A stretch of DNA of 64,000 bases from Palleronia sp. THAF1 (GTDB taxonomy: Bacteria > Pseudomonadota > Alphaproteobacteria > Rhodobacterales > Rhodobacteraceae), in the NCBI RefSeq assembly GCF_009363795.1, contig NZ_CP045420.1, forward strand, positions 2,771,001-2,835,000. The letters run 5' to 3'. The stretch's first letter is position 1, and every line of letters begins with the position of its first letter. Of the stretch, positions 1 through 64,000 are shown one piece after another. A program made the translations under genes and the position numbers. Under the pieces are notes generated by a model that saw only the letters and a list, made by a program, of their open reading frames with translations, was not told where the DNA came from and searched no databases.

Positions 1-827
1 GTCAGATGGTCACGATGTTCCGCCCCAAGAATCCACCCTTCCTCTGGCGCGTCGATCTGCATCATCGCCGCCAGTTCGTCAGCAGGCAGCGCGGCAAGCA
101 CATGAGCCAACAGCCGCACCTGATGACGGTCCCTGATGCCATCCTTCGGCACGGCGCTTTCGATCAGTCCCGGCCAGATCTCTGCCAGAACCGCAGGCGC
201 ATCCCGCCAGTCTTGGAATGGCCAGACCGCGACACCATCGATCCGCCGCAACCTTGAGAGCATCGGCAACCCCATCAGCGCCTGCCCGCCAACGGTCGGA
301 TGGGCGTTCAATTGCCAGACGCTGGACGATGCCTTGGCCACGGTATCGCAGGCCCGCTTCTCAGCGACCGTTGTCTGGGTCCGGTCCGTGCCTTTGAACG
401 GTATATCGTCGAAACGCTCCTTCCATTGCCACGGCTTGCCCCAGAATGGCCCGACACCCGTGAATATCCGATTAAGCTGGGATGCGATTTCGAAGCGATT
501 GTTCACGCCTTTCGCGTCATCCTCGATCCGTTCGGCCAGCCAGTCCCACAGAACCAGCGGATCATCGGACCCCGTCACCTGCCGCGCGAAGCCTGCCGGA
601 TAGCCGAACGGAAAATCGAACCCTGCCAGAACGCGCCGACCGGTGGCGATCTCTGCGCGCAGACGGTCGGCCAGCCATGCCTCGGCGGCCAAGCGGGTCG
701 GCATATGGACTGGCTCTTCCGCCTCACCCTGCGACACAACGCCGATCCAGATCGCGTCTTTACCAATGGGGCGCACGCCCTGAGCGGCGGACCAATCCAC
801 GACGATGACGGTGTCGAACCCGCTCAC
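1..827 (-). CDS. Conserved protein of unknown function, last gene seen of the fdhD-mob operon (C-terminus off the window)
   Basis: The reading frame opens at a GTG whose bases overlap the mobB stop (GTGA overlap, 824-827) and stays open for 275 codons to the left edge, so the C-terminus is missing. The product starts MSGFDTVIVVDWSAAQG, an alternating hydrophobic strand ending in Asp-Trp-Ser that recalls the first strand of RNase H-like folds. Related proteins in roseobacters are, as I recall, often labelled as molybdopterin-guanine dinucleotide synthesis proteins only because of this neighbourhood. No catalytic motif I can name is visible. Translational coupling to mobB suggests a role linked to molybdenum cofactor handling, but that is inference. 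Codon use looks like its neighbours. Confidence 0.6.
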   Translation of the reverse strand, partial: MSGFDTVIVVDWSAAQGVRPIGKDAIWIGVVSQGEAEEPVHMPTRLAAEAWLADRLRAEIATGRRVLAGFDFPFGYPAGFARQVTGSDDPLVLWDWLAERIEDDAKGVNNRFEIASQLNRIFTGVGPFWGKPWQWKERFDDIPFKGTDRTQTTVAEKRACDTVAKASSSVWQLNAHPTVGGQALMGLPMLSRLRRIDGVAVWPFQDWRDAPAVLAEIWPGLIESAVPKDGIRDRHQVRLLAHVLAALPADELAAMMQIDAPEEGWILGAEHRDHL

Positions 828-1318
828 AACCCTACCTGGCTTGCGATGAAGTCCGCGATGGCAGCGGTATCATCAAGGTCCAACACAGGGCGGTCGGTCA
901 GTCCCGTGTCCCCTTTCGCCGCGACCACACGAATCGTCGGGTCGTCGGGTGCGATCAGCGGGCGACCTGTTTCGGCACGCCAAGCTTCGACCTTGGGGTG
1001 GGTGTCGCGCTTCCAGCCTTCCACCAGCACCAGATCGACCGGGGCCAACTTCGCCAACAGGTCCGACAGCGGCGGCTCTGGCGCATCGTCGAGTTCCGTC
1101 ATCAACGCCCAGCGCGTGCCGGACGACAATAGCACCTGATGAGCCCCCGCCTCTCGGTGACGACGCGAGTCCTTGCCCGGCTGGTCCACGTCGAAGCTGT
1201 GGTGCGCATGCTTCAGGGTGCTGACCGTCACCCCCCGCGCGCGAAACTCGGCCACCAGACGCACCATCAGCCCAGTCTTGCCCGCGTTCTTCCAGCCTGT
1301 GACGCCGTAAAGCTTCAT
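824..1318 (-). CDS. mobB: Molybdopterin-guanine dinucleotide biosynthesis adaptor protein MobB
   Basis: The 164-residue protein begins MKLYGVTGWKNAGKTGLMVRL, where GWKNAGKT is the P-loop (Walker A) of MobB. LKHAHHSFDVDQPGKDS and LVLVEGWKRDTHPKVE are further family hallmarks. MobB is a GTP-binding partner of MobA, which attaches GMP to molybdopterin in the cytoplasm. The ATG at 1318 overlaps the mobA stop by ATGA, which fixes the start; an upstream in-frame start would lie inside mobA. Its own stop overlaps the next gene's GTG. The length is typical for the single-domain family. Confidence 0.93.
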   Translation of the reverse strand: MKLYGVTGWKNAGKTGLMVRLVAEFRARGVTVSTLKHAHHSFDVDQPGKDSRRHREAGAHQVLLSSGTRWALMTELDDAPEPPLSDLLAKLAPVDLVLVEGWKRDTHPKVEAWRAETGRPLIAPDDPTIRVVAAKGDTGLTDRPVLDLDDTAAIADFIASQVGL

Positions 1319-1923
1319 GCCATGCCCCGTGCGGTGTCCAAGTCTTCTGGCGTGTTCACGTTGAAGAATGGATCGCCGCGATCCACCGGGAAGGCTGCCA
1401 GCGCGGTGCCGTGCCGGTCGGTCCATGCGACGACCTTCCGGGTGCCGTCCTTCAGGGCGTCGCGCAGGTCATCGCGTAATGCGACGGGCCAAAGGCCGAA
1501 GGTCGGGTGCCGTGCGATCCCGCGCTCGGGATCAGGTGTCGCGGCAAGCGCGATGGGATGGCCCTGCGCCTCGGCAGCCAGAAGAAGCTGCGGCACCAGA
1601 TCGGCGGGGAAGAACGGTGTGTCGGCGGCGACGGTAACGATATGGGTCGCGCCTTTGGTAGCAGCCCAGTCCAGCCCGGCCAGAACGCCTGCAAGGGGGC
1701 CGGGATGGTCGGCCAGACTGTCGGGGATCACCGGCAGCCTAAGATCGGCGAACCGATCAGGATCGCCATTCGCATTCAGCGCCATATCAGGCACCTGCGG
1801 CGCGAAGCGGTCGATAACGTGATCCAGGATCGACCGGCCACCCAGCATCAGCCGCCCCTTGTCGCCACCGCCCATCCGGGTCGCGCGGCCACCTGCAAGG
1901 ATTACGCCAAGAGGGGCGATCAT
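1315..1923 (-). CDS. mobA: Molybdenum cofactor guanylyltransferase MobA
   Basis: The 202-residue product carries the nucleotidyltransferase signature LAGGRATRMGGGDKG near the N-terminus, followed by LPVIPDSLADHPGPLAGVLAGL and VAADTPFFPADLV, the latter holding the Asp that positions Mg-GTP. MobA transfers GMP from GTP to Mo-molybdopterin, making the bis-MGD cofactor used by formate dehydrogenases and other DMSO-reductase family enzymes. The ATG at 1923 overlaps the stop of the upstream membrane-protein gene by ATGA. An in-frame alternative seven codons earlier lies inside that gene and is less likely. The position after fdhD fits supply of cofactor to formate dehydrogenase. Confidence 0.94.
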   Translation of the reverse strand: MIAPLGVILAGGRATRMGGGDKGRLMLGGRSILDHVIDRFAPQVPDMALNANGDPDRFADLRLPVIPDSLADHPGPLAGVLAGLDWAATKGATHIVTVAADTPFFPADLVPQLLLAAEAQGHPIALAATPDPERGIARHPTFGLWPVALRDDLRDALKDGTRKVVAWTDRHGTALAAFPVDRGDPFFNVNTPEDLDTARGMA

Positions 1924-2438
1924 GGCGCTTCCTTTCGATGCCACTCCGACAGGGTCCGCAGCAGATCGCTCGCGTTCATTTCCGTCGGCAGCGCGGTTTC
2001 AGGAAGGATCAACCTTGCGGTTGGAAGCTCGATCAGGATCGCACCGTCGATGTGGCGAACGGCGCGCACGAACCGCCATTCTACGTGGCTTTCAATCCCG
2101 GGCCGACTGGCCACGATCCGTTTCGGATCGAAGCGCAAAGCCATTTCTCCACCGGTCTGGTTGTACGCCGCATGCATGCTCACTTGATGTCTGTGCTGCC
2201 GCCACCAGACCAGCAGTACCAGGATTGCCCCAAGGCAGGCTCCGGCCGAAAGTGGCACCAGGGACCCTCCGCCGAACAGCGCAAGATCCGTGCAGACAAT
2301 GGCCAGCACCGCGCCTACTGTAGCAGCGAGCGCGCGAAACCCATCTTCGTTTTTGCGGGGCGGGTCGATAGGCGTCGTGATCGCGCGGCGATACAAAGCG
2401 GGCTCGATCTCGAACCGGAACACAAGATCATTGCTCAT
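1920..2438 (-). CDS. YcxB-like membrane protein between fdhD and mobA
   Basis: This 172-residue protein starts MSNDLVFRFEIEPALYRRAI. Two hydrophobic segments follow at about residues 40-58 and 62-80 with a very short turn between them. A soluble C-terminal part (GGEMALRFDPKRIVASRPG, then VEWRFVRAVRHIDGAILIEL) has the alternating pattern of the YcxB-like C-terminal domain. The start overlaps the fdhD stop by ATGA and the stop overlaps the mobA start by ATGA. Function is unknown. I assign the family by pattern only and cannot exclude a lineage-specific protein. Confidence 0.75.
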   Translation of the reverse strand: MSNDLVFRFEIEPALYRRAITTPIDPPRKNEDGFRALAATVGAVLAIVCTDLALFGGGSLVPLSAGACLGAILVLLVWWRQHRHQVSMHAAYNQTGGEMALRFDPKRIVASRPGIESHVEWRFVRAVRHIDGAILIELPTARLILPETALPTEMNASDLLRTLSEWHRKEAP

Positions 2439-3289
2439 CGGCTTGCCGATAGTGCATTTGCCCCCGGAGCAGCATCGCGGATCAGGCGGTGTTCCCCCGC
2501 CAGGCAGGTAAACCGCTCTCCGCGCATCCGGCCGATCAGAGTCAGGTCCACTTGGGTCGCTATCTCTACCCCCCAGGCGGTGAAGCCAGAGCGCGAGACC
2601 AGTGAGGGGATGCCCATGTGGGCGCATTTGATGACCATCTCCGATGTCAGCCGCCCGGTCGTATACAGGATCTTGTCGGTCGGATCGGCGCCCGTTGCCA
2701 GCATCCAGCCCGCGATCTTGTCCACCGCGTTGTGGCGGCCCACGTCCTCCATATAGACCAGAGGCTCATCACCCTGGCACAGCACCGTGCCGTGGATCGC
2801 GCCCGCCTCAAGGTACAGCGACGGCGTGGTGTTGATGGTCTTGGCCAGCGCGTACAGCCAGCTTGTGCGCAACTCGGCTTGTGGGAGGCGCAGGTTCTCC
2901 AGCCCCTCCATCATGTCGCCGAAGACGGTGCCGACCGCGCAGCCGCTGGTGCGGGTCTTCTTGGCCAGCTTTTCCTCGTGGTTCGTCGGGCGGTCGGTGC
3001 GCACGACGACGGTCTCGACCTCTTCGTCGTAATCCACGCCGGTCACGGTCTCCCCATCGCGCAGCATCCCCTGGTTTTTCAGGAACCCCAGGGCGAGGTA
3101 TTCGGGGTAGTCGCCGATGGTCATCGCGGTCACGATTTCCTGCCCGTTCAGGTAGATCGTCAGGGGCCGCTCTTCGACTACGGATATGTCCTGCACCGCA
3201 CCCGTCTGATCGGTGCCCTGCACCCTGCGCGTCAGGCGCGGGTTCCCGGGGTTGGGGGCGATGTGATGGGGGGGATCACGGAATTGCAT
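2435..3289 (-). CDS. fdhD: Formate dehydrogenase accessory sulfurtransferase FdhD
   Basis: FdhD carries sulfur from the IscS cysteine desulfurase to the bis-MGD cofactor of formate dehydrogenase. The protein shows the family blocks EERPLTIYLNGQEIVTAMTIG, TRTSGCAVGTVFGD, YMEDVGRHNAVDKIAGW and ILYTTGRLTSEMVIKCAHMG. With the ATG at 3289 the length is 284 residues and the conserved Cys is residue 117. The second Cys of the CxxC seen in the E. coli enzyme is absent (CAVG). A TTG 14 codons upstream (3331) is an alternative start; neither start has a convincing Shine-Dalgarno sequence. It is the first gene of the coupled operon and divergent from azlC. Confidence 0.92.
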   Translation of the reverse strand: MQFRDPPHHIAPNPGNPRLTRRVQGTDQTGAVQDISVVEERPLTIYLNGQEIVTAMTIGDYPEYLALGFLKNQGMLRDGETVTGVDYDEEVETVVVRTDRPTNHEEKLAKKTRTSGCAVGTVFGDMMEGLENLRLPQAELRTSWLYALAKTINTTPSLYLEAGAIHGTVLCQGDEPLVYMEDVGRHNAVDKIAGWMLATGADPTDKILYTTGRLTSEMVIKCAHMGIPSLVSRSGFTAWGVEIATQVDLTLIGRMRGERFTCLAGEHRLIRDAAPGANALSASR

Positions 3290-3346
3290 TTGCGGGTCGC
3301 TACCGGCTGGGGCACAGGGATCGAAGACCAACGATAGGGCGGCAAC

Positions 3347-4054
3347 ATGGGGTCCACCACCGCGAAATCATCCTTTGCGCGCGGCGCGGTGCAGGGACTG
3401 CCATATGTGCTGGTGATCGTGCCCTTTGGCCTGCTGTTCGGCGTCGTCGGGGCAGAGGCGGGGCTGAATATCGCGCAGGTCATGGGGTTCACCGTTCTGG
3501 TGATCGCGGGGGCGGCACAGTTCACCGCTGTGCAGTTGATGACCGAGAACGCGCCGGTGCTGTTGGTGCTTGCCGCGTCGCTGACGGTGAACCTGCGCAT
3601 GGCGATGTATTCAGCCAGCCTTGTGCCGCACCTGGGCCGCGCACCGCTGTGGAAGCGGGCGCTGGTCGCTTATGTGATGGTCGATCAATGCTACGCCCCG
3701 GCCATCGTGGAGTATGAGACGCACCCGTCGATGACCGTGGGTGCTAAGGTCGCCTTCGTTCTGGGCGTGGCCGCGCCCATCGTGCCGATGTGGTATCTGG
3801 CGACATTCGTCGGTGCGACCTTGGGCGCCACGGTGCCAGAGGCTTGGGCGCTCGACTTCGCGCTACCGATGACCTTCATCGCGATGGTCGGCCCGTTGTT
3901 GCGGACACTGCCGCACGTATCGGCGGCCATCGTGTCGGCAGTTCTGTCGTTGCTGCTGGCAGACCTGCCGCCCGGTGTCGGGCTGATGCTGGCCGCTGCC
4001 ATCGCGGTCGTTGTCGGCGCAAGCGTCGAGACATGGCAGGAGCGTCGGAAATGA
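3347..4054 (+). CDS. azlC: AzlC family branched-chain amino acid exporter, large subunit
   Basis: The 235-residue protein is almost entirely hydrophobic. It opens with SSFARGAVQGLPYVLVIVPFGLLFG and contains GFTVLVIAGAAQFTAVQLM and NLRMAMYSASLVPHL, the blocks that define AzlC/YgaZ. With AzlD (YgaH) it forms an inner-membrane exporter for branched-chain amino acids or related amino acids. The stop overlaps the azlD start by ATGA at 4051-4054, so the two subunits are coupled. The gene is divergent from fdhD across 57 bases, so a shared control region is possible, though no site is evident. Substrate assignment comes from the family only. Confidence 0.93.
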   Translation: MGSTTAKSSFARGAVQGLPYVLVIVPFGLLFGVVGAEAGLNIAQVMGFTVLVIAGAAQFTAVQLMTENAPVLLVLAASLTVNLRMAMYSASLVPHLGRAPLWKRALVAYVMVDQCYAPAIVEYETHPSMTVGAKVAFVLGVAAPIVPMWYLATFVGATLGATVPEAWALDFALPMTFIAMVGPLLRTLPHVSAAIVSAVLSLLLADLPPGVGLMLAAAIAVVVGASVETWQERRK

Positions 4055-4377
4055 ATGCATCCGCTTGGGAAATCTGGGGCGTCATCGCCGCGCTGGGCGC
4101 GGGCACGTTTCTGCTGCGGTTTTCGTTCCTCGGCCTTCTGGGCGACCGCAATTTGCCGCCCCTGGTTCTACGGCTTCTGCGCTACACGCCGGTCGCCGTC
4201 TTTCCCGGTATCATCGCGCCGTTGGTGGCCTTCCCAGCCGCGACAGACGGGGTGTTCGACCCCGCCCGCGGTGTGGCCGCTGCCGTTACGCTTGGCCTTG
4301 CTGTGGCCACACGCAACCTGTTGCTCGCGCTCTTCGGCGGCGGGGCGGCGCTGTATCTGGGGCTTTGGCTGTTTTAG
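4051..4377 (+). CDS. azlD: AzlD domain protein, small subunit of the AzlCD exporter
   Basis: This 108-residue protein has three to four hydrophobic helices and the AzlD pattern: GTFLLRFSFLGLLGDR near the N-terminus, RLLRYTPVAVFPGIIAPLV in the middle and AVATRNLLLALFGGGAALY at the end. It is the partner of AzlC. The ATG at 4051 overlaps the azlC stop. Its last bases overlap the convergent DUF2793 gene (stop at 4374), leaving no room for a terminator between them. Confidence 0.9.
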   Translation: MNASAWEIWGVIAALGAGTFLLRFSFLGLLGDRNLPPLVLRLLRYTPVAVFPGIIAPLVAFPAATDGVFDPARGVAAAVTLGLAVATRNLLLALFGGGAALYLGLWLF

Positions 4378-5447
4378 AACCACCGTCCGAAGGCCACGTA
4401 ACGCGCACGGACGCTGACCGTCGCACTGACGGCAGACCACAGACCGTAAGCGACTCGTGTCAGCCCGCCCGTGGCGTTGAATAGGATCGCGTCGGTCGTG
4501 TTCAGAAGATTGACCATGACAATGGGCGGCTCGACGAAGGGCATCGGGTAATCCACCTGATCGCGCGGCCCTGTGAAGCCACCCGCTTTTTCGATGTCTA
4601 GCGTGATGTCGATATCCTCGAACCGCCCGGTGCAGATCTGCGTGCCGTCGGCGAAGCGTGTATAGCGCGCGGTGGCCGATCCGTCCGTCTCGATCAGTCC
4701 GCCCGTGGGCACATCCCCGGTCATTGCCACTGCGGCCAACACGTTGCCCGGACCGTATCCGTAATCCGCGCGCATCAACCTACCTGCGGTGGTGTCGGTG
4801 GGCGCTTGCTGAACCGCGGCCCCGTCCATCGTGCCGGAGGTGGGGTCAACGCGCAACGCAGTTGTCCAAGATGCGCCATCGCCCGAAACCTTGACCGAGA
4901 ACGCATCCTCTCCAGCAAGGCCCATCTCTGCTCGCCCCGAGAAATTGCTTTGGAACAACAGCGATCCGGTGGCCGAGGTGTTCGCCTTGTTCACCGTCAG
5001 CCGGTGATCGTCACCCGCGTGCGACAGAAGCGTGGCGGGGCTGGCGACGCTTAGCCGATTGGTGTCATCCGCCGCAGCACCGACGCCCAGCCGATCGATG
5101 TCCGACAAAACCGGACCGCGCCAGCCCGCGGCCCCGAAGACGCGCAAAGCGCCTGTCGTCGCCTCGACCGCGATCCAACCGATCTGCGGCGTCACGAAAA
5201 CCCAGCCGCCGTTCAACCACGCCGCGATTTGCCCGTCCGCGCCCACCCAATCCCCGGTCGGGTCCGCACCCACGATCCAAGCCTGTCCATCCACGGGTGT
5301 GTCGGGCGGCGACACCGTGTCAACGCCCTGCACCACAAGCTGCGACAGCACATCCAGCCGTGCCAGGGCTTCGTTGTGGGTCACGTGCTTCTGCGCCTGC
5401 GCGGCTTGGATCAAGGGAAGATCGAGATTGGGAGAGTTGTCGGACAT
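4374..5447 (-). CDS. DUF2793 domain-containing protein
   Basis: The 357-residue protein starts MSDNSPNLDLPLIQAAQAQ, followed at once by KHVTHNEALARLDVLSQLVV, the signature of DUF2793. The domain runs to about residue 110 (DGQAWIVGADPTGDWVGADG, then WLNGGWVFVTPQIGW). The remainder is rich in Gly, Thr and Asp without a clear domain and ends in a beta-rich block. DUF2793 proteins occur in phage, gene-transfer-agent and stand-alone settings in Rhodobacterales and may be surface or fibre-like. No other phage gene lies nearby. An upstream extension is open in frame but the chosen ATG begins the conserved block. The exact role is unknown. Confidence 0.82.
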   Translation of the reverse strand: MSDNSPNLDLPLIQAAQAQKHVTHNEALARLDVLSQLVVQGVDTVSPPDTPVDGQAWIVGADPTGDWVGADGQIAAWLNGGWVFVTPQIGWIAVEATTGALRVFGAAGWRGPVLSDIDRLGVGAAADDTNRLSVASPATLLSHAGDDHRLTVNKANTSATGSLLFQSNFSGRAEMGLAGEDAFSVKVSGDGASWTTALRVDPTSGTMDGAAVQQAPTDTTAGRLMRADYGYGPGNVLAAVAMTGDVPTGGLIETDGSATARYTRFADGTQICTGRFEDIDITLDIEKAGGFTGPRDQVDYPMPFVEPPIVMVNLLNTTDAILFNATGGLTRVAYGLWSAVSATVSVRARYVAFGRWF

Positions 5448-5653
5448 CGGGCGCAACCTTTCGCAAACCGGGATGCGGCACCCTGCGCCGATCCGCATTA
5501 CGAGCGCCTGAACACACCGCGCGTTCGGCAATACAGTTGCGCAACGCCCGCAATTGATGCCGGATTGGAAGCGCAGAAGCGGGCGCACGTTGACAGATAC
5601 AGCCCGCGCGGCGTTTACCCCGCGCGAAGAGGCACGCAGTAAGGACACTCTCC

Positions 5654-6976
5654 ATGAAAATCGCGATGATCGGCACCGGCTACGTGGGCCTTGTTTCGGG
5701 TGTGTGTTTTTCGGACTTCGGCCATGATGTGATCTGCGTCGACAAAGACGCCGCCAAGGTGACCCGGCTGGAGAACGGCGAAATCCCGATCTTCGAGCCG
5801 GGCCTCGATGTGATCCTTGAGAAGAACGTCGCTGCCGGACGGTTGGCCTTCACCACCGATCTGGCCGCCGCGCTAAAAGGCGCACAGGCCGTCTTCATCG
5901 CCGTCGGCACGCCCACCCGGCGCGGTGATGGCCACGCCGATCTGACTTACGTGATGGCCGCCGCAGAAGAGGTCGCGCGCGCTGCCGATCCCGGTGTCGT
6001 CATCGTCACGAAATCCACCGTTCCCGTCGGCACCAACCGCAAGGTGGCCGAGGTCGTGGCGCAGGCGAACCCCGATCTGGATTTCGAGGTCGCCTCGAAC
6101 CCCGAGTTCCTGCGCGAAGGCGCCGCCATCGATGACTTCATGCGCCCCGACCGCGTGGTCGTCGGCGTGCAGTCCGACCGCGCCGGCGATGTCATGTCGG
6201 AAATCTATCGCCCGCTGTTCCTGCGCGAGTTTCCCATCGTCGTGACCGATCTGGAATCGGCAGAGATGATCAAATACGCCGCCAACGCCTTTCTTGCGAC
6301 GAAGATCACCTTCATCAACGAGATCGCGTCCCTGTGCGAGCGCGTCGGCGCGGATATCAAACAGGTCAGCCGCGGCATGGGTCTGGACGGGCGCATCGGC
6401 AACAAGTTCCTGCATGCGGGGCCAGGCTACGGCGGATCCTGCTTCCCAAAGGATACCAAGGCTCTGGCCCGCATCGGGCAGGAACACGCGGCCCCCATGC
6501 GCATCACCGAAGCGGTGATCGAGGTGAACGAAGAGATGAAGCGCCGCATGACCGAAAAGCTGCGCGACCTGTGCGACGGCAGTTTCAACGGCAAGCGTGT
6601 GGCGGTGCTGGGCGTGACTTTCAAGCCCAACACCGATGACATGCGCGACGCGCCGTCCCTTACCATCGTACCCGCGCTCGTGGGCGGCGGGGCAGAGGTG
6701 CGCGTCTGCGATCCGCAGGGCCGACATGAGGGTGAGAAGCTGCTGCCGGGCGTCAGCTGGCACGCCGATCCCTACGACGCCGCGCAGGACGCCGATCTGT
6801 TGGTCATCCTGACCGAATGGAACGAGTTCCGCGCGCTCGACCTGTCGCAGTTGTCGGACACCATGCGCACCGCTCGCATGGCCGACCTGCGCAACGTCTA
6901 TGCGATTGCGGATGTGCAGCGCGCGGGCTTTACCGCCTATGCGGCTGTCGGGCGTGCGGGCTTCGGTGTGGCGTGA
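5654..6976 (+). CDS. ugd: UDP-glucose 6-dehydrogenase
   Basis: This enzyme oxidises UDP-glucose twice with NAD to UDP-glucuronate for surface polysaccharide synthesis. The 440-residue protein has the Rossmann motif GTGYVG at residues 8-13, the hinge segment TDLESAEMIKYAANAFLATKITFINE, the active-site GYGGSCFPKDT with catalytic Cys263, and the C-terminal NAD-sugar domain with GVTFKPNTDDMRDAPS. Length and motif order are normal for the family. The start follows a weak AAGGAC element. The gene stands alone; the neighbouring lipoprotein is convergent and begins its stop codon on the very next base. Confidence 0.96.
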   Translation: MKIAMIGTGYVGLVSGVCFSDFGHDVICVDKDAAKVTRLENGEIPIFEPGLDVILEKNVAAGRLAFTTDLAAALKGAQAVFIAVGTPTRRGDGHADLTYVMAAAEEVARAADPGVVIVTKSTVPVGTNRKVAEVVAQANPDLDFEVASNPEFLREGAAIDDFMRPDRVVVGVQSDRAGDVMSEIYRPLFLREFPIVVTDLESAEMIKYAANAFLATKITFINEIASLCERVGADIKQVSRGMGLDGRIGNKFLHAGPGYGGSCFPKDTKALARIGQEHAAPMRITEAVIEVNEEMKRRMTEKLRDLCDGSFNGKRVAVLGVTFKPNTDDMRDAPSLTIVPALVGGGAEVRVCDPQGRHEGEKLLPGVSWHADPYDAAQDADLLVILTEWNEFRALDLSQLSDTMRTARMADLRNVYAIADVQRAGFTAYAAVGRAGFGVA

Positions 6977-7591
6977 TCAGGTCGGCGGAAGTGGAACGCC
7001 GTCCTTGCCGAACACGATGTTATGCCGCCGGTCGACATTGCTGTTGTCGATCCTCTGCGTGCTGACGCCGGGCACCTGACCGAAATCGTTCATTAGCGCG
7101 TTGGGATACCATGTGGTCCCGACGTCGATCCCCGCCTGACGCAACAGCGTAGAGGTCGAGCGCGCGCAGGTCGCCTGCGGTGCCGCGCCGTGATTGCGCA
7201 TGGCAGAGATCAAGCGGTTGGCCGTGGCCGCATCGACGGCCAGGTCCTGCCGCACGACGTAGTGGTCCTCGCGCACGTGATAGTCGATGTAACCGCGCTC
7301 GATGTTCGGCGTGATGCCGTAATGCAGATCGGCGACTTCCGGGACGTTGGGATGGCGGAACGACCCAGCCGGGTCCCACAGAACCCGCTGCGACCCGTTC
7401 ACCATCAGCGCGGTGTGTGCGCCCGAGTCGCCCGCGACCGTGCGCACGGTCAGCAGTGTCAGCTGCGGCGGGCCAGAATGAACATAGGCCGCGCGCGCGA
7501 CTTCGGCAGGATCGGCGGGCGGCGGATTGTTCGTGCCGCACCCTGTCAACGTCAGGGCCGCCAGCACGGCCAGCATCAGGGCGCGGATCAT
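6977..7591 (-). CDS. Predicted lipoprotein of unknown function
   Basis: The 204-residue protein begins with a lipoprotein signal peptide, MIRALMLAVLAALTLTGC, with the lipobox Cys at residue 18, so it is probably anchored in the outer membrane or inner-membrane outer face. The mature part contains HTALMVNGSQRVLWDPAGSF, YHVREDHYVVRQDL and ATCARSTSTLLRQAG, a pattern close to NlpC/P60-like or papain-like folds: one Cys near the C-terminal half followed by helix. I cannot confirm that. It lies upstream of and in the same direction as no known partner; the next gene upstream is the COX IV micro-gene, 4 bases away. Confidence 0.78.
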   Translation of the reverse strand: MIRALMLAVLAALTLTGCGTNNPPPADPAEVARAAYVHSGPPQLTLLTVRTVAGDSGAHTALMVNGSQRVLWDPAGSFRHPNVPEVADLHYGITPNIERGYIDYHVREDHYVVRQDLAVDAATANRLISAMRNHGAAPQATCARSTSTLLRQAGIDVGTTWYPNALMNDFGQVPGVSTQRIDNSNVDRRHNIVFGKDGVPLPPT

Positions 7592-7595
7592 GGGT

Positions 7596-7730
7596 TTAGC
7601 CGTTGATCAGGGCAAGAAGGACCAGCGCCACGATGATCGCGATCACCGTCCGCACGGTCCACTTCACGAACCCCTCGAAGGTCTTTTCCTGCTCTTCGAT
7701 GTTCATCGATCCGTGCGAGTGCTTTGCCAT
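7596..7730 (-). CDS. aa3-type cytochrome c oxidase subunit IV (44 residues)
   Basis: A 44-codon frame encodes MAKHSHGSMNIEEQEKTF, then EGFVKWTVRTV and a single C-terminal transmembrane helix ending LALING. The pattern H-G-S-M-x-I-x-x-Q-E-K-T-F-x-G-F and the one-helix layout match the bacterial aa3-type oxidase subunit IV (COX4_pro_2 family), the small subunit seen in the Rhodobacter/Paracoccus enzyme. It would sit in the inner membrane against subunits I and III. No other oxidase gene is in the window, so the subunit is encoded apart from them. The start and size agree with the family; the gene is easy to miss because of its length. Confidence 0.88.
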   Translation of the reverse strand: MAKHSHGSMNIEEQEKTFEGFVKWTVRTVIAIIVALVLLALING

Positions 7731-7784
7731 GGTCCGCTCCGACAATTTGCGTTTTCCGGCTGATAAACGATTCGTCCGGGCCTG

Positions 7785-8834
7785 TCACGCGCGCTTGGCG
7801 TCGCGCTGACGCATGACGAATTGCCATGTGCCGGTATCATCCTCGTGCCGATCCGCCTCTCCCAGATGCCAAAGATGCATGCAGTGGGCGACCGCCTCGA
7901 CCAGTGCGAGTCCGTATTCGCCGCCCGTGATCTGCCGCTTGAAGATCGGCTGAAAACACTCGCCCGCGCTATGGGAGGTGGCAAGATGGGTCCGCAGACG
8001 ATCCAACGCACCGGTGTGGTTCTCTGTCAGTTGACGCAGCCGCAGCGGCAGGCCGCGAAATGGCAGCTTGTGGCCGGGCAGGACCAGCCGGTCAGGCGTT
8101 GCAATGCCCTGAAACGTCTCACACGAGATCAGGAAGTCGCCCACTGGATCGCCTTCGGGCTCGGTGGCATAGAGCCCGAGGTTGGGAGAGATCGAGGGCA
8201 AGAGCTGATCGCCCCCCAGCACCAGCGGCCCGTCCTCTTCCCACAAGGTCGCGTGTTCGGGGGCGTGGCCGTTGCCCATGTGAACGTGCCACCAGCGCCC
8301 GCCGATCTGGATCATCTGGTCTTCGACAAGACGGTTGAAGCCCAGCGGCAGCGGATGCACCACGTCTGCGAAGTTGAACGGGCGCTCTTCCAGCCGGGTC
8401 GCCAAAACTTCTGAATCCATGCCGCAGGCACGCCAGAAGGCGGCTGTCTCAGGCGATGGACGCTCTTGCTCATCAAGAAGCAGCATCCGCGCCATCAAGT
8501 AGGCCGTGCGCGGCATCAGCAGTTCCGCGCCGTGCTCGGCCATGAACCAGCCAGCGAGGCCGACGTGATCGGGATGGTGGTGCGTCACCAGCACGCGCGA
8601 CACACGCCGCCCATGCAAGGCCTGCACCCACATGTCACGCGTCTTGCGGCTGTCGAAGCCCGTGTCGACGACGGTCACGCTGCCGTTCGGCTCTGTCAGG
8701 ATCCAGCAGTTCACGTGGTCAAGCTTCATGGGCAACGGCAGGCGCAGCCACTCGATCCCCTCGGCGACCGCGAAGGACGCGCCGAACTCCGGCGCGTCCT
8801 GCCATTCGTAGCGGATCGTGTCGTTTCCGCTCAT
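7785..8834 (-). CDS. Metallo-beta-lactamase-fold hydrolase
   Basis: The 349-residue protein carries the metal-binding signature THHHPDHVG (HxHxDH form) at about residues 84-92, preceded by VTVVDTGFDSRKT. Further metal ligands are probably in HMGNGHAPEHATLWEEDG and the Asp of LVLGGDQLLPSISP, and a late His in VLPGHKLPF. This is the order typical of the glyoxalase II-like branch. The C-terminal third (from about residue 260) is helical and includes a winged-helix-like end. The substrate is unknown. It lies 36 bases downstream of the acyl-CoA dehydrogenase gene on the same strand, so a thioester substrate is possible but speculative. Confidence 0.85.
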   Translation of the reverse strand: MSGNDTIRYEWQDAPEFGASFAVAEGIEWLRLPLPMKLDHVNCWILTEPNGSVTVVDTGFDSRKTRDMWVQALHGRRVSRVLVTHHHPDHVGLAGWFMAEHGAELLMPRTAYLMARMLLLDEQERPSPETAAFWRACGMDSEVLATRLEERPFNFADVVHPLPLGFNRLVEDQMIQIGGRWWHVHMGNGHAPEHATLWEEDGPLVLGGDQLLPSISPNLGLYATEPEGDPVGDFLISCETFQGIATPDRLVLPGHKLPFRGLPLRLRQLTENHTGALDRLRTHLATSHSAGECFQPIFKRQITGGEYGLALVEAVAHCMHLWHLGEADRHEDDTGTWQFVMRQRDAKRA

Positions 8835-8870
8835 CGCATCGCCTCTCGGTGTTCGATCGGCGTGCTTAGA

Positions 8871-10574
8871 TCAGGCAGCGGCCAGATCGTCCAGCGTCAG
8901 CGCATACAGACCATCTGCGCCCGCCTTGGCGTGCACCAGAAGCGACGCGTGCTCGGGCAGCAAACGTTCGATGTAGAAGGCCGCCAGCGCGCGACGCCCA
9001 GCGTCGCCCTTCACCGCCGCGCGCAGATGCGCAACGCCGCCCAGCACACGGGCAAAGGCGCGAAGATAGGGAACGGCCCCGGCGAAGCGGTCCTGCATGT
9101 CTTGGGCCACCAGCACATCCGTCGCGTCCCGCAATGCCTCGGTCGCGTCCCAGACGGCTTGAGCCAGCGCATCTTCGGACTTGCGCGCCTCTTCGATCAT
9201 GGCCTGCATCTCGTCGATCAGGGCGAAGGCGGCGTCCCCCCCGTCCATCATCTTGCGCGCGACAAGATCCATGGACTGAATGCCGTTCGTGCCTTCGTAG
9301 ATCGGCGTGATCCGGGCATCGCGGCTGTATTGCGCGGCGCCCGTTTCCTCGACGAAGCCCATGCCACCGTGCACCTGCACGCCCTCATGCGCGACTTCGT
9401 TGCCGATGTCGGTGCCGAAGGCCTTGGTGATCGGCGTCAAAAGCGCGGCGCGGGCCTTCCACGACGTATCCCCGGTAGCCGTCGCCATGTCGATGGCTAC
9501 GGCATTCATCATCGCGATGGAGCGTGCGGCGAAGAGATCCGCCTTCATGCCCGTCAGCATCCGGCGCACATCCGCATGCTCTACGATGGTACCAGTGCCT
9601 TCTGCTTTGCCTTGCGTGCGATCCAGCGCATACGCCAAAGCATGCTGATAGGCGGCTTCGCCCACGCCAATACCCTGCACGCCCACGCCGAGACGGGCGT
9701 TGTTCATCATCGTGAACATCGCGGCCATGCCCTTGTTTTCCTGACCGACAAGCCAGCCCTTCGCGCCGGAATACTCCATGACGCAGGTGGGCGATCCGTG
9801 GATGCCCATCTTGTGCTCTAGGCTAACGACCCGCAGGTCGTTCGGCTCTCCGGGTGTGCCGTCGTCCTTGGGCAGGTACTTCGGGACAAGGAACAGGCTG
9901 ATGCCCTTGGTGCCGGGAGCCGCGTCCGGCAGACGGGCCAGCACCAGATGCACGACGTTCGGCAGGAATTCAGCGTCACCCCAAGTGATGTAGATTTTCT
10001 GGCCGGTGATATTATAGCTGCCGTCATCGTTCGGCTCTGCCTTCGAGCGCAGCGCGCCCACGTCCGATCCAGCCTGCGGCTCGGTCAGGTTCATTGTGCC
10101 AGACCACTCACCGCTGGTCAGCTTGGTCAGGTAGGTCTGCTTCAGCTCTTCGCTGGCGTGATGCTCCAGCGCCTCGATCTGGCCTTGGCTCAGCATCGGG
10201 CACAGTTGCAGCGACAGGCAGGCGGACGACATCATTTCGTTCACGGCACTCGCCACTGTCATCGGCAGGCCCATGCCGCCGTATTCGGGGTCAGCGGCCA
10301 TGCCGACCCAACCGCCTTCGGCAATCGCCTTGTAACCTTCGTCGAATCCCGGAGACGTCCGAACAACGCCGTTTTCCAGCTTGGCGGGGTTCTCGTCACC
10401 CGCGCGGTTCAGAGGGGCCAGCACCTCTTCGCACATGCGGCCAGCTTCGTTCAGGATCTGCTCAACAACCTCCGGCGTCGCCTCGGCGAAGCGCTCGGTC
10501 TCTGTGACGCAGTCGAAACCCACTATGTGATCGAACAGGAAGCGGAAATCCTTGAGCGGTGCGCGATACGGCAT
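8871..10574 (-). CDS. Acyl-CoA dehydrogenase (DmdC-like, long form)
   Basis: The 567-residue protein is of the long acyl-CoA dehydrogenase type with an extra C-terminal domain. Visible blocks are MPYRAPLKDFRFLFDHIVGF at the N-terminus, the FAD-contact segment MNLTEPQAGSDVGALRSKA, KIYITWGDAEFLPNVVHLVL, and the late region QVHGGMGFVEETGAAQYSRD followed by PIYEGTNGIQSMDL, which contains the catalytic Glu position (YEGTNGIQ). These enzymes make 2-enoyl-CoA with FAD and pass electrons to ETF. Proteins of this shape include DmdC, the 3-methylmercaptopropionyl-CoA dehydrogenase of DMSP demethylation. Roseobacters have several paralogues, so the substrate is not settled. AAGGGGGA precedes the start at good spacing. 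Confidence 0.9.
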   Translation of the reverse strand: MPYRAPLKDFRFLFDHIVGFDCVTETERFAEATPEVVEQILNEAGRMCEEVLAPLNRAGDENPAKLENGVVRTSPGFDEGYKAIAEGGWVGMAADPEYGGMGLPMTVASAVNEMMSSACLSLQLCPMLSQGQIEALEHHASEELKQTYLTKLTSGEWSGTMNLTEPQAGSDVGALRSKAEPNDDGSYNITGQKIYITWGDAEFLPNVVHLVLARLPDAAPGTKGISLFLVPKYLPKDDGTPGEPNDLRVVSLEHKMGIHGSPTCVMEYSGAKGWLVGQENKGMAAMFTMMNNARLGVGVQGIGVGEAAYQHALAYALDRTQGKAEGTGTIVEHADVRRMLTGMKADLFAARSIAMMNAVAIDMATATGDTSWKARAALLTPITKAFGTDIGNEVAHEGVQVHGGMGFVEETGAAQYSRDARITPIYEGTNGIQSMDLVARKMMDGGDAAFALIDEMQAMIEEARKSEDALAQAVWDATEALRDATDVLVAQDMQDRFAGAVPYLRAFARVLGGVAHLRAAVKGDAGRRALAAFYIERLLPEHASLLVHAKAGADGLYALTLDDLAAA

Positions 10575-10694
10575 GAAATAATCCCCCTTAGACTATGTAG
10601 TTAAAGTGGCCCGCGGCCCATCGCTCGGCAAGTCAAACCCTGCGTCAGAGACTGCGGCTTGATCGCATGGCGCTGTCGGAATAGGCGATTCCCC

Positions 10695-11624
10695 ATGACA
10701 GAACGCCTGACCCCGGACCAGATCGATCGTGCCGCGCAGATCCTGCGGGATGGTGGGTTGGTCGCCTTTCCGACAGAGACGGTCTACGGGCTGGGTGCCG
10801 ATGCAACCAACGCGGATGCCGTGGCGCGCATCTATGCGGCCAAGGGGCGGCCCGCGTTCAATCCGCTGATCGTGCATGTGCCGGATACGGACGCGGCGGA
10901 GCGGCTGGTGGCGTTCGACGCTCGCGCGCAGGCTTTGGCCGATGCCTTCTGGCCCGGACCGATGACGCTGGTTCTGCCGATACACAATGACGCACCCGTT
11001 GCATCCCTGACGACCGCTGGCCTGCCCACCCTCGCCGTTCGCGTTCCTGCCACGCCGCTTGCGCGCGCGCTTTTGTCAGCCGTGGACCGCCCCATCGCCG
11101 CCCCGTCGGCGAACCCGTCCGGTCGGGTCAGCCCGACGATGGCGGAACACGTCATGGCGGGCCTTGGGGGACGGATCGAGGCGGTGCTCGATGGCGGCGC
11201 CTGCGGCGTGGGGGTCGAGTCGACCATCCTGATGCCCGTCGCGGACGGCGTGCGTCTGCTGCGCCCGGGCGGGCTGGCGACGGAAGAGATCGAAACGCTG
11301 CTGGGCGACCCACTGCTGCCCGCCGATGACTCGGCCATCACTGCGCCGGGCCAGCTTGCCTCGCATTACGCGCCTGCGGGCCGAGTGCGGCTGAATGTGA
11401 CCACGCCGGAGCAGGAAGAGGTGCTGTTGGGTTTCGGCCCGGTGGATGCCGCGCTGAACCTGTCGGAAACGGGAGATTTGCAGCAAGCGGCAGCGCGGCT
11501 GTTCGACTGTCTGCAACAGCTCGACTCGATGCAGGTCCAGCGCATAGCCGTATCGCCTATTCCAGACCACGGCCTTGGGCGTGCCATCAACGACCGCCTG
11601 CGCCGGGCCGCCGCCCCCCGCTAA
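10695..11624 (+). CDS. tsaC: L-threonylcarbamoyladenylate synthase (Sua5 form of TsaC)
   Basis: The 309-residue protein makes threonylcarbamoyl-AMP from threonine, bicarbonate and ATP, the first step of the t6A37 tRNA modification. The YrdC-type domain covers residues 1 to about 195 with GGLVAFPTETVYGLGADA, AKGRPAFNPLIVHV, FWPGPMTLVLP and PIAAPSANPSGRVSPT. A linker with SHYAP leads to a Sua5 C-terminal domain that is shorter and more variable. The ATG at 10695 opens the conserved block; an upstream TTG/ATG extension of 12 codons is not conserved-looking. Its stop overlaps the convergent DUF1194 gene. Confidence 0.93.
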   Translation: MTERLTPDQIDRAAQILRDGGLVAFPTETVYGLGADATNADAVARIYAAKGRPAFNPLIVHVPDTDAAERLVAFDARAQALADAFWPGPMTLVLPIHNDAPVASLTTAGLPTLAVRVPATPLARALLSAVDRPIAAPSANPSGRVSPTMAEHVMAGLGGRIEAVLDGGACGVGVESTILMPVADGVRLLRPGGLATEEIETLLGDPLLPADDSAITAPGQLASHYAPAGRVRLNVTTPEQEEVLLGFGPVDAALNLSETGDLQQAAARLFDCLQQLDSMQVQRIAVSPIPDHGLGRAINDRLRRAAAPR

Positions 11625-12319
11625 TTTCCGGCGACCACGCGCCCCGCGCCAGCGTCCGAAATTTCCAGAAACAGCTTGCGACGCACCGCCTCGGCAAAGC
11701 TCTCGCGGTCTTCTGCCGTCACCACGAATGCACCCGGACCACCGATGATCTGGCTCTCGTATGCATCTTCCAGTCCGCCCTGTGCGCGGCCCGGATCGTC
11801 GGGGCGCAGGATCGGCAGCGCGTTGATCGTCACGCCGGCCGCCACGACACGGGTGCGGGCCTCTTCGATGGAAGGTCCGGTGTAGTTGCGCACGCTGTCG
11901 CCAGAGAAGTCGATGACGCGGCGAAAGCCGACCATCTCGTTCTCGTCCATCATCCGCAGCCCTTCCAGCAAGGCCGCGCCGATGGCATTGCTGCCGTAGG
12001 CGGAACGAGGTCCATTGCGCAGCGCCTCGGCAAAACGTTCCGCGTCTTCGGCATCGCGGATCCGCATCCAATCCACAACGACACCCTGGTTCGTCGCCCA
12101 TTCCACGTAAGTCACCGCGATCTCGCCGTAAGCCGTGCGCGCGATCGCCTCTAGCACCTGCGGATCGGTGATCGCCTGCGCATAGCCTTCGAGCTGAAAC
12201 GCGATTTCTCGCGCGTCGATAGAACCGGAAGCATCGGCCAACAACACCAGTTCCAGATCGGTATCTTCGGCAAATGCCGTGGAACCCAGCCATAACAGAA
12301 CGACGCAAACCCAGCGCAT
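11621..12319 (-). CDS. DUF1194 domain-containing secreted protein (von Willebrand A-like)
   Basis: The 232-residue product starts with a signal peptide (MRWVCVVLLWLGSTAFA) and continues with LELVLLADASGSIDAREIAFQ. DASGS is the MIDAS-type DxSxS motif of von Willebrand factor A domains. Later blocks FRRVIDFSGDSVRNYTG and INALPILRPDD are typical of DUF1194, a family common in Rhodobacterales. The fold suggests metal-dependent adhesion or protein contact in the periplasm; the partner is unknown. AAGGACC precedes the ATG at 12319, which supports this start over one 21 codons upstream. It is divergent from the DUF4212/symporter operon. Confidence 0.88.
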   Translation of the reverse strand: MRWVCVVLLWLGSTAFAEDTDLELVLLADASGSIDAREIAFQLEGYAQAITDPQVLEAIARTAYGEIAVTYVEWATNQGVVVDWMRIRDAEDAERFAEALRNGPRSAYGSNAIGAALLEGLRMMDENEMVGFRRVIDFSGDSVRNYTGPSIEEARTRVVAAGVTINALPILRPDDPGRAQGGLEDAYESQIIGGPGAFVVTAEDRESFAEAVRRKLFLEISDAGAGRVVAGN

Positions 12320-12375
12320 CACAAGGTCCTTTCGGAAGACACGATTATACGACTTTCGTAGAAGACTAAGCCATT

Positions 12376-12383
12376 TTTGCAAA
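12376..12383. promoter_or_regulatory. TTTGCAAA palindrome upstream of the symporter operon
   Basis: An 8-base perfect palindrome lies in the AT-rich divergent region, 70 bases before the GTG of the DUF4212 gene. TTTGCAAA-type sequences are recognised by short-chain fatty acyl-CoA-responsive regulators (RamB/PccR/MccR group) in related bacteria. A single short palindrome in AT-rich DNA can arise by chance, so this is a candidate only. Confidence 0.25.
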
Positions 12384-12452
12384 TTTTCACCTAGCTCCGC
12401 TCTTAGAGGCGGTCGTCAACCAAGACCGAACCGCCCGGTAAAGGAGGAACCA

Positions 12453-12728
12453 GTGACCAGTGGAACGCAACGCAGACCAAGCAACGCAACGGGATATTGG
12501 AAGGCGAACCTTCGCACGATCTACGGTTGCCTTATCGTCTGGGCACTCGTCAGCTTCGGCTTCGGCATACTACTACGCCCGCTTTTGGCCGGGATCGAAG
12601 TCGGCGGAACCGATCTGGGCTTCTGGTTCGCGCAACAAGGCTCGATCCTGACGTTTCTTGTCCTGATATTCTTCTACGCCTGGCGGATGAACAAATTGGA
12701 TCGCGACTACGGCGTCGAGGAGGATTGA
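12453..12728 (+). CDS. DUF4212 protein, small subunit of a sodium:solute symporter
   Basis: The 91-residue protein is read from a GTG that follows AAGGAGG (12441-12447) at ideal spacing, which decides the start. It has YWKANLRTIYGCLIVWALVSF forming the first membrane helix after a basic start, then a second helix FLVLIFFYAWRMNKLDR. This two-helix layout is that of the DUF4212 (TIGR03647) small subunits that always accompany symporters of the VC_2705 type. The symporter gene starts 3 bases after its stop. It probably binds the large subunit in the inner membrane. Confidence 0.92.
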   Translation: MTSGTQRRPSNATGYWKANLRTIYGCLIVWALVSFGFGILLRPLLAGIEVGGTDLGFWFAQQGSILTFLVLIFFYAWRMNKLDRDYGVEED

Positions 12729-12731
12729 GCC

Positions 12732-14513
12732 ATGGATCAGTATTATCTCAACCTTCTCTTCATTGGCGGCTCGTTCCTTCTGTACATCGGCATCGCGGTC
12801 TGGGCGCGGGCCGGTTCGACCGACGAGTTCTACGCAGCGGGTCGCGGCATTCATCCGGTCACGAACGGCATGGCAACGGCGGCGGATTGGATGTCAGCTG
12901 CGTCGTTCATCTCTATGGCCGGTCTTCTGGCTTTCAACGGCTATTCGGCTTCCAGCTATTTGATGGGGTGGACCGGAGGTTACGTACTGCTGGCGCTGTG
13001 CCTTGCCCCCTACCTGCGCAAGTTCGGCAGCTTCACGGTGCCAGAGTTCATCGGCGACCGCTACTATAGTTCAACCGCGCGGCTGGTGGCGGTGTTGTGC
13101 CTGATCGTTGCCTCGCTGACCTACGTCATCGGCCAGATGACCGGCGTTGGGGTCGCCTTCTCGCGCTTCCTTCAGGTCGAGAATTCAACCGGCCTCTTCA
13201 TCGGTGCCGCGGTGGTCTTCTTCTACGCCGTGCTCGGCGGAATGAAGGGCGTGACCTACACGCAGGTCGCGCAGTACGTCGTACTGGTCTTCGCCTACAC
13301 CGTGCCTGCGATCTTCATATCGCTGCAACTGACCGGAAACCCTGTTCCCGGCTTAGGTCTGTTCTCGAACTTCGAGGCGACGGGAGAGCCAATCCTGACA
13401 ACACTGAACGCAACGCTCGCCGACCTTGGCTTTGCGTCCTACACTGAACAGGACACAAGTTTTCTGCCGATCCTGAATATGACGCTCTTCACGCTTACGC
13501 TGATGATCGGCACGGCAGGGTTGCCCCACGTGATCATCCGCTTTTTCACGGTGCCGAAAGTGTCAGACGCGCGACTGTCGGCAGGTTGGGCGCTGCTGTT
13601 CATCGCGATCGTCTACCTGACTGCGCCAGCCGTCGGCGCGATGGCGCGGCTGAACATCATGGACACTATCTGGCCGGGCGGCGCCGAAGGCGAGGCAATG
13701 CTTATCGAAGAGGCTCCACCGTGGTTCGAGAACTGGCAGACCACGGGTTTGCTGGGGCTGGAGGACGCAAATGGCGATGGTCGGCTGCAATATTTCAACG
13801 AAGACGCCGAGACCCTGCCGCCGGTCGCCGAAGCATCAGGGGCCGAAACCAACGAACTTGTCGAGTTCAACCGCGACATCCTGGTGCTGGCGAACCCCGA
13901 AATCGCGCAGCTTCCCAGTTGGGTCATCGCGCTGGTGGCGGCCGGAGGCATGGCGGCCGCCCTGTCTACGGCAGCAGGCCTTCTCTTGGCGATTTCTTCT
14001 GCGGTCAGCCACGACTTGCTGAAGCGGACACTGACGCCGGGTATCTCCGAGAAGGGAGAGTTGCTGGCGGCGAGGATCTCGATGGCAGCCGCGGTCGCTG
14101 TTGCAACCTGGTTGGGCCTGAACCCCCCGGGTTTTGCGGCTCAGACGGTTGCGCTGGCCTTCGGCATTGCCGCAGCGACGATTTTCCCGGCGCTACTGAT
14201 GGGCATCTTTTCGAAGCGCATCAGCAATGTAGGCGCGGTCGCGGGGATGGTGACAGGCTTGGTATTCACGGTGGTCTACATCTTCCTGCACAAAGGCTGG
14301 TTCTTCGTACCGGGAACCAACAGCTTCCCCGACACCATCGAAGGATCGCTATTCGGCATCGAATCCACAGCCATTGGCTGTGTCGGGGCCGCACTTAACT
14401 TCATCGTGGCCTTCGTGGTCTCTGGCCGCACAGCGGACACGCCCGATGATGTAAAGGCGATGATCGAAAACGTGCGGATCCCGCGCGGCGCCGGCGGCGC
14501 GTCAAGCCATTGA
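12732..14513 (+). CDS. Sodium:solute symporter of the VC_2705 type (acetate/monocarboxylate-like)
   Basis: The 593-residue inner-membrane protein belongs to the solute:sodium symporter family. Recognisable parts are FYAAGRGIHPVTNGMATAAD and WMSAASFISMAGLLAFNG in the first helices, YVIGQMTGVGVAFSRFL, GGMKGVTYTQVAQYVVL, and AAGGMAAALSTAAGLLLAIS followed by SAVSHDLLKR near the end. A hydrophilic loop at about residues 320-385 contains an EF-hand-like DANGDGRLQYFN at residues 345-356, a feature of this subfamily. Relatives such as ActP move acetate or other small carboxylates with Na+; the true substrate here is unknown. A hairpin follows 6 bases after the stop. Confidence 0.92.
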   Translation: MDQYYLNLLFIGGSFLLYIGIAVWARAGSTDEFYAAGRGIHPVTNGMATAADWMSAASFISMAGLLAFNGYSASSYLMGWTGGYVLLALCLAPYLRKFGSFTVPEFIGDRYYSSTARLVAVLCLIVASLTYVIGQMTGVGVAFSRFLQVENSTGLFIGAAVVFFYAVLGGMKGVTYTQVAQYVVLVFAYTVPAIFISLQLTGNPVPGLGLFSNFEATGEPILTTLNATLADLGFASYTEQDTSFLPILNMTLFTLTLMIGTAGLPHVIIRFFTVPKVSDARLSAGWALLFIAIVYLTAPAVGAMARLNIMDTIWPGGAEGEAMLIEEAPPWFENWQTTGLLGLEDANGDGRLQYFNEDAETLPPVAEASGAETNELVEFNRDILVLANPEIAQLPSWVIALVAAGGMAAALSTAAGLLLAISSAVSHDLLKRTLTPGISEKGELLAARISMAAAVAVATWLGLNPPGFAAQTVALAFGIAAATIFPALLMGIFSKRISNVGAVAGMVTGLVFTVVYIFLHKGWFFVPGTNSFPDTIEGSLFGIESTAIGCVGAALNFIVAFVVSGRTADTPDDVKAMIENVRIPRGAGGASSH

Positions 14514-14519
14514 TCTAAT

Positions 14520-14543
14520 CCCGGCTCCCTCCAGGGAGCCGGG
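14520..14543 (+). terminator. Hairpin terminator after the symporter gene
   Basis: A perfect 10-base-pair stem, CCCGGCTCCC and GGGAGCCGGG, with the four-base loop TCCA begins 6 bases after the symporter stop. There is no T-run, so it may act as a weak terminator or an mRNA 3-prime end stabiliser. Confidence 0.6.
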
Positions 14544-14575
14544 AACGCCATGCCCTTGAGTGGCGTTCACTTGCC

Positions 14576-15319
14576 ATGTGCCGCTCCTGTCTGTCTCGCC
14601 GCAAATTCCTGACACTCTCTGCCACCGCGCCGTTGGCGCTGTCGGCCTGCGATGACGGGCCGAACCTTGTCAGTCAGGCGGAAGCCGCCGAAATGGGCGA
14701 GGCGGCGTGGGCACAGATCAAGTCGGAAACGCCGATCAGCCGCAACGCGACGTACCGTCAAACTCTGGACCGCGTGTCCAGCCGCCTGATCAACGCGGCC
14801 TCCCTGACCGACCGCAATTGGGAGATCGAGGTCTTCGCCACCCCCGACGCCAACGCCTTCGCGCTGCCCGGCGGCAAGATCGGCGTTTACGAGGGCATGT
14901 TCGACGTCATCGGATCGGAAGACCAACTGGCCGCCATCGTCGGCCATGAAATCGGGCACCTGCAGGCAGAACACCCGCAAGAGCGCATGTCTGCGCAGGT
15001 CGCCACCGACACCGGCATAAGCATCGTCGCCTTTTTCCTGAACCTCGGCGGCATCGAATACAGCCGGGAAATCGCAGCGGCCCTGGGCATGGGCGTGCAA
15101 TACGGCCTGCTGATGCCCTTCAACCGCGAACAGGAACTGGAAGCCGACGCGCTGGGCCTGCGCCTGATGGACAGCGCCGCCTACAATCCCAGGCAGGCGG
15201 TGGACCTGTGGCAGCGCATGGAAGCGGCTGGCGGCGCGCGAACGCCGGAATTTTTGGCGACCCATCCCGCCCCGCAAAACCGCATCCGCGAAATAGAGGC
15301 TATCCTGCGGGAATTATAG
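14576..15319 (+). CDS. M48 family zinc metallopeptidase, exported lipoprotein
   Basis: The 247-residue protein starts with a signal that combines a twin-arginine-like SRRKFL (residues 7-12) and a lipobox ending at Cys25 (LSAC). The peptidase domain has HEIGH at residues 124-128 and the downstream ELEAD (187-191) that supplies the third zinc ligand. It fits the M48C group (Oma1/BepA-like), without TPR repeats. Such enzymes do quality control of envelope proteins. The block TPDANAFALPGGKIGVYEGM is the usual substrate-cleft segment. The gene stands alone after the symporter terminator. Confidence 0.92.
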   Translation: MCRSCLSRRKFLTLSATAPLALSACDDGPNLVSQAEAAEMGEAAWAQIKSETPISRNATYRQTLDRVSSRLINAASLTDRNWEIEVFATPDANAFALPGGKIGVYEGMFDVIGSEDQLAAIVGHEIGHLQAEHPQERMSAQVATDTGISIVAFFLNLGGIEYSREIAAALGMGVQYGLLMPFNREQELEADALGLRLMDSAAYNPRQAVDLWQRMEAAGGARTPEFLATHPAPQNRIREIEAILREL

Positions 15320-15411
15320 ACCTCCGGTATCTGACCTGCAGGAAACCCAGATTCAACATTTGACCGGAACCTGCCATCAATAAGCCGAAGTCATATGTGA
15401 TTGTTCACGCC

Positions 15412-16989
15412 ATGACTTATCTGACCGCCCCAATCCGCCGCGTCGCAGTTGATCCCAACACCTGCATCATGGGCATCGGCGTGACCGCATTCACGCTGCT
15501 CTGCGTCCTATTCTGGCCCTTTGTCGCCGATGATGCCTACATCGTCGGACGCTATGCGCTGAACGCGGCGGCGGGCGACGGTCTGGTCTATAATGTCGGA
15601 GAGCGGGTGTCGGCGTTGACATCACCGCTGCACGCGCTGCTGGCCTCTGCCATAGCGCGCGCAGGCTTTCATCCTGTCGAAAGCTATCGGCTGCTGGCGC
15701 TCTGTCTGATCGTCGTCGGCTGGGCCATTGCCATCCGGCGCACCGGGATCGGCGGCACACGACTGGCGCTGTTCACCGCGCTGTCGCTCGGCTCTCCGTT
15801 TCTGGCGCTGTGGTCTGTCGGCGGTTTGGAAACCGCGATCCTTAGCCTTCTGGCAACGGTCTTCGCCGCTTGGCTGGTCGTGCTAGGCCGTGCAGGGTCC
15901 GCGCGGGATCGCGACTATCTCGCTCTGGGCGCCTTGGCAGGCATGATGTTCCTGACGCGGCACGACAGCGTCCTGATCACGGGTCCGCTCCTGCTTGCGA
16001 TACTTTGCGTGGATTACCGGCGTCCGATGCTCTGGGTCGGCGGCCTGCTGTGTGCTGCCATCGCCGGAAGCTGGCTGCTGTTCGCGTGGCTCTATTACGG
16101 GGACGTTCTGCCAACATCCTACTACATCAAGCTCGCCCATTCGAGCCGTGCCTCGATCGACAGCATCTCGGCGCTGCTGAATTTCGCCTTGCTGTCCTTC
16201 CTCGCCCCTCTGGCACTCCTGTGGCGCCCCACCCGCGACACACGCCCGAAACTGACAAGCGCGATCCAGATCGGGGGCGGCGTCGCGTTCGCCCTGTTCG
16301 TCTTCTATGCCAGCCGATCCGCCGGAGAGCACATGATGTTCGGCTACCGCATGTTCATGCCGTACCTGACGGCGGCCGCGTTGGTCGTAACATTGTCCCT
16401 GCCGAACATCCGCCGTGCCATCGTTGTCATCGTATCAGCTGTCCAAGCCGTCATGGCAGCCGTCGTTCTGACCGTCGGCGTGAACCCGGCACCACTGGCC
16501 GGTCTGCCGGGGCTGTCTGCCGCCTATGCTGAATATCAATTCGTCACGCCGCACGCGTTCGGGCAGTTTGCGAAGATGCTGGAAGCGGATGCGGAGGACA
16601 TCAAAGATCACTGGTCTGCACAAGGCATCGAAACGCAGCCAATCGCCTACTTGCGTACAGGTGGAATGGGCTATCACCTACCCCACTTCCACATTCTGGA
16701 GGCACTCGTGTCCTACAGGCACGACTGCGGCATTCTCATTCGACCGATGATAGAGGCGGCGCATTATACGCAGCAATTGGGCTTCAGCCTAACGGGCACC
16801 TTCGTTCGCGATCATACGCGCACCAGACCCGACGTGGCCGATGACGCGGCGCTTCTGTTCACCTCTACACTCGAATGGGACAGACCGGCCGAGACTGGCT
16901 ATCTCTTCGGCCCGAACCCTGCTGTGCTGGACCTTGGCGACAGCCTTGGGGCCCGATGCCATGCGCCCGAAAGACCGGCAGCGAGTTGA
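15412..16989 (+). CDS. GT-C fold membrane glycosyltransferase-like protein
   Basis: The 525-residue protein has about nine hydrophobic segments over its first 370 residues and a soluble C-terminal part. After the first helix it reads WPFVADDAYIVGRYALNAA, then GDGLVYNVGERVSALTSPLH. The Asp-Asp followed by Y-x-x-x-R-Y and the G-E-R-V-x-x-x-T-S-P-L pattern are those of polyprenyl-phosphate-sugar transferases of the GT-C type, including mycobacterial AftB-like proteins. The acceptor is unknown. ATG at 15412 is preferred over GTG 15 bases upstream because neither has a good Shine-Dalgarno sequence. No polysaccharide genes are adjacent. Confidence 0.75.
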   Translation: MTYLTAPIRRVAVDPNTCIMGIGVTAFTLLCVLFWPFVADDAYIVGRYALNAAAGDGLVYNVGERVSALTSPLHALLASAIARAGFHPVESYRLLALCLIVVGWAIAIRRTGIGGTRLALFTALSLGSPFLALWSVGGLETAILSLLATVFAAWLVVLGRAGSARDRDYLALGALAGMMFLTRHDSVLITGPLLLAILCVDYRRPMLWVGGLLCAAIAGSWLLFAWLYYGDVLPTSYYIKLAHSSRASIDSISALLNFALLSFLAPLALLWRPTRDTRPKLTSAIQIGGGVAFALFVFYASRSAGEHMMFGYRMFMPYLTAAALVVTLSLPNIRRAIVVIVSAVQAVMAAVVLTVGVNPAPLAGLPGLSAAYAEYQFVTPHAFGQFAKMLEADAEDIKDHWSAQGIETQPIAYLRTGGMGYHLPHFHILEALVSYRHDCGILIRPMIEAAHYTQQLGFSLTGTFVRDHTRTRPDVADDAALLFTSTLEWDRPAETGYLFGPNPAVLDLGDSLGARCHAPERPAAS

Positions 16990-17067
16990 TCGGATCAAGG
17001 CGCGGACACCTGGGAGCTGACGGAAACGATCCTCTCGCCTGTCGGCATCGATCCCGCTAGGACGCCG

Positions 17068-18252
17068 GTGAGCAGACGCGGAGCCTACCCAGTGCTGAAA
17101 GACCTGACCTTTCCCGCGATTTACATGGGGCTTCTCGCGGCCTTCGTGGGCTTTTCGTCGTCCTTCGCCATCGTTCTGGCCGGCCTGTCGGCCATGGGCG
17201 CGACCGAGGGCCAGGTCGCAACAGGGCTGTTCTTCGCGACGCTGGGCATGGGCATCGGCAGCATCTGGCTGGCCGCCGCCACGCGCATCCCCGCCGCCGT
17301 CGCTTGGTCCACGCCGGGAGCGGCGTTTCTGGCCTCCACCCAAGCCCTCCCCGGCGGCTTTCCCGAGGCTGTCGGCGCGCTGATCGTCTGCGCCGGACTG
17401 ATCGTTTTGACGGGCCTGATCCCCGCCTTGGGCCGCGCCGTCGCGGCCATTCCCAAGCCCATCGCGAACGCCCTTCTGGCAGGCGTGCTTCTGCCCCTTT
17501 GCCTAGCCCCCGCACAGGCAGCCGGACTGGCCCCTTGGGCGATCTTGCCGCTGGTCGGCGCCTGGATCGTCGGGCTGGCCCTTCACAGACTGGCCGCGAT
17601 GCCCGCTACGATTCTTGCACTGATCGCTGTGATCGCCTTCGGATCGGACAACGGTGCCGCCGTGCAGATGGGTGGCCTGCCCGACCTGACGCCCATCGCG
17701 CCAGTCTTCAGTCTGCAGGCCGTCATATCCATCGGGATCCCGCTATATCTGGTGACCATGGCGGGCCAGAACATCCCCGGTTTCGCGGTGCTCGACCTGC
17801 ACGGCTACACCTACGACCGCCCGCCCCTTCTGCGCCGCACCGGCATCGTCAGCGCGGCCTTCGCGCCCTTCGGGTCGATCCCGGTGAACATGTCGGCGAT
17901 CACGGCGGCCATGATGAGCGGTGAGGACGCAGGCCCCGATCCTGCGCGCCGCTACTGGGCGGCCATCACCTCTGGCGTTGCTTACGTGGTGCTCGCGGTC
18001 TTCGCCGCTCCGGTCGTGGCACTGGCCGCCGTCGCCCCCGCAGGCGTCATCACTGCCGTCGCCGGTCTGGCGCTGATCCCGGCGCTCGTGGGCGCGCTTT
18101 CAGGCGCGTTCGGAGAGGGCAAGCGGATCGAGGGCCCGGCACTGACCCTTCTGATCTCGGCCAGCGGGACGACCTTGCTGGGCATTTCCGGCGCGGTTTG
18201 GGGCGTGCTGGCGGGGCTGCTGGTGTGGGGCGTGACGGCCCGGCGGCGCTAG
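17068..18252 (+). CDS. benE: BenE family transporter (benzoate/H+ symporter-like)
   Basis: The 394-residue protein is hydrophobic throughout with 11-12 predicted helices. It carries BenE blocks: GFSSSFAIVLAGLSAMGATEGQ, AWSTPGAAFLAS, PKPIANALLAGVLLPLCLAP, YLVTMAGQNIPGFAVLDLHGY and the late FGSIPVNMSAITAAMMSGED. It would import an aromatic acid with protons at the inner membrane. The GTG at 17068 follows AGGA at a spacing of 6; a second GTG 24 bases later is possible. It overlaps the stop of the convergent pseudo-pyrC gene by 4 bases. Benzoate itself is a family-level guess. Confidence 0.87.
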   Translation: MSRRGAYPVLKDLTFPAIYMGLLAAFVGFSSSFAIVLAGLSAMGATEGQVATGLFFATLGMGIGSIWLAAATRIPAAVAWSTPGAAFLASTQALPGGFPEAVGALIVCAGLIVLTGLIPALGRAVAAIPKPIANALLAGVLLPLCLAPAQAAGLAPWAILPLVGAWIVGLALHRLAAMPATILALIAVIAFGSDNGAAVQMGGLPDLTPIAPVFSLQAVISIGIPLYLVTMAGQNIPGFAVLDLHGYTYDRPPLLRRTGIVSAAFAPFGSIPVNMSAITAAMMSGEDAGPDPARRYWAAITSGVAYVVLAVFAAPVVALAAVAPAGVITAVAGLALIPALVGALSGAFGEGKRIEGPALTLLISASGTTLLGISGAVWGVLAGLLVWGVTARRR

Positions 18253-19508
18253 GCGTCGAAGACCTGCACGCCACCGACCCAAGTGCCCAGAACCTTGCCT
18301 TCCATCCGCGCGCCGTCGAAGGGTGTGTTCTTGGATTTCGATGCCAACATCTCTCGGTCCAGCACGAAGGGGGCGTTGGCGTCGAAGAGGACCAGATCGG
18401 CGGGGGTGCCGGGGGACAGGGCGCCTGCATTCAGGCCAAGGCGTTTGGCGGGGTTCATGGACAGCGCGCGCCACAGTTGCGGCAGGGTCAGGTGGCCCGC
18501 GTGGACAAGGCGCAGGGCAGCGGGAAGCAGCGTTTCCAGGCCCACCGCGCCAGAGGCGGCTTCTTCGAACGGTAGGCGCTTGGATTCCTCGTCCTGCGGA
18601 GTGTGCATCGAGCAGATCACGTCGATCAGGCCGTTGGCGACGGCCTCGACTACGGCAAGGCGGTCATCTTCAGACCGCAGAGGCGGCTTAAGCTTGAAGA
18701 AGGACCGATAGCCGCTGACGTCGAACTCGTTCAACGTCAGGTGGTGAATTCCGACGCCCGCCGTCAGGTTCAGACCATTGCGCTTGGCGCGCTCCAGGCT
18801 GGGTAGGGCGCGGGCGGTGGTGATCTGGTCCACATGGTAGGCGGCGCCCGTCATTTCCAGCAGGGACACGTCGCGGTCCAGCACCATGCGCTCGGCCATG
18901 GGCGATACGCCTGACAGCCCGTAGAGCGACGCGAACTTGCCGCTGGTGGCCGCCGCCCCGCGCGACAGGATCGGTTCCTGAGCGTGCCCCACGACCAGTG
19001 CGCTCAGACCGGCAGCGTAGGTCAGCGCACGTTGCAGCACGCGCGTGTCGGTGACGACCCGGTCGCAATCGGTGAAGGCCACGGCACCGGCGTCTTGCAG
19101 GAAGCCGATCTCGACCATCTCGCGCCCATCGCGGCCTTTGGTCAGCGCGGCCATGTGGGCCACCCGCACCTGCGCGTCGACCTCGGCCCGGCGGGCAACG
19201 AATTCCAGCACTTCGGGCGTGTCGATCGCCGGGTCCGTATCGGGGCGCGTGACGATGGTTGTGACCCCCCCGCGCGCTGCCGCGCGCCCAGCGGATCGGA
19301 AGGATTCCTTGTGTCGCTCACCCGGCTCACTGACCTTCACGCCAAGGTCCACGATGCCCGGGGCAAGACACTTGCCGTTGCAGTCGATGGGTTGCGCGGT
19401 TTCCGAGGGCGCTTCCGCGATCCGGCCCGCGACGACGTATAGATCACCGATATCCTCGGTGCCGGTTTCGGGGTCGATCAGGCGGGCGTTGCGGAAGGTC
19501 AGGTCCAT
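18249..19508 (-). CDS. pyrC': Dihydroorotase-like protein lacking metal ligands (PyrC-prime), partner of PyrB
   Basis: The 419-residue amidohydrolase-fold protein aligns with class I dihydroorotase along its whole length (IDCNGKCLAPGIVDLG, TTIVTRPDTDPAIDTPEVLE, VGLETLLPAALRLVHAG, KSKNTPFDGARMEGKVLGT). The catalytic DxHxH is DLGVK at residues 54-58, and the usual Asp-His-Ala-Pro becomes Met-His-Thr-Pro in SMHTPQDEES. Both changes remove zinc ligands, so dihydroorotase activity is unlikely. In other bacteria such PyrC-prime proteins stabilise aspartate carbamoyltransferase as a mixed complex. pyrB lies upstream on the same strand. A true dihydroorotase should be encoded elsewhere. Confidence 0.88.
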   Translation of the reverse strand: MDLTFRNARLIDPETGTEDIGDLYVVAGRIAEAPSETAQPIDCNGKCLAPGIVDLGVKVSEPGERHKESFRSAGRAAARGGVTTIVTRPDTDPAIDTPEVLEFVARRAEVDAQVRVAHMAALTKGRDGREMVEIGFLQDAGAVAFTDCDRVVTDTRVLQRALTYAAGLSALVVGHAQEPILSRGAAATSGKFASLYGLSGVSPMAERMVLDRDVSLLEMTGAAYHVDQITTARALPSLERAKRNGLNLTAGVGIHHLTLNEFDVSGYRSFFKLKPPLRSEDDRLAVVEAVANGLIDVICSMHTPQDEESKRLPFEEAASGAVGLETLLPAALRLVHAGHLTLPQLWRALSMNPAKRLGLNAGALSPGTPADLVLFDANAPFVLDREMLASKSKNTPFDGARMEGKVLGTWVGGVQVFDA

Positions 19509-19582
19509 GGCCGAGGGCTTACGCCAAGCAAGGTTGGGCTGTCCATGGGGGCGCTGCCCCCGCCGCATCCGCGGCTCCCCCC

Positions 19583-19605
19583 AAGGTATTTGCGGAACGA
19601 TGAAG
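19583..19605 (+). repeat. Dispersed intergenic repeat, copy 1
   Basis: A copy of a short element whose best form is GTATTTTCGGAACGATGAA lies between the small membrane-protein gene (stop at 19609) and pseudo-pyrC, on the strand opposite to both genes. It matches copies 2 and 3 at nearly every position. Confidence 0.6.
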
Positions 19606-19608
19606 CGA

Positions 19609-20130
19609 TCAGATCGCGACCAGCCAGACGATCAGGGCGATCAAGAGCGCCACGAAGAGGGCGACCATCGCGACCTTGCCACTGGCCTTTCGATCCGCGC
19701 TGCCGGGCGCTGGTGCTGCGGGGGGTACGCCAGCGGCGCTGCCTTCGGCGGATGCGGCGCGCAAAGGGGTTACGGCAGGTGTCGGGCGCTCGGTACGATA
19801 AGAGCCGAGGTGCTGCAGCGGCGGCTTCGGCGACAGAGCCTTGGTCGCCGCACGCGTGCGCAGGATCAGAACCGGACCCTTGCGCCCGTTCAACCGCCCC
19901 GCGTCGCCGCGCACCGGGCCGCCTTCGACGCCCTCACCTTCGACGAGGTAGGCAGACAGGCCAAGATCACCCAGCGCAGTGGTATCCAAGGCCTCGACCC
20001 GTGTCGCGTCGATCTCTGTGCCAAGCAGATCGGCCAGCCGCGCGGGATCGTCGGCCAGTGCGGCCACCTCTGCCATGGGCAGATCGACGGCGAAGACGTG
20101 GACTGTGTCGATGGTGGTTTCGATGGTCAT
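19609..20130 (-). CDS. C-tail-anchored membrane protein of unknown function
   Basis: The 173-residue protein has a soluble N-terminal half (TVHVFAVDLPMAEVAALADD, then RVEALDTTALGDLGLSAYLV) that resembles a small alpha/beta domain, a Pro- and Ala-rich linker (about residues 115-145), and one C-terminal membrane helix, VAMVALFVALLIALIVWLV. It would be anchored in the inner membrane with its soluble part inside the cell. It sits between the broken gene coupled to pyrB (24 bases away) and pseudo-pyrC (100 bases away) on one strand, so it probably belongs to the same transcript. I do not recognise a named family. Confidence 0.72.
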   Translation of the reverse strand: MTIETTIDTVHVFAVDLPMAEVAALADDPARLADLLGTEIDATRVEALDTTALGDLGLSAYLVEGEGVEGGPVRGDAGRLNGRKGPVLILRTRAATKALSPKPPLQHLGSYRTERPTPAVTPLRAASAEGSAAGVPPAAPAPGSADRKASGKVAMVALFVALLIALIVWLVAI

Positions 20131-20154
20131 GGGCGTCCTTTCGGCTGTGCGACC

Positions 20155-20649
20155 CTAACGCGGCAAGCCGTTCGACGGGTCCTGCGCGGATCGGTGTTCG
20201 GCCAGAAGGCGGCGCAGAAGCTGCCGCGTTTGCCGCGGATCGCCAGATCCCGTGATGTGTTTGATGCTGCCGGAGTGCAGTTCGACCGCGTTAAACCGAA
20301 CCCGTTTGATCTTATGCAAGGGTGCGTGGAAACCATCCTCCCACCGGACACCATCAGACGAGATGACCCAGCGATTATCGATAGGTAACGTAATCGCCAG
20401 ACCTGACATAATCATGGCGATAAGAAGAGAAAATGCCCCCCCAATCAGCAGCTAACCAACAATACCTATGGGCGAATCCCGCATCAAGCTCGGCATGCCC
20501 TTTGCGACCCAGAACAAGATTGGAAAAGTGAGGATAATCACAACAGGAAGGGCGTGATTGAGCACCTTGCGCCACGCAGGCAGGTTTCGCCTATCGCCAG
20601 CAGCGAGCACATCCGGCGCATCATCCGGCAGCCACACGGGCCTCTCCAT
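20155..20649 (-). pseudogene. Membrane protein gene broken by an in-frame TAG, coupled to pyrB
   Basis: The ATG at 20649 shares its first base with the pyrB stop (TGATG). The frame gives [14 protein letters not shown], a hydrophobic helix (ALPVVIILTFPILFWVAKG) and stops at a TAG at 20452-20454 after 65 codons. Without a frame change the same reading frame continues for 98 codons: a second helix (LLIGGAFSLLIAMIMSGLAI), then RWVISSDGVRWEDGFHAPLH and a basic end, to a TAG at 20155. Two helices followed by a small beta-rich domain make one coherent protein, so I read it as a single gene with a nonsense codon. An internal ATG at 20415 could restart translation. A sequencing substitution is the other explanation. 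Confidence 0.68.
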
Positions 20650-21590
20650 CACGCCGCGCGCCGGTCCCGTAGCCGCTGCGCCAGCAGGTCCATGCAGGCC
20701 ATGCGCACGGCGACACCCATCTCGACCTGCTCTTGGATGACCGAGCGGTTGATGTCGTCGGCTATGGTCCCGTCGATCTCGACCCCGCGATTCATGGGGC
20801 CGGGGTGCATGACGATGGCGTCGGGCGCGGCGTGCGACAATTTTTCGGCGTCCAGACCGTAGCGGTGGAAATATTCGCGCTCGGACGGGATGAAACCGCC
20901 GTCCATCCGCTCTTTCTGCAGCCGCAGCATCATCACGACATCGGCGTCCTTCAGGCCCGCCTTCATGTCGTGATGCACCTCGACACCCCAATCCGCTGCG
21001 CCCGAGGGCATCAGCGTGGGCGGGCCGACCAGTCGGATGCGACTTTCCATCTTGCCCAACAGCCAGATGTTCGAGCGTGCCACCCGGGAATGCGCGATGT
21101 CGCCGCAAATGGCGACCGTCAGGCGATGCAGGCGGCCCTTGGCGCGGCGGATCGTCAGCGCGTCCAGCAGCGCCTGCGTGGGGTGTTCGTGCCGCCCGTC
21201 GCCCGCGTTCAGCACGGCAGCGTTCACCTTCTGCGCCAGAAGGTCCACGGCGCCGGAATGCGGATGGCGCACGACCAGCAGATCGGGGTGCATCGCGTTC
21301 AGCGTCAGGGCGGTGTCGATCAGCGTCTCGCCCTTCTTCACGCTGGAAGTCTGCATCGCCATGTTCATCACGTCCGCACCGAGCCGCAGGCCCGCGATTT
21401 CGAAACTCGCCTGCGTGCGGGTGGAGTTTTCGAAGAACATGTTGATCTGCGTCAGGCCCTTTAGCGCCTGACCGTGCTTTTCCGCGCCACGGTTCAGGTC
21501 GACGTAGGTGTCGGCCAGGTCGAGGATCTCGGTGATCTCGGACGGCGACAGGGGCTCTATGCCCAACAGATGATCATGACGAAACGACAT
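20649..21590 (-). CDS. pyrB: Aspartate carbamoyltransferase, catalytic chain
   Basis: This enzyme joins carbamoyl phosphate and aspartate in pyrimidine synthesis. The 313-residue protein has the carbamoyl-phosphate site [14 protein letters not shown] (Ser-Thr-Arg-Thr at residues 56-59), [29 protein letters not shown] and [13 protein letters not shown], all as expected for the catalytic chain. No regulatory pyrI is present; instead the operon carries the PyrC-prime protein. The stop TGA overlaps the ATG of the interrupted membrane-protein gene. It is the first gene of the minus-strand group; the divergent lysozyme-like gene starts 70 bases away. Confidence 0.96.
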
Positions 21591-21659
21591 GGGCGCAGAT
21601 AGCGCCCGAAACGGGCTGGCGGCAACGGTTTGGCAATAAATTTATGTCAGCTTGCCCGC

Positions 21660-22430
21660 ATGGCAGTCTTATTCGTCCGCATTCTCAGTCTTTTCTTCAT
21701 CGGGTTCGGCGCGGCCGTGGCGCAAGGCGTGTCCCTGCGGGATGGCCCGATGGTGGCGTCGCCGTCTGCGTTCATCGTCTTGGACGCGCCGCCTGTCGCC
21801 GTGCGCGCGTCCTACCCCCAGGACGATCCCGCGCCATCCAGGTCAGAGGGTAGCCTGTTTGCAGGAAGGGCCGCAGGCACGCTGTTTGATGCCACCCCCC
21901 GCCCGGCGCCGCATCCCGCGCTGGTTCGGCGGGCGCCGCTGCGCGACAGCAGGGACGACCGTGCTGCGATCCTTGATCTCATCGCCCGCGCCGAAGCGGG
22001 GAAGGCCGGGTATGACGCCGTGCAGCTTAGCGCGCGGATCAAGCCACCGCGCAAACCGACGCAAATGACTCTTGCGGAAATCGACGCCTGGACCCGAGCG
22101 ACCCCCGGCCAGCACCACGCCATCGGGCGCTACCAGTTCATTCCGAAGACCCTGCGGCGGCTAGTGAAACAGATCGGCGCGCCCCCGCAATCGCGCTTCA
22201 CCCCCGAATTACAAGACAAGCTGGCCCATGTGCTGCTACGCGATGCCGGATACGCCGAATTGCGGATTGGCGCGATGGACCGGATCACCTTCATGCGCAA
22301 CCTTGCGAAGATCTGGGCTGGGCTGCCAACGCCATCGGGCCGGTCATACTATCACGGGCACGCGGGCAATCGCGCCACGATCACGTGGGGAGAGTTCGAT
22401 ACAGAGATGAAGCGCATCCTGCCGGGCTGA
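21660..22430 (+). CDS. Exported lysozyme-like (phage-type muramidase fold) protein
   Basis: The 256-residue protein begins with a signal peptide (MAVLFVRILSLFFIGFGAAVA). A Pro-rich stretch follows to about residue 90. The C-terminal domain has ILDLIARAEAGKAGYDAV with a Glu placed like the catalytic Glu of lysozyme folds, MTLAEIDAWTRATPGQHHAIG and RYQFIPKTLRRLVKQIG, typical of phage-type lysozyme-like domains. It would act on peptidoglycan in the periplasm. It is a chromosomal single gene with no holin or phage neighbours, so a role in cell-wall remodelling or insertion of envelope machinery is more likely than lysis. Confidence 0.8.
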   Translation: MAVLFVRILSLFFIGFGAAVAQGVSLRDGPMVASPSAFIVLDAPPVAVRASYPQDDPAPSRSEGSLFAGRAAGTLFDATPRPAPHPALVRRAPLRDSRDDRAAILDLIARAEAGKAGYDAVQLSARIKPPRKPTQMTLAEIDAWTRATPGQHHAIGRYQFIPKTLRRLVKQIGAPPQSRFTPELQDKLAHVLLRDAGYAELRIGAMDRITFMRNLAKIWAGLPTPSGRSYYHGHAGNRATITWGEFDTEMKRILPG

Positions 22431-22483
22431 GAAGCCGGGGCCGTCGGGGCTTGCGAATGCATGCGCAGCATTCTATCCCTGCC

Positions 22484-22509
22484 CGCAACTCAAACGACAT
22501 AAAGTTGCG
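22484..22509. promoter_or_regulatory. Inverted repeat just upstream of mcl1
   Basis: CGCAACT (22484-22490) and AGTTGCG (22503-22509) form a 7-base-pair inverted repeat with a 12-base spacer, ending 9 bases before the mcl1 ATG and next to its likely ribosome binding site. It could be an operator or a 5-prime hairpin affecting translation. It may also be chance. Confidence 0.3.
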
Positions 22510-22518
22510 AGGCCGCGC

Positions 22519-23481
22519 ATGTCCTTCCGTATCCAGCCCACACCTCCGGCCCGCCCGAACCGTTGCCAACTGTTCGGTCCTGGCTCTCGCCCTTCGATCT
22601 TCGAAAAGATGGCCGGCAGCGATGCCGACGTCATCAACCTCGACCTCGAAGATTCAGTCAGCCCGGACGACAAGCCGGAAGCGCGGCGGAACATCATCCA
22701 GGCCATCGGTGATATCGACTGGGGCGACAAGCATCTGAGCGTGCGGATCAACGGTCTGGATACGCCTTACTGGTATCGCGATGTGGTCGACCTGCTGGAA
22801 CAGGCGGGCGACCGGATCGACCAGATCATGATCCCCAAGGTCGGAAACGCAGGCGACTTGTATGCCGTCGATGCGCTGGTGACCGCCATCGAAAGTGCCA
22901 AGGGCCGCACCAAGCCCATCGCCTTCGAAGTCATCATCGAGACCGCCGCCGGGCTGACCCATGTGAACGAGATCGCCGCCGCCACGCCGCGCCTGCAAGC
23001 GATGAGCCTTGGCGCCGCGGACTACGCAGCCTCGATGGGCATGGCGACCACGGGCATCGGTGGCACACAGGAAAATTACTACATGCTGCACGACGGCCAA
23101 AAGCACTGGTCCGACCCCTGGCACTGGGTGCAGACCGCCATCGTCGCTGCCTGCCGCACCCACGGCATCCTGCCGGTCGACGGCCCGTTCGGCGACTTCT
23201 CGGACGATGAAGGCTACCGCGCGCAAGCGCTACGGTCAGCGACCCTGGGCATGGTCGGCAAATGGGCGATCCACCCCAAGCAGGTGGCGCTGGCGAACGA
23301 AGTCTTCACCCCATCGGATGACGCCGTGGCCGAGGCGCAAGAAATCCTGGACGCCATGGAAGAGGCCAAGCGCACCGGGCAAGGCGCCGCCGTGTATAAA
23401 GGGCGGCTGGTCGATCTCGCCTCGATCCGGCAAGCGGAAGTAATCGTGAAACAGTCAGAAATGATCGCGCGTCGGTCGTGA
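22519..23481 (+). CDS. mcl1: L-malyl-CoA/beta-methylmalyl-CoA lyase
   Basis: The 320-residue protein is close throughout to Rhodobacter Mcl1: RPNRCQLFGPGSRPSIFEKM, ADVINLDLEDSVSPDDKPEA, FEVIIETAAGLTHVNEIA, GIGGTQENYYMLHDGQKH and GMVGKWAIHPKQVALANEVF. The enzyme cleaves malyl-CoA to acetyl-CoA and glyoxylate and beta-methylmalyl-CoA to propionyl-CoA and glyoxylate, in the ethylmalonyl-CoA pathway. Glu and Asp of NLDLEDSV and the Glu of FEVIIE are the expected Mg ligands. This suggests that the organism can use the ethylmalonyl-CoA pathway for C2 assimilation or a related route. A hairpin terminator follows. Confidence 0.95.
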   Translation: MSFRIQPTPPARPNRCQLFGPGSRPSIFEKMAGSDADVINLDLEDSVSPDDKPEARRNIIQAIGDIDWGDKHLSVRINGLDTPYWYRDVVDLLEQAGDRIDQIMIPKVGNAGDLYAVDALVTAIESAKGRTKPIAFEVIIETAAGLTHVNEIAAATPRLQAMSLGAADYAASMGMATTGIGGTQENYYMLHDGQKHWSDPWHWVQTAIVAACRTHGILPVDGPFGDFSDDEGYRAQALRSATLGMVGKWAIHPKQVALANEVFTPSDDAVAEAQEILDAMEEAKRTGQGAAVYKGRLVDLASIRQAEVIVKQSEMIARRS

Positions 23482-23503
23482 TCGGTCGCCAAGTCCCGCC
23501 ACC

Positions 23504-23539
23504 GCGGGCCGCCCAGCAATGGGTCAAGGGGCGGCCCGC
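23504..23539 (+). terminator. Hairpin terminator after mcl1
   Basis: An 11-base-pair perfect stem, GCGGGCCGCCC (23504-23514) and GGGCGGCCCGC (23529-23539), with a 14-base loop starts 23 bases after the mcl1 stop. It has no T-run. The rest of the 199-base gap before accA shows no gene. Confidence 0.55.
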
Positions 23540-23680
23540 ATCCTAAGATGCACGCGTACCGCACTACCCCTCCATCGAGGCAGATGTCGTCCGGCGCACC
23601 CCAAAGCGACCCGGCAAAAAGCCTTTCAACTTGATCCCCGCCCCATCGCGCGCCATTTGACCCCCTGAAGGGGAGACCGA

Positions 23681-24637
23681 ATGACACAGTATCTGGATTT
23701 CGAGAAACCGCTCGCCGATCTCGAAGGCAAGGCCGAAGAGCTGCGCGCGATGGCGGAAGACGACGCTTCGGTCGCGACAGAGGCCAGCGCGCTGGACGAA
23801 AAGGCGAAGGCCCGGCTGGAAGCGCTTTATGCCAACCTGACGCCTTGGCAGAAATGCCTGGTCGCCCGCCACCCCGAGCGTCCCCACTGCCACGAATACA
23901 TCCGCGAGTTGTTCACCGAATACACGCCACTCGCCGGTGATCGCAATTTCGCGGACGATCATGCCGTGATGGGCGGTCTTGCGCGGCTCGACGGTCGGCC
24001 TGTTGTCGTTATCGGCCACGAGAAAGGCCACGACACTAAATCGCGGCTGGAACATAACTTCGGCATGGCCCGCCCCGAAGGCTACCGAAAGGCGATCCGC
24101 CTGATGGATCTGGCGGACCGATTCGGCCTGCCCGTCGTCTCGCTGATCGATACGCCCGGTGCCTATCCCGGCAAGGGTGCAGAGGAACGCGGCCAGTCCG
24201 AGGCGATCGCGCGATCCACCCAGCGCTGCCTGCAGCTTGGCGTGCCCTTGGTGAGCGTCGTCATCGGCGAAGGTGGATCGGGTGGCGCGGTGGCGTTTGC
24301 CACGTCGAACCGGATCGCGATGCTGGAGCACTCGATCTATTCGGTCATCAGCCCCGAGGGCTGCGCGTCGATCCTGTGGAAAGACGCCGAAAAGATGCGC
24401 GAAGCGGCAGAGGCCCTGCGTCTGACGGCGCAGGACCTGAAGAAGCTGGGCGTGATCGACCGCATCATAACCGAACCCGTCGGCGGCGCGCAGCGTCACC
24501 CGAAACGCGCGATCCTGAAGGTCGGCGATGCGCTGGTGGACATGCTGGACGAAATGCAGGGCATGATCCCGGATGAGCTCCGTGCCGCGCGGCGCGAGAA
24601 GTTCGTGGGCATGGGATCCAAGGGGCTTGCGGCATGA
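23681..24637 (+). CDS. accA: Acetyl-CoA carboxylase carboxyltransferase subunit alpha
   Basis: The 318-residue subunit, with AccD, moves the carboxyl group from biotin to acetyl-CoA to make malonyl-CoA for fatty-acid synthesis. Blocks seen are [18 protein letters not shown] at the N-terminus, [55 protein letters not shown] and [20 protein letters not shown] with the oxyanion-hole Gly-Gly residues, followed by [15 protein letters not shown]. Length and order are typical. The stop overlaps the ytoQ start by ATGA. Confidence 0.96.
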
Positions 24638-25077
24638 AGGTGTACCTTTCCGGCGAAATCCACACCGACTGGCGCGACCGTGTTATCTCGGCCTGCGACG
24701 GCTTCGATTTGCAATTCTCCGCCCCCGTCACCGATCACGCGGCCAGCGACGATTGCGGTGTCGCGATCCTTGGGGCCGAGGACGACAAGTTCTGGCACGA
24801 CCGAAAGGGCGCGTCGTTGAATGCTATCCGCACGCGCAACGCGATCGAGGGCGCGGACATCGTCGTCGTGCGCTTCGGCGAGCAGTACAAGCAGTGGAAC
24901 GCCGCTTTCGACGCAGGCTATGCGGCGGCTTTGGGGAAATCCCTGATTATTCTGCATCAGCCGGATCATGCCCATGCGCTGAAGGAAGTGGACGCCGCTG
25001 CAAATGCCGTGTGCGAAACACCCGAACAGGTCGCGGCGTGCTTGCGCTACGTGCTGACGGGCGCACTGCCGGAATAG
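24634..25077 (+). CDS. ytoQ: YtoQ family protein
   Basis: The 147-residue protein starts [18 protein letters not shown] and holds [40 protein letters not shown] and [20 protein letters not shown], matching the YtoQ family, which resembles nucleoside 2-deoxyribosyltransferase-like folds. The biochemical function is not established. The ATG overlaps the accA stop, so the gene is translated together with accA, an arrangement that hints at general metabolism. It is convergent with the LacI regulator across 9 bases. Confidence 0.87.
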
Positions 25078-25086
25078 ACCAACGCG

Positions 25087-26124
25087 TCAGGGCTTGTAGC
25101 GGCGCAGCGTGTCCCCGAAGGCGATCTTGGGTTCTATCTCGACCCGTTTCGGGTCGGACAGAGTGCCTGCGTTGCGATCCACAATGATCTGAGCTGCGGC
25201 ACGTCCTGTGGCAGATCGCCCCGCATCCATGCTGGCCAGCTGACGGGGTAGACCGTCCAGCAGCGCCGTGCCGTTGAAGCCCGCAAGGCCCAGCCGCCCA
25301 GGGATGTCGATCCCCTGTTCGAGACACCACAGCAGACCGCCCGCGCCGATCATGTCGTTGGAGTAATACAAGAAATCCAGGTCGGGGTTCCGGGTCAGGA
25401 TCGTTTCCGTCATCTCGCGCCCTTTTTTCAGGGCAGAACCGCCGGAGTAGAATTCCTGATCCGCGACCTCGTGGCCTGCCTTGGCCAGCGTATCGGTGAA
25501 CCCTTCGAACCGTTTACGCGCGCGGTGGTCGAGCGGCATCTGGGTGCCAAGAAAGCCGATCTGTTCGAACCCTTGGCCCAAAATGGCTTCTGCCATCATG
25601 CGGCCCGCACGGCGTTGGCTGATCCCAACGACGCTATCCACGGGCTGACCGTCAACGTCCATGATCTCGACGACCGGAACATCGGCGGCGCGCAGCATCT
25701 TGCGGCAGGCGTCGTTGTGCTCGATCCCCGCGATGATGACGCCGGACGGACGCCACGACAGCATCTCGTAGATCACCTTTTCTTCGCGGTCGGGGCGGTA
25801 GTTGGTGACGCCGACGACCGGCTGCAGGTGGGTTTCGTCCAGCACATCGGTGATGCCCGACAGAACGTCCGGGAACACCATGTTCGACAGCGACGGGATG
25901 ATCACCGCCACAAGGTTCACCCGACTGGACGCCAGCGCCCCGGCGATCTTGTTGGGCACGTAGCCCAGTTCCTTGGCGGCCAGCAGAACGCGCTGGCGGG
26001 TCGCGTCGCTGACATCGCCCCGGTTGCGCAGCACGCGGCTGACCGTCATCTCCGAAACGCCCGAGGCCTCTGAAACGTCGCGCAGGGTCATGGGGCGACG
26101 GGGCGGAATCGGGCGGTCAGTCAT
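25087..26124 (-). CDS. LacI/GntR-type transcriptional regulator
   Basis: The 345-residue regulator has the LacI DNA-binding head at about residues 12-60: MTLRDVSEASGVSEMTVSRV, then LRNRGDVSDATRQRVLLAAK and a hinge helix with LASSRVNLVAVIIPS. The periplasmic-binding-protein-like effector domain follows (FPDVLSGITDVLDETHLQPV; GLAGFNGTALLDGLPRQLAS). Close relatives in the family control gluconate or sugar uptake, but no sugar genes are nearby. The ATG at 26124 is preceded by AAAGGA. It lies 66 bases downstream of the pseudo-caspase gene in the same direction and may be read through from it. Confidence 0.9.
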   Translation of the reverse strand: MTDRPIPPRRPMTLRDVSEASGVSEMTVSRVLRNRGDVSDATRQRVLLAAKELGYVPNKIAGALASSRVNLVAVIIPSLSNMVFPDVLSGITDVLDETHLQPVVGVTNYRPDREEKVIYEMLSWRPSGVIIAGIEHNDACRKMLRAADVPVVEIMDVDGQPVDSVVGISQRRAGRMMAEAILGQGFEQIGFLGTQMPLDHRARKRFEGFTDTLAKAGHEVADQEFYSGGSALKKGREMTETILTRNPDLDFLYYSNDMIGAGGLLWCLEQGIDIPGRLGLAGFNGTALLDGLPRQLASMDAGRSATGRAAAQIIVDRNAGTLSDPKRVEIEPKIAFGDTLRRYKP

Positions 26125-26190
26125 GGGCGCGTCCTTTTGTTCTTCAAGCTGTTTAGCGCGCCGTGAAAGTTCATGGAAGACGCACGCCAT

Positions 26191-27786
26191 TCACCTTAGA
26201 ACGTCGCGCAACGTATCGGCCAGTAGGCGCACCGCGGTGATTTGGTTGACGTATCCCGTGGCGGGCAGTCCGGCACCCTGCTGGTAGCGACGCAGCGCGG
26301 CTCGGGTGGCATCGTCGAACGTGCCGTCGACGGAGCCGGGGTTCAGATTCAGCCGGGCGAGCCGTGTTTCGATAGCGCGCCGAGAGATGCTGTTCAGCCC
26401 CACGGCGGCCTCTGCCGCCTCTGCCTCTGCGTTGCGACTATCCGCGCCGCGCAGCTCAATGATGGCGGCGCGGGCTTCTGCCACGAATTGCCCATCGGGA
26501 AAGGCGTTGATGTAGGTCTGATAGCCCTGCACCGTGTTCTGCGCCCGCGTGGCCCGCCAAATCTGACGCTCACGCTCGGACGCGCCTTCATCCTCGGCGC
26601 GGCGATCCCTGATCTCGGCCAGTCGCTCGCGGGCTTGGCCCGCGTAGATGCCATCGGGGAAGCGGTCGAGATAGGTGGCCAGTTCCGCCTCCGAGCGCTC
26701 GCTACCCATGGACGACCAAAGCTGTTCATCCTGCCGGCGCAGTTCCTCACGACGGCGGCGTTCCTCTGCTTCCAGTTCGGCCGCGCGCGCAGAGCCTTGC
26801 GCGTCGAGCAGTTGTACCTGTCGCGACGTCAGAAAGCCTGTCTGTTCGAAATCGTTGCGCGACTGCCAAGACCGCAAGGCCCCGCGCGTGCCAGGGCCGA
26901 AGATACCGTCGATCCCGCGCGTGTCGTAACCCAGAACGGAAAGGTCGCGCTGAACGTCCTGCCGCTGCGGCCGCGACAGGCCAAGCGCGGTTTCCGCTCG
27001 TTCGGCGCGCTGTTCCGGCGTTTCGGTCAGTGCATCCAAGCGCAGTTGCGCGGGCAGAGCGAAGGCGCCGTCGGGATAGCGTTGCAGATAGGCGCGATAG
27101 GCAGTGGCGTCGTCGCGCTGCTGGGTCAGCGCCCAGTAGCGTTCTTCTTCTGTCGTTTCACTTGGGGCCGTCTCACGGCCCGGCAGCAGAAAGGTCAGAT
27201 CACGCGGGGCGAACCCGTCGACGCGTAGACCGCTGTCCGCCTCGATGGACGCACCTGGTTCCGCCAGCACGTCGCGTGTGAAGCGCAGGGCGCGCACCGG
27301 GTCGGTGACGACGAGGGTGACGCCAGACGGCAGATCAAGATCGGGGATCGCATCGGGGTCGGCAGCACCCAGAACCAGCACGCTGCGCCCGGCGGCATCG
27401 GCCATCAGGTCCGTCAGCGCCAGTACAGGCACGCCCGCCTCGGCACTGTCGATCGCGCCGTTGCCTTCAGCCTCCACCGGCAAGAACCAAGCCGTATCTT
27501 CGATGATCCCGAAACGCCCCGTCAGCACCACAGCCACCGCATCGGCACTACGGCCCATCTGCGAGAACGCGCGCAGGCGGGCGAATATCGTCGCCCGATC
27601 GGCGTCACGCGCCGTGACCGTTGCTACGCCCGCATCCTCCAGCGCGTCGACCGCCCGCGCGTAGCCGCGCAATTCCTGCCGCGTGCGATCCAGCGTGTCA
27701 TAACGCGCATTGGCAATCACCAAAGCCGCCTCTTCCGCGAAAGAGGGCGTGGCCAGTAGGCAAAGCAGGGCGATCAGGCGGCGCAT
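26191..27786 (-). CDS. Exported caspase-fold protein without catalytic residues, with two peptidoglycan-binding domains
   Basis: The 531-residue protein starts with the signal peptide MRRLIALLCLLATPSFA. Residues 18 to about 190 look like a caspase-like (C14) domain: AALVIANARYDTLDR, ATIFARLRAFSQMGRSADAV. Where active members have a Gly-His-Gly after the strand, this one reads VVLTGRFGIIEDTAWFLPVE, and where they have Asp-Ala-Cys it reads VLVLGAADPDAIPDL, so both catalytic residues are gone. Two PG_binding_1 domains follow (LSVLGYDTRGIDGIFGPGTR near residue 310; LNLNPGSVDGTFDDATRAAL near the end), separated by a charged coiled-coil rich in Arg/Glu and TPR-like YLDRFPDGIYA units. It follows the paaK-like gene by 13 bases. 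Confidence 0.8.
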   Translation of the reverse strand: MRRLIALLCLLATPSFAEEAALVIANARYDTLDRTRQELRGYARAVDALEDAGVATVTARDADRATIFARLRAFSQMGRSADAVAVVLTGRFGIIEDTAWFLPVEAEGNGAIDSAEAGVPVLALTDLMADAAGRSVLVLGAADPDAIPDLDLPSGVTLVVTDPVRALRFTRDVLAEPGASIEADSGLRVDGFAPRDLTFLLPGRETAPSETTEEERYWALTQQRDDATAYRAYLQRYPDGAFALPAQLRLDALTETPEQRAERAETALGLSRPQRQDVQRDLSVLGYDTRGIDGIFGPGTRGALRSWQSRNDFEQTGFLTSRQVQLLDAQGSARAAELEAEERRRREELRRQDEQLWSSMGSERSEAELATYLDRFPDGIYAGQARERLAEIRDRRAEDEGASERERQIWRATRAQNTVQGYQTYINAFPDGQFVAEARAAIIELRGADSRNAEAEAAEAAVGLNSISRRAIETRLARLNLNPGSVDGTFDDATRAALRRYQQGAGLPATGYVNQITAVRLLADTLRDVLR

Positions 27787-27799
27787 GGGGCAGGCTCCT

Positions 27800-28996
27800 T
27801 CAGGTGCTGTAGTCGCGTTGGTCGTCGATGACCTTGCCATCGCGGGGCAGGCTGCCGGGGGCGACGGTTTCCACCGTGCCGCGCAGTTTCAGAATGTCGC
27901 GCACGACGTCATCGGCGTTCTGCGGATCGCCGCCTTCCAGAGCCACGTGCATCGCGTCGGCCTCACCGTCGCGGGTGACTGTGACACGGGCGCGATCCAC
28001 ACCCAGCTTCGCCACCAGATCGGCGACCTGTTCGAGGCGGACGAACATGCCTTTGATCTTGGCGGTCTGATCCGCCCGCCCCATCCAGCCCTTGATCCGC
28101 ATGTTCGTGCGCCCGCACGGCGACTGGCCTGGCAGAACGGCGCTTAGATCGCCAGTAGCGAACCGGATCAGCGGGTACAGCGGGTTAAGCGATGTGACGA
28201 CAACTTCGCCTACTTCTCCCTCGGCCACGGGATCACCGGTTCCGGGAGTGACGATTTCGACGATCATCCCGTCATCGACGATCAAACCCTCCATGGCATC
28301 GGACTCGTAGGCGATGTTGCCCAGATCTGCGGTGGCGTAGCACTGGCGGCAAGCGATACCGCGCTCGGTGTAGACGTCACGCAGCGATGGGAACAGCGCA
28401 CCGCCAGAGACAGCAGCCTTGGTGATCGCCAGCGACAGGCCAAGCTCATCCGCCTTTTCCAGCATGACCTTAAGGTAGTCCGGAGTGCCTGCGTAGGCCG
28501 TGACGCCCAGCTGGGCCGCCGCCTTCACCTGCAGTTCGGTCTGGCCCGTTCCGGCGGGCAGCGTCACCGCGCCCACAGCCCGCGCGCCGGACTCGAACAT
28601 CATGCCGGCGGGCGTCAGGTGATAACCGAAACAGTTCTGCACCATGTCGCCCGCGCCGATCCCACAAGCGCGCAGGAAACGCCCCAGACGGAAGAAATCG
28701 CCATCGACGCGGCCCGGTTCATAGATCGGGCCGGGCGATTGAAAGACATGGGTGAAGTCGGACAGCGGACCGGTCAGCCCGCCCAGTGGCGGATGCTCGG
28801 ACTGCAGGCGCACAAGGTCCGACTTACGCATCACCGGCAGGTTGGCCAGCGCGGCAGCATCTGTGATCTCGCCCGCATCAACGCTATCCAGATCGTAACC
28901 GGGCAAGCCCTGCGCGCGAGCGATCTGCGCAGGCAGGTCGCGGGCGATGTCGGCGGCGCGCTCATCCGCGCTACGGAATTCAAGTTTGGTGCTCAT
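27800..28996 (-). CDS. Phenylacetate-CoA ligase-family (PaaK-like) enzyme
   Basis: The 398-residue protein is a short adenylate-forming enzyme of the PaaK type. It shows LANLPVMRKSDLVRLQSEHP, FHVFQSP-like THVFQSPGPIYEPGR in place of the usual S-S-G-T-T-G P-loop, CFGYHLTPAGMMFESGARAV, TLPAGTGQTELQVKAA, YPLIRFATGDLSAVLPGQSP and GRADQTAKIKGMFVRLEQVA with the C-terminal Lys segment. These enzymes activate aromatic acids to CoA thioesters. The altered P-loop is unusual but shared by divergent PaaK relatives. Its place directly after a branched-chain-type ABC importer suggests that the imported acid is activated here. The substrate is not known. Confidence 0.85.
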   Translation of the reverse strand: MSTKLEFRSADERAADIARDLPAQIARAQGLPGYDLDSVDAGEITDAAALANLPVMRKSDLVRLQSEHPPLGGLTGPLSDFTHVFQSPGPIYEPGRVDGDFFRLGRFLRACGIGAGDMVQNCFGYHLTPAGMMFESGARAVGAVTLPAGTGQTELQVKAAAQLGVTAYAGTPDYLKVMLEKADELGLSLAITKAAVSGGALFPSLRDVYTERGIACRQCYATADLGNIAYESDAMEGLIVDDGMIVEIVTPGTGDPVAEGEVGEVVVTSLNPLYPLIRFATGDLSAVLPGQSPCGRTNMRIKGWMGRADQTAKIKGMFVRLEQVADLVAKLGVDRARVTVTRDGEADAMHVALEGGDPQNADDVVRDILKLRGTVETVAPGSLPRDGKVIDDQRDYST

Positions 28997-29062
28997 GCGG
29001 CCTCTCTATCCGACCCATCGCGGGCCATGCCATGTCAAAGGGGCGCTATTGGATAACGCCCC

Positions 29063-29084
29063 CTTCATCTTGTCGAAAATACTC
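29063..29084 (-). repeat. Dispersed intergenic repeat, copy 4
   Basis: On the minus strand the sequence GAGTATTTTCGACAAGATG followed by AAG matches the repeat family with a few changes in the middle. It lies 16-37 bases after the stop of the livF gene, in the same orientation as the operon. Confidence 0.5.
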
Positions 29085-29099
29085 ATATCGAGGGAAAAA

Positions 29100-29951
29100 T
29101 CAGCTAAGCCAGCGCTTGCGACGGCGGTAGGATCGGGTGTCGCGGAACGACTTCCGCCCCTCGTCCGACATGCCAAGGTAGAACTCTTTCACGTCCGGGT
29201 TCTCGCGCAGGTCGGCGGCCTTGCCGTCCATCACGACGCGGCCCGACTCCAGGATATAGCCCTGATGGGCAAAGCGCAGGGCGACGTTGGTATTCTGCTC
29301 GGCCAGAAGGAAGGACACGCCCTCTTTCTCGTTCAGGTCCTTCACGATCCCGAAGATTTCTTCCACCAGTTGCGGAGCAAGGCCCATGGACGGCTCGTCC
29401 AGCAACACGGTTTCGGGCCGGGACATGAGCGCGCGCCCGATGGCGCACATCTGCTGCTCGCCGCCCGAGGTATAGCCCGCCTGGCTTTTGCGCCGCTCTT
29501 TCAGGCGCGGGAAATAGGTGTAGACAAGGTCCAGGTCATCTTCGACCTTCCGCCGTCCGTCACCGCGCGTATAGGCGCCGGTCATCAGATTCTCTTCGAT
29601 GGTCAGGTGTTCGAAGCAGTGGCGGCCCTCCATCACCTGAATGACGCCACGCTTGACCATATCGGCTGGAGCCATCCCTTCGATCCGGTCGCCGCGATAC
29701 AGGATCTGCCCCTTGGTGACCTCTCCGCGTTCGGACTTCAGCAGGCGCGATACGGCCTTCAGCGTGGTCGTCTTGCCCGCGCCGTTGCCTCCCAGAAGCG
29801 CCGTGATGCCGCCCTTTTTCACCGACAGGGACACGCCCTTCAAAACCAGAATGACCGAGTTGTAGATCACCTCGATGTTCTTCACGTCGAGAAGCGTGTC
29901 GTCACCCTCGGGCGTGGCACGGGTCAGCGTTTCAGTGTCGGTCGCGGTCAT
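29100..29951 (-). CDS. livF: Branched-chain-type ABC transporter ATP-binding protein (LivF-like)
   Basis: The 283-residue ATPase has Walker A GGNGAGKTT, the signature SGGEQQMCAIGRALMSRP and Walker B VLLDEPSMGLAPQLVEEIF, with the H-loop region SFLLAEQNTNVALRFAHQGY. It is the LivF-type partner of the LivG-like ATPase in this operon and would energise the importer at the cytoplasmic face. An N-terminal extension of about 20 residues and a basic C-terminal tail (YRRRKRWLS) exceed E. coli LivF. The symbol reflects component type, not a proven amino-acid substrate. Confidence 0.9.
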   Translation of the reverse strand: MTATDTETLTRATPEGDDTLLDVKNIEVIYNSVILVLKGVSLSVKKGGITALLGGNGAGKTTTLKAVSRLLKSERGEVTKGQILYRGDRIEGMAPADMVKRGVIQVMEGRHCFEHLTIEENLMTGAYTRGDGRRKVEDDLDLVYTYFPRLKERRKSQAGYTSGGEQQMCAIGRALMSRPETVLLDEPSMGLAPQLVEEIFGIVKDLNEKEGVSFLLAEQNTNVALRFAHQGYILESGRVVMDGKAADLRENPDVKEFYLGMSDEGRKSFRDTRSYRRRKRWLS

Positions 29952-30014
29952 GAATCAACCCTTCATACGGCTGGGGAATGGCTCGGGCAGTTGCCCGCCC
30001 GAGCCGGAGTCGCC

Positions 30015-31295
30015 TTACTCGCAGCGACGCTCGATGTTGTTTTCGGCCGCGTAGGCGGTCGCGTCCTCTTCCACCAAGCGCTGGATCAGGTCCTGATCCG
30101 ACTGAATGTAGTCGGTCAGCACTTCCCAGCTGTCGGCTTCGGCGTTCCACTGGTTGATCGCGGCCTGACCCGATCCGCCGTGGTTTGAACAGGACGCCGA
30201 GAACGTCGGGCCGAACCCTTCAAGACCAAGCTCGGTCATGGTCTCTTCCGTCATCTCCAGCTGCTCCATCCCGTCACGCATCTGCGCGGGCGTGATGTCG
30301 GTCACACCGTGGATTTCCTGCGCCTTCTTTGCGCCTTCCACGGCGATCATCGCCGCATAGATGCCCCGGTTGTACAGAACCGTTCCGGCCTGATCGCCAG
30401 CGCCTGCGGCCAAGCCCTTGGACCAGACGTATTCTTCCAGGTCGTCGTAGAGCGCGAAGTCATCGCCCACGGCGTGGAAGTTCAGCGCCTTGTAGCCACT
30501 TGCCCGGTCACCCGCAGGGCGCACGTCGTTCTCGGATCCGGACCACCAGATGCCGATGAACTGGTCCATCGGATAGCGAATGTTCACCGCTTCCTGGATG
30601 GCAACCTGGTTCATCACACCCCAGCCCCACATGATCACATTGTCGGGCTGTTCGCGGCGGATCTGCAGCCACTGGGATTTCTGCTCCTGACCAGGGTGGT
30701 CGACGGGCAGTTCCATCAGTTCGAACCCATGCTCTTCGGACAGCTCTGTCAGCGTGCGGATCGGCTCCTTGCCGTAGGCAGAGTTGTGGTAGACCAGCGC
30801 GATCTTCTTGCCCTCCAGCGATCCGTCGTTCTCGTCCAGCAAGTACTTGATGGCAACGGAGGCGCCGTCCCAGTAGGTGGCGGGGTAGTTGAAGATCCAC
30901 TCGAAGACCTCACCGTCCGACGCGGAGGTGCGGCCATAGCCCAACGTGTGCATCGGGATGCCGTCGGCGGACACGCGCGGGATCAGCTGGTAGGTGATGC
31001 CGGTGGACAGCGGTTGATACAGCAGTGCGCCTTCGCCCTTGGTGGACTCGTAGCATTCCACGCCCTTCTCGGTGTTATAGCCGGTCTCGCATTCGATCAT
31101 GTTGATCATTTCGCCACCGATACCGCCATCACGCTCATTGATCAGCGTGAAGTAGTCGGCGTAGCCGTCGGCGAAGGGGATGCCGTTAGCGGCATATGGA
31201 CCGGTGCGGTAGCTAAGCGACGGGAACGTGAGTTCCGCCATGACAGGTCCGGCACAAACCGATCCCAGCACCATCGCGGTGATTAGCTTCTTCAT
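30015..31295 (-). CDS. ABC transporter substrate-binding protein, branched-chain/aromatic-acid type
   Basis: The 426-residue protein starts with a signal peptide (MKKLITAMVLGSVCAGPVMA) after a strong GGAGGAAG site, which fixes the start at 31295. The mature part has the type I periplasmic-binding fold: SYRTGPYAANGIPFADGYAD, FTLINERDGGIGGEMINMIE, KKIALVYHNSAYGKEPIRTL, and YNRGIYAAMIAVEGAKKAQE. Several Cys residues at the end (SASCSNHGG, ERRCE) may form a disulphide. Ligand is not evident. Neighbouring CoA ligases suggest an organic acid rather than an amino acid. Confidence 0.9.
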   Translation of the reverse strand: MKKLITAMVLGSVCAGPVMAELTFPSLSYRTGPYAANGIPFADGYADYFTLINERDGGIGGEMINMIECETGYNTEKGVECYESTKGEGALLYQPLSTGITYQLIPRVSADGIPMHTLGYGRTSASDGEVFEWIFNYPATYWDGASVAIKYLLDENDGSLEGKKIALVYHNSAYGKEPIRTLTELSEEHGFELMELPVDHPGQEQKSQWLQIRREQPDNVIMWGWGVMNQVAIQEAVNIRYPMDQFIGIWWSGSENDVRPAGDRASGYKALNFHAVGDDFALYDDLEEYVWSKGLAAGAGDQAGTVLYNRGIYAAMIAVEGAKKAQEIHGVTDITPAQMRDGMEQLEMTEETMTELGLEGFGPTFSASCSNHGGSGQAAINQWNAEADSWEVLTDYIQSDQDLIQRLVEEDATAYAAENNIERRCE

Positions 31296-31366
31296 GTGTC
31301 TTCCTCCCAGAAGGCCCCGTTCGCCGGGGCAGTTTGTTGTGGGCGCAAGGCCCCCATGACTGAACC

Positions 31367-32443
31367 CTAGTGCGGGAACGGCCACATCCGCAATTTCTCC
31401 TTCGTGATCCGCCACAGCTGCGCCATCCCGTGCGGCTCGGCGATCAGGAACAGAACGATCAACCCGCCAGAGATCATGAACTGCAAATGCGCAGCCAGAT
31501 CGGTGGGCCAGCCCAACCCGTCCACCAGCACGTTCTTCAGCAGCACCGGCAGCAAGACCATGAAGGCCGCGCCAAGGAACGACCCAAGGATAGAGCCCAG
31601 CCCCCCGATGATGATCATGAACAGCACAAGGAACGATTTGTTGATGCCGAAGGCTTCGCCCACTTCGACGGCACCAAGGTAGACGGCGAAGAACAGCGCG
31701 CCCGACACACCGATGAAGAAGGACGAGATACCGAAAGCCGATAGCTTGGCCCGTAGAGGATTCACGCCGATGATCTCTGCCGCGATGTCCATGTCGCGGA
31801 TCGCCATCCATTTGCGGCCCATGGACCCGCGCGTCAGGTTGCGGCAAATCCAGGCGCTGGCGATTACGAAAACCAAGCAGAACAGATAGGTCGCCCAGGC
31901 CTGCGTCTCCGGCCCGGTGATGCGGAACCCCATCAGCGTCCGCTCGGGCGCGCTGATCTGGCCTGAAGCAGAGTAGTTGTAGAACCACCCCACCCGGTTG
32001 AACAGCCAGACTAGGAAGAACTGCGCGGCCAGCGTTGCGACGGCTAGGTAGAACCCCTTGATCCGCAAGCTCGGCAGACCGAACAACATCCCCACGGCGG
32101 CGGTGATCAGGCCAGAGATGATGACGTGAAACGCGATATTCACGTCCGGGAATGCCGTCATCAGCTTGTAGCAGCTATAAGCCCCCACTGCCATGAACCC
32201 GCCCGTGCCCAACGAGACCTGCCCGCAATAGCCGGTCAGGATGTTCAGCCCCAGTGCGGCGATGGCGTAGATCAGGAACGGCAAGAATACCGCGTTGACC
32301 CAATAGTCGTTGACGATGAACGGAATGACCGCCAACGCCACCGCCAGCAACGCCCAGTAGGCCCACCGATCCAGCTTGATCGGAAAAGTCTGGCTGTCGT
32401 CGCCATAGCTTGTCTTGAAGTCGCCTGCCTCACGATACAGCAT
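31367..32443 (-). CDS. livM: Branched-chain-type ABC transporter permease (LivM-like)
   Basis: The 358-residue permease has 9-10 hydrophobic helices and LivM blocks: AIAALGLNILTGYCGQVSLG followed by TGGFMAVGAYSCY, SLRIKGFYLAVATLAAQFFL, and the coupling-helix region RDMDIAAEIIGVNPLRAKLS leading to FGISSFFIGVSGALFFAVYL. Its N-terminus carries a soluble stretch (YREAGDFKTSYGDDSQTF). It pairs with the LivH-like permease in the inner membrane. AGGGAT precedes the ATG. The 60-residue membrane-protein gene ends 3 bases upstream. Confidence 0.92.
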   Translation of the reverse strand: MLYREAGDFKTSYGDDSQTFPIKLDRWAYWALLAVALAVIPFIVNDYWVNAVFLPFLIYAIAALGLNILTGYCGQVSLGTGGFMAVGAYSCYKLMTAFPDVNIAFHVIISGLITAAVGMLFGLPSLRIKGFYLAVATLAAQFFLVWLFNRVGWFYNYSASGQISAPERTLMGFRITGPETQAWATYLFCLVFVIASAWICRNLTRGSMGRKWMAIRDMDIAAEIIGVNPLRAKLSAFGISSFFIGVSGALFFAVYLGAVEVGEAFGINKSFLVLFMIIIGGLGSILGSFLGAAFMVLLPVLLKNVLVDGLGWPTDLAAHLQFMISGGLIVLFLIAEPHGMAQLWRITKEKLRMWPFPH

Positions 32444-32446
32444 CGC

Positions 32447-32629
32447 CTATCCCTTTCCCTTGACCCGGCCCGCGCCCCAGAAGCACAGGGCCGCGAAGAC
32501 CAGAACACCCGCAACCCGTAGCCACGGCATCCCACCCGTCTCGGCAATTGCGGCGCGATAGATCACCACGATCAGCACCGCGATGGCCATCATGCCCAGC
32601 AGGCTGAGTGTCTGACTGACCATCTTCAT
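32447..32629 (-). CDS. Small two-helix membrane protein between the permease genes
   Basis: A 60-residue frame gives MKMVSQTLSLLGMMAIAVLI, then VVIYRAAIAETGGMPWLRV and a second helix AGVLVFAALCFWGAGRVKGKG. Two short hydrophobic helices with a basic C-terminus make it a plausible inner-membrane protein, positioned between livH and livM. The ATG at 32629 falls inside a copy of the dispersed repeat; the next in-frame ATG (32623) also works. No Shine-Dalgarno sequence is at good spacing, so expression is less sure than for its neighbours. I do not recognise a family. Confidence 0.55.
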   Translation of the reverse strand: MKMVSQTLSLLGMMAIAVLIVVIYRAAIAETGGMPWLRVAGVLVFAALCFWGAGRVKGKG

Positions 32630-32645
32630 CGTTCCGAAAATACCT
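32624..32645 (-). repeat. Dispersed intergenic repeat, copy 3
   Basis: On the minus strand AGGTATTTTCGGAACGATG plus AAG is the clearest form of the repeat. It lies 21-42 bases after the livH stop and supplies the ATG of the 60-residue frame. A GGCGGAGG stretch precedes it. Confidence 0.6.
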
Positions 32646-32665
32646 CCGCCGGAGGCGGCGCGACG

Positions 32666-33652
32666 CTAGACACGCTCAATGATCTTCTCCCCAAACAGGC
32701 CCTGCGGACGGAACACCAGGAAGACCAGCGCCAGCACATAGGCAAACCAGTTTTCGGTCGCGCCGCCGACCATGGGTCCGATCAGGAATTCGAACAGCTT
32801 TTCCCCCACACCGATGATCAGGCCGCCCACGATCGCGCCGGGGATAGAGGTGAAGCCCCCCAGCATCAGCACCGGCAGCGCCTTCAGCGCGATCAATGAC
32901 AGCGAAAACTGCACTCCCGATTTCGCGCCCCACATGACGCCCGCGACCAAGGCCACGAAACCCGCAAGGGACCACACCAGCACCCAGATGAAGTTCAGCG
33001 AAATCCCGACCGACAGTGCGGCCTGGTGATCGTCCGCCACCGCACGCATGGCCCGGCCCTGCTTGGTATATTGCGAGAACATCACCAGCGCGATCACAAG
33101 GATCGCTGCGATGATCGTCGCGGTGATGTCCAGGTTGTCGATGAAAAAGCCGTAGCCGAAGACGCCATAGGTGTTTTCGTCGATCCACATGTTGATGCCC
33201 TGCGGCAGGCCCACGTCCAGCGTCTTGATGTCGGACCCCCACATCATGTCGCCCAGGCCTTCTAGGAAATAGGCCAGACCGATCGTCGCCATGAACAGGA
33301 TGATGGGCTCTTGATTCACAAGGTGACGGAACACGAGCTGGTTCACGATCCACGCGAACAGCACCATCACCGCCATCGTAAGCAGGATCGCGGCCAGCGC
33401 CGGAACCTCCCATCCGAAGCCGTGAATTTCGGTGCCGAAGACGGCGTTGATCAGATGCTCGAACGGCACCTGCCCTTCCATGATCCCCACCAGCGTCAGC
33501 GCCGCAAACAGCGCCATGACGCCCTGCGCATAGTTGAAGATACCCGAAGCCTTGAAAATCAGCACAAAGCCAAGTGCGACAAGCGCGTAAAGCACGCCCG
33601 CCATCAGGCCATTCAGCGTGACCTCCATCGCGAAGAGCAGTTGATCGGGCAT
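32666..33652 (-). CDS. livH: Branched-chain-type ABC transporter permease (LivH-like)
   Basis: The 328-residue permease has eight or so hydrophobic helices with LivH blocks: TLNGLMAGVLYALVALGFVL, IFKASGIFNYAQGVMALFAA, TIGLAYFLEGLGDMMWG, and the cytoplasmic loop GRAMRAVADDHQAALSVGIS that contacts the ATPase, followed by GGLIIGVGEKLFEFLIG. GGAGG stands before the ATG at 33652. It forms the membrane channel with LivM. Confidence 0.92.
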   Translation of the reverse strand: MPDQLLFAMEVTLNGLMAGVLYALVALGFVLIFKASGIFNYAQGVMALFAALTLVGIMEGQVPFEHLINAVFGTEIHGFGWEVPALAAILLTMAVMVLFAWIVNQLVFRHLVNQEPIILFMATIGLAYFLEGLGDMMWGSDIKTLDVGLPQGINMWIDENTYGVFGYGFFIDNLDITATIIAAILVIALVMFSQYTKQGRAMRAVADDHQAALSVGISLNFIWVLVWSLAGFVALVAGVMWGAKSGVQFSLSLIALKALPVLMLGGFTSIPGAIVGGLIIGVGEKLFEFLIGPMVGGATENWFAYVLALVFLVFRPQGLFGEKIIERV

Positions 33653-33695
33653 CTCGGCCTCTCCTCCCTTTCGCCCCGTGACCGACGTTTCGCCG

Positions 33696-33718
33696 GAGTA
33701 TTTTTGAAAACAAAGAAG
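33696..33718 (+). repeat. Dispersed intergenic repeat, copy 5 (diverged)
   Basis: GAGTATTTTTGAAAACAAAG and AAG on the plus strand resemble the repeat but with several changes, including loss of the ATG. It lies between the livG stop and livH start, opposite to the operon. This is the weakest member. Confidence 0.35.
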
Positions 33719-33747
33719 GGGCGGGGCGGCCCTTCCTTGCGGTCGGT

Positions 33748-34572
33748 TTAGTCGTGGGCGACGCCAAGATAGGCGTCGATGACTTCCTGGTTGTTGCGCA
33801 CCTCGTCCGGGGTGCCGTCGCCGATCTTGCGGCCGTAATCCATGACGACGACACGGTCCGACAGGTCCATGACCACGCCCATATCATGCTCGATCAGGGC
33901 GATGGTGGTGCCCATTTCGTCGTTCACGTCGAGGATATAGCGGGACATATCCTCTTTTTCCTCGACGTTCATGCCCGCCATCGGCTCGTCCAGCAGCAGC
34001 AGATCGGGTTCCGCCGCCAGCGCCCGCGCCAGTTCGACGCGTTTTTTAAGGCCGTAGGGCAAGCGGCCCACGGGTGTCTTGCGGATGTGCTGGATCTCCA
34101 AGAAGTCGATGATCCGCTCGACCTTGGCGCGGTTCTCGGTTTCCTCGCGCTTGGCCTTGCCGAACCAGATGGACTGCGCGAACAGGCCCGCGCTCATGTC
34201 GTTCAGGCGGCCCGTCATCACGTTGTCGAGGACCGTCATCCCCTCGAACAGGGCAATGTTCTGAAAGGTGCGGGCGATGCCGTCGCGGGCAACCTGATAG
34301 GGCTTCATCTGCGGGCGGCGCTCGCCCCGGAACCAGACCTCGCCTTCTTGCGGGACATAGAAGCCCGAGATGACGTTGAGCATTGACGATTTGCCCGCCC
34401 CGTTCGGACCGATGATGGCGCGGATCTCGCCTTCGCGGATGTCGAAAGAGATATTCTTGATCGCCTCCACCCCGCCGAAGCGCAGGGTGATGTTGCGCAG
34501 ATCGAGGATCTGGCCGCCAATGGTGCGCCCGTCGGCGGTGATGTGGGGTTTGATGTCGGCGGTATCTTTCAT
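33748..34572 (-). CDS. livG: Branched-chain-type ABC transporter ATP-binding protein (LivG-like)
   Basis: The 274-residue ATPase has Walker A GPNGAGKSSMLNVISGFY, the degenerate LivG-type signature LPYGLKKRVELARALAAEP and Walker B LLLDEPMAGMNVEEKEDMSR with IALIEHDMGVVMDLSDRVVV as the H-loop region. The long insertion after Walker A and the C-terminal tail with VRNNQEVIDAYLG are typical of LivG. It pairs with LivF. The ATG overlaps the lipoprotein stop by ATGA (34569-34572), an unusual upstream partner. Confidence 0.91.
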   Translation of the reverse strand: MKDTADIKPHITADGRTIGGQILDLRNITLRFGGVEAIKNISFDIREGEIRAIIGPNGAGKSSMLNVISGFYVPQEGEVWFRGERRPQMKPYQVARDGIARTFQNIALFEGMTVLDNVMTGRLNDMSAGLFAQSIWFGKAKREETENRAKVERIIDFLEIQHIRKTPVGRLPYGLKKRVELARALAAEPDLLLLDEPMAGMNVEEKEDMSRYILDVNDEMGTTIALIEHDMGVVMDLSDRVVVMDYGRKIGDGTPDEVRNNQEVIDAYLGVAHD

Positions 34573-34952
34573 GAGCCCGTCTTTCGAACGTAACCCGAGA
34601 AACCGCAGGCAGCGCCATGGAAGCTACTGCAACCCGGCCCTTGATCTACGATATAGGATAAAGGTCCATCCTGTTTCATCGTTACTTTGCAAGACTGGCC
34701 AAATTCGGCGGTACTTACGGTCCAGTTCCCATTACTCAATTCATCAACTCTCCCTTGGATTTCGCCCAAGCAGCCGCGACCTTTAAGAATCAGATTTGCG
34801 TTTTGGCCCTGCACAAACATAGAAAGGGAGGCATTGTCGCCGTTTCCAGAATAGCTTCCGTCTAAGGAATTTCGTGAAACCTCTGCGGTGTTCACGCAGC
34901 CTGTAAGAATTGTACTGACTACAAAAAGACTGACTGTGTTCAAAGGCTTCAT
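34569..34952 (-). CDS. Small lipoprotein of unknown function, AT-richer than its operon
   Basis: The 127-residue protein has a lipoprotein signal (MKPLNTVSLFVVSTILTGC, lipid-modified Cys at residue 19) and a mature domain with five more Cys (GCLG, QSCKV, PGCSSFHGAACGF), enough for disulphides in the periplasm. By hand count the gene is about 49% GC, clearly below the GC-rich neighbours, and its codons include AT-ending choices rare around it. Its ATG overlaps the CoA-ligase stop by ATGA and its stop overlaps the livG ATG by ATGA. The fit is exact, so it is translated as part of the operon, but composition suggests a later acquisition. No family is recognised. Confidence 0.78.
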   Translation of the reverse strand: MKPLNTVSLFVVSTILTGCVNTAEVSRNSLDGSYSGNGDNASLSMFVQGQNANLILKGRGCLGEIQGRVDELSNGNWTVSTAEFGQSCKVTMKQDGPLSYIVDQGPGCSSFHGAACGFSGYVRKTGS

Positions 34953-36907
34953 TCCGCCGCCTCCCGCATGTCACTCCGCACGGGAAACACCTTGGCGTCC
35001 ACGATTCTAAGCGTCGCCTTGATCTTGCCCTTGCGGCCATCTTCGTAGGTCACTTCGGTCTCGGTGTAGATCTCGTCCTTGCCCTCGTACAAAGCGCCGA
35101 CGAGATCCTCGAACTTCTCTCCGATCACCTTGCGGCGGACCTTTTGGGTGCGGGTCAGTTCGCCGTCGTCCGCGTCGAGCTGCTTGTGCAGCACGCAGAA
35201 GCGGTGGACCTGGCAGCCCGACAGCATGGGGTCCTGCGCCACGCTTTCGTTCGTTTCCGCCACGTGTTCGGCCATCATCTCCAGCACCTTCGGATGCTGC
35301 GACAGTTCCTGGTAAGAGCCATAAGAGACGTTGTTGCGCTCGGCCCAGTTGCCTACTGCGTTCAGGTCGATGTTCAGGAAGGCCATGCAGTTGTCACGGC
35401 CCGCGCCGAAGACGACGGCCTCCAGGATGTTGGGGAAGAACTTCAGCTTGTTCTCGACATACTTGGGCGCGAACATACCGCCCGTGGCCAGCTTGCCCAC
35501 GTCCTTGGCCCGGTCGATGATGCGCAGGTGGCCGGTGTCGTCCTCGATGAAGCCTGCATCGCCGGTGGCGACCCAGCCCTCGGAATCCTTTGTGTCCGCC
35601 GTGCTTTCGGGGTTCTTGAAGTATTCCACGAAGGTGCCGGGCGAACGGTAGTAGACCTCTCCATTCTCGGCGATGCGGATTTCGACGCCGGGGGATGGCA
35701 CGCCGACGGTGTCGGACCGGACCTGACTGTCAGGCTGCTGGGTGATGAAGACGGTCGCCTCTGTCTGGCCATAGAGCTGCTTCAGATTGATGCCGAGGCC
35801 GCGGTAGAAATCGAAGATCTCCGGCCCGATGGCCTCTCCCGCTGTGTAGCCGACGCGGATACGGCTGAAACCCAAGGTGTTCTTCAGCGGGCCGTAGACC
35901 ATCGCCTCGCCGATACGGTATTTCAGGCGATCCCACGCGCTGACGATTTCGCCGTCCAGTATCTTCGGCCCGACCTTCTGCGCATGGTCCATAAAGTGGT
36001 GGAACATGCCGCGTTTCAGACGACCCGAATCCTCCATCCGGATCATCACGGTGGTCAGTTGGCCTTCGAACACACGGGGCGGCGCGAAGTAGTAGGTGGG
36101 GCCGATCTCGCGCAGGTCGGCCTGCATCGTGTCGGGGCTTTCGGGGCAGTTGACGCAGAAGCCCGCCCAATAGGCCTGCCCGATGGTGAAGATGAAATCG
36201 CCCACCCAGGCCATAGGCAGGTAGGCAAGGATCTCTTCCTGCTCGGTCAGGTTGTCGAAATCGCAAGATGCCTTGGCGGTTTCGATGATGTTCCGGTTCG
36301 ATAGAACGACGCCTTTGGGGCGGCCCGTCGTGCCAGAGGTATAAAGCATGATGCAGGTATCATCGTACTGCGCGGCATCCCGGCGGGTCTGCATCTCTGC
36401 GCCCAGATCGTCGCGCTTGGCACGGCCCCGATCTTGTAGGTCGGCATAGGCGATCAGACGCGGGTCGTCGTATTTCCGAAGGCCGCGCGGGTCGAGGTAG
36501 ACGATCTTGCGGATGCGGTCGTTGTCCTGCGCGGCATCCATCATCTTGTCGACCTGCTCCTGGTCGCCGACAATGGCCATGACGGCTTCTGCATGGTCCA
36601 GCTGGTAGCCGATCTCTTCGGGGGCGGCATCCTGATAGATCGGCACCGGAATCCCGCCCGCGCATTGCACAGCAACCATCGCCCAATACAGGCCCGGTCG
36701 GTTGCGGCCCGAGATGATGACATGTTCGCGCGGCTGCAGCCCGGCGTCGATCAGGCCCAGCGCCAGCGCTTCGATCTCGTCACGCGTTTCGGCCCAGGTC
36801 CAGCTTTGCCAGATCCCGAATTCCTTTTCGCGATAGGCCGCGCGGCCTGATAAACGGTCTGCGTTCCGCGCCAACAGCGCAGGGATGGAGACGACGGTCT
36901 CGGTCAA
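34949..36907 (-). CDS. Long-chain acyl-CoA synthetase-type AMP-dependent ligase
   Basis: The 652-residue enzyme adenylates a carboxylic acid and transfers it to CoA. It has the P-loop motif MLYTSGTTGRPKGVVLSNRN, LAYLPMAWVGDFIFTIGQAY, the A5 motif LKQLYGQTEATVFITQQPDS, the A7 Asp in GWVATGDAGFIEDDTGHLRI and IIDRAKDVGKLATGGMFAPK, as in COG1022 long-chain ligases. The start is TTG at 36907, preceded by GGGAGGATC at ideal spacing. It opens the operon containing the ABC importer, so it may activate the imported acid. Chain length or aromatic nature cannot be read from sequence. Confidence 0.9.
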   Translation of the reverse strand: MTETVVSIPALLARNADRLSGRAAYREKEFGIWQSWTWAETRDEIEALALGLIDAGLQPREHVIISGRNRPGLYWAMVAVQCAGGIPVPIYQDAAPEEIGYQLDHAEAVMAIVGDQEQVDKMMDAAQDNDRIRKIVYLDPRGLRKYDDPRLIAYADLQDRGRAKRDDLGAEMQTRRDAAQYDDTCIMLYTSGTTGRPKGVVLSNRNIIETAKASCDFDNLTEQEEILAYLPMAWVGDFIFTIGQAYWAGFCVNCPESPDTMQADLREIGPTYYFAPPRVFEGQLTTVMIRMEDSGRLKRGMFHHFMDHAQKVGPKILDGEIVSAWDRLKYRIGEAMVYGPLKNTLGFSRIRVGYTAGEAIGPEIFDFYRGLGINLKQLYGQTEATVFITQQPDSQVRSDTVGVPSPGVEIRIAENGEVYYRSPGTFVEYFKNPESTADTKDSEGWVATGDAGFIEDDTGHLRIIDRAKDVGKLATGGMFAPKYVENKLKFFPNILEAVVFGAGRDNCMAFLNIDLNAVGNWAERNNVSYGSYQELSQHPKVLEMMAEHVAETNESVAQDPMLSGCQVHRFCVLHKQLDADDGELTRTQKVRRKVIGEKFEDLVGALYEGKDEIYTETEVTYEDGRKGKIKATLRIVDAKVFPVRSDMREAAE

Positions 36908-36923
36908 AGCTGATCCTCCCGGT

Positions 36924-36962
36924 GGTCGATGTTTCGACCGGATCCGTCGTTCGATGCGACGG
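36924..36962. promoter_or_regulatory. Two adjacent inverted repeats upstream of the ligase-ABC operon
   Basis: GGTCGA (36924-36929) with TCGACC (36934-36939) and CCGTCG (36944-36949) with CGACGG (36957-36962) form two small inverted repeats in tandem, 17 bases before the TTG start and within the 188-base divergent region. They could be operator half-sites or leader hairpins. No sigma-70 promoter is obvious. Confidence 0.3.
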
Positions 36963-37095
36963 CTTGGGACAGAGCGTTGCGGAGTTTTGTCAAAGGGTCA
37001 AGTCGACGATTGCACACACTGGGTTTGGGGCGGGCATTGTCGGCGGCGCGGGGCTTCGATAGGCCGTTTCGGCAAGGCATAGGGAGACAAGCGGT

Positions 37096-37731
37096 ATGGG
37101 AGAGATCGTTCTTGTCCGGCACGGACAGGCCAACAGCGAGGCGACCTCGGAAGAGGACTACGACCGCCTTAGCGATCTGGGCTTTCAGCAGGCAGGCTGG
37201 CTGGGAGAGTGGCTGACGCGGTTCGAGACGCCGTTCGATGCCATCTTGTCCGGCACCCTGCGCCGCCACAGAGAGACCGCGCAGGCGATGGGCGTGGATG
37301 CTAAGGCCGACGCGCGCCTGAACGAGATGGATTACTTCAACCTTGGCCGCGCTTTAGCCGACCGGCACGGCATTCCCATGCCCGACAGTGATGGGTTCGC
37401 AGAGCACGCACCCAAGGTCATGCGCGCCTGGCACGCGGCAGAAATCATGGGCAACGAGAGTTTTGCGGATTTTGAAGGCCGGATTGTCGATGTGTTGACC
37501 GAAGCCGCCGCACCGGGGCGGCGCGTGCTTTGCGTGACCAGCGGCGGTGTCATCGGGATCGCTCTGCGGCATGTTCTGGGGCTCGATACCGACCGGCTGG
37601 CCTACGCCATGCTGCCGATCCACAACGCGTCGATCCACCGCTTCCACATCCGCCCCGAAGCGATGGTGATGAGCCAGTACAACGCCACCCCGCATCTTGA
37701 CGCGTATCCGAATGCGCGCACGCACTACTAG
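37096..37731 (+). CDS. Histidine phosphatase family protein
   Basis: The 211-residue protein has the catalytic Arg-His-Gly at residues 8-10 (EIVLVRHGQANSE), the second Arg in SGTLRRHRETAQAMG, and the late His expected in the core, seen as VTSGGVIGIALRHVLG (one variation: the usual Ser-His-Gly is Ser-Gly-Gly, so the second catalytic His may be missing or come from elsewhere). Such enzymes remove phosphate from small molecules or proteins. It precedes the saccharopine genes by 10 bases in the same direction, which suggests co-transcription but not a shared reaction. Confidence 0.85.
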   Translation: MGEIVLVRHGQANSEATSEEDYDRLSDLGFQQAGWLGEWLTRFETPFDAILSGTLRRHRETAQAMGVDAKADARLNEMDYFNLGRALADRHGIPMPDSDGFAEHAPKVMRAWHAAEIMGNESFADFEGRIVDVLTEAAAPGRRVLCVTSGGVIGIALRHVLGLDTDRLAYAMLPIHNASIHRFHIRPEAMVMSQYNATPHLDAYPNARTHY

Positions 37732-37741
37732 GAGGCACCCG

Positions 37742-38791
37742 ATGACGCATCTCTGGGTCCGCGCCGAAAACCGCGACAACGAGGAACGGGTGGGGATCAC
37801 GCCGGACGGCGTCGCCGCGCTGATCGCACAGGGGATGCGCGTGACAGTGGAAGACAGCCGCCAGCGCGCGCTGCCGTTGCAGCCCTACCTGGAGGCCGGG
37901 GCCGACCGCGCGGACGAGGGCGCGTGGGTGGACGCGCCGCGCGATGCGCTGATCTTCGGGCTGAAGGAACTGCCCGACGATGGAACTCCCCTACCCCACC
38001 GCCACATCATGTTCGGCCATGCCTACAAGGATCAGGCCGACGGGAAACGCCTGCTCGCCCGCTTCCGCGAGGGCGGCGGCGCGCTTTATGATCTGGAGTA
38101 TCTCGTGGATGAGGATGGCCGCCGCGTCGCCGCCTTCGGCTACTGGGCGGGCTTCGCGGGCGCGGCCGTATCGGTCATGGCCTGTGCCGCGCAACAGCGC
38201 GGCGCGGTCTGCCCCGCAGTCGGCACCTATACCAGCGCCGACGCTTTGGTGGCCGAGCTGCGGCACGGAATAAACCGGGATGCCTTGGCCGTCCCCGATG
38301 CGCTGATCATCGGGGCTCTGGGGCGCGTGGGCACGGGTGCGGCGGACCTGTGCGACCGGCTTGGTATTGCGACGACCAAGTGGGACATGGCGGAAACGGC
38401 AAGCGGCGGACCGTTCCCGCAGGTGCTGGAGCACGGGCTTTTCCTGAACTGCATCCTCGCCGGACCGCAGACGCCGGTTTTCGTGCCCGCCGACGCCGGA
38501 AAGCGCACCCGCGCGCTGTCGGTGATCGGGGATATCGCTTGCGACCCCACCAGCCCGTTCAACCCGGTCCCGGTCTATGACCGAGCGACCACGTGGGACG
38601 CGCCGGTGGTGCGGGTCCAGGACGCGCCGCCGCTGGATGTAATGGCGATCGACAACCTGCCCGCGATGCTGCCCGTGGAATCCTCGGAAGACTTCGCGGG
38701 CCAGTTGCTGCCGCATCTTTTGGCTTTGGATGCGATGGAAGATGGCGTTTGGGGCCGGGCGCACGCGATGTTCAAGCGTCATGCGGGCTGA
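37742..38791 (+). CDS. Saccharopine dehydrogenase, lysine-forming type (lysine-ketoglutarate reductase)
   Basis: The 349-residue protein matches LYS1-type enzymes: LWVRAENRDNEERVGITPDG, VTVEDSRQRALPLQPYLEAG, LIFGLKELPDDGTPLPHRHI with MFGHAYKDQADGKRLL, and YDLEYLVDEDGRRVAAFGYW. The Rossmann part has LIIGALGRVGTGAADLCDRL. In yeast this enzyme makes lysine; in bacteria such as Ruegeria relatives the direction is lysine plus 2-oxoglutarate to saccharopine. With the next gene it forms the saccharopine route of lysine breakdown. Catalytic Lys and His (KELP and GHAYK) are present. It is separated from the next gene by one repeat copy. Confidence 0.9.
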   Translation: MTHLWVRAENRDNEERVGITPDGVAALIAQGMRVTVEDSRQRALPLQPYLEAGADRADEGAWVDAPRDALIFGLKELPDDGTPLPHRHIMFGHAYKDQADGKRLLARFREGGGALYDLEYLVDEDGRRVAAFGYWAGFAGAAVSVMACAAQQRGAVCPAVGTYTSADALVAELRHGINRDALAVPDALIIGALGRVGTGAADLCDRLGIATTKWDMAETASGGPFPQVLEHGLFLNCILAGPQTPVFVPADAGKRTRALSVIGDIACDPTSPFNPVPVYDRATTWDAPVVRVQDAPPLDVMAIDNLPAMLPVESSEDFAGQLLPHLLALDAMEDGVWGRAHAMFKRHAG

Positions 38792-38802
38792 ACGCGGGAT
38801 CC

Positions 38803-38824
38803 AGGTATTTGTAGAACGATGAAA
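38803..38824 (+). repeat. Dispersed intergenic repeat, copy 2
   Basis: AGGTATTTGTAGAACGATGA and AA lies 12-33 bases after the saccharopine dehydrogenase stop. Its ATG (38819) opens a seven-codon frame, MKQGDGA, whose TGA overlaps the next gene's ATG at 38839, so the repeat may feed a translational coupling. Confidence 0.58.
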
Positions 38825-38838
38825 CAAGGAGACGGCGC

Positions 38839-39966
38839 ATGACGATCCATTGGTGCGGAACGGGGCTGTCGGCGGTGCCGGGGCTGAAGCGTTTGCTCGA
38901 TGCAGGCCGCGACCTGGTGGTCTGGAACCGCACGGTTGAGACGGCGCGCGCCGTGGCCGGGCCGGACGCCGATGTGCGGGCTTTCGATCTGGACGCCTTG
39001 GCGGCGGCTTTGCAGGCAGGCGATGTGGTTGTGTCGATGCTGCCCGCGGCGATGCATGTGGCGCTGGCCACCCGCGCCATCGACGCGGGCGCGCATTTCG
39101 TGTCGTCGTCGTACATCGCGCCAGAGATGCGCGCGCTGGATGACGCCGCGCACGAAGCGGGCGTGTCAGTGGTGAACGAAATCGGCCTCGATCCCGGTAT
39201 CGACCACCTGTTCGCCCACGACCTGATGGCCGACTATCGCGCCTCGGATGCATTCGATCCGGCCAACCAGTTACATTTCCTCAGCTACTGCGGCGGCATC
39301 CCTAAGGTCCCGAACCCATTTCGATACAAGTTCTCATGGTCGCCGCTGGGGGTGCTGACGGCCCTGCGCTCGCCGTCGCGCAGCTTGCGGAACGGGGACG
39401 TCTTCGACGCGGCCCGACCGTGGGAGGCACTGTCGCGCTACGATGCGCCCTTGCCCCAGCCCGAAACGTTCGAGGTCTACCCCAACCGCGACTCGCTGCC
39501 GTTCATGGCGGAATACGGGTTCGATCCGGCATGGGACGTGCGCGACTTCGTACGCGGCACGCTGCGGTTGGACGGCTGGGCGAGCGCTTGGGGCGAGGTG
39601 TTCGAGCGCGTCGAAACGGCGGACGACGCCACCCTGCGCGACATGGCGCGGGCCTTCTGGCGCGACAATGCCTACGACGCGGGCGAGCCGGACCGCGTGG
39701 TGATGGTGGTCGATCTACGCGCGGCGCGGGACGGCGCGGACGTCTATCACAAGACCTGGGTCATGGATGCCTGGGGCGATGCAGACGGCACCGCGATGGC
39801 ACGTCTTGTGTCCAACCCGGTGGCCCGCGCGGTCGAGGCCGTAGCGGCGGGCGACATGCCGTCTGGCGTGCAGGCCGCGCCGTCGCGCCCCGATCAGGTC
39901 GCAGCCTTCATCGACGAGGTGCGCAGCCTCGCGCAGCACGTCGAACGGGTGGACCGCCTTAGCTGA
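38839..39966 (+). CDS. Saccharopine dehydrogenase, glutamate-forming type
   Basis: The 375-residue protein belongs to the LYS9-like family. It opens MTIHWCGTGLSAVPGLKRLL (a short Rossmann start), has VVVSMLPAAMHVALATRAID, then AHFVSSSYIAPEMRALDDAA and NEIGLDPGIDHLFAHDLMAD (the family block with Asp-Pro-Gly-Ile-Asp-His), and CGGIPKVPNPFRYKFSWSP. It converts saccharopine to glutamate and 2-aminoadipate semialdehyde. AAGGAG precedes the start. Together with the preceding gene this makes a split LKR/SDH pair. It overlaps the convergent SDR gene at its end. Confidence 0.9.
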   Translation: MTIHWCGTGLSAVPGLKRLLDAGRDLVVWNRTVETARAVAGPDADVRAFDLDALAAALQAGDVVVSMLPAAMHVALATRAIDAGAHFVSSSYIAPEMRALDDAAHEAGVSVVNEIGLDPGIDHLFAHDLMADYRASDAFDPANQLHFLSYCGGIPKVPNPFRYKFSWSPLGVLTALRSPSRSLRNGDVFDAARPWEALSRYDAPLPQPETFEVYPNRDSLPFMAEYGFDPAWDVRDFVRGTLRLDGWASAWGEVFERVETADDATLRDMARAFWRDNAYDAGEPDRVVMVVDLRAARDGADVYHKTWVMDAWGDADGTAMARLVSNPVARAVEAVAAGDMPSGVQAAPSRPDQVAAFIDEVRSLAQHVERVDRLS

Positions 39967-40693
39967 CGATCTTGTAGTACAGGCTATCGGGCAGGAAGTT
40001 CAGGCCGCGCAGAGCGGTGGCAAGACCGGTGGGAAAGTTATGTGCGAAGCCGTTGGTACCCATGTGCTTGAACACCTCTTCCGCCGCCTCTTCCGGCTCC
40101 ATGATCTGGGGCATCTTGAAGTCGTTCTTGTCGGTCAGGCGCGTGCGGATGAAACCGGGATTGACCAGTTGCACGTCGACGCCGGTGTCTTTCAGATCAG
40201 CATACATGCCTTCGGCCAGCACCATGACGCCCGCTTTGGACGCGGCGTAGCCGATGGAGTTCGGCAGCCCCCGGAACCCCGAAAGCGACCCGGTCAGAAC
40301 GATATGGCCTGCATCACGCGCGACCATCGCGGGCACGACGTGGCCCAGCACGCGGACAGCGCCGGTGAAGTTAATGTCGGCCATCGCGGTGATTTCCTTG
40401 GGCGTCCATTCGGTCGCCCCCTGGGGCCAGTAGACGCCTGCCAGGAAGACCAGCCCATCGATCTGTCCGACCTTTTCCGCCGCCACCGCGACGCTGTCGT
40501 CATCGGACACATCACAAGCCACGACCTCTGCCGGGCCCGAAAGCTCGGACGCAAGATCGGTCAGGCGATCTTCGGACCGGGCGGACAGGATGACGGTTAC
40601 ACCCGCGTCGCTCAGCCGCGTCGCGACCATACGGCCCAAGCCTTCGGAGGCTCCGACGATCCAGTAGCGCTTGTTGGTGAAATCGCGGCTCAT
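39959..40693 (-). CDS. Short-chain dehydrogenase/reductase
   Basis: The 244-residue SDR has the cofactor motif VGASEGLGRMVATRL near residue 13, DVSDDDSVAVAAEKVG, and the catalytic Ser-Tyr-Lys set in LTGSLSGFRGLPNSIGYAASKAG (described here in part). Its C-terminal half ends with RGLNFLPDSLYYKIVS. It is the last gene of a four-gene run with an FAD oxidase, DUF1365 and DUF3833 proteins; its ATG overlaps the DUF3833 stop (ATGA). In Rhodobacter a similar run is under the RpoE-ChrR photo-oxidative stress response. The lipid substrate is a family-context inference. Confidence 0.88.
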   Translation of the reverse strand: MSRDFTNKRYWIVGASEGLGRMVATRLSDAGVTVILSARSEDRLTDLASELSGPAEVVACDVSDDDSVAVAAEKVGQIDGLVFLAGVYWPQGATEWTPKEITAMADINFTGAVRVLGHVVPAMVARDAGHIVLTGSLSGFRGLPNSIGYAASKAGVMVLAEGMYADLKDTGVDVQLVNPGFIRTRLTDKNDFKMPQIMEPEEAAEEVFKHMGTNGFAHNFPTGLATALRGLNFLPDSLYYKIVS

Positions 40694-41268
40694 ACGGTGC
40701 GGTCCTCTCGGGAAATCGTGGCGATGAGTTCGGCGACCAGCACGCCGCCTTTGCGGAACTGACTGCGGTTCACGATGGTCCCGCTGTCGTTCAGGTACAT
40801 CCAATCAGAGACGTCGAGCAGGTGCCCGCCTGCGTCTTCGGGAATGCGAATGCGGTAGTTCAACTGCATCGCCGGGCCGACGATCTGGCCGCGGCCGCGC
40901 CCTTCGGTGTCGTCGGCTTCGGCTACGACACGTCCAGTATCGTCAACCTGCAGATGCCATGCGCGGTGTTGTTCGGCCCCGCCGTCGTAGCGGAAATCGA
41001 CCTCTATCATGCCGTTGTCCCCGTCGAAGCTGCCGGTCATCACCGCGCGAAATCGCGACGACACGCGCCCGGTCGGGCCGAAGATGACACCGTCGCAGAT
41101 GTTGCGACCGGCCAGATGCACGCGCGGATCCAAGTCGGGGCCAAGTCCAAGGTAGTCCGATGGAGATTGGCCCCGAAACGACAGAAATCTGCTGCGCATT
41201 ACAAAAACGACGACTGCAATCGACAAAAGAACCGTCAGGTAGACAAAGACTTCCACGTAGCTCTCCAC
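40690..41268 (-). CDS. DUF3833 family protein
   Basis: The 192-residue protein begins with a membrane helix (VFVYLTVLLSIAVVVFVMRS) and continues with DPRVHLAGRNICDGVIFGPT, VSSRFRAVMTGSFDGDNGMI and QLNYRIRIPEDAGGHLLDVS, the pattern of DUF3833. Such proteins resemble lipid-handling calycin-like folds and occur beside SDR and FAD oxidase genes. Function unknown. The GTG at 41268 is next to a CCCCGGATCCGGGG palindrome; a second GTG at 41256 with GAGAG before it is equally possible. The stop overlaps the SDR start by ATGA. Confidence 0.82.
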   Translation of the reverse strand: MESYVEVFVYLTVLLSIAVVVFVMRSRFLSFRGQSPSDYLGLGPDLDPRVHLAGRNICDGVIFGPTGRVSSRFRAVMTGSFDGDNGMIEVDFRYDGGAEQHRAWHLQVDDTGRVVAEADDTEGRGRGQIVGPAMQLNYRIRIPEDAGGHLLDVSDWMYLNDSGTIVNRSQFRKGGVLVAELIATISREDRTV

Positions 41269-41269
41269 G

Positions 41270-41283
41270 CCCCGGATCCGGGG
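41270..41283. repeat. 14-base palindrome between DUF1365 and DUF3833 genes
   Basis: CCCCGGATCCGGGG is perfectly self-complementary and ends 1 base before the DUF3833 start. It could form a short hairpin in the mRNA between the two genes, or be a protein site. No T-run follows. Confidence 0.4.
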
Positions 41284-41322
41284 TTAACTATGTCAAATCA
41301 CATCGCTAGCTCGTCGTAAAAC

Positions 41323-42129
41323 TCAATCGTGGTGCGACAAGATCGGTTCCATCACAGCTTTGCCCGATGGCGACGCGCTGACCTCATGGTCGGGCGCCTC
41401 AGGACGCTGGCGATAGCGCGCGCCTTTCCACCACAGGACCAGTGCCTGCCAGTGGATCAAAGCCAGCACGCGCCGTGCCCCGAAAGGCCGCCGCAACATG
41501 GCTTTCGCCGCGCTCGCGGTCGTCATTGGGGCCCGCTTACCGGTCAACGTGGCGACCAGGCCGTCGGGTCCGTCCGAAAAGTCGATGCGGATGGCGATCC
41601 GGTCGGGGCGGATGTCGAAGGTGAAGGCGTAATCGCCCCCGATGCGCTGGAAGGGAGAGACGTGGAAGACCTTTGCCGCGCGCAACGTGTCGGAGGCTGT
41701 GATCGCCGCCAGGTCGTCGCGGTGGCACAGGTAGGAGTGACGGTCGCCGAAGGTGTTCGACACCTCGGCAATCACGGCACGCAGATCATCCTCCGTGTCC
41801 CGGATCAGCCAGAAGCTGACAGGGTTGAACACGTGCCCCAGCACGCGCGGTTGGGCCAGCAATTCGATCCGGTGGGCGATGTGGGCAAGCTGATGGTCGT
41901 CCAGCACTTGCCGCACCCAAGCGGCCCCCTGCCCCTGTTTTGGCGCACCGCCGTGGTCGGAATCGTGCAGCGACAGCAGATTGCCACCGTTGCGAGAGAA
42001 CAAAGCGGGCCCCGTCACGTCATCCTCTGCATCGAGCAGCACGTAGTCGATTCCGTAGGTAAAGCGGTTTCCGATTCGATCCTTGCGCCCGTGGAAGGTC
42101 GTGCCCGCGATATGCTCGACCCGTGGCAC
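41323..42129 (-). CDS. DUF1365 family protein
   Basis: The 268-residue protein shows the DUF1365 blocks: HIAGTTFHGRKDRIGNRFTY, LFSRNGGNLLSLHDSDHG, LAQPRVLGHVFNPVSFWLI, FGDRHSYLCHRDDLAAI and AAKVFHVSPFQRIGGDYAFT. It starts with GTG one base after the stop of the FAD oxidase gene, so the two are coupled. DUF1365 proteins accompany FAD-dependent amine-oxidase-like proteins and fatty-acid methyltransferases in cyclopropane or furan fatty-acid clusters. The reaction is not established. Confidence 0.87.
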   Translation of the reverse strand: MPRVEHIAGTTFHGRKDRIGNRFTYGIDYVLLDAEDDVTGPALFSRNGGNLLSLHDSDHGGAPKQGQGAAWVRQVLDDHQLAHIAHRIELLAQPRVLGHVFNPVSFWLIRDTEDDLRAVIAEVSNTFGDRHSYLCHRDDLAAITASDTLRAAKVFHVSPFQRIGGDYAFTFDIRPDRIAIRIDFSDGPDGLVATLTGKRAPMTTASAAKAMLRRPFGARRVLALIHWQALVLWWKGARYRQRPEAPDHEVSASPSGKAVMEPILSHHD

Positions 42130-42130
42130 G

Positions 42131-43414
42131 CTACTCGGCCGCCAGCCGCGCCGATTGCGCCAGCAGGGCGTCGGTCACATCCACGGCACTGGCGAAGCCG
42201 TCTTCGTGGAAACCGTCCCGCATCCACGCGCCGCAGAACCACGTGGCGCGCGTACCGTTCATCGCGCGGATGGCCCTTCGGCCCTGTTCGGCTGCGGCGT
42301 CATAGACCGGATGGCGGAACTCGCATTGGTCGTAGATCAGCGCTTCGTCGATCGGCGTCGTGGCGTTCAGCGTCACGAACAGCGGATCGTCCTTGGGGAT
42401 CGGTTGCAGCGTGTTCATCCAGTAAGTCAGGTCGATCCGTTCCGGTCGTGGACCATCGGGCGCACAGTAGTTCCAAGCGGACCAGACCGCGCGCCGTTTG
42501 GGCATCTGGCGCGCATCAGCATGGAGCACCATGCTGTTGAACTGGTAGCGCACTGCGCCCAGCGCGGCCCGTTCCTCGGGCGAGGGATCAGCCAGCAAGG
42601 CCAGCGCATCGTCGGAATGGGTGGCGAAGATCACTTGGTCGAAAGACTGCACCTCCGCTCCCGCAATGCGCACCTGCGCGCCCCCGGCACGCGAAACCGA
42701 TTGCACCGCAGCCCCCGTGCGGATCGTGACACCCGCATGGCGCAGGGCTGCTTCCAAACGCCAGACATACTCGACCGAGCCGCCCTTGACCGTCAGCCAT
42801 TGGTGCTGGCCGGTGTGGTGCAAAAGGGCGTGGTTCTTGAAGAAGCGGATCAGCGCATCGGCGGGGAAATCAAGGATGCCCTGCGAGGGCGTCGACCATA
42901 TCGCGCCGGATAGCGGCAGCAGGTATCGGTCGCGGAACCAATCGCCGGTGCCCAGCCGGTCGAGCAGATCGGATAGCGACATGCCCGGCTGCGCCGTCTC
43001 CAGCGCGCGGGCGTTGAACCGCAGGATATCTCGGATCATCCGCAAGAAGCGCGGATCGGCGGCGTTGCGTTTCTGCGCGAACAGAGCGCCCAGGCTGCGC
43101 AAGCCGTACTCGAACCGCCCGCCCCCGAAGGATGCACCGAAGCTCATATCGCTGTCTGTGATGGGCACGTTCAGGTCTTCGAACATCTGGACCAGATGCG
43201 GATAGTTCACGCGGTTGAACACGATGAAGCCGGTATCCACCGGCTGATCGCCGCGCTTGCCAGCCACCACCGTGCGCGCGTGGCCACCCAGCCTTGGGGC
43301 CGCTTCGAACAGCGTGACGCGAGCGGCGTCCTTCAGGCGCCAAGCGGCGGCCATTCCGGAAATGCCGCCACCGATGATGGCGATGCGAGGCTTGGTGCTG
43401 GTGTCGAAAGGCAT
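42131..43414 (-). CDS. FAD-dependent oxidoreductase of the amine-oxidase type
   Basis: The 427-residue flavoprotein has the dinucleotide motif RIAIIGGGISGMAAAWRL (GxGxxG at residues 15-20), the second motif GHARTVVAGKRGDQPVDTGF with FIVFNRVNYPHLVQMFEDL, and a C-terminal FAD-contact block FCGAWMRDGFHEDGFASAV. Members linked to DUF1365 include the Rhodobacter protein needed for furan fatty-acid formation from vaccenate. The group is often called cyclopropane-fatty-acid-associated oxidase. It probably oxidises membrane acyl chains. The ATG at 43414 starts the conserved domain. No match to the RpoE promoter pattern was found in the 111 bases upstream. Confidence 0.88.
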   Translation of the reverse strand: MPFDTSTKPRIAIIGGGISGMAAAWRLKDAARVTLFEAAPRLGGHARTVVAGKRGDQPVDTGFIVFNRVNYPHLVQMFEDLNVPITDSDMSFGASFGGGRFEYGLRSLGALFAQKRNAADPRFLRMIRDILRFNARALETAQPGMSLSDLLDRLGTGDWFRDRYLLPLSGAIWSTPSQGILDFPADALIRFFKNHALLHHTGQHQWLTVKGGSVEYVWRLEAALRHAGVTIRTGAAVQSVSRAGGAQVRIAGAEVQSFDQVIFATHSDDALALLADPSPEERAALGAVRYQFNSMVLHADARQMPKRRAVWSAWNYCAPDGPRPERIDLTYWMNTLQPIPKDDPLFVTLNATTPIDEALIYDQCEFRHPVYDAAAEQGRRAIRAMNGTRATWFCGAWMRDGFHEDGFASAVDVTDALLAQSARLAAE

Positions 43415-43525
43415 CGTGTCTCCGCGTGTCCAGATCAGGCACGCAGGTGCGCGCGGGCAAGTTTCATCGTGGCAGAAGACATAGAGAACAAGCGGGGGCA
43501 AGCGTAGCAGGCGCGACGCTTGGCC

Positions 43526-44752
43526 TCATTCGCTGGCAACCGTGGTCGGAGGATCGATCTGGGGAGCCAGCTCCTCGAAGTCGAAGTTGTCCAGACGCTT
43601 GGATCGTTTCCCCGCCTTTTCGGCAGATATCTTGATCTCTGACACATCCTTGCGCGCCATCTCGAAGTGCTTGTCCAGATTGTTCACGCGCGTGCCGAGG
43701 CGTTCCAGATCGCCGTAGAGCATCCCCAACTCCTTGCGGATCGCGCCTGCCTGTTCGCGCATACGGGCGTCTTTCAAAACCGCGCGCATAGTGTTTAGCG
43801 TGGCCATGCAGGTGGTCGGCGACACGATCCAGACGCGCGCTTCGAAGCCCTGCCGCACGATATGGGGCAGACGGGCGTGCAACTCGGCGTAGACAGCCTC
43901 GGACGGCAGGAACATCAGTGCGCTATCCGCTGTCTCGCCTTCGATGATGTAGCGCTCGCTGATCGCCTTGATGTGAACCAGAACGGCCTGACCCAGCGCT
44001 TTCAGCGCGCGGGCCTGCACATCCGACCCTTCGGCGGCGACCAGCGCCTCGTAGGCTTCCAGCGGAAACTTGGCGTCGATGACAATGGGGCCGGGCGGGT
44101 TCGGCAGGTGGATCATGCAGTCCGCGCGCTTGCCGTTGGATAGCGTGGCTTGCAGCGAATAGGCGTCGGCCGGCAGCGCCTTGGACACGATGTCGTGCAG
44201 CTGGATTTCCCCGAACATCCCCCGCCGCTGCTTGTTCGACAGAATGTCTTGCAATGACAGAACATCGCCCGACAGCTTCTGGATGTTGTCCTGCGCCTTG
44301 TCGATCGTGGCGAGCCGTTCCTGCAGGCGGGTCAGCGACTCGGTCGTCTTGGTGGTCTGGCCGTTCAGCACCTCGTTCATGCGCTCTTGCAGCTCAGACA
44401 TGGACCGCGCCTGTTTCAGCGTGGTGTCATGTAAGCGCTCCCCCATTTGGCGCTGCACTTCGGACAGACGCGCTTCGACCGTATGAAGCACCTGAAGCTG
44501 GGTCTTGGCGGCAGTGTCCGATACGGCCTGCAACGCGCCGGACAATTGCGTCTGCCCGGTGCCAAGCTGTGCCATGTCGCCATTCATCCGCCGCAACTCA
44601 TGTGCCAGCAGTTCCGTGGTGCGGGCAGAGCGTCCGGTGCGCGCGATGGCGACGAACAGCAGAACAAGCGCCAGCAGCCCGGCCAGAGCGGCGGCGGTCA
44701 GGCCCAAAGCGACAGGATCGCCCTGCGCGATGCGGGTCAGCCAATCGTCCAT
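43526..44752 (-). CDS. rmuC: DNA recombination protein RmuC
   Basis: The 408-residue protein has an N-terminal membrane helix (LGLTAAALAGLLALVLLFVA), a long coiled coil (about residues 40-165: QLQVLHTVEARLSEVQRQMG; SMSELQERMNEVLNGQTTKT) and the nuclease-like RmuC core from about residue 170 (KQRRGMFGEIQLHDIVSKAL; NGKRADCMIHLPNPPGPIVI with DAKFPLEAYE; FLPSEAVYAELHARLPHIV). RmuC limits DNA inversions at short repeats. The ATG overlaps the mutL stop (TGATG), a repair pairing. Confidence 0.93.
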   Translation of the reverse strand: MDDWLTRIAQGDPVALGLTAAALAGLLALVLLFVAIARTGRSARTTELLAHELRRMNGDMAQLGTGQTQLSGALQAVSDTAAKTQLQVLHTVEARLSEVQRQMGERLHDTTLKQARSMSELQERMNEVLNGQTTKTTESLTRLQERLATIDKAQDNIQKLSGDVLSLQDILSNKQRRGMFGEIQLHDIVSKALPADAYSLQATLSNGKRADCMIHLPNPPGPIVIDAKFPLEAYEALVAAEGSDVQARALKALGQAVLVHIKAISERYIIEGETADSALMFLPSEAVYAELHARLPHIVRQGFEARVWIVSPTTCMATLNTMRAVLKDARMREQAGAIRKELGMLYGDLERLGTRVNNLDKHFEMARKDVSEIKISAEKAGKRSKRLDNFDFEELAPQIDPPTTVASE

Positions 44753-46566
44753 CAGCTACGCCCGAACAGGCGTTCGATGTCGGACAGCTTGAGTTCGACA
44801 TAGGTAGGTCGCCCGTGGTTGCACTGGCCGGAATGGGGCGTCGCTTCCATCTCTCGCAGAAGGGCGTTCATCTCTTCAGCGCGCATCCGGCGACCCGACC
44901 GGATAGAGCCGTGGCAGGCCATGCGCGACAGCACAGCTTCGATCCGCGCGCGCACTGAAAGGGTTTCGCCAAGGTCGTCGAGCTCGTCCAGAATGTCCCG
45001 CAGCATCGCTTCGGCGTTGATCTCCCCCAGGATCGCGGGGGTTTCGCGAACGGCGATGGCACCTTGGCCGAACGCCTCCAGCGTCAGCCCGACCTGCGCC
45101 AACTCATCCGCAAGATCCAGAAGGCGGGCGGCGTCTTGGTCGCCCAACTCCACGATCTCGGGGATCAGCAACGCCTGCGAAGCGACGCCGTTCTCGGCCA
45201 TCTGCGTCTTCAGCTTTTCATACACCAACCGCTCATGCGCGGCGTGCTGGTCCACGATGACCATCCCGCTCGCGGTCTGGGCAATGATGTAATTCTCATG
45301 CACCTGCCCGCGCGCGGCCCCCAGCGGGTGATCGGTCGGCTCTTCGACGGGTGTGTCGATCACAGGATCATCCACGCGGGCGGACACGGGCGCAGACCCC
45401 CATTCGAAACCACGCGGCGCTTCCGAGAAACCCGAGCGCGGACGGTCCATCTGATAGACGTGCGGCTGCGACGGCTCTGGCCGCAGCGCGCCGAGCGTGG
45501 CATCGGCGACGGTGGTCGACGCGCGGTGCCCGGCATCGGCCAACGCATGCTTCAGCGCGGACACGATCAGGCCGCGCACAACGCCCGGCTCGCGGAAGCG
45601 CACTTCAGTCTTGGCGGGATGAACGTTTTGGTCGACGCGTGTGGGGTCGATTTCGACGAAGAGCGCGGCAACGGGATGGCGGTCACGGGACAGGAAGTCC
45701 TGGTAGGCGCCGCGCAGCGCGCCGTACAGCAGCTTGTCACGCACGGGACGGCCGTTGACGAACAGGTATTGGTGCGTTGCGTTGCCGCGAGAGTAGGTGG
45801 GCAGAGCGGCGAAGCCGGTGACGGTCACGTCCTCTCGGGTGGCGTCCAGACGCAGTGCATTGTCGGCGAAGTCTTTGCCGATCACCCGGGAAAGCCGGGT
45901 GTGGAGCGCATCGAACAGGTCGCCCTGTCCGGCATCGGCGCGGAATATCTCGCGCCCCTCACCGCCACCAGACACATCGCGCAGGCAGAAGCCGACCATC
46001 GGCTCGGCCATCGCCAACCGCTTGACCACATCGCCGATAGCTTGCGCCTCAGCACGGTCAGATCGTAGGAACTTCAGGCGCGCGGGCGTGGCGTAGAACA
46101 GGTCGCGCAATGCCACTACCGTGCCTCGGCGCAGGGCGGCGGGCTTCACCGGATCGGCGTGGCCGCCGCTGACGGTCATGCAAGCGCCTTCACCGTTCAT
46201 GGCGCGCGATGTGACGGACAGACGTCCAACGGCGGCGAGTGAAGGCAACGCCTCTCCTCGGAAGCCGAAAGAGCGGATATTCAGAAGGTCGCTGCCGTCG
46301 ATCTTGGATGTGGCGTGGCGCGACAGGGCAAGGGGCAACTCCTCGGGCGTCATGCCGCAGCCGTCATCGGTGACGCGGATTAAGGTCTTGCCGCCGTCGG
46401 CATAGTCGATCTCGATCCGTGTCGCGCCGGCGTCGATGGCGTTCTCGACCAGTTCCTTGACCGCCGACGCCGGGCGTTCGACCACCTCACCCGCAGCGAT
46501 GCGGTTGATGGCGGAGTCGTCCAGCTGTCGGATGACTGGGCGGATATTGGGGTCATGCGCGGTCAT
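44752..46566 (-). CDS. mutL: DNA mismatch repair protein MutL, endonuclease-type
   Basis: The 604-residue protein has the GHKL ATPase ([62 protein letters not shown]) in the first 330 residues. A variable linker is followed by a C-terminal domain holding the endonuclease motif [12 protein letters not shown] (DQHA-x2-E-x4-E) and the zinc-associated [10 protein letters not shown] and QCNHGRPTY. Such MutL nicks DNA itself, unlike the E. coli protein; this fits a species without MutH. It is the first gene of mutL-rmuC. Confidence 0.95.
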
Positions 46567-46660
46567 GCCACTAGCGATAGCATGGATTGCGGTGCCCGCG
46601 AAACGGCTGTCTTGCGCGCAAAGCTCAGAAATCTGTGGAGAGATCGGGCGCGGTTTACGA

Positions 46661-46699
46661 CTTTTTTTCGTAGCTGAAAAATCCAGCTACGAAAAAAAG
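46661..46699. terminator. Strong bidirectional-type terminator after the M16 peptidase operon
   Basis: A perfect 16-base-pair stem, CTTTTTTTCGTAGCTG (46661-46676) and CAGCTACGAAAAAAAG (46684-46699), with a 7-base loop gives a hairpin with an A-run on one side and a T-run on the other. Read on the minus strand it ends transcription of the M16 operon 24 bases after the stop at 46723. The same structure would stop plus-strand transcription. It separates that operon from mutL. Confidence 0.85.
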
Positions 46700-46722
46700 A
46701 TGTTAACGCGACACCGCAACAG

Positions 46723-48030
46723 TCAGCCGCCTACGCCGTCGGGATCGCCGACGACCAGGAAAGACAGGTCTTCGCCCCGGTACACCCGCTCGGCCACCCG
46801 CGCGATATCGTCCAGCGTGACGGCCTCGATCTTGTCGTTCCGCGTTGCGATGTAGCTGGTCGGCAGATCATCCAACTGCATGCCCACAAGGATCGACGCG
46901 ATGTTGGCATTGCCATCGAACCGCAGTGGATAGGATCCGGTCAGGTAGGTCTTCGCGGCGTCCAACTCTTCCTCGGTCACGCCGTCCGCCACGCGGTCCC
47001 ATTCGGCGCGCACCACGTCGATCAGCTCTGCCGCCGTCGCATTCGACGATTGCGCCTGTCCGCCCACATATTCTGCGAAGTCCATGGGGGCGAGGAACGT
47101 GCCGATGCCGTAGGTCAGGCCGCGTTTCACGCGCACCTCTTCCATCAGCCGCGAGTTGAAGCCCGAGCCGCCGAAAATCTCGTTCAGAATGTAGGCGGCG
47201 AAGAAGTCCGGGTCGTCGCGTTCGATGCCTTCGTGTCCGAACAGGATCACGGCTTGGGGCGTCGGGTACTCGATCACCTCCACGCCCGGCGCGATCTTCC
47301 AGCCTGCATCACCCGGAATCTCTGCTGCGGTAGACTGCGGCAAATCGGAGAACAGCTCGTCCAGGATCGCGCCCAACTCATCCGGCGTAATGTCACCGAC
47401 CGCGCCGACATACACGTTGTCGCGCACCAAGACGTCGCGGTGGGCCTGCACAACGTCATCGCGGGTCAGGTCCGTTACACTCTCGATCGTGCCGTCTGAC
47501 ACCGAACCGTAGGGATGGTCGCCGAAAGCGCGGGCGTCCCATTCGCGACGGGCGATAGAGCCCGGATCGGTCGCGTCCGAGCGGATGTTCGACAAAACCT
47601 GATCGCGCACCCGATCCACGGCATCCTGCGGAAACGACGGCTCGACAAGGCTGCGGCGCAGCAGGTCCACGGCGTCATCGCGGTTCTCGGTCAGGAACCG
47701 GGCCGAGATGCTGACGGCGTCGTCGTAGGCATTGTAGGAAAAATCGGCGGCCAGGTCGTCACGCGCGGCGGCGAAGGCCTGCGCGTCCAGATCGCCGGTG
47801 CCCTCTTCCAGCGTTGCGGCCATCAGGTTGATGGCACCGCGTTTGCCGGGACGGTCCAAGACCGCACCGGGGCCAAAACGGATTTCCAGCGCGGTGAAGG
47901 GGATCGTGTGATCCTCAACCAACCAAGCGTCGATCCCTCCGGGAGAAGTCACTTCCTGAATATCCACCGCCGCGCGAACGGGCAGAGCGGACAGCGAAAG
48001 AACGGCAGCAAGGGCGAGGCGCATCATCAT
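46723..48030 (-). CDS. M16 family peptidase-like protein, non-catalytic partner
   Basis: The 435-residue protein has a signal peptide (MMMRLALAAVLSLSALPVRA) and an M16 double-domain fold, but the HxxEH position reads GAINLMAATLEEGTG, without zinc ligands. The C-terminal domain has GFNSRLMEEVRVKRGLTYGI, the Arg-Tyr block that marks the non-catalytic subunit of bacterial M16 pairs. It would form a peptidase with the product of the upstream gene in the periplasm. The start overlaps the catalytic gene's stop by ATGA; three consecutive ATG codons are available. Confidence 0.92.
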   Translation of the reverse strand: MMMRLALAAVLSLSALPVRAAVDIQEVTSPGGIDAWLVEDHTIPFTALEIRFGPGAVLDRPGKRGAINLMAATLEEGTGDLDAQAFAAARDDLAADFSYNAYDDAVSISARFLTENRDDAVDLLRRSLVEPSFPQDAVDRVRDQVLSNIRSDATDPGSIARREWDARAFGDHPYGSVSDGTIESVTDLTRDDVVQAHRDVLVRDNVYVGAVGDITPDELGAILDELFSDLPQSTAAEIPGDAGWKIAPGVEVIEYPTPQAVILFGHEGIERDDPDFFAAYILNEIFGGSGFNSRLMEEVRVKRGLTYGIGTFLAPMDFAEYVGGQAQSSNATAAELIDVVRAEWDRVADGVTEEELDAAKTYLTGSYPLRFDGNANIASILVGMQLDDLPTSYIATRNDKIEAVTLDDIARVAERVYRGEDLSFLVVGDPDGVGG

Positions 48031-49412
48031 TGGACGGTCTCCGTCTGGTCGGGAACGATGGTGGTGGACGCGGCTTCGGTCTCTGTCGGCTCTGCCTCCG
48101 GCGGTGCGGTCAACCAGCCGGTGACGGCACGGTCGCGGTCGAACACGTCGCGCGCGGCTTCAATGATCTGCTCTCCGGTGACGGATTGCAGAACGTCCGG
48201 CCACGCCTCGACGTCCACGATCGTCAGGCCAGAGGTCAGCGCGCGGCCGTAGCGGTTGGCCAAGGCTTGTGCGCTGTCGGCTTCATAAATCGCCTGCGCC
48301 GAGATCTGGCGCTTGATGCGGTCCAACTGCTCAGGATCCACGCCGTCTTCGATAAAGGAGGCGATCTCGCGGTCCAGCGCGGCTTCGGCTTCTTCCAGCG
48401 ACACGCCAGGCGCGGGCACGATCACCAGCCCGAAGGTCGTATCGTCGTAGGAGGTGCCGTTGTAGAACGCGCTGGTATACAGCGCCTCGCGACTGCCGAA
48501 TTGCAGGCGAGAGTTCAATTCCGACGTCTGCCCACTGCCCAGTACCTGCGCGAGCAGCGTCAAAGCGGCGGCTTCCTCTTGCGCGCCGGTGTCACGTTCG
48601 GGGGCAAGGTAGGTGCGGATCACGTAGGGCTGCGCCACGCGTGCATCTTCATAGACCAAGCGGCGTTCGGCGGTCTGCGGGGGTTCCTGCGGGCGCTCGC
48701 GCGGCTCCAGCCCTTCGGTGGGCTCTAACGGGCCGTAATGCTCTTCGGCCAGTGCGCGCACCTCTTCCGGGGTCACATCACCAGCGACGATCAGGATCGC
48801 GTTGTTGGGTGCATAGAAGCGTTCGTAGAAGGATACCGCATCTTCCAAGGCCAGCGATTCGACTTCCGACATCCAGCCGATCACGGGGCGGCCATAGGGA
48901 TGGTTCAGGTATTGCGCGGCATCGCGTTGTTCGGAAAACAGCGCGCCGGGGTCGTTTTCGATCCGCTGGTTGCGCTCTTCCTGAACGACGCGCAGTTCGG
49001 TGGCGATATCGCGGTCGTCCAGCTGCAGGTTGCGCATCCGGTCGGCTTCCATCTCCATCATCCGCTCCAGCCGGTCAGAGGCGACGCGCTGGAAATAGGC
49101 GGTGTAGTCAGGACCGGTGAACGCATTGTCGGTGCCGCCTTGGCTGGCGACGACGCGACTGAACTCACCCGGCTCCAGATCGTCGGTGCCCTTGAACATC
49201 AGGTGTTCCAGGTAGTGCGCCACGCCGGATACGCCCGGCTCTTCGTCGGCGGCACCGACGCGATACCACACCATATGGACCACGACAGGCGCACGGTGGT
49301 CTTCCAGAACGACGACCTCCATCCCGTTATCAAGCTCGAAGCTCGACACATCGGCGGCGGTAGCGGACAGGGGGAAGATCGAAGCGGCGAGAACCGCGAG
49401 ACGACGCAACAT
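48027..49412 (-). CDS. M16 family zinc peptidase, catalytic subunit
   Basis: The 461-residue protein has a signal peptide and the inverted zinc motif HYLEH at residues 66-70 (GVAHYLEHLMFKGTDDL), with downstream EMEADRMRNLQLDD supplying the third ligand region. The second M16 domain contains VAGDVTPEEVRALAEEHYGP and LGSGQTSELNSRLQFGSREA. It probably degrades peptides in the periplasm together with the next protein. ATG 49412 is preferred because AGAGG stands 5-7 bases before it; a GTG two codons upstream is an alternative. Confidence 0.94.
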   Translation of the reverse strand: MLRRLAVLAASIFPLSATAADVSSFELDNGMEVVVLEDHRAPVVVHMVWYRVGAADEEPGVSGVAHYLEHLMFKGTDDLEPGEFSRVVASQGGTDNAFTGPDYTAYFQRVASDRLERMMEMEADRMRNLQLDDRDIATELRVVQEERNQRIENDPGALFSEQRDAAQYLNHPYGRPVIGWMSEVESLALEDAVSFYERFYAPNNAILIVAGDVTPEEVRALAEEHYGPLEPTEGLEPRERPQEPPQTAERRLVYEDARVAQPYVIRTYLAPERDTGAQEEAAALTLLAQVLGSGQTSELNSRLQFGSREALYTSAFYNGTSYDDTTFGLVIVPAPGVSLEEAEAALDREIASFIEDGVDPEQLDRIKRQISAQAIYEADSAQALANRYGRALTSGLTIVDVEAWPDVLQSVTGEQIIEAARDVFDRDRAVTGWLTAPPEAEPTETEAASTTIVPDQTETVQ

Positions 49413-49499
49413 GGGCACCTCTATGGGACGGACAGTCGCGCTTGATCTAGGAACGATCTGCGCGGCTGCAATCGGCGCTACGCGGTCGTGATCGACGTG

Positions 49500-50021
49500 T
49501 CAGTTATTCTCGACGGCCTCGGGCGGCGCGGCGGGGGTGCGGACACCGGCACGGCGCAGACGCTCCAGCTCGATATACTGGTCCAACTCCTGCCGCTCGT
49601 AGGCCGAGAAGTAGGTGTTCGTGCTGAACAGACGCTCCAGGAATTTGCCACGGTTCTGTTCGCGGAACGCGCGGTCCTCGGCGGCAAGCTGCGCGCGAAT
49701 ATCTGGCTGAACGCCGAATCGCGTGGCCCGCGCGATCAAAGCGGGGCCCTGCACCGGCGCGGTCGCACCACCCTGCCGTCCGCCCAGCGCGGCAATCGCG
49801 TCGGACAAAGGCGTCTGATCAGTACGGTTCGCACCGCCCGGCGTCGGCGCGGGCAGGTTCGAGAAGTCGGTGGGCTGTTCCAACGGCTTGTTGGGCAGCA
49901 CGGCGAATTCATCCGGCCCGGGGCCGTCGTTCGACAAGCGCAGAAGGTCCGGCTCGCCGCTTGCGCAGGCGGCCAGTCCGGCCAGCAGAAGGCACGCGCC
50001 CAGTTTGGAAATCTTGCCCAT
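49500..50021 (-). CDS. DUF3035 lipoprotein (envelope-associated)
   Basis: The 173-residue protein has a lipoprotein signal with the modified Cys at residue 19 (LAGLAACASG). The DUF3035 pattern follows: GPDEFAVLPNKPLEQPTDFS, LPAPTPGGANRTDQTPLSDA, then a charged helical C-terminus (KFLERLFSTNTYFSAYERQE, LDQYIELERLRRAG). It lies between lspA, whose product processes lipoproteins, and the M16 pair. A role in outer-membrane assembly has been considered for this type of alphaproteobacterial lipoprotein; I treat that as unproven. Confidence 0.84.
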   Translation of the reverse strand: MGKISKLGACLLLAGLAACASGEPDLLRLSNDGPGPDEFAVLPNKPLEQPTDFSNLPAPTPGGANRTDQTPLSDAIAALGGRQGGATAPVQGPALIARATRFGVQPDIRAQLAAEDRAFREQNRGKFLERLFSTNTYFSAYERQELDQYIELERLRRAGVRTPAAPPEAVENN

Positions 50022-50074
50022 CGGATCACTCCCGTCTCGTCGATCCCAGCCAATAACGTATCCTGCGCGCCGCG

Positions 50075-50545
50075 TCACGCGGTCTTCGACTTGCCCGTGA
50101 ACAGGATCAGCCCGACCGCCCCCAGAAAGATCGCGATATCGGCCACGTTGAAGCTGTAGGGGTTCTCGATCCCGCAGCATGTCATGTTCAGAAAGTCCGC
50201 CACCGCGCCGTAGACGAAGCGGTCGATCACGTTGCCCAGCGCGCCACCGATCAGCAATCCGCCCGACACCTGACCCCAGTAGCCGGGCCGTTCGCGGTGC
50301 ATCCAGATGGCGATCCAGACAGAGATTACCAGCGCCACGGCGATCAGGATCCAGCGCGTCGTCTCGGCACTGTTGGCGAAGAGGCCGAAGTTGATGCCTT
50401 GATTCCACGCCATGCGGAACGTCAGGAACGGCGGCACCACATCCACGACGCCGCGCGACATCAGACCCAAGACGTGCAGAACGAACACCTTGGTGATCTG
50501 ATCAAGAGCGAAGGTTACGCCCGCAATGCGCCAGAGCGTGCCCAT
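50075..50545 (-). CDS. lspA: Lipoprotein signal peptidase (signal peptidase II)
   Basis: The 156-residue inner-membrane aspartic peptidase has four hydrophobic helices and the catalytic blocks [20 protein letters not shown] and [20 protein letters not shown], with one Asp in each (NxxDR and FNxAD). It cleaves signal peptides before the lipid-modified Cys. The window itself encodes several substrates. The start overlaps the purH stop by TGATG, and the DUF3035 lipoprotein gene follows after 53 bases. Confidence 0.95.
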
Positions 50546-52131
50546 CAGTGGCGGAAGTGTCGCTGGCCGGTGAAGACCATCGCCAGACCGGCCTCATCCG
50601 CGGCGGCGATAACGTCTGCGTCGCGCATGGACCCTCCGGGTTGGATCACGGCGCGCGCGCCTGCCTCAGCTGCCGTCAGCAGCCCGTCGGGGAAGGGGAA
50701 GAACGCGTCGGACGCGACCACGGACCCTTGGGTCATCGGCTCGGCCAAGCCCAGCACTTCCGCCATGTCCTGCGCCTTGCGCGCGGCGATGCGGGTGCTG
50801 TCCACCCGGCTCATCTGGCCCGCACCGACACCCACCGTCGCGCCATCCTTGGTATAGACGATGGCGTTGGATTTCACGTGCTTCGCGACCGTCCAGGCGA
50901 ACAGCAGATCCTCCATCTGCGCGTCCGAGGGCGCCAGCTTCGTGACCACCTTCAGATCGGCGCGCGCGACGTGGCCCGCGTCCCGGTCCTGCACCAGATA
51001 GCCGCCAGACACCTGCTTCCAGACCGTTCCGGGCGCGCTTGCATTGGCCAAGCCATCCGTCGTCAGCAACCGCAGGTTTTTCTTCGCGGCGAAGATTGCG
51101 CGGGCGGCGTCATCCGCGCCCGGGGCCACGACGACTTCGGTGAAGATGCCGGTGATCGCCTGTGCGGTTTCCGCGTCCAGGGGCCTATTCAGCGCGACGA
51201 TGCCGCCGAACGCCGACGTCCGGTCACAGTCGAACGCGCGGGCGTAGGCCTCGGCCAAGGTCGCGCCCTGCGCCACGCCGCAGGGGTTGGCATGCTTGAC
51301 AATGACGCAGGTGGGCGCCGCGTCCGCGAACTCGGACACCAGCTCGAAGGCGGCATCCGTGTCGTTGATGTTGTTGTAGGACAGCTCTTTGCCCTGATGC
51401 TGCACGGCGCTGGCAACGCCGGGCCGATCGGATCCGTCCACGTAGAAGGCCGCCGACTGATGCGGGTTCTCGCCGTAGCGCATGGTCTGGCGCAGGGTGC
51501 CAGCAACTGCGCGGCGGCGGGGATCCGGCTCTTCGATGGCAGCGGCCATCCAGCTGCTGACGGCGGCATCATAGGCGGCGGTGCGGGCGTAGGCGCGCTG
51601 CGCCATGGTGCGGCGGAAGCCAAGGCCGGTTTGGCCGTCGTTGCTGTCCAGTTCGACCAGCAGGGCCTTGTAGTCTTCGACATCCACGACCGTCGTGACG
51701 AACCCGTGGTTCTTGGCCGCCGCGCGGATCATGGCGGGGCCGCCGATGTCGATGTTCTCGATCGCCTCATCATAGCCCGCACCGCGCGCGACCGTTGCCT
51801 CGAACGGGTAGAGGTTCACCACCAGCAGATCGATCCCGCCGATGCCGTGCTCGTCCATCGCCGCAACATGGTCCGCGTTATCGCGCAGCGCCAAAAGGCC
51901 GCCGTGCACCTTCGGGTGCAGCGTCTTGACCCGCCCGTCCATCATCTCGGGAAAGCTGGTCACGTCGGCCACGTCACGCACGTCCAGCCCCGCATCGCGC
52001 AGGGCCTTGGCAGAGCCGCCGGTAGACAGAAGTTCGACTCCGCGGTCGGCCAGCGCCTGCCCCAATTCGATCAGGCCCGACTTATCGGAAACCGAAATCA
52101 GGGCACGTTTGACGGGGTGCAGGTCGGACAT
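50545..52131 (-). CDS. purH: Bifunctional AICAR formyltransferase/IMP cyclohydrolase
   Basis: The 528-residue enzyme does the last two steps of IMP synthesis. The cyclohydrolase half shows [40 protein letters not shown] and [20 protein letters not shown]; the transferase half shows [55 protein letters not shown] and [20 protein letters not shown]. Lys-His-Ala-Asn-Pro-Cys-Gly is the formyltransferase active segment. Length is normal. It follows the heparinase gene by 21 bases. Confidence 0.96.
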
Positions 52132-52152
52132 AAGCGGCAGGCTCCGGGGCTA

Positions 52153-53853
52153 TCAGACCAGCACGGGCCGGTCCTCGTGGACGATGTCGCGCACCGCATC
52201 GGGGGTTTGCCGCGCTTTTGCAAGGGTCCAGCTGACCCGCGTGGCATAGTCGACGGCGGTGGACGACAGCACGATCTGTTCTGTCGGCGTCGGCTCGGCC
52301 TCTCCCACATCAAGATAGACGGACGCATTCAGCGATAACGCCGCCGCGCCGGTGTGGCGGAAGATCCAAAGCTCGCCCGACTTCAGCATCAGCTTCAGGC
52401 TCTGACCGTCCTCTGCCTCTTGCGCGACCACATCAGGGTGCAGGTGAAAGCGCACCTGAAACGGAATCACGCCACCCGCCCTGTCCAGGGCGCGGTCGAA
52501 AGCGCGCTCGTCCTCTCGCTCCACCGTCGCGATCACGTCTTCACCCTGCAAGCCGCGCCCGTCGTGGGACAGATAGAGCTGGCGCACATGGGTCAGCCCG
52601 TGGGTGGCGACATACCCGTCATGGCCCGCGATGATACCGGTGGACAAATCACTGCGCCGCCGTTCGATCCGCACGTCGCGGGGGGCGTCGGTCAGGGCGT
52701 CTTCGCTGCCTTGACCCAGTCGGGCCGACGATGTGCCGTCCAATGTCAGCGTCGAATGGGATTGCGTCGCGCGCCCCGCACGCCGCCACCGGTCGCCGAA
52801 GGTACGCCCCGATCCGCAGTTCACGATCAGCGGACGACGGCCACTGGTCAGCTCAAACGCCAAGGTAGAGGCGTGGGCGGCAATCGACAGCGGCCCCTCT
52901 GCCGGGGGCGCCGCGTCCAGAAGCAGGGTCGTGCGTCCATGCGACAGGCGCGCGTATCCCATGGCGCGGTCCGTCGGGGCCTGCGCGCGCTGGCCAGACA
53001 GCGCCAGCGCCGTGTCCAGCATCCCCGGCGCGCCACGGCCACCGCCGTGGAACCGCGCCAGCGATCCGTCGGCATGGCGCAGGGTGCGAAGAACGGGGGC
53101 CATCGCCTCGATCCGCTTGGCCAGCGACGGCGGCACAGTCTGGCCTGTTTCGACCAGATCGGTGCGGGCGCGCGTCAGATGCTCGAACAGCCACGCCAGC
53201 CGTTCGGGATTGCGCGACGGGATCGTGCCGTCCGGGGAAACGAGCGCTTCAACCTCTGCCACCAAGGCCTTCAGTGCCGGCTCGCGTAGTACGCCAAAGC
53301 CCTCGACCGACGCCGCGACTGACAACAGCCCCGCCAAAGCCTCGATCCGGCGCGCGCCCTTCGGCGCACGTTTCCACGTTCGGGTCAGCATTTCCGCCTG
53401 CACTTGCAACGACGCCGAAATATCCTGCGACCGAGGTTTTTCGTCCGGGATCAGCGTGTTGGCGTGGTCGATCCAACGGCGTGCCCGCTGACCCAGCAGA
53501 TCGGGCCGCCATCCCTCGCCTTGACCCTTGCCGAACCGGGCGATCCACTGATCGGTCCATTCCCGCGCACGCTCGTCCCCGGCACCGCAGGCGATCAGGT
53601 CGTCCAGCCAGCCAAAGCCGTGCAGCGCATCCGTAAAACCGGCTTCCGGCACCGGAAGATCGAAGATAGCCGTCTCAGCCGCGTCGATGTGATAGCCGAA
53701 GAACATGAAGCGCCCGACGGCCATCCCCTGCCCGCGCGCGACGCGCCCCACGCTGCGCGGGCCGGGACGGCGCAGCAGAACGGCAGGGCGCGCACGCCGC
53801 AGCATGCGCCACAGCGCAATCCGGTCCATCAGGGTTAGGTTGTAGTCTGCCAC
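52153..53853 (-). CDS. Heparinase II/III family protein
   Basis: The 566-residue protein has an (alpha/alpha)-barrel-like N-terminal half (WLDDLIACGAGDERAREWTD, RWIDHANTLIPDEKPRSQDI, LRTLRHADGSLARFHGGGRG) and the heparinase II/III beta-sandwich in the C-terminal half (RRPLIVNCGSGRTFGDRWRR, ATQSHSTLTLDGTSSARLGQ). Family members cleave uronate-containing polysaccharides by beta-elimination. No signal peptide is apparent, so it may be cytoplasmic or use another route. In roseobacters this gene sits between rsmB and purH. Catalytic residues cannot be assigned with confidence. Confidence 0.85.
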   Translation of the reverse strand: MADYNLTLMDRIALWRMLRRARPAVLLRRPGPRSVGRVARGQGMAVGRFMFFGYHIDAAETAIFDLPVPEAGFTDALHGFGWLDDLIACGAGDERAREWTDQWIARFGKGQGEGWRPDLLGQRARRWIDHANTLIPDEKPRSQDISASLQVQAEMLTRTWKRAPKGARRIEALAGLLSVAASVEGFGVLREPALKALVAEVEALVSPDGTIPSRNPERLAWLFEHLTRARTDLVETGQTVPPSLAKRIEAMAPVLRTLRHADGSLARFHGGGRGAPGMLDTALALSGQRAQAPTDRAMGYARLSHGRTTLLLDAAPPAEGPLSIAAHASTLAFELTSGRRPLIVNCGSGRTFGDRWRRAGRATQSHSTLTLDGTSSARLGQGSEDALTDAPRDVRIERRRSDLSTGIIAGHDGYVATHGLTHVRQLYLSHDGRGLQGEDVIATVEREDERAFDRALDRAGGVIPFQVRFHLHPDVVAQEAEDGQSLKLMLKSGELWIFRHTGAAALSLNASVYLDVGEAEPTPTEQIVLSSTAVDYATRVSWTLAKARQTPDAVRDIVHEDRPVLV

Positions 53854-53921
53854 TGCCCGCCTCGTCTTCGCGAAGTCGTTTGCAGCAGCCTAGCGGGCGA
53901 CGTGCGCCCTGTCATCCGCGC

Positions 53922-55172
53922 CTATACGTTTGTGCGGAACACCGCCACGAAGAAGCCATCCATGCCACCGATGTCGGACCAGTAGTCGGGACGCAAGCGC
54001 AGGCCCTCCGCGCCGATCCAGTTCGGATCAATCCCCGGCACGTGAAGCGGTGTGGTCTCGACGGTGATGCCCGGATTACGCTCCAACGCATCGCGCACCT
54101 GCTCTTCGCCCTCGTCGATCAGCAGGGAACAGGTGCAGTAGACCACGCGCCCACCGGGCTTCACCAGCTTGAGCGCCCGGTCGATCATCTGCTCTTGCAG
54201 GCGGAAAAGGTCCGGAAACTCACTGCCGTCCTTGGCCATGGGCAGATCAGGGTGGCGTCGGATCGTACCGGTCGCCGAGCAGGGCGCGTCGAGCAGGACG
54301 GCATCGTATTCGCCCGTATGCGCCAGCGCATCGCCGATGACGACGTCGGCGCTCAGTCCCGTGCGCATCAGGTTCTCGGTCACGCGCCCCATTCGCCCTT
54401 CGGAAATATCCAGCGCCGTGACCTGCGCCCCAGCCGCAGCCAGTTGCAGCGTCTTGCCACCGGGCGCGGCGCACATATCCAGCACGCGCTCACCCGGTTG
54501 CGCACCCAACACCCGCGCGGGAATCGCGGCGGCAGCGTCTTGGACCCACCATGCGCCGTCCTCGAATCCGGGCAGCGCGCTGACCTGACCGGGGGCCGTC
54601 AGCCGCACCGATCCTGTGGGCGTAACCGTCCCACCCAGCCGCTCGGCCCATCCTGCCGGATCATCCTTCACCGTCAGATCGAGCGGGGGCACCTGCGCGA
54701 ACACCGCCTCCATGTCCACCATCGCCGCCTTGCCGAAATCGGCGGCCAGCGGTTTGCGCAGCCATTTGGGCAATAGGGGCAGAGGCAGATCGTCCCACTT
54801 TCCGGCCCGCAAAACGTTACGCAGCACGGCGTTGACCATGCCGGTCTGCGTGCCGCCCCGCTCCAGCCCACGCACCATGTCCACCGCGGCGTTCACCGCA
54901 CCGTGCGAGGCCGTGCCGTCCACGAACACCTCGACCACGGCCAGCCGCAGCGCGTTATGCACCGCAGGCCAAGGTTTCATGCGCAAAAACGGCCCCAGCG
55001 CCCGGTCCGCCCGGTCGCGCCAGCGCAGTGTCGTGACGGCCAGCCGCTGCGCGCGCGCCCGCTCGGGCCCGGACAGCGGCGCAAGGATATCCGGCATCGC
55101 CTCGGACAGCAGACGCTGTTCGTCGGTGACGGCATTCAGCAGGGCAAGGGCGGCAGCGCGGGCGGTATCCAT
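53922..55172 (-). CDS. RsmB-type rRNA (cytosine-C5) methyltransferase
   Basis: The 416-residue enzyme has an NusB-like N-terminal domain (RAAALALLNAVTDEQRLLSE, AVNAAVDMVRGLERGGTQTG) and the NOL1/NOP2/Sun methyltransferase domain: GERVLDMCAAPGGKTLQLAA (SAM site), VVIGDALAHTGEYDAVLLDA, then DAPCSATGTIRRHPD with one Cys and VVYCTCSLLIDEGEEQV with the catalytic Cys. It probably methylates C967 of 16S rRNA. AAGG is spaced 8 bases before the ATG at 55172; ATG 55178 is too close to it. It is divergent from the DUF1674 gene. Confidence 0.92.
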   Translation of the reverse strand: MDTARAAALALLNAVTDEQRLLSEAMPDILAPLSGPERARAQRLAVTTLRWRDRADRALGPFLRMKPWPAVHNALRLAVVEVFVDGTASHGAVNAAVDMVRGLERGGTQTGMVNAVLRNVLRAGKWDDLPLPLLPKWLRKPLAADFGKAAMVDMEAVFAQVPPLDLTVKDDPAGWAERLGGTVTPTGSVRLTAPGQVSALPGFEDGAWWVQDAAAAIPARVLGAQPGERVLDMCAAPGGKTLQLAAAGAQVTALDISEGRMGRVTENLMRTGLSADVVIGDALAHTGEYDAVLLDAPCSATGTIRRHPDLPMAKDGSEFPDLFRLQEQMIDRALKLVKPGGRVVYCTCSLLIDEGEEQVRDALERNPGITVETTPLHVPGIDPNWIGAEGLRLRPDYWSDIGGMDGFFVAVFRTNV

Positions 55173-55242
55173 GGGCATCCCTTGGAGGAACAGGTCGGCG
55201 CGCGTATATGTAGTGCTACGCAAGATGACCAGCGAGGCCGCC

Positions 55243-55416
55243 ATGACAGACCGTAAAGACCTGCCCCCCGAAGCGATCCGCGCATTGCAAGAGGCCGAGG
55301 CGCGGCGCAAGGAAAAGCCCGCGCTGGACCTGCCCCCCGAATTGGGCGGGCGCGATGGCCCCGAAGCCGTGCGCTACGGCGACTGGGAAAAGAAGGGCAT
55401 CGCCATCGACTTCTAG
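55243..55416 (+). CDS. DUF1674 (SDHAF4-like) small protein
   Basis: The 57-residue protein reads MTDRKDLPPEAIRALQEAEA, then a Lys-Pro-rich middle (KEKPALDLPPELGGRDGPEA) and ends VRYGDWEKKGIAIDF. The C-terminal G-x-x-x-x-R-Y-G-D-W-E-x-K-G-x-x-x-D-F is the mark of DUF1674, whose mitochondrial member SDHAF4 helps assemble succinate dehydrogenase. An in-frame ATG 18 bases upstream is an alternative. The sdh genes are not in the window. It overlaps nothing and is convergent with the next small gene. Confidence 0.88.
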   Translation: MTDRKDLPPEAIRALQEAEARRKEKPALDLPPELGGRDGPEAVRYGDWEKKGIAIDF

Positions 55417-55419
55417 GGG

Positions 55420-55767
55420 TTAGCGGATCGACAGGTCCGCCGTATCCCCCTGCCCGCGATCCGCGATGAAACGCACGGACGCGCCGTCAGAGTAGACGGC
55501 CTGGCAGTTCATATCCCACGACCGAATCGCGACAGACATTTCACGGCAGAAATAGCCGTCCTGCCATGTCCATGATCCCGTCACGTTGAATCCAAGACCG
55601 CGCCCGGTGATCTGCCCGCCCGGCGTGGCCTGGATCGAGATTCCGCTGGTCGTCAGCGTCTTGCCCGCGACTGTCCCGATGAACGCATCGCGCGTTTCGA
55701 TCCGGGGCAGATCCTGCGCGACGGCAGGTGCGGCTAGGGCAACAAGGGCGAGTGTCAGGGCTTTCAT
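55420..55767 (-). CDS. Small secreted protein of unknown function next to dapB
   Basis: The 115-residue protein has a signal peptide (MKALTLALVALAAPAVAQ) and a beta-rich mature part: RDAFIGTVAGKTLTTSGISI, GRGLGFNVTGSWTWQDGYFC, and REMSVAIRSWDMNCQAVYSD. Two Cys may form a disulphide. Similar proteins in roseobacters are sometimes mislabelled as dihydrodipicolinate reductase because of their place beside dapB. Nothing supports that activity here. It starts 42 bases after the dapB stop on the same strand. Confidence 0.78.
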   Translation of the reverse strand: MKALTLALVALAAPAVAQDLPRIETRDAFIGTVAGKTLTTSGISIQATPGGQITGRGLGFNVTGSWTWQDGYFCREMSVAIRSWDMNCQAVYSDGASVRFIADRGQGDTADLSIR

Positions 55768-55809
55768 GGCATCCTCCGGCTATTGGTCGAAAGATAGCGC
55801 CGCCTCGGT

Positions 55810-56586
55810 TCAGTCCAACGCCAGCACATTCACCATGTCGTAATGACCGGGCGCCTGATCCTTGGCCCAGATCGCCGCGCGAATGGCGCCGCGTGCGAAC
55901 AGCGAACGGTCGGTCGCGTTGTGCGACAGGGTCAGCACCTCTCCCGGACCTGCGAAAACGACATCATGATTGCCGATGATGTCACCGCCCCGAATGGCGT
56001 GAAAGCCGATATCTCCCTGCGTGCGTGCGCCGGTGATCCCATCGCGTCCCCGGTCGGACACCTCGCCCAAGGCGACACCGCGCCCCCTGGCTGCTGCTTC
56101 TCCCAGCATCAGCGCAGTGCCGGACGGCGCATCGACCTTCATGCGGTGGTGCGCCTCGACCACTTCGATGTCGTAGTCGATGCCCAGCGATGCCGCGACA
56201 CGCTCGACCACGCGGGTCAGCAGGTTGACACCAAGGCTCATGTTGCCAGCCCGCACGATGGCGATCTTTTCGGCGCAGGCGTCCACGGCGGCGATGTCGT
56301 CATCAGTCATGCCGGTCGTGCCGATGATATGGGCAACCCCTGCCTCGGCGCAAAGCTGCGCCATCGCGACCGTGGCTTCGGGTGCGGTGAAATCGATCAC
56401 TGCATCGGCTCCGGCCAGACCCTTGGCAGCGTCATCCGTCACGGTCACGCCGCCGCAATCCGTGCCGACCATCTCGTGTCCTGCCCGCTCGATCGCCCCC
56501 GAAAGGGCAACGCCGTCCGTCTGTTCGATCAGCTGGACCAACATCTGGCCCATCCGCCCCGAAACACCTGTCACCGCGATCTGCAT
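55810..56586 (-). CDS. dapB: 4-hydroxy-tetrahydrodipicolinate reductase
   Basis: The 258-residue enzyme works in lysine and diaminopimelate synthesis with NAD(P)H. It has the nucleotide motif [57 protein letters not shown], and the catalytic block [20 protein letters not shown], with His-His and Lys, then [20 protein letters not shown]. Family length and order are normal. It is divergent from rbfA across 94 bases. Confidence 0.95.
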
Positions 56587-56680
56587 GGCATCCTCCGTCT
56601 TTGCTTCGGGCTAACCCGCCGGACGCCCCGTCGCAACGACGCTGTTGCGCGGGCTGTCTATCATCCATATCTGCGAGCGC

Positions 56681-57085
56681 ATGGCAAAGAACCGTTTTTC
56701 CCAAGGCTCCGGCCCCACCCAGCGTCAGCTGCGCGTGGGCGAGCTGATCCGCCGCACGTTGTCGGACGTGCTGAACCAGGGCGATATCCACGACCCGGAC
56801 CTGAACCGCATGTCGATCACGGTGTCAGAGGTGAAGACCTCTCCGGACCTGAAGATCGCCACGGCCTACGTGCTGCCGCTGGGCGGCAAGAACCGGCCAG
56901 AAGCAATCGCCGCACTGGCGCGCAACAAGTCAGAGCTGCGCCGCGCACTGTCCAAGGACACGGCCCTGAAGTTCACCCCCGATTTGCGGTTCGTCATCGA
57001 CGAGACGTTCGATCGGATGGACGACACCCGCGAGCTCTTCGCCCGCGAGGAGGTCCAGCGCGATCTGGATGGGGAAGAGGAATGA
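56681..57085 (+). CDS. rbfA: Ribosome-binding factor A
   Basis: RbfA binds the 30S subunit and is needed for 16S rRNA 5-prime end maturation. The 134-residue protein has the KH-like RbfA fold: [40 protein letters not shown] and [20 protein letters not shown]. The stop overlaps the next gene's ATG by ATGA. rbfA-truB linkage is common; here one gene separates them. No strong Shine-Dalgarno sequence is seen before the ATG. Confidence 0.95.
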
Positions 57086-57807
57086 TTCGCGCCTTTGCGA
57101 TCCTGTTGGGATTGGCTGCAGCGCCTGCCGTCGCGGGCACCTGCGAGCAGACCGATTTCGACGGCGCGTCTTTCACCGTTTGCCGGATCGACCCGGCCAC
57201 CGAAGACGTGCGTCTGTTTCTGAATGACGACACGGGCGCAACTCTGGGCAGCTTCTCGGCGGTGAACGACGCGCTGGATCAGGGCGATCTGGGCATCGCC
57301 ATGAACGCGGGCATGTACCACCGCGACCGCAGCCCTGTAGGACTTTATGTCGAGGACGGACAGGAACTGTCAGGCATCGTGACTGCGGCCGGGCCGGGCA
57401 ACTTTGGGCTGCTGCCCAACGGTGTGCTGTGCCTGACCGACAATGCGGCGCAGGTGATCGAAAGTCGTGCCTTCGCAAGCGCGCGACCCGATTGCCGCGA
57501 CGCCACCCAATCCGGGCCGATGCTGGTCATCGACGGCGCTTTGCACCCGCGCTTTTTACCTGATTCCGACTCGCTGAACGTGCGCAACGGCGTCGGTGTC
57601 GGCGCGGATGGCACGCTGTTCTTCGCGATCTCTGACGCGCCGGTGAACTTCCACACTTTTGGGCGGCTGTTTCGCGACGCTTTGGGCACCCCGAATGCGC
57701 TATATCTCGACGGCTCGATCAGCCGCCTCTACGACGCCGACGGCGGGCGGCACGACGCTGGGTGGCCCATGGGGCCGATCATCGGCACGGTCCGGGGAGC
57801 GAACTGA
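57082..57807 (+). CDS. Exported phosphodiester glycosidase (NAGPA-like) domain protein
   Basis: The 241-residue protein begins with a signal peptide ([18 protein letters not shown]). The domain shows [40 protein letters not shown] and [17 protein letters not shown], as in NAGPA-type phosphodiester glycosidases (LDGSIS matches the usual L-D-G-G-x-S). Such domains remove N-acetylglucosamine from phosphodiester-linked glycans; the bacterial substrate is unknown. It is coupled to rbfA (ATGA) and to truB (TGATG), a surprising place for an exported protein. Confidence 0.86.
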
Positions 57808-58706
57808 TGGGACGACGCAAGGGACGCGAGATTTCGGGGTGGTTGATCGTCGATAAGCCCGCGGGCATGGGCTCGACCGACGTTGTGAACAAGGTGCGCT
57901 GGGCGTTCGATGCAAAAAAAGCAGGCCATGCGGGCACGCTGGACCCGGACGCGACAGGCGTTCTGGCGGTGGCGCTGGGCGAGGCGACGAAGCTGGTGTC
58001 CTCCATCACCGATGCGCTGAAATGCTACGATTTCACCCTGAGATGGGGCGCCGAGACGACGACCGACGATGCCTCTGGCGAGGTGATGGAAACGTCCGAC
58101 ATGCGGCCCACGCGGGCCGCAATAGAAGCCGCGTTGCCAGCCTTCGTGGGCGACATTCAACAGGTGCCGCCCTCGGTGTCGGCAGTAAAAGTCGATGGTG
58201 AGCGCGCCTACGATCTGGCCCGCCAAGGCGAGCGCCCCGAACTCGCCGCCCGTGATCTTTATGTGGATGAGCTGACTCTCTTGGACGCTGACGACGACAC
58301 CGCAACCCTGCGTCTGGTCTGCGGCAAGGGCGGCTACGTTCGCGCCATCGCCCGCGACCTCGGGCGCGCTTTGGGCGGTCATGCGCACGTGGTCACTTTG
58401 CGGCGCACGTGGTCCGGTCCGTTCGATCAGGCCGATGCCGTGGGCATGGACCGTATCGAGGAACTGGCGAAGTCACCCGAAATCGACGCGCTTTTGCAGC
58501 CTGTCGAGGCCGGCGTGTCCGACCTGCCGCGCTGCCACGTGACCGAAATGGCCGCGACCCGCATCCGCAACGGCAACCCGGCAGAGGTCGTCGGCACCGA
58601 CGCCGAATTCGGCGATCTGACATGGGCGGCGCATCAGGGGCGGATCGTGGCGCTGGGTCACTACAAGGCTGGGCATTTCCACCCGAGCCGCGTTCTGAAC
58701 CTTTGA
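57807..58706 (+). CDS. truB: tRNA pseudouridine(55) synthase TruB
   Basis: The 299-residue enzyme makes pseudouridine 55 in the T-loop of tRNAs. Catalytic Asp46 is in [20 protein letters not shown]; further blocks are [40 protein letters not shown] and [19 protein letters not shown]. The ATG shares a base with the preceding stop (TGATG). The C-terminal PUA-like part ends [11 protein letters not shown]. The next gene begins in the stop codon. Confidence 0.95.
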
Positions 58707-59239
58707 TCGAACGCCGTCACCTGAAGGGCGATGCCGAGAGCGTCGCGCTCTATTCGGACTGCGAACGCTACCGCTATGCCCTGACGCGGGTATGGAAGTC
58801 CGAACGCCGGCGCGCTTTGTTCGTTATGCTGAACCCCTCGACGGCCACGGAAGTCCAGAACGATCCGACCGTGGAACGGTGTGAGCGCCGCGCGCGGACG
58901 CTGGGGTTCGGTGCCTTCCGCGTATGCAACATTTTCGCATGGCGCGACACCGATCCGCGCGCGCTACGGCAGGCAGTGGACCCAATCGGGCCGGATAATG
59001 ACGCCGCAATCCGCGACGGTTGCGGATGGGCCGACGTGGCGATCTGTGCGTGGGGCACCCATGGCGCGCTGGGTGATCGCGGTGTCGCGGTGGAACAACT
59101 GATGCGCGATGCAGGGTGCGAGTTGCATCATCTTGGACTAACGAAGGGAGGGCATCCGAAGCACCCATTGTATATCGCCTACTCCGAAACGCCAAGGCCG
59201 TGGCCCGCGGAAGATCAGACCGGGCCGGGAACCATTTGA
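58703..59239 (+). CDS. DUF1643 family protein with TTG start
   Basis: The 178-residue protein shows the DUF1643 pattern: [59 protein letters not shown], and [19 protein letters not shown]. The start is TTG at 58703, which overlaps the truB stop as TTGA; no other start is near the conserved N-terminus. Function is unknown; the family is scattered in bacteria and phages. It overlaps the convergent acidic protein gene by 25 bases. Confidence 0.83.
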
Positions 59240-60132
59240 ATCGCATCGGCTGTCGCGTTTGGGACACCTACGATGACGGCGACGAGGGTGTCGTCCACGA
59301 ACACCTCTGAATCGCCGCCGTCGATGGAGGGCAGAACGTCCAGCGCCGCTTCGGCGCTTCCTTCTATCTGAAGCACGTCGGTTTCCAGATCGAAGCCGAC
59401 GACTTGCTGCGGAGCAGCCCCTGGCCCTTCCGCTACCTCTGCGTCATCGGGCAAGTCGGGCAAGTCGGGCAAGTCGGGCAAGATCGCCTCGCCCGTCACG
59501 TCTTCACCTGCAAGCGCAGGCTCTTCCGGATCGTTGGGCAGCAAGGCCTCATTAGCCGGTTCACCGGCGTCGGCTACGGTCTCTGGGTCGTCAGGCAGGA
59601 TACCCGGATCGCCGTTCAACAGCAGCGCTTCGATACCGACCGCGTCACCACCTGCGGCAGACAGGGATATCGCGTCGACCGGAACCACATCCATATCGGT
59701 GAAACGCATCTCGACGGCGCCGTCAGGCACTTCGAAAGTCAGCATCGCAGGCACCGGAGGATCGGCATCGGGGTCGGCGGGGGAGGTCAGATAACCGGTC
59801 GTGTTCTCTGGCACGTTCAGTGCAATTTCCTGCGTCTCGGGATCGAAATCGGCGATCTCCATAACACCGGGAACGGCTTGAATTTCCATGATGGACAGGT
59901 CTTCCAAGGGCTCAACCGACAAGTCATCTGGCGTGTCGTCCGTAACGGCGTTCTGCTCAAACATCATTGCGTCAGCAAGTGGATCAGACGCTTCCGCCGT
60001 CTCGACAGCGTCGGACGAGTCGTCGGAACCCTCGTCGTCTGTGCCGCCCATTCCCACCGCGTCCGCCAAGCGTGCGAAATCAGGTAGCGCGAGCGCGCCC
60101 ATGACCGAAGCGAGGATCAGACCCGTTAGCAT
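59215..60132 (-). CDS. Highly acidic repeat-containing protein with RTX-like C-terminal block
   Basis: The 305-residue protein starts with one hydrophobic segment (MLTGLILASVMGALALPDFA) and is otherwise very rich in Asp, Glu, Pro and Ala. A short LPD tandem (LPDLPDLPDLPD) lies near residue 220. The end, VVGFDLETDVLQIEG, then FVDDTLVAVIVGVP and DAIQMVPG, recalls the last segment of RTX/calcium-binding exported proteins in Rhodobacterales, although no GGxGxDx nonapeptides are present. It may be an anchored or secreted acidic protein. Function is unknown. Confidence 0.72.
   Translation of the reverse strand: MLTGLILASVMGALALPDFARLADAVGMGGTDDEGSDDSSDAVETAEASDPLADAMMFEQNAVTDDTPDDLSVEPLEDLSIMEIQAVPGVMEIADFDPETQEIALNVPENTTGYLTSPADPDADPPVPAMLTFEVPDGAVEMRFTDMDVVPVDAISLSAAGGDAVGIEALLLNGDPGILPDDPETVADAGEPANEALLPNDPEEPALAGEDVTGEAILPDLPDLPDLPDDAEVAEGPGAAPQQVVGFDLETDVLQIEGSAEAALDVLPSIDGGDSEVFVDDTLVAVIVGVPNATADAIQMVPGPV
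59451..59482. repeat. 9-base tandem repeat inside the acidic protein gene
   Basis: GCAAGTCGG is repeated three full times (59451-59477) plus a partial fourth unit. On the coding strand it encodes the Leu-Pro-Asp tandem, so unit number changes would keep the frame and vary the linker length. Confidence 0.75.
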
Positions 60133-60374
60133 TTCGCTTGTCCTCTTCGCGTCCTCAGGGGCAACTCTCTCTCAGCGTGCATAGCAGACACTGCTTCTTA
60201 TACATATCGAGAAGTTACGAATTGGTCAACGCGCGCTCGACTGCAACAGGGCTTTCCAAACCGGCCAAGCTGGTCTAAGGGGCGCGCTTGCCGCGGTCCG
60301 CGCGGCGCATTCACGGGCCCGTGCTGGACGACATCCCGGCCGGTGCCGACATATCCAACCGATAGGAGGACCCG

Positions 60375-60644
60375 ATGTCGATTACTGCAGAAGACAAGCA
60401 ACAGGTGATGAAGGACTACGCGACGAAGGACGGCGATACCGGCTCGCCCGAGGTCCAGGTCGCGATCCTGACGCATCGCATCTCCGCGCTGACCGAGCAC
60501 TTCAAGACCCATAAGAAGGACAACCACTCGCGCCGTGGCCTTCTCAAGCTGGTCGCACAGCGCCGCAAGCTGCTGGACTACACCCGCGCCAAGGACGAGG
60601 CCCGCTACAAGGACCTGATCCAGCGGCTGGGCATCCGCCGCTAG
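60375..60644 (+). CDS. rpsO: 30S ribosomal protein S15
   Basis: The 89-residue protein is a standard S15: [60 protein letters not shown] and [20 protein letters not shown]. It binds 16S rRNA early in 30S assembly. GGAGGA precedes the ATG. The 242 bases upstream hold no gene; a leader for autoregulation is possible but no fold is evident. A strong terminator follows. Confidence 0.98.
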
Positions 60645-60668
60645 GTCGCACCTTTGAAATGACACGAG

Positions 60669-60693
60669 AAAGGGGCCCTACCGGCCCCTTTTT
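60669..60693 (+). terminator. Rho-independent terminator after rpsO
   Basis: AAAGGGGCC (60669-60677) and GGCCCCTTT (60683-60691) pair across the loop CTACC and run into TTTTT, 25 bases after the rpsO stop. It ends the rpsO transcript before the response regulator and pnp. Confidence 0.88.
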
Positions 60694-60806
60694 ATTGTCC
60701 GAAGTTGGACACGCGAGCAGTTCACCGCACTTTTGTCTTGCAAAGAATCACGCCTTACCCTCCGTTAGGGTTGTAGGCGGTAACTTCAAGTCGGGAGCGT
60801 AGTGCG

Positions 60807-61211
60807 ATGCTTCAGGAAACAACCCTCAAATCATCCATGACCGAAAACGGCTCGCTTTCCGGGACCGTCGTGATCGTCGAAGATGATCGCGTGATCGCCG
60901 AAGACCTGCGAAGCATGTGCGAAGAAGCCGGGATGCGCGTGCTGGAATTGATCGGACGTCCGCACAAGGCCGCAGAACGGATCGCCGCCCTGTCCCCAAG
61001 TCATGTGTTGATGGATATACAACTGGGCGGTCGTGAAGACGGCGTCGATATCGCGCTGAACGTGCGTCGGACGGACGCGCGGGCGAAGGTCATCTTCGTC
61101 ACCGCGTCCGCCGATGAGCGGAACATGGCGCGAATTATGAAGAACGGCCCCCTGCCCGTCCTGGTCAAACCGATCAGCGAAGGACAACTGCGCGCAGCGC
61201 TCGCAGGTTAA
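60807..61211 (+). CDS. Single-domain response regulator (receiver only)
   Basis: The 134-residue protein is a stand-alone receiver domain: GTVVIVEDDRVIAEDLRSMC with the acidic pair near residues 25-27, phospho-acceptor Asp70 in HVLMDIQLGGREDGVDIALN, Thr99 in VIFVTASADERN and Lys121 in LPVLVKPISE. No output domain follows. Such proteins act by protein contact or in phosphorelays; the kinase is not in the window. It is placed between rpsO and pnp, genes that are usually adjacent. An internal ATG at 60837 is an alternative start. Confidence 0.9.
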   Translation: MLQETTLKSSMTENGSLSGTVVIVEDDRVIAEDLRSMCEEAGMRVLELIGRPHKAAERIAALSPSHVLMDIQLGGREDGVDIALNVRRTDARAKVIFVTASADERNMARIMKNGPLPVLVKPISEGQLRAALAG

Positions 61212-61411
61212 GTCCGCCCGGCGGTCGCCGCCAGTCATCCCCATACGCACGCCTTCCCAACTCGCTTCGTTTCCTGTAGGGGCGGGCGCATCTGAGACGT
61301 GACGCTTCGACCCCGGCGCATGGCAGTGATGGATGGGGTCGGCGGCAATGGGGCCGCCAATCAATAGGACCACCAGAGAGGGCTCTGGCTGGCCCAGACA
61401 GGATAGAACAG

Positions 61412-63544
61412 ATGTTCAACGAAGTTAAGAAATCGATGCAGTGGGGCGAAGAGACGCTCACGCTCGAAACCGGCAAGGTTGCACGCCAGGCCGATGGATC
61501 GGTCATCGCCACCTACGGCGAGACCTCCGTGATGGCCAACGTCACCTACGCCCGTCAGCAAAAGCCCGGACAGGACTTTTTCCCGCTGACCGTTCACTAC
61601 AACGAAAAATATTACGCCGCGGGCAAGATCCCCGGCGGCTTCTTCAAGCGCGAGGCGCGTCCGACCGAAAAGGAAACGCTGACCTCTCGCCTGATCGACC
61701 GTCCGATCCGCCCGCTGTTCGTGCCGGGCTTCAAGAACGAAGTGCTCGTGATCTGCACCGTGCTGTCGCACGATCTGGTCAACGATCCCGACATGGTGGC
61801 AATGATCGCTGCCTCTGCAGCGCTGACGCTGTCGGGTGCCCCCTTCATGGGTCCGATCGCGGCCTGCCGCGTGGGTTACACGGATGGCGACTACATCCTG
61901 AACCCCGAAATCGAAGACATGCAGAAGCTGCGCAACAACCCCGAGCAGCGTCTGGACCTTGTCGTCGCGGGCACCAAGGACGCCGTGATGATGGTGGAAT
62001 CCGAAGCCTACGAGCTTTCGGAAGAGGAAATGCTGGGCGCAGTGAAGTTCGCGCATGAGCAGATCCAGCCGGTGATCGACCTGATTATCGACTTGGCCGA
62101 GGACGCCGCGAAAGAGCCGTTCGACTTCACCCCGCCGAACTACGACGACCTGTACCAAGCCGTGAAGTCCGCCGGCGAAGACCAGATGCGCGCCGCTTTC
62201 GCCATAACCGACAAGCAGGAACGCACGACGGCCATCTCGGACGCGCGCGCCCACATTGTCACGCAGCTGAACGAAGAGCAGCAGCTGGATCCGAACCTTG
62301 GCTCTGCCTTCAAAAAGCTGGAGTCGTCCATCCTGCGCGGTGACGTGGTCAAGGGTGGCAAGCGGATCGACGGTCGCGCGACCGACGAAGTGCGCGACAT
62401 CGTTTGCGAAACCGGCATCCTGCCCCGCACCCACGGCTCTGCCCTGTTCACGCGCGGCGAGACGCAAGGTCTGGTCGTCACCACGCTGGGCACCGGCGAC
62501 GATGAGCAGATGATCGACGCGCTGGAAGGCACCTACAAGTCGAACTTCCTGCTGCACTACAACTTCCCGCCGTACTCGGTCGGCGAAGTCGGTCGTTTCG
62601 GACCTCCGGGCCGTCGTGAGATCGGTCACGGTAAGCTGGCATGGCGCGCCCTTCAGGCGGTGCTTCCGGCTGCGACGGACTTCCCCTACACGATCCGCCT
62701 GGTCTCCGAGATCACGGAATCCAACGGTTCCTCCTCGATGGCTTCTGTCTGCGGCGGCTCGCTGTCGATGATGGACGCGGGCGTTCCGCTGAAGGCACCG
62801 GTGGCCGGTGTGGCCATGGGCCTGATCCTGGAAGAAGATGGCGACTACGCGATCCTGACCGACATCCTGGGTGACGAAGACCACCTGGGCGACATGGACT
62901 TCAAGGTTGCGGGCACCGCCAACGGCATCACCTCGCTGCAGATGGACATCAAGGTCGCCGGTATCACGCCAGAGATCATGTCCAAGGCGCTGGAGCAGGC
63001 GAAAGCCGGCCGGATGCACATCCTGGGCGAGATGAACAAGGCGCTGTCCGAAGCGTCCGAGTTCTCCGAGCATGCGCCCCGGATCGAGACGATGCAGATC
63101 CCCACCGACAAGATCCGTGAAGTTATCGGATCGGGCGGCAAGGTGATCCGCGAGATCGTGGAAGTGTCCGGTGCCAAGGTCGACATCAACGACGACGGTG
63201 TCATCAAGATCGCGTCCTCGAATGGTGACCAGATCCAGAAGGCCTACGACATGATCTACTCGATCGTGGCAGAGCCGGAAGAGGGCAAGGTCTACAAGGG
63301 CACGGTCGTCAAGATCGTCGACTTCGGCGCCTTCGTGAACTTCTTCGGCAAGCGCGATGGCCTGGTCCACGTGTCCCAGATCGAGAACAAGCGCCTGAAC
63401 CATCCGTCGGACGTGCTAAAGGAAGGCCAGGAAGTTTGGGTTAAACTTCTGGGCTTCGACGATCGCGGCAAGGTCCGTCTGGCCATGAAGATGGTCAACC
63501 AGGAAACCGGCGAAGAAGAAGCCCCGGCAGACGCCGAAGGCTGA
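61412..63544 (+). CDS. pnp: Polynucleotide phosphorylase
   Basis: The 710-residue enzyme degrades RNA 3-prime to 5-prime with phosphate and acts in the degradosome. It has two RNase PH-like domains ([40 protein letters not shown] with [34 protein letters not shown]), an alpha-helical linker, a KH domain ([19 protein letters not shown]) and an S1 domain ([33 protein letters not shown]). The length is that of alphaproteobacterial PNPase. A 200-base region without a gene separates it from the response regulator. Confidence 0.97.
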
Positions 63545-63558
63545 GCCCCCATGCGCGC

Positions 63559-64000
63559 ATGACGCTGACCTACCTAGAACACCTCAACGGCAGCCTCCCC
63601 GATCCGGGGGGGCTTCTATGCGTTGCGCTGATTCATAATGAAGCAGCGTTGCTACCGGAGTTTCTTCGCCACTACAGGGACTTGGGAGTGACGAGTTTCG
63701 TAATCGTGGACGATCGCTCGGATGACGGGACTTATGACTTACTGGAGGCAGCAGATGACGTCGCCGCGTTCGCGCCAGTGGCGGGGTCGACATACGCAGA
63801 ACACAAGCGCAAGTGGCGATCGGAACTGCTTGATAAATTCTGTGCAGGTCGTTGGGCCATAGTTCCCGACATCGACGAACATATGGTCTTCGCTGGAATG
63901 GAGCATGGCGGCCTTCCTAAGCTTGTCGACGCCTTGGACGCAGACGGATGCGAAGCCGCGCAAGCAACGATGATCGATATGTACGCCGATGGCACTTTGG
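63559..64000 (+). CDS. Glycosyltransferase family 2-like protein (C-terminus off the window)
   Basis: The frame from the ATG at 63559 stays open for 147 codons to the right edge. It reads LLCVALIHNEAALLPEFLRH, VTSFVIVDDRSDDGTYDLLE and RWAIVPDIDEHMVFAGMEHG. The Asn-Glu after the first strand, the DDRSDDGT and the DxD-like DIDEH are those of family 2/Glyco_tranf_2_4 transferases that use nucleotide sugars. It begins 14 bases after pnp. Codon use is slightly more AT-rich than in pnp. The rest and the substrate are not visible. Confidence 0.85.
   Translation, partial: MTLTYLEHLNGSLPDPGGLLCVALIHNEAALLPEFLRHYRDLGVTSFVIVDDRSDDGTYDLLEAADDVAAFAPVAGSTYAEHKRKWRSELLDKFCAGRWAIVPDIDEHMVFAGMEHGGLPKLVDALDADGCEAAQATMIDMYADGTL

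Follow-up and report, generated by a model that had tools for sequence, protein, structure and literature searches.

A predicted lipoprotein gene in a putative translational relay slot between an acyl-CoA ligase-like gene and livG in Palleronia sp. THAF1

The window analyzed here, a stretch of 64,000 nucleotides from Palleronia sp. THAF1, carries a liv-type operon on its minus strand. An AMP-binding, acyl-CoA ligase-like gene with an uncertain N-terminal start occupies positions 34949..36907 of the window (PF00501, E 4.9e-65) and lies 5' of a gene encoding a livG-like ABC ATPase (33748..34572; PF00005 and PF12399). The ORFs that follow on the same strand are putatively assigned: a livH-like permease (32666..33652), whose place is kept in relatives, and, again by reference to relatives, a livM-like permease (31367..32443), a substrate-binding protein gene (30015..31295) and a livF-like ABC ATPase (29100..29951). 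A further ORF past livF (27800-28996) is ligase-like by eye. This gene order is kept in eight of nine regions from the same genus, and the ninth (L117) holds only the ligase and livG of the set. Extra ORFs were also seen at other junctions of the liv operon in relatives (L109, L110, L113, L115 and L118); the substrate-binding gene is separated from livF by 1.3 kb in L109 and L115, and the livG-livH spacing is 2.9 kb in L110.

The space between the ligase and livG, hereafter named the slot, is filled in the window by a predicted lipoprotein gene of 127 codons with an ATG start (34569..34952, minus strand), delimited as an ORF and placed in a family alignment (A1). The original prediction described 4-base overlaps of this gene with the ligase stop and the livG start. 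This proved correct: with the end of the ligase ORF at 34949 and the livG start at 34572, each overlap measures 4 bases and reads ATGA on the minus strand (lipoprotein start on ligase stop, 34949..34952; livG start on lipoprotein stop, 34569..34572). A Shine-Dalgarno-like GGGAGG lies 5' of the lipoprotein ATG, within the 3' end of the ligase (34960..34965, minus strand), and GGAG, GAGG and AGGA are absent from the 24 bases upstream of the window livG. The lipobox that had been predicted is present by eye as LTGC at residues 16-19 (34896..34907, minus strand); as it follows a hydrophobic stretch, we take it to be a lipobox with a signal peptide, the motif being judged by eye. Five cysteines were counted in the protein (positions 19, 61, 88, 108 and 116), and not six as first claimed.

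The composition of this gene sets it apart from its surroundings. Its GC content is 48.4%, close to the 49% claimed beforehand, with GC1/2/3 values of 0.488/0.480/0.488, against a mean GC of 0.643 (sd 0.023) and a mean GC3 of 0.770 (sd 0.057, minimum 0.613) in 49 ORFs of the window. A codon index based on the window was 0.417 for the lipoprotein gene and 0.686 (sd 0.073) for the window ORFs, and thus codon adaptation and GC3 are both atypical. The protein matched its own genome only once, and is therefore not a dispersed repeat. It had no Pfam match above the cut-off (best E 0.047), no PHROG match at E 0.01 and no match in phage records, and a phage origin of the gene itself was rejected on this last ground. 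Single-sequence fold prediction gave a mean pLDDT of 43.6 and a pTM of 0.31. A solved-structure match to plant lectins (best E 0.048 over 48 profile positions) was taken as chance.

To follow the slot within the genus, 14 genomes were considered, the window genome included, and a ligase with 76% identity or more was regarded as an orthologue. Ten genomes carry one, the window's among them; two of the remaining four have no ligase match at E 1e-100 and the other two have only relatives of 39-41%. The lipoprotein gene is absent from the slot at all nine other orthologue loci, and the family profile described below matched the window genome alone among the 14. The slot of the nearest relative (G009, ligase 85%) contains a different ORF of 137 aa with ATGA at both ends. 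In Palleronia abyssalis, which together with G009 makes up the two nearest relatives, ligase and livG overlap directly. Direct ATGA overlaps were found in G003, which has the junction sequence of the P. abyssalis locus (L002), and in G007 and G011. Open frames of 20 and 23 codons that could act as relays occupy the slots of G004 and G013, a hydrophobic ORF of 86 aa that of G001, and ORFs of 122 aa those of G008 and G005. The G008 ORF resembles slot ORFs from two other genera (L047 and L128). The G005 ORF is weakly like the same two (31 residues, E 2e-4) and stops 83 nt short of livG, and so is not a full relay. Slot contents are therefore unlike even between sister species.

The window protein belongs by sequence to a rare secreted family with four conserved cysteines, represented for example by WP_007121407.1, a hypothetical protein from a Sulfitobacter plasmid. 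A search of 393 other genomes of the taxonomic family at E 0.01 or better gave five matches (G344, G325, G143, G253 and, doubtfully, G165), and Sulfitobacter plasmid records gave five more with 30-36% identity. A profile search found the family in five of 394 genomes, the window's included, that is, in four of the 393 others. The search was reciprocal, as the G253 protein retrieved G344, G000, G325 and G143 and thereby recovered the five genomes of the profile search. In alignment A1, which contains nine sequences, C61, C88, C108 and C116 are invariant in all nine rows and other positions are common over the whole domain; the identity of the window protein to the other members is 25-32%. A clear lipobox is present in the window member, whereas by eye none of the others has one as clear; members L095, L101 and L102 have a cysteine in the signal region. 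L099 was rejected as a family member, since its likeness (25% over 64 residues) lies within a longer frame and the profile search missed it.

The genomic environments of these relatives are varied. A phage virion structural protein gene is situated some 2 kb from the G344 member (L119), the G325 member (L120) is on a 10.4-kb contig that carries a GIY-YIG gene, and transposase genes were found near the Sulfitobacter plasmid members in two of the four records inspected. G344 and G325, the best-matching relatives, have low GC3 (0.37 and 0.41), a feature that fits a lower-GC donor rather than demonstrating one. Not every relative looks mobile, because the G143 and G253 copies have high, host-like GC3 (0.94 and 0.93). 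The G253 member (L118) belongs to the same operon in a different genus; it sits between the livH and livM genes, and the ATGA at its start is shared with the stop of a small ORF that precedes it. For the role that the original prediction tentatively gave the window protein, an outer-envelope helper in substrate capture, this copy is the sole hint. Among the loci of the junction census presented below, the profile detected only the window's slot and this livH-livM copy. The original prediction regarded the lipoprotein gene as recently gained, a claim that is supported by its absence from the nine other slots of the genus and by the scarcity of relatives in the taxonomic family; the contrary case, in which this slot would hold homologues throughout the order, was sought in the sampled junctions, and no such homologues were found. 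A recent gain is therefore likely.

We then considered the slot itself. A total of 179 ligase loci were assembled from five sources: the best 80 of 458 relatives from a contig scan, the 10 genus loci, one G253 region, 28 new loci from a family search that matched 267 of 394 genomes, and 60 further places from that list. Removal of 23 duplicates (among them L150, identical to L011, and L198, identical to L044) left 156 distinct junctions, in which strains of the same species were retained (e.g., L055 and L059). L092-L094 were excluded as ligase relatives of 35-41%, and L036, L090 and L193, having no livG start, were set aside. At 148 of the 156 junctions the ligase stop overlaps an ATG, GTG or TTG, as ATGA in 132, GTGA in 15 and TTGA in one. 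The lone TTGA is an artefact of the ligase stop of L040, which is misplaced in the census (gap of 664 instead of 718, with a relay under either). The livG start lies at -4 in 34 junctions (33 ATGA, 1 GTGA), elsewhere within 20 nt in 10, and 20 nt or more past the ligase stop in 109; it was not found in three.

A gap was considered as spanned when the frame opening on the ligase stop ended between -6 and +12 relative to the livG start. This holds for 93 of the 109 gaps, and the spanning ORF ends 4 bases into the livG start in 50, 8 bases into it in 29 and otherwise within the tolerance in 14. Spanning was frequent at all lengths (5/7 gaps of 20-50 nt, 24/27 of 50-80, 25/27 of 80-120, 16/19 of 120-200 and 23/29 of 200 nt or more), and the 16 unspanned gaps include six of the 29 longest. 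The sizes of these putative relays range from 12 to 241 codons. In the first sample, 51 of 57 gaps were spanned against 22.6 expected from dinucleotide shuffles of kept length, and 14 of 16 against 0.41 for gaps of 200 nt or more, under a null that preserves a register which is itself non-random. For the 376-nt gap of the window (locus L082), 400 such shuffles produced not one ORF running from the ligase stop up to the start of livG. The exact fit of the lipoprotein gene into the operon, as originally described, is thus real, but it is not particular to this gene: most sampled relatives that have a gap are filled end to end by unrelated ORFs, and the fit appears best explained by the slot.

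The strength of this pattern depends on gap length. Of the 29 gaps of at least 200 nt, 19 have an open relay frame, and the remaining five frames are open in 2, 3, 6, 3 and 2. At 120-200 nt (19 gaps), the relay frame is open in 16, the other sense frames in 8 and 13 and the reverse strand in 12, 13 and 16; in the 54 gaps of 50-120 nt, the corresponding numbers are 47, 28 and 30, and 41, 36 and 43. Openness alone is therefore weak evidence in shorter gaps, and the case there rests on the register and on the kept ATGA. The register fits the start motif in 56 of 62 starts of the ATGA type and 29 of 33 of the ATGnnTGA type, with 14 starts unclassed. The final ligase codon is GAA, which creates the ATGA, in 91 of the 102 gap loci with GAA or GAG, while GAA makes up 33% of nearby GAA/GAG codons (p 1e-32, with loci treated as independent of kinship). 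The ligase stop is TGA in 106 of the 109 gap loci. On a FastTree tree of 111 ligases, slot states are clustered, and a minimum of 20 changes between the close (<20 nt) and gap states is required; 30 of the 108 inner branches are weak, and the well-supported ones force only nine changes between direct and long states. AT-richness as a general trait of long slots was rejected, GC being below that of livG in 18 of 29 (p 0.12).

Other junctions of the operon served as controls. In the same run, 65 of 77 ligase-livG gaps were spanned, with a start codon on the stop in 76. At livG-livH, one of 133 gaps was spanned. As a control this junction is partly trivial, because the livG stop overlaps a start codon in only 27 of these gaps, the spanned one among them, and lacks one in the other 106. 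At livH-livM (72 loci), spanning ORFs were found in eight of the 65 gaps of 20 nt or more, all eight among the 28 whose livH stop carries a start codon. Spanning was commoner there than at livG-livH. It was found in none of 10 junctions from livM to the substrate-binding gene, in two of nine from the latter to livF, and in none of nine from livF to the next ORF.

The short relays look unconserved as peptides, as judged from sequence comparison. Substitutions between related pairs do not fall consistently on third positions (4,5,5 and 5,7,9 in two pairs; 5,4,9 and 4,0,7 in others), and indels often compensate one another. L022 and L085 share 75% of their DNA and are in the same frame in only six of 60 aligned columns. 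A conserved GC-rich element, present in 43 of the 109 gaps (e.g., L161, L162 and L151), is used in three frames (22, 18 and 3 loci), and the relay is intact in 40 of the 43. Because homologous DNA can lie in different frames at different loci and still leave the relay unbroken, what is kept in short relays seems to be an open path rather than a peptide. Gaps of 45-200 nt showed no excess of structure by folding energy (mean z +0.33 over 75, two below -2), and gap sequences from seven sources had no Rfam match at the gathering score. The GC-rich element ends in CGCCCCGCCCRCCRTCCC and resembles a gene-end hairpin, the hairpin being judged by eye. G226 carries 20 exact copies, and at 14 of the 19 copies outside the slot an open frame of at least 240 nt ends 47-60 bases before the end of the element. 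None was found in the window's genome.

Several of the longer slot ORFs form small families, such as L047/L089/L128 (weakly L091) and L042/L073/L090. The L047 family was found in two of 295 genomes, in a search that excluded the L089 and L091 genomes, and both copies lie directly 3' of the ligase. The slot of L032 holds two ORFs, the first encoding a DUF6650 protein (also PHROG 29952) and the second a hydrophobic protein of 84 aa that resembles that of L078 by eye. In the long gaps of L013, L028, L043, L070 and L071, the opposite strand likewise carries an ORF (about 55-94 aa, alike between loci by eye), and the open sense frame may be a by-product in these five loci.

Taken at the level of architecture, statistics and distribution, these results make it reasonably probable that the window gene is a horizontally acquired accessory gene for an envelope protein of the rare four-cysteine family, lodged between the ligase and livG in a slot that acts as a translational relay; reinitiation, lipidation, the route of acquisition and the role of the protein are what we infer from them. 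Ribosomes finishing at the ligase UGA would begin anew at the AUG that overlaps it, translate the lipoprotein frame as far as its UGA and reinitiate there on the overlapping livG AUG. Coupling through a 4-base overlap would be the state that is ancestral to this junction or preferred there, and if so, DNA entering the gap would mostly be kept only as an unbroken frame from the ATGA to the livG start. Such a relay would restore the -4 spacing at both ends, by a short frame with no conserved peptide in some lineages and by a full gene in others. According to PMC10666635, coupling, which is established for short overlaps in tested pairs, was almost abolished at an intergenic distance of about 20 nt in the six gene pairs tested, a distance dependence that could explain why a gap would need a bridge. 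A Shine-Dalgarno-like motif precedes livG in 67 of the 109 gap loci, against 13% by chance, and therefore livG may start independently in many species. The same kind of motif precedes the ATG on the ligase stop in 25 of the 109 gap loci and in 16 of the 34 direct overlaps. The livG of the window should be among those depending most on the relay, because GGGAGG precedes the lipoprotein ATG and no such motif precedes livG.

It is unlikely, although worth considering, that the lipoprotein instead works together with the liv-type transporter or with the ligase, and was recruited for the benefit of being co-translated with them. The member found between livH and livM in another genus points in this direction, as does the slot family of L047, L089, L128 and, weakly, L091, which was met in the ligase-livG slot only. 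However, a single operon copy among nine other members of the four-cysteine family is suggestive and no more: three other genomic loci (9-14 kb each) and the four of five plasmid records that were inspected (8 kb each; H3 was outside the set) do not place the gene near ligase or liv operon genes. Almost none of the sampled operon-bearing genomes contains the family, and the extra ORFs at several of its junctions suggest that the operon may simply tolerate insertions.

We consider it quite improbable that the gap frames are kept open against Rho-dependent termination on untranslated RNA, with the ATGA overlaps being incidental. Polarity through Rho acting on untranslated RNA is described in the review PMC12548453, but livG-livH gaps, many of them longer than 100 nt, are rarely spanned from the livG stop, and frames ending 4 or 8 bases into the livG start are more exact than protection from Rho needs. 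It is very improbable that the gene is an old and fast-evolving resident of the slot that most relatives have lost. Distant relatives do exist within the taxonomic family and slot states change often, but the sampled slots hold no four-cysteine member except the window's, the two nearest relatives have a different ORF and a direct overlap, and the codon use is atypical. Birth of the gene de novo out of slot DNA, an idea to which the many unconserved short frames lend themselves, is in effect refuted for the window gene, because homologues with the four invariant cysteines exist outside the slot and are recovered reciprocally.

The proposed relay can be compared with known systems. The overlaps at the slot are of the kind for which termination-reinitiation coupling at -4 (ATGA) has been measured (PMC10666635, PMC12548453), but here one and the same junction is traced over 156 loci, with an entire exchangeable ORF as the bridge. 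PMC12548453 cites MIRUs, mycobacterial interspersed repetitive units (Supply et al. 1997), apparently mobile repeats that insert at start codons and contain an internal ORF coupled at -4. The window gene is alike in its ATGA at both ends, but it is single-copy, slot contents are mostly unrelated and no mobility mechanism was seen; the GC-rich gap element does repeat in one genome (G226). Short upstream ORFs whose sole purpose is to bring ribosomes to the following gene are described in the same review. The short relays, lacking a conserved peptide, agree with this idea, but slot ORFs lie between two long genes with overlaps at both ends, and are full-length genes in some species. Among the titles listed in literature searches, conducted mostly outside subscription journals, none dealt with the ligase-livG junction or with exchangeable relay ORFs.

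A broader and more tentative possibility is that the ligase-livG junction of Roseobacteraceae constitutes a natural cassette site that needs no integrase, where a translation filter would admit only DNA that is open from the ATGA to the livG start. Incoming DNA would then receive a ready start codon and expression, and at this single fixed site of the operon species could exchange accessory genes or give rise to proto-genes. If the relay reading is right, gene coupling would survive large insertions by turning the insertion itself into a relay, and a conserved stop-start overlap would give new genes immediate expression. The slot would also provide a ready-made set of natural relays of 12 to 241 codons for measuring how far handed-on coupling can reach, and may offer a route to spotting translated short ORFs whose peptide is unimportant.
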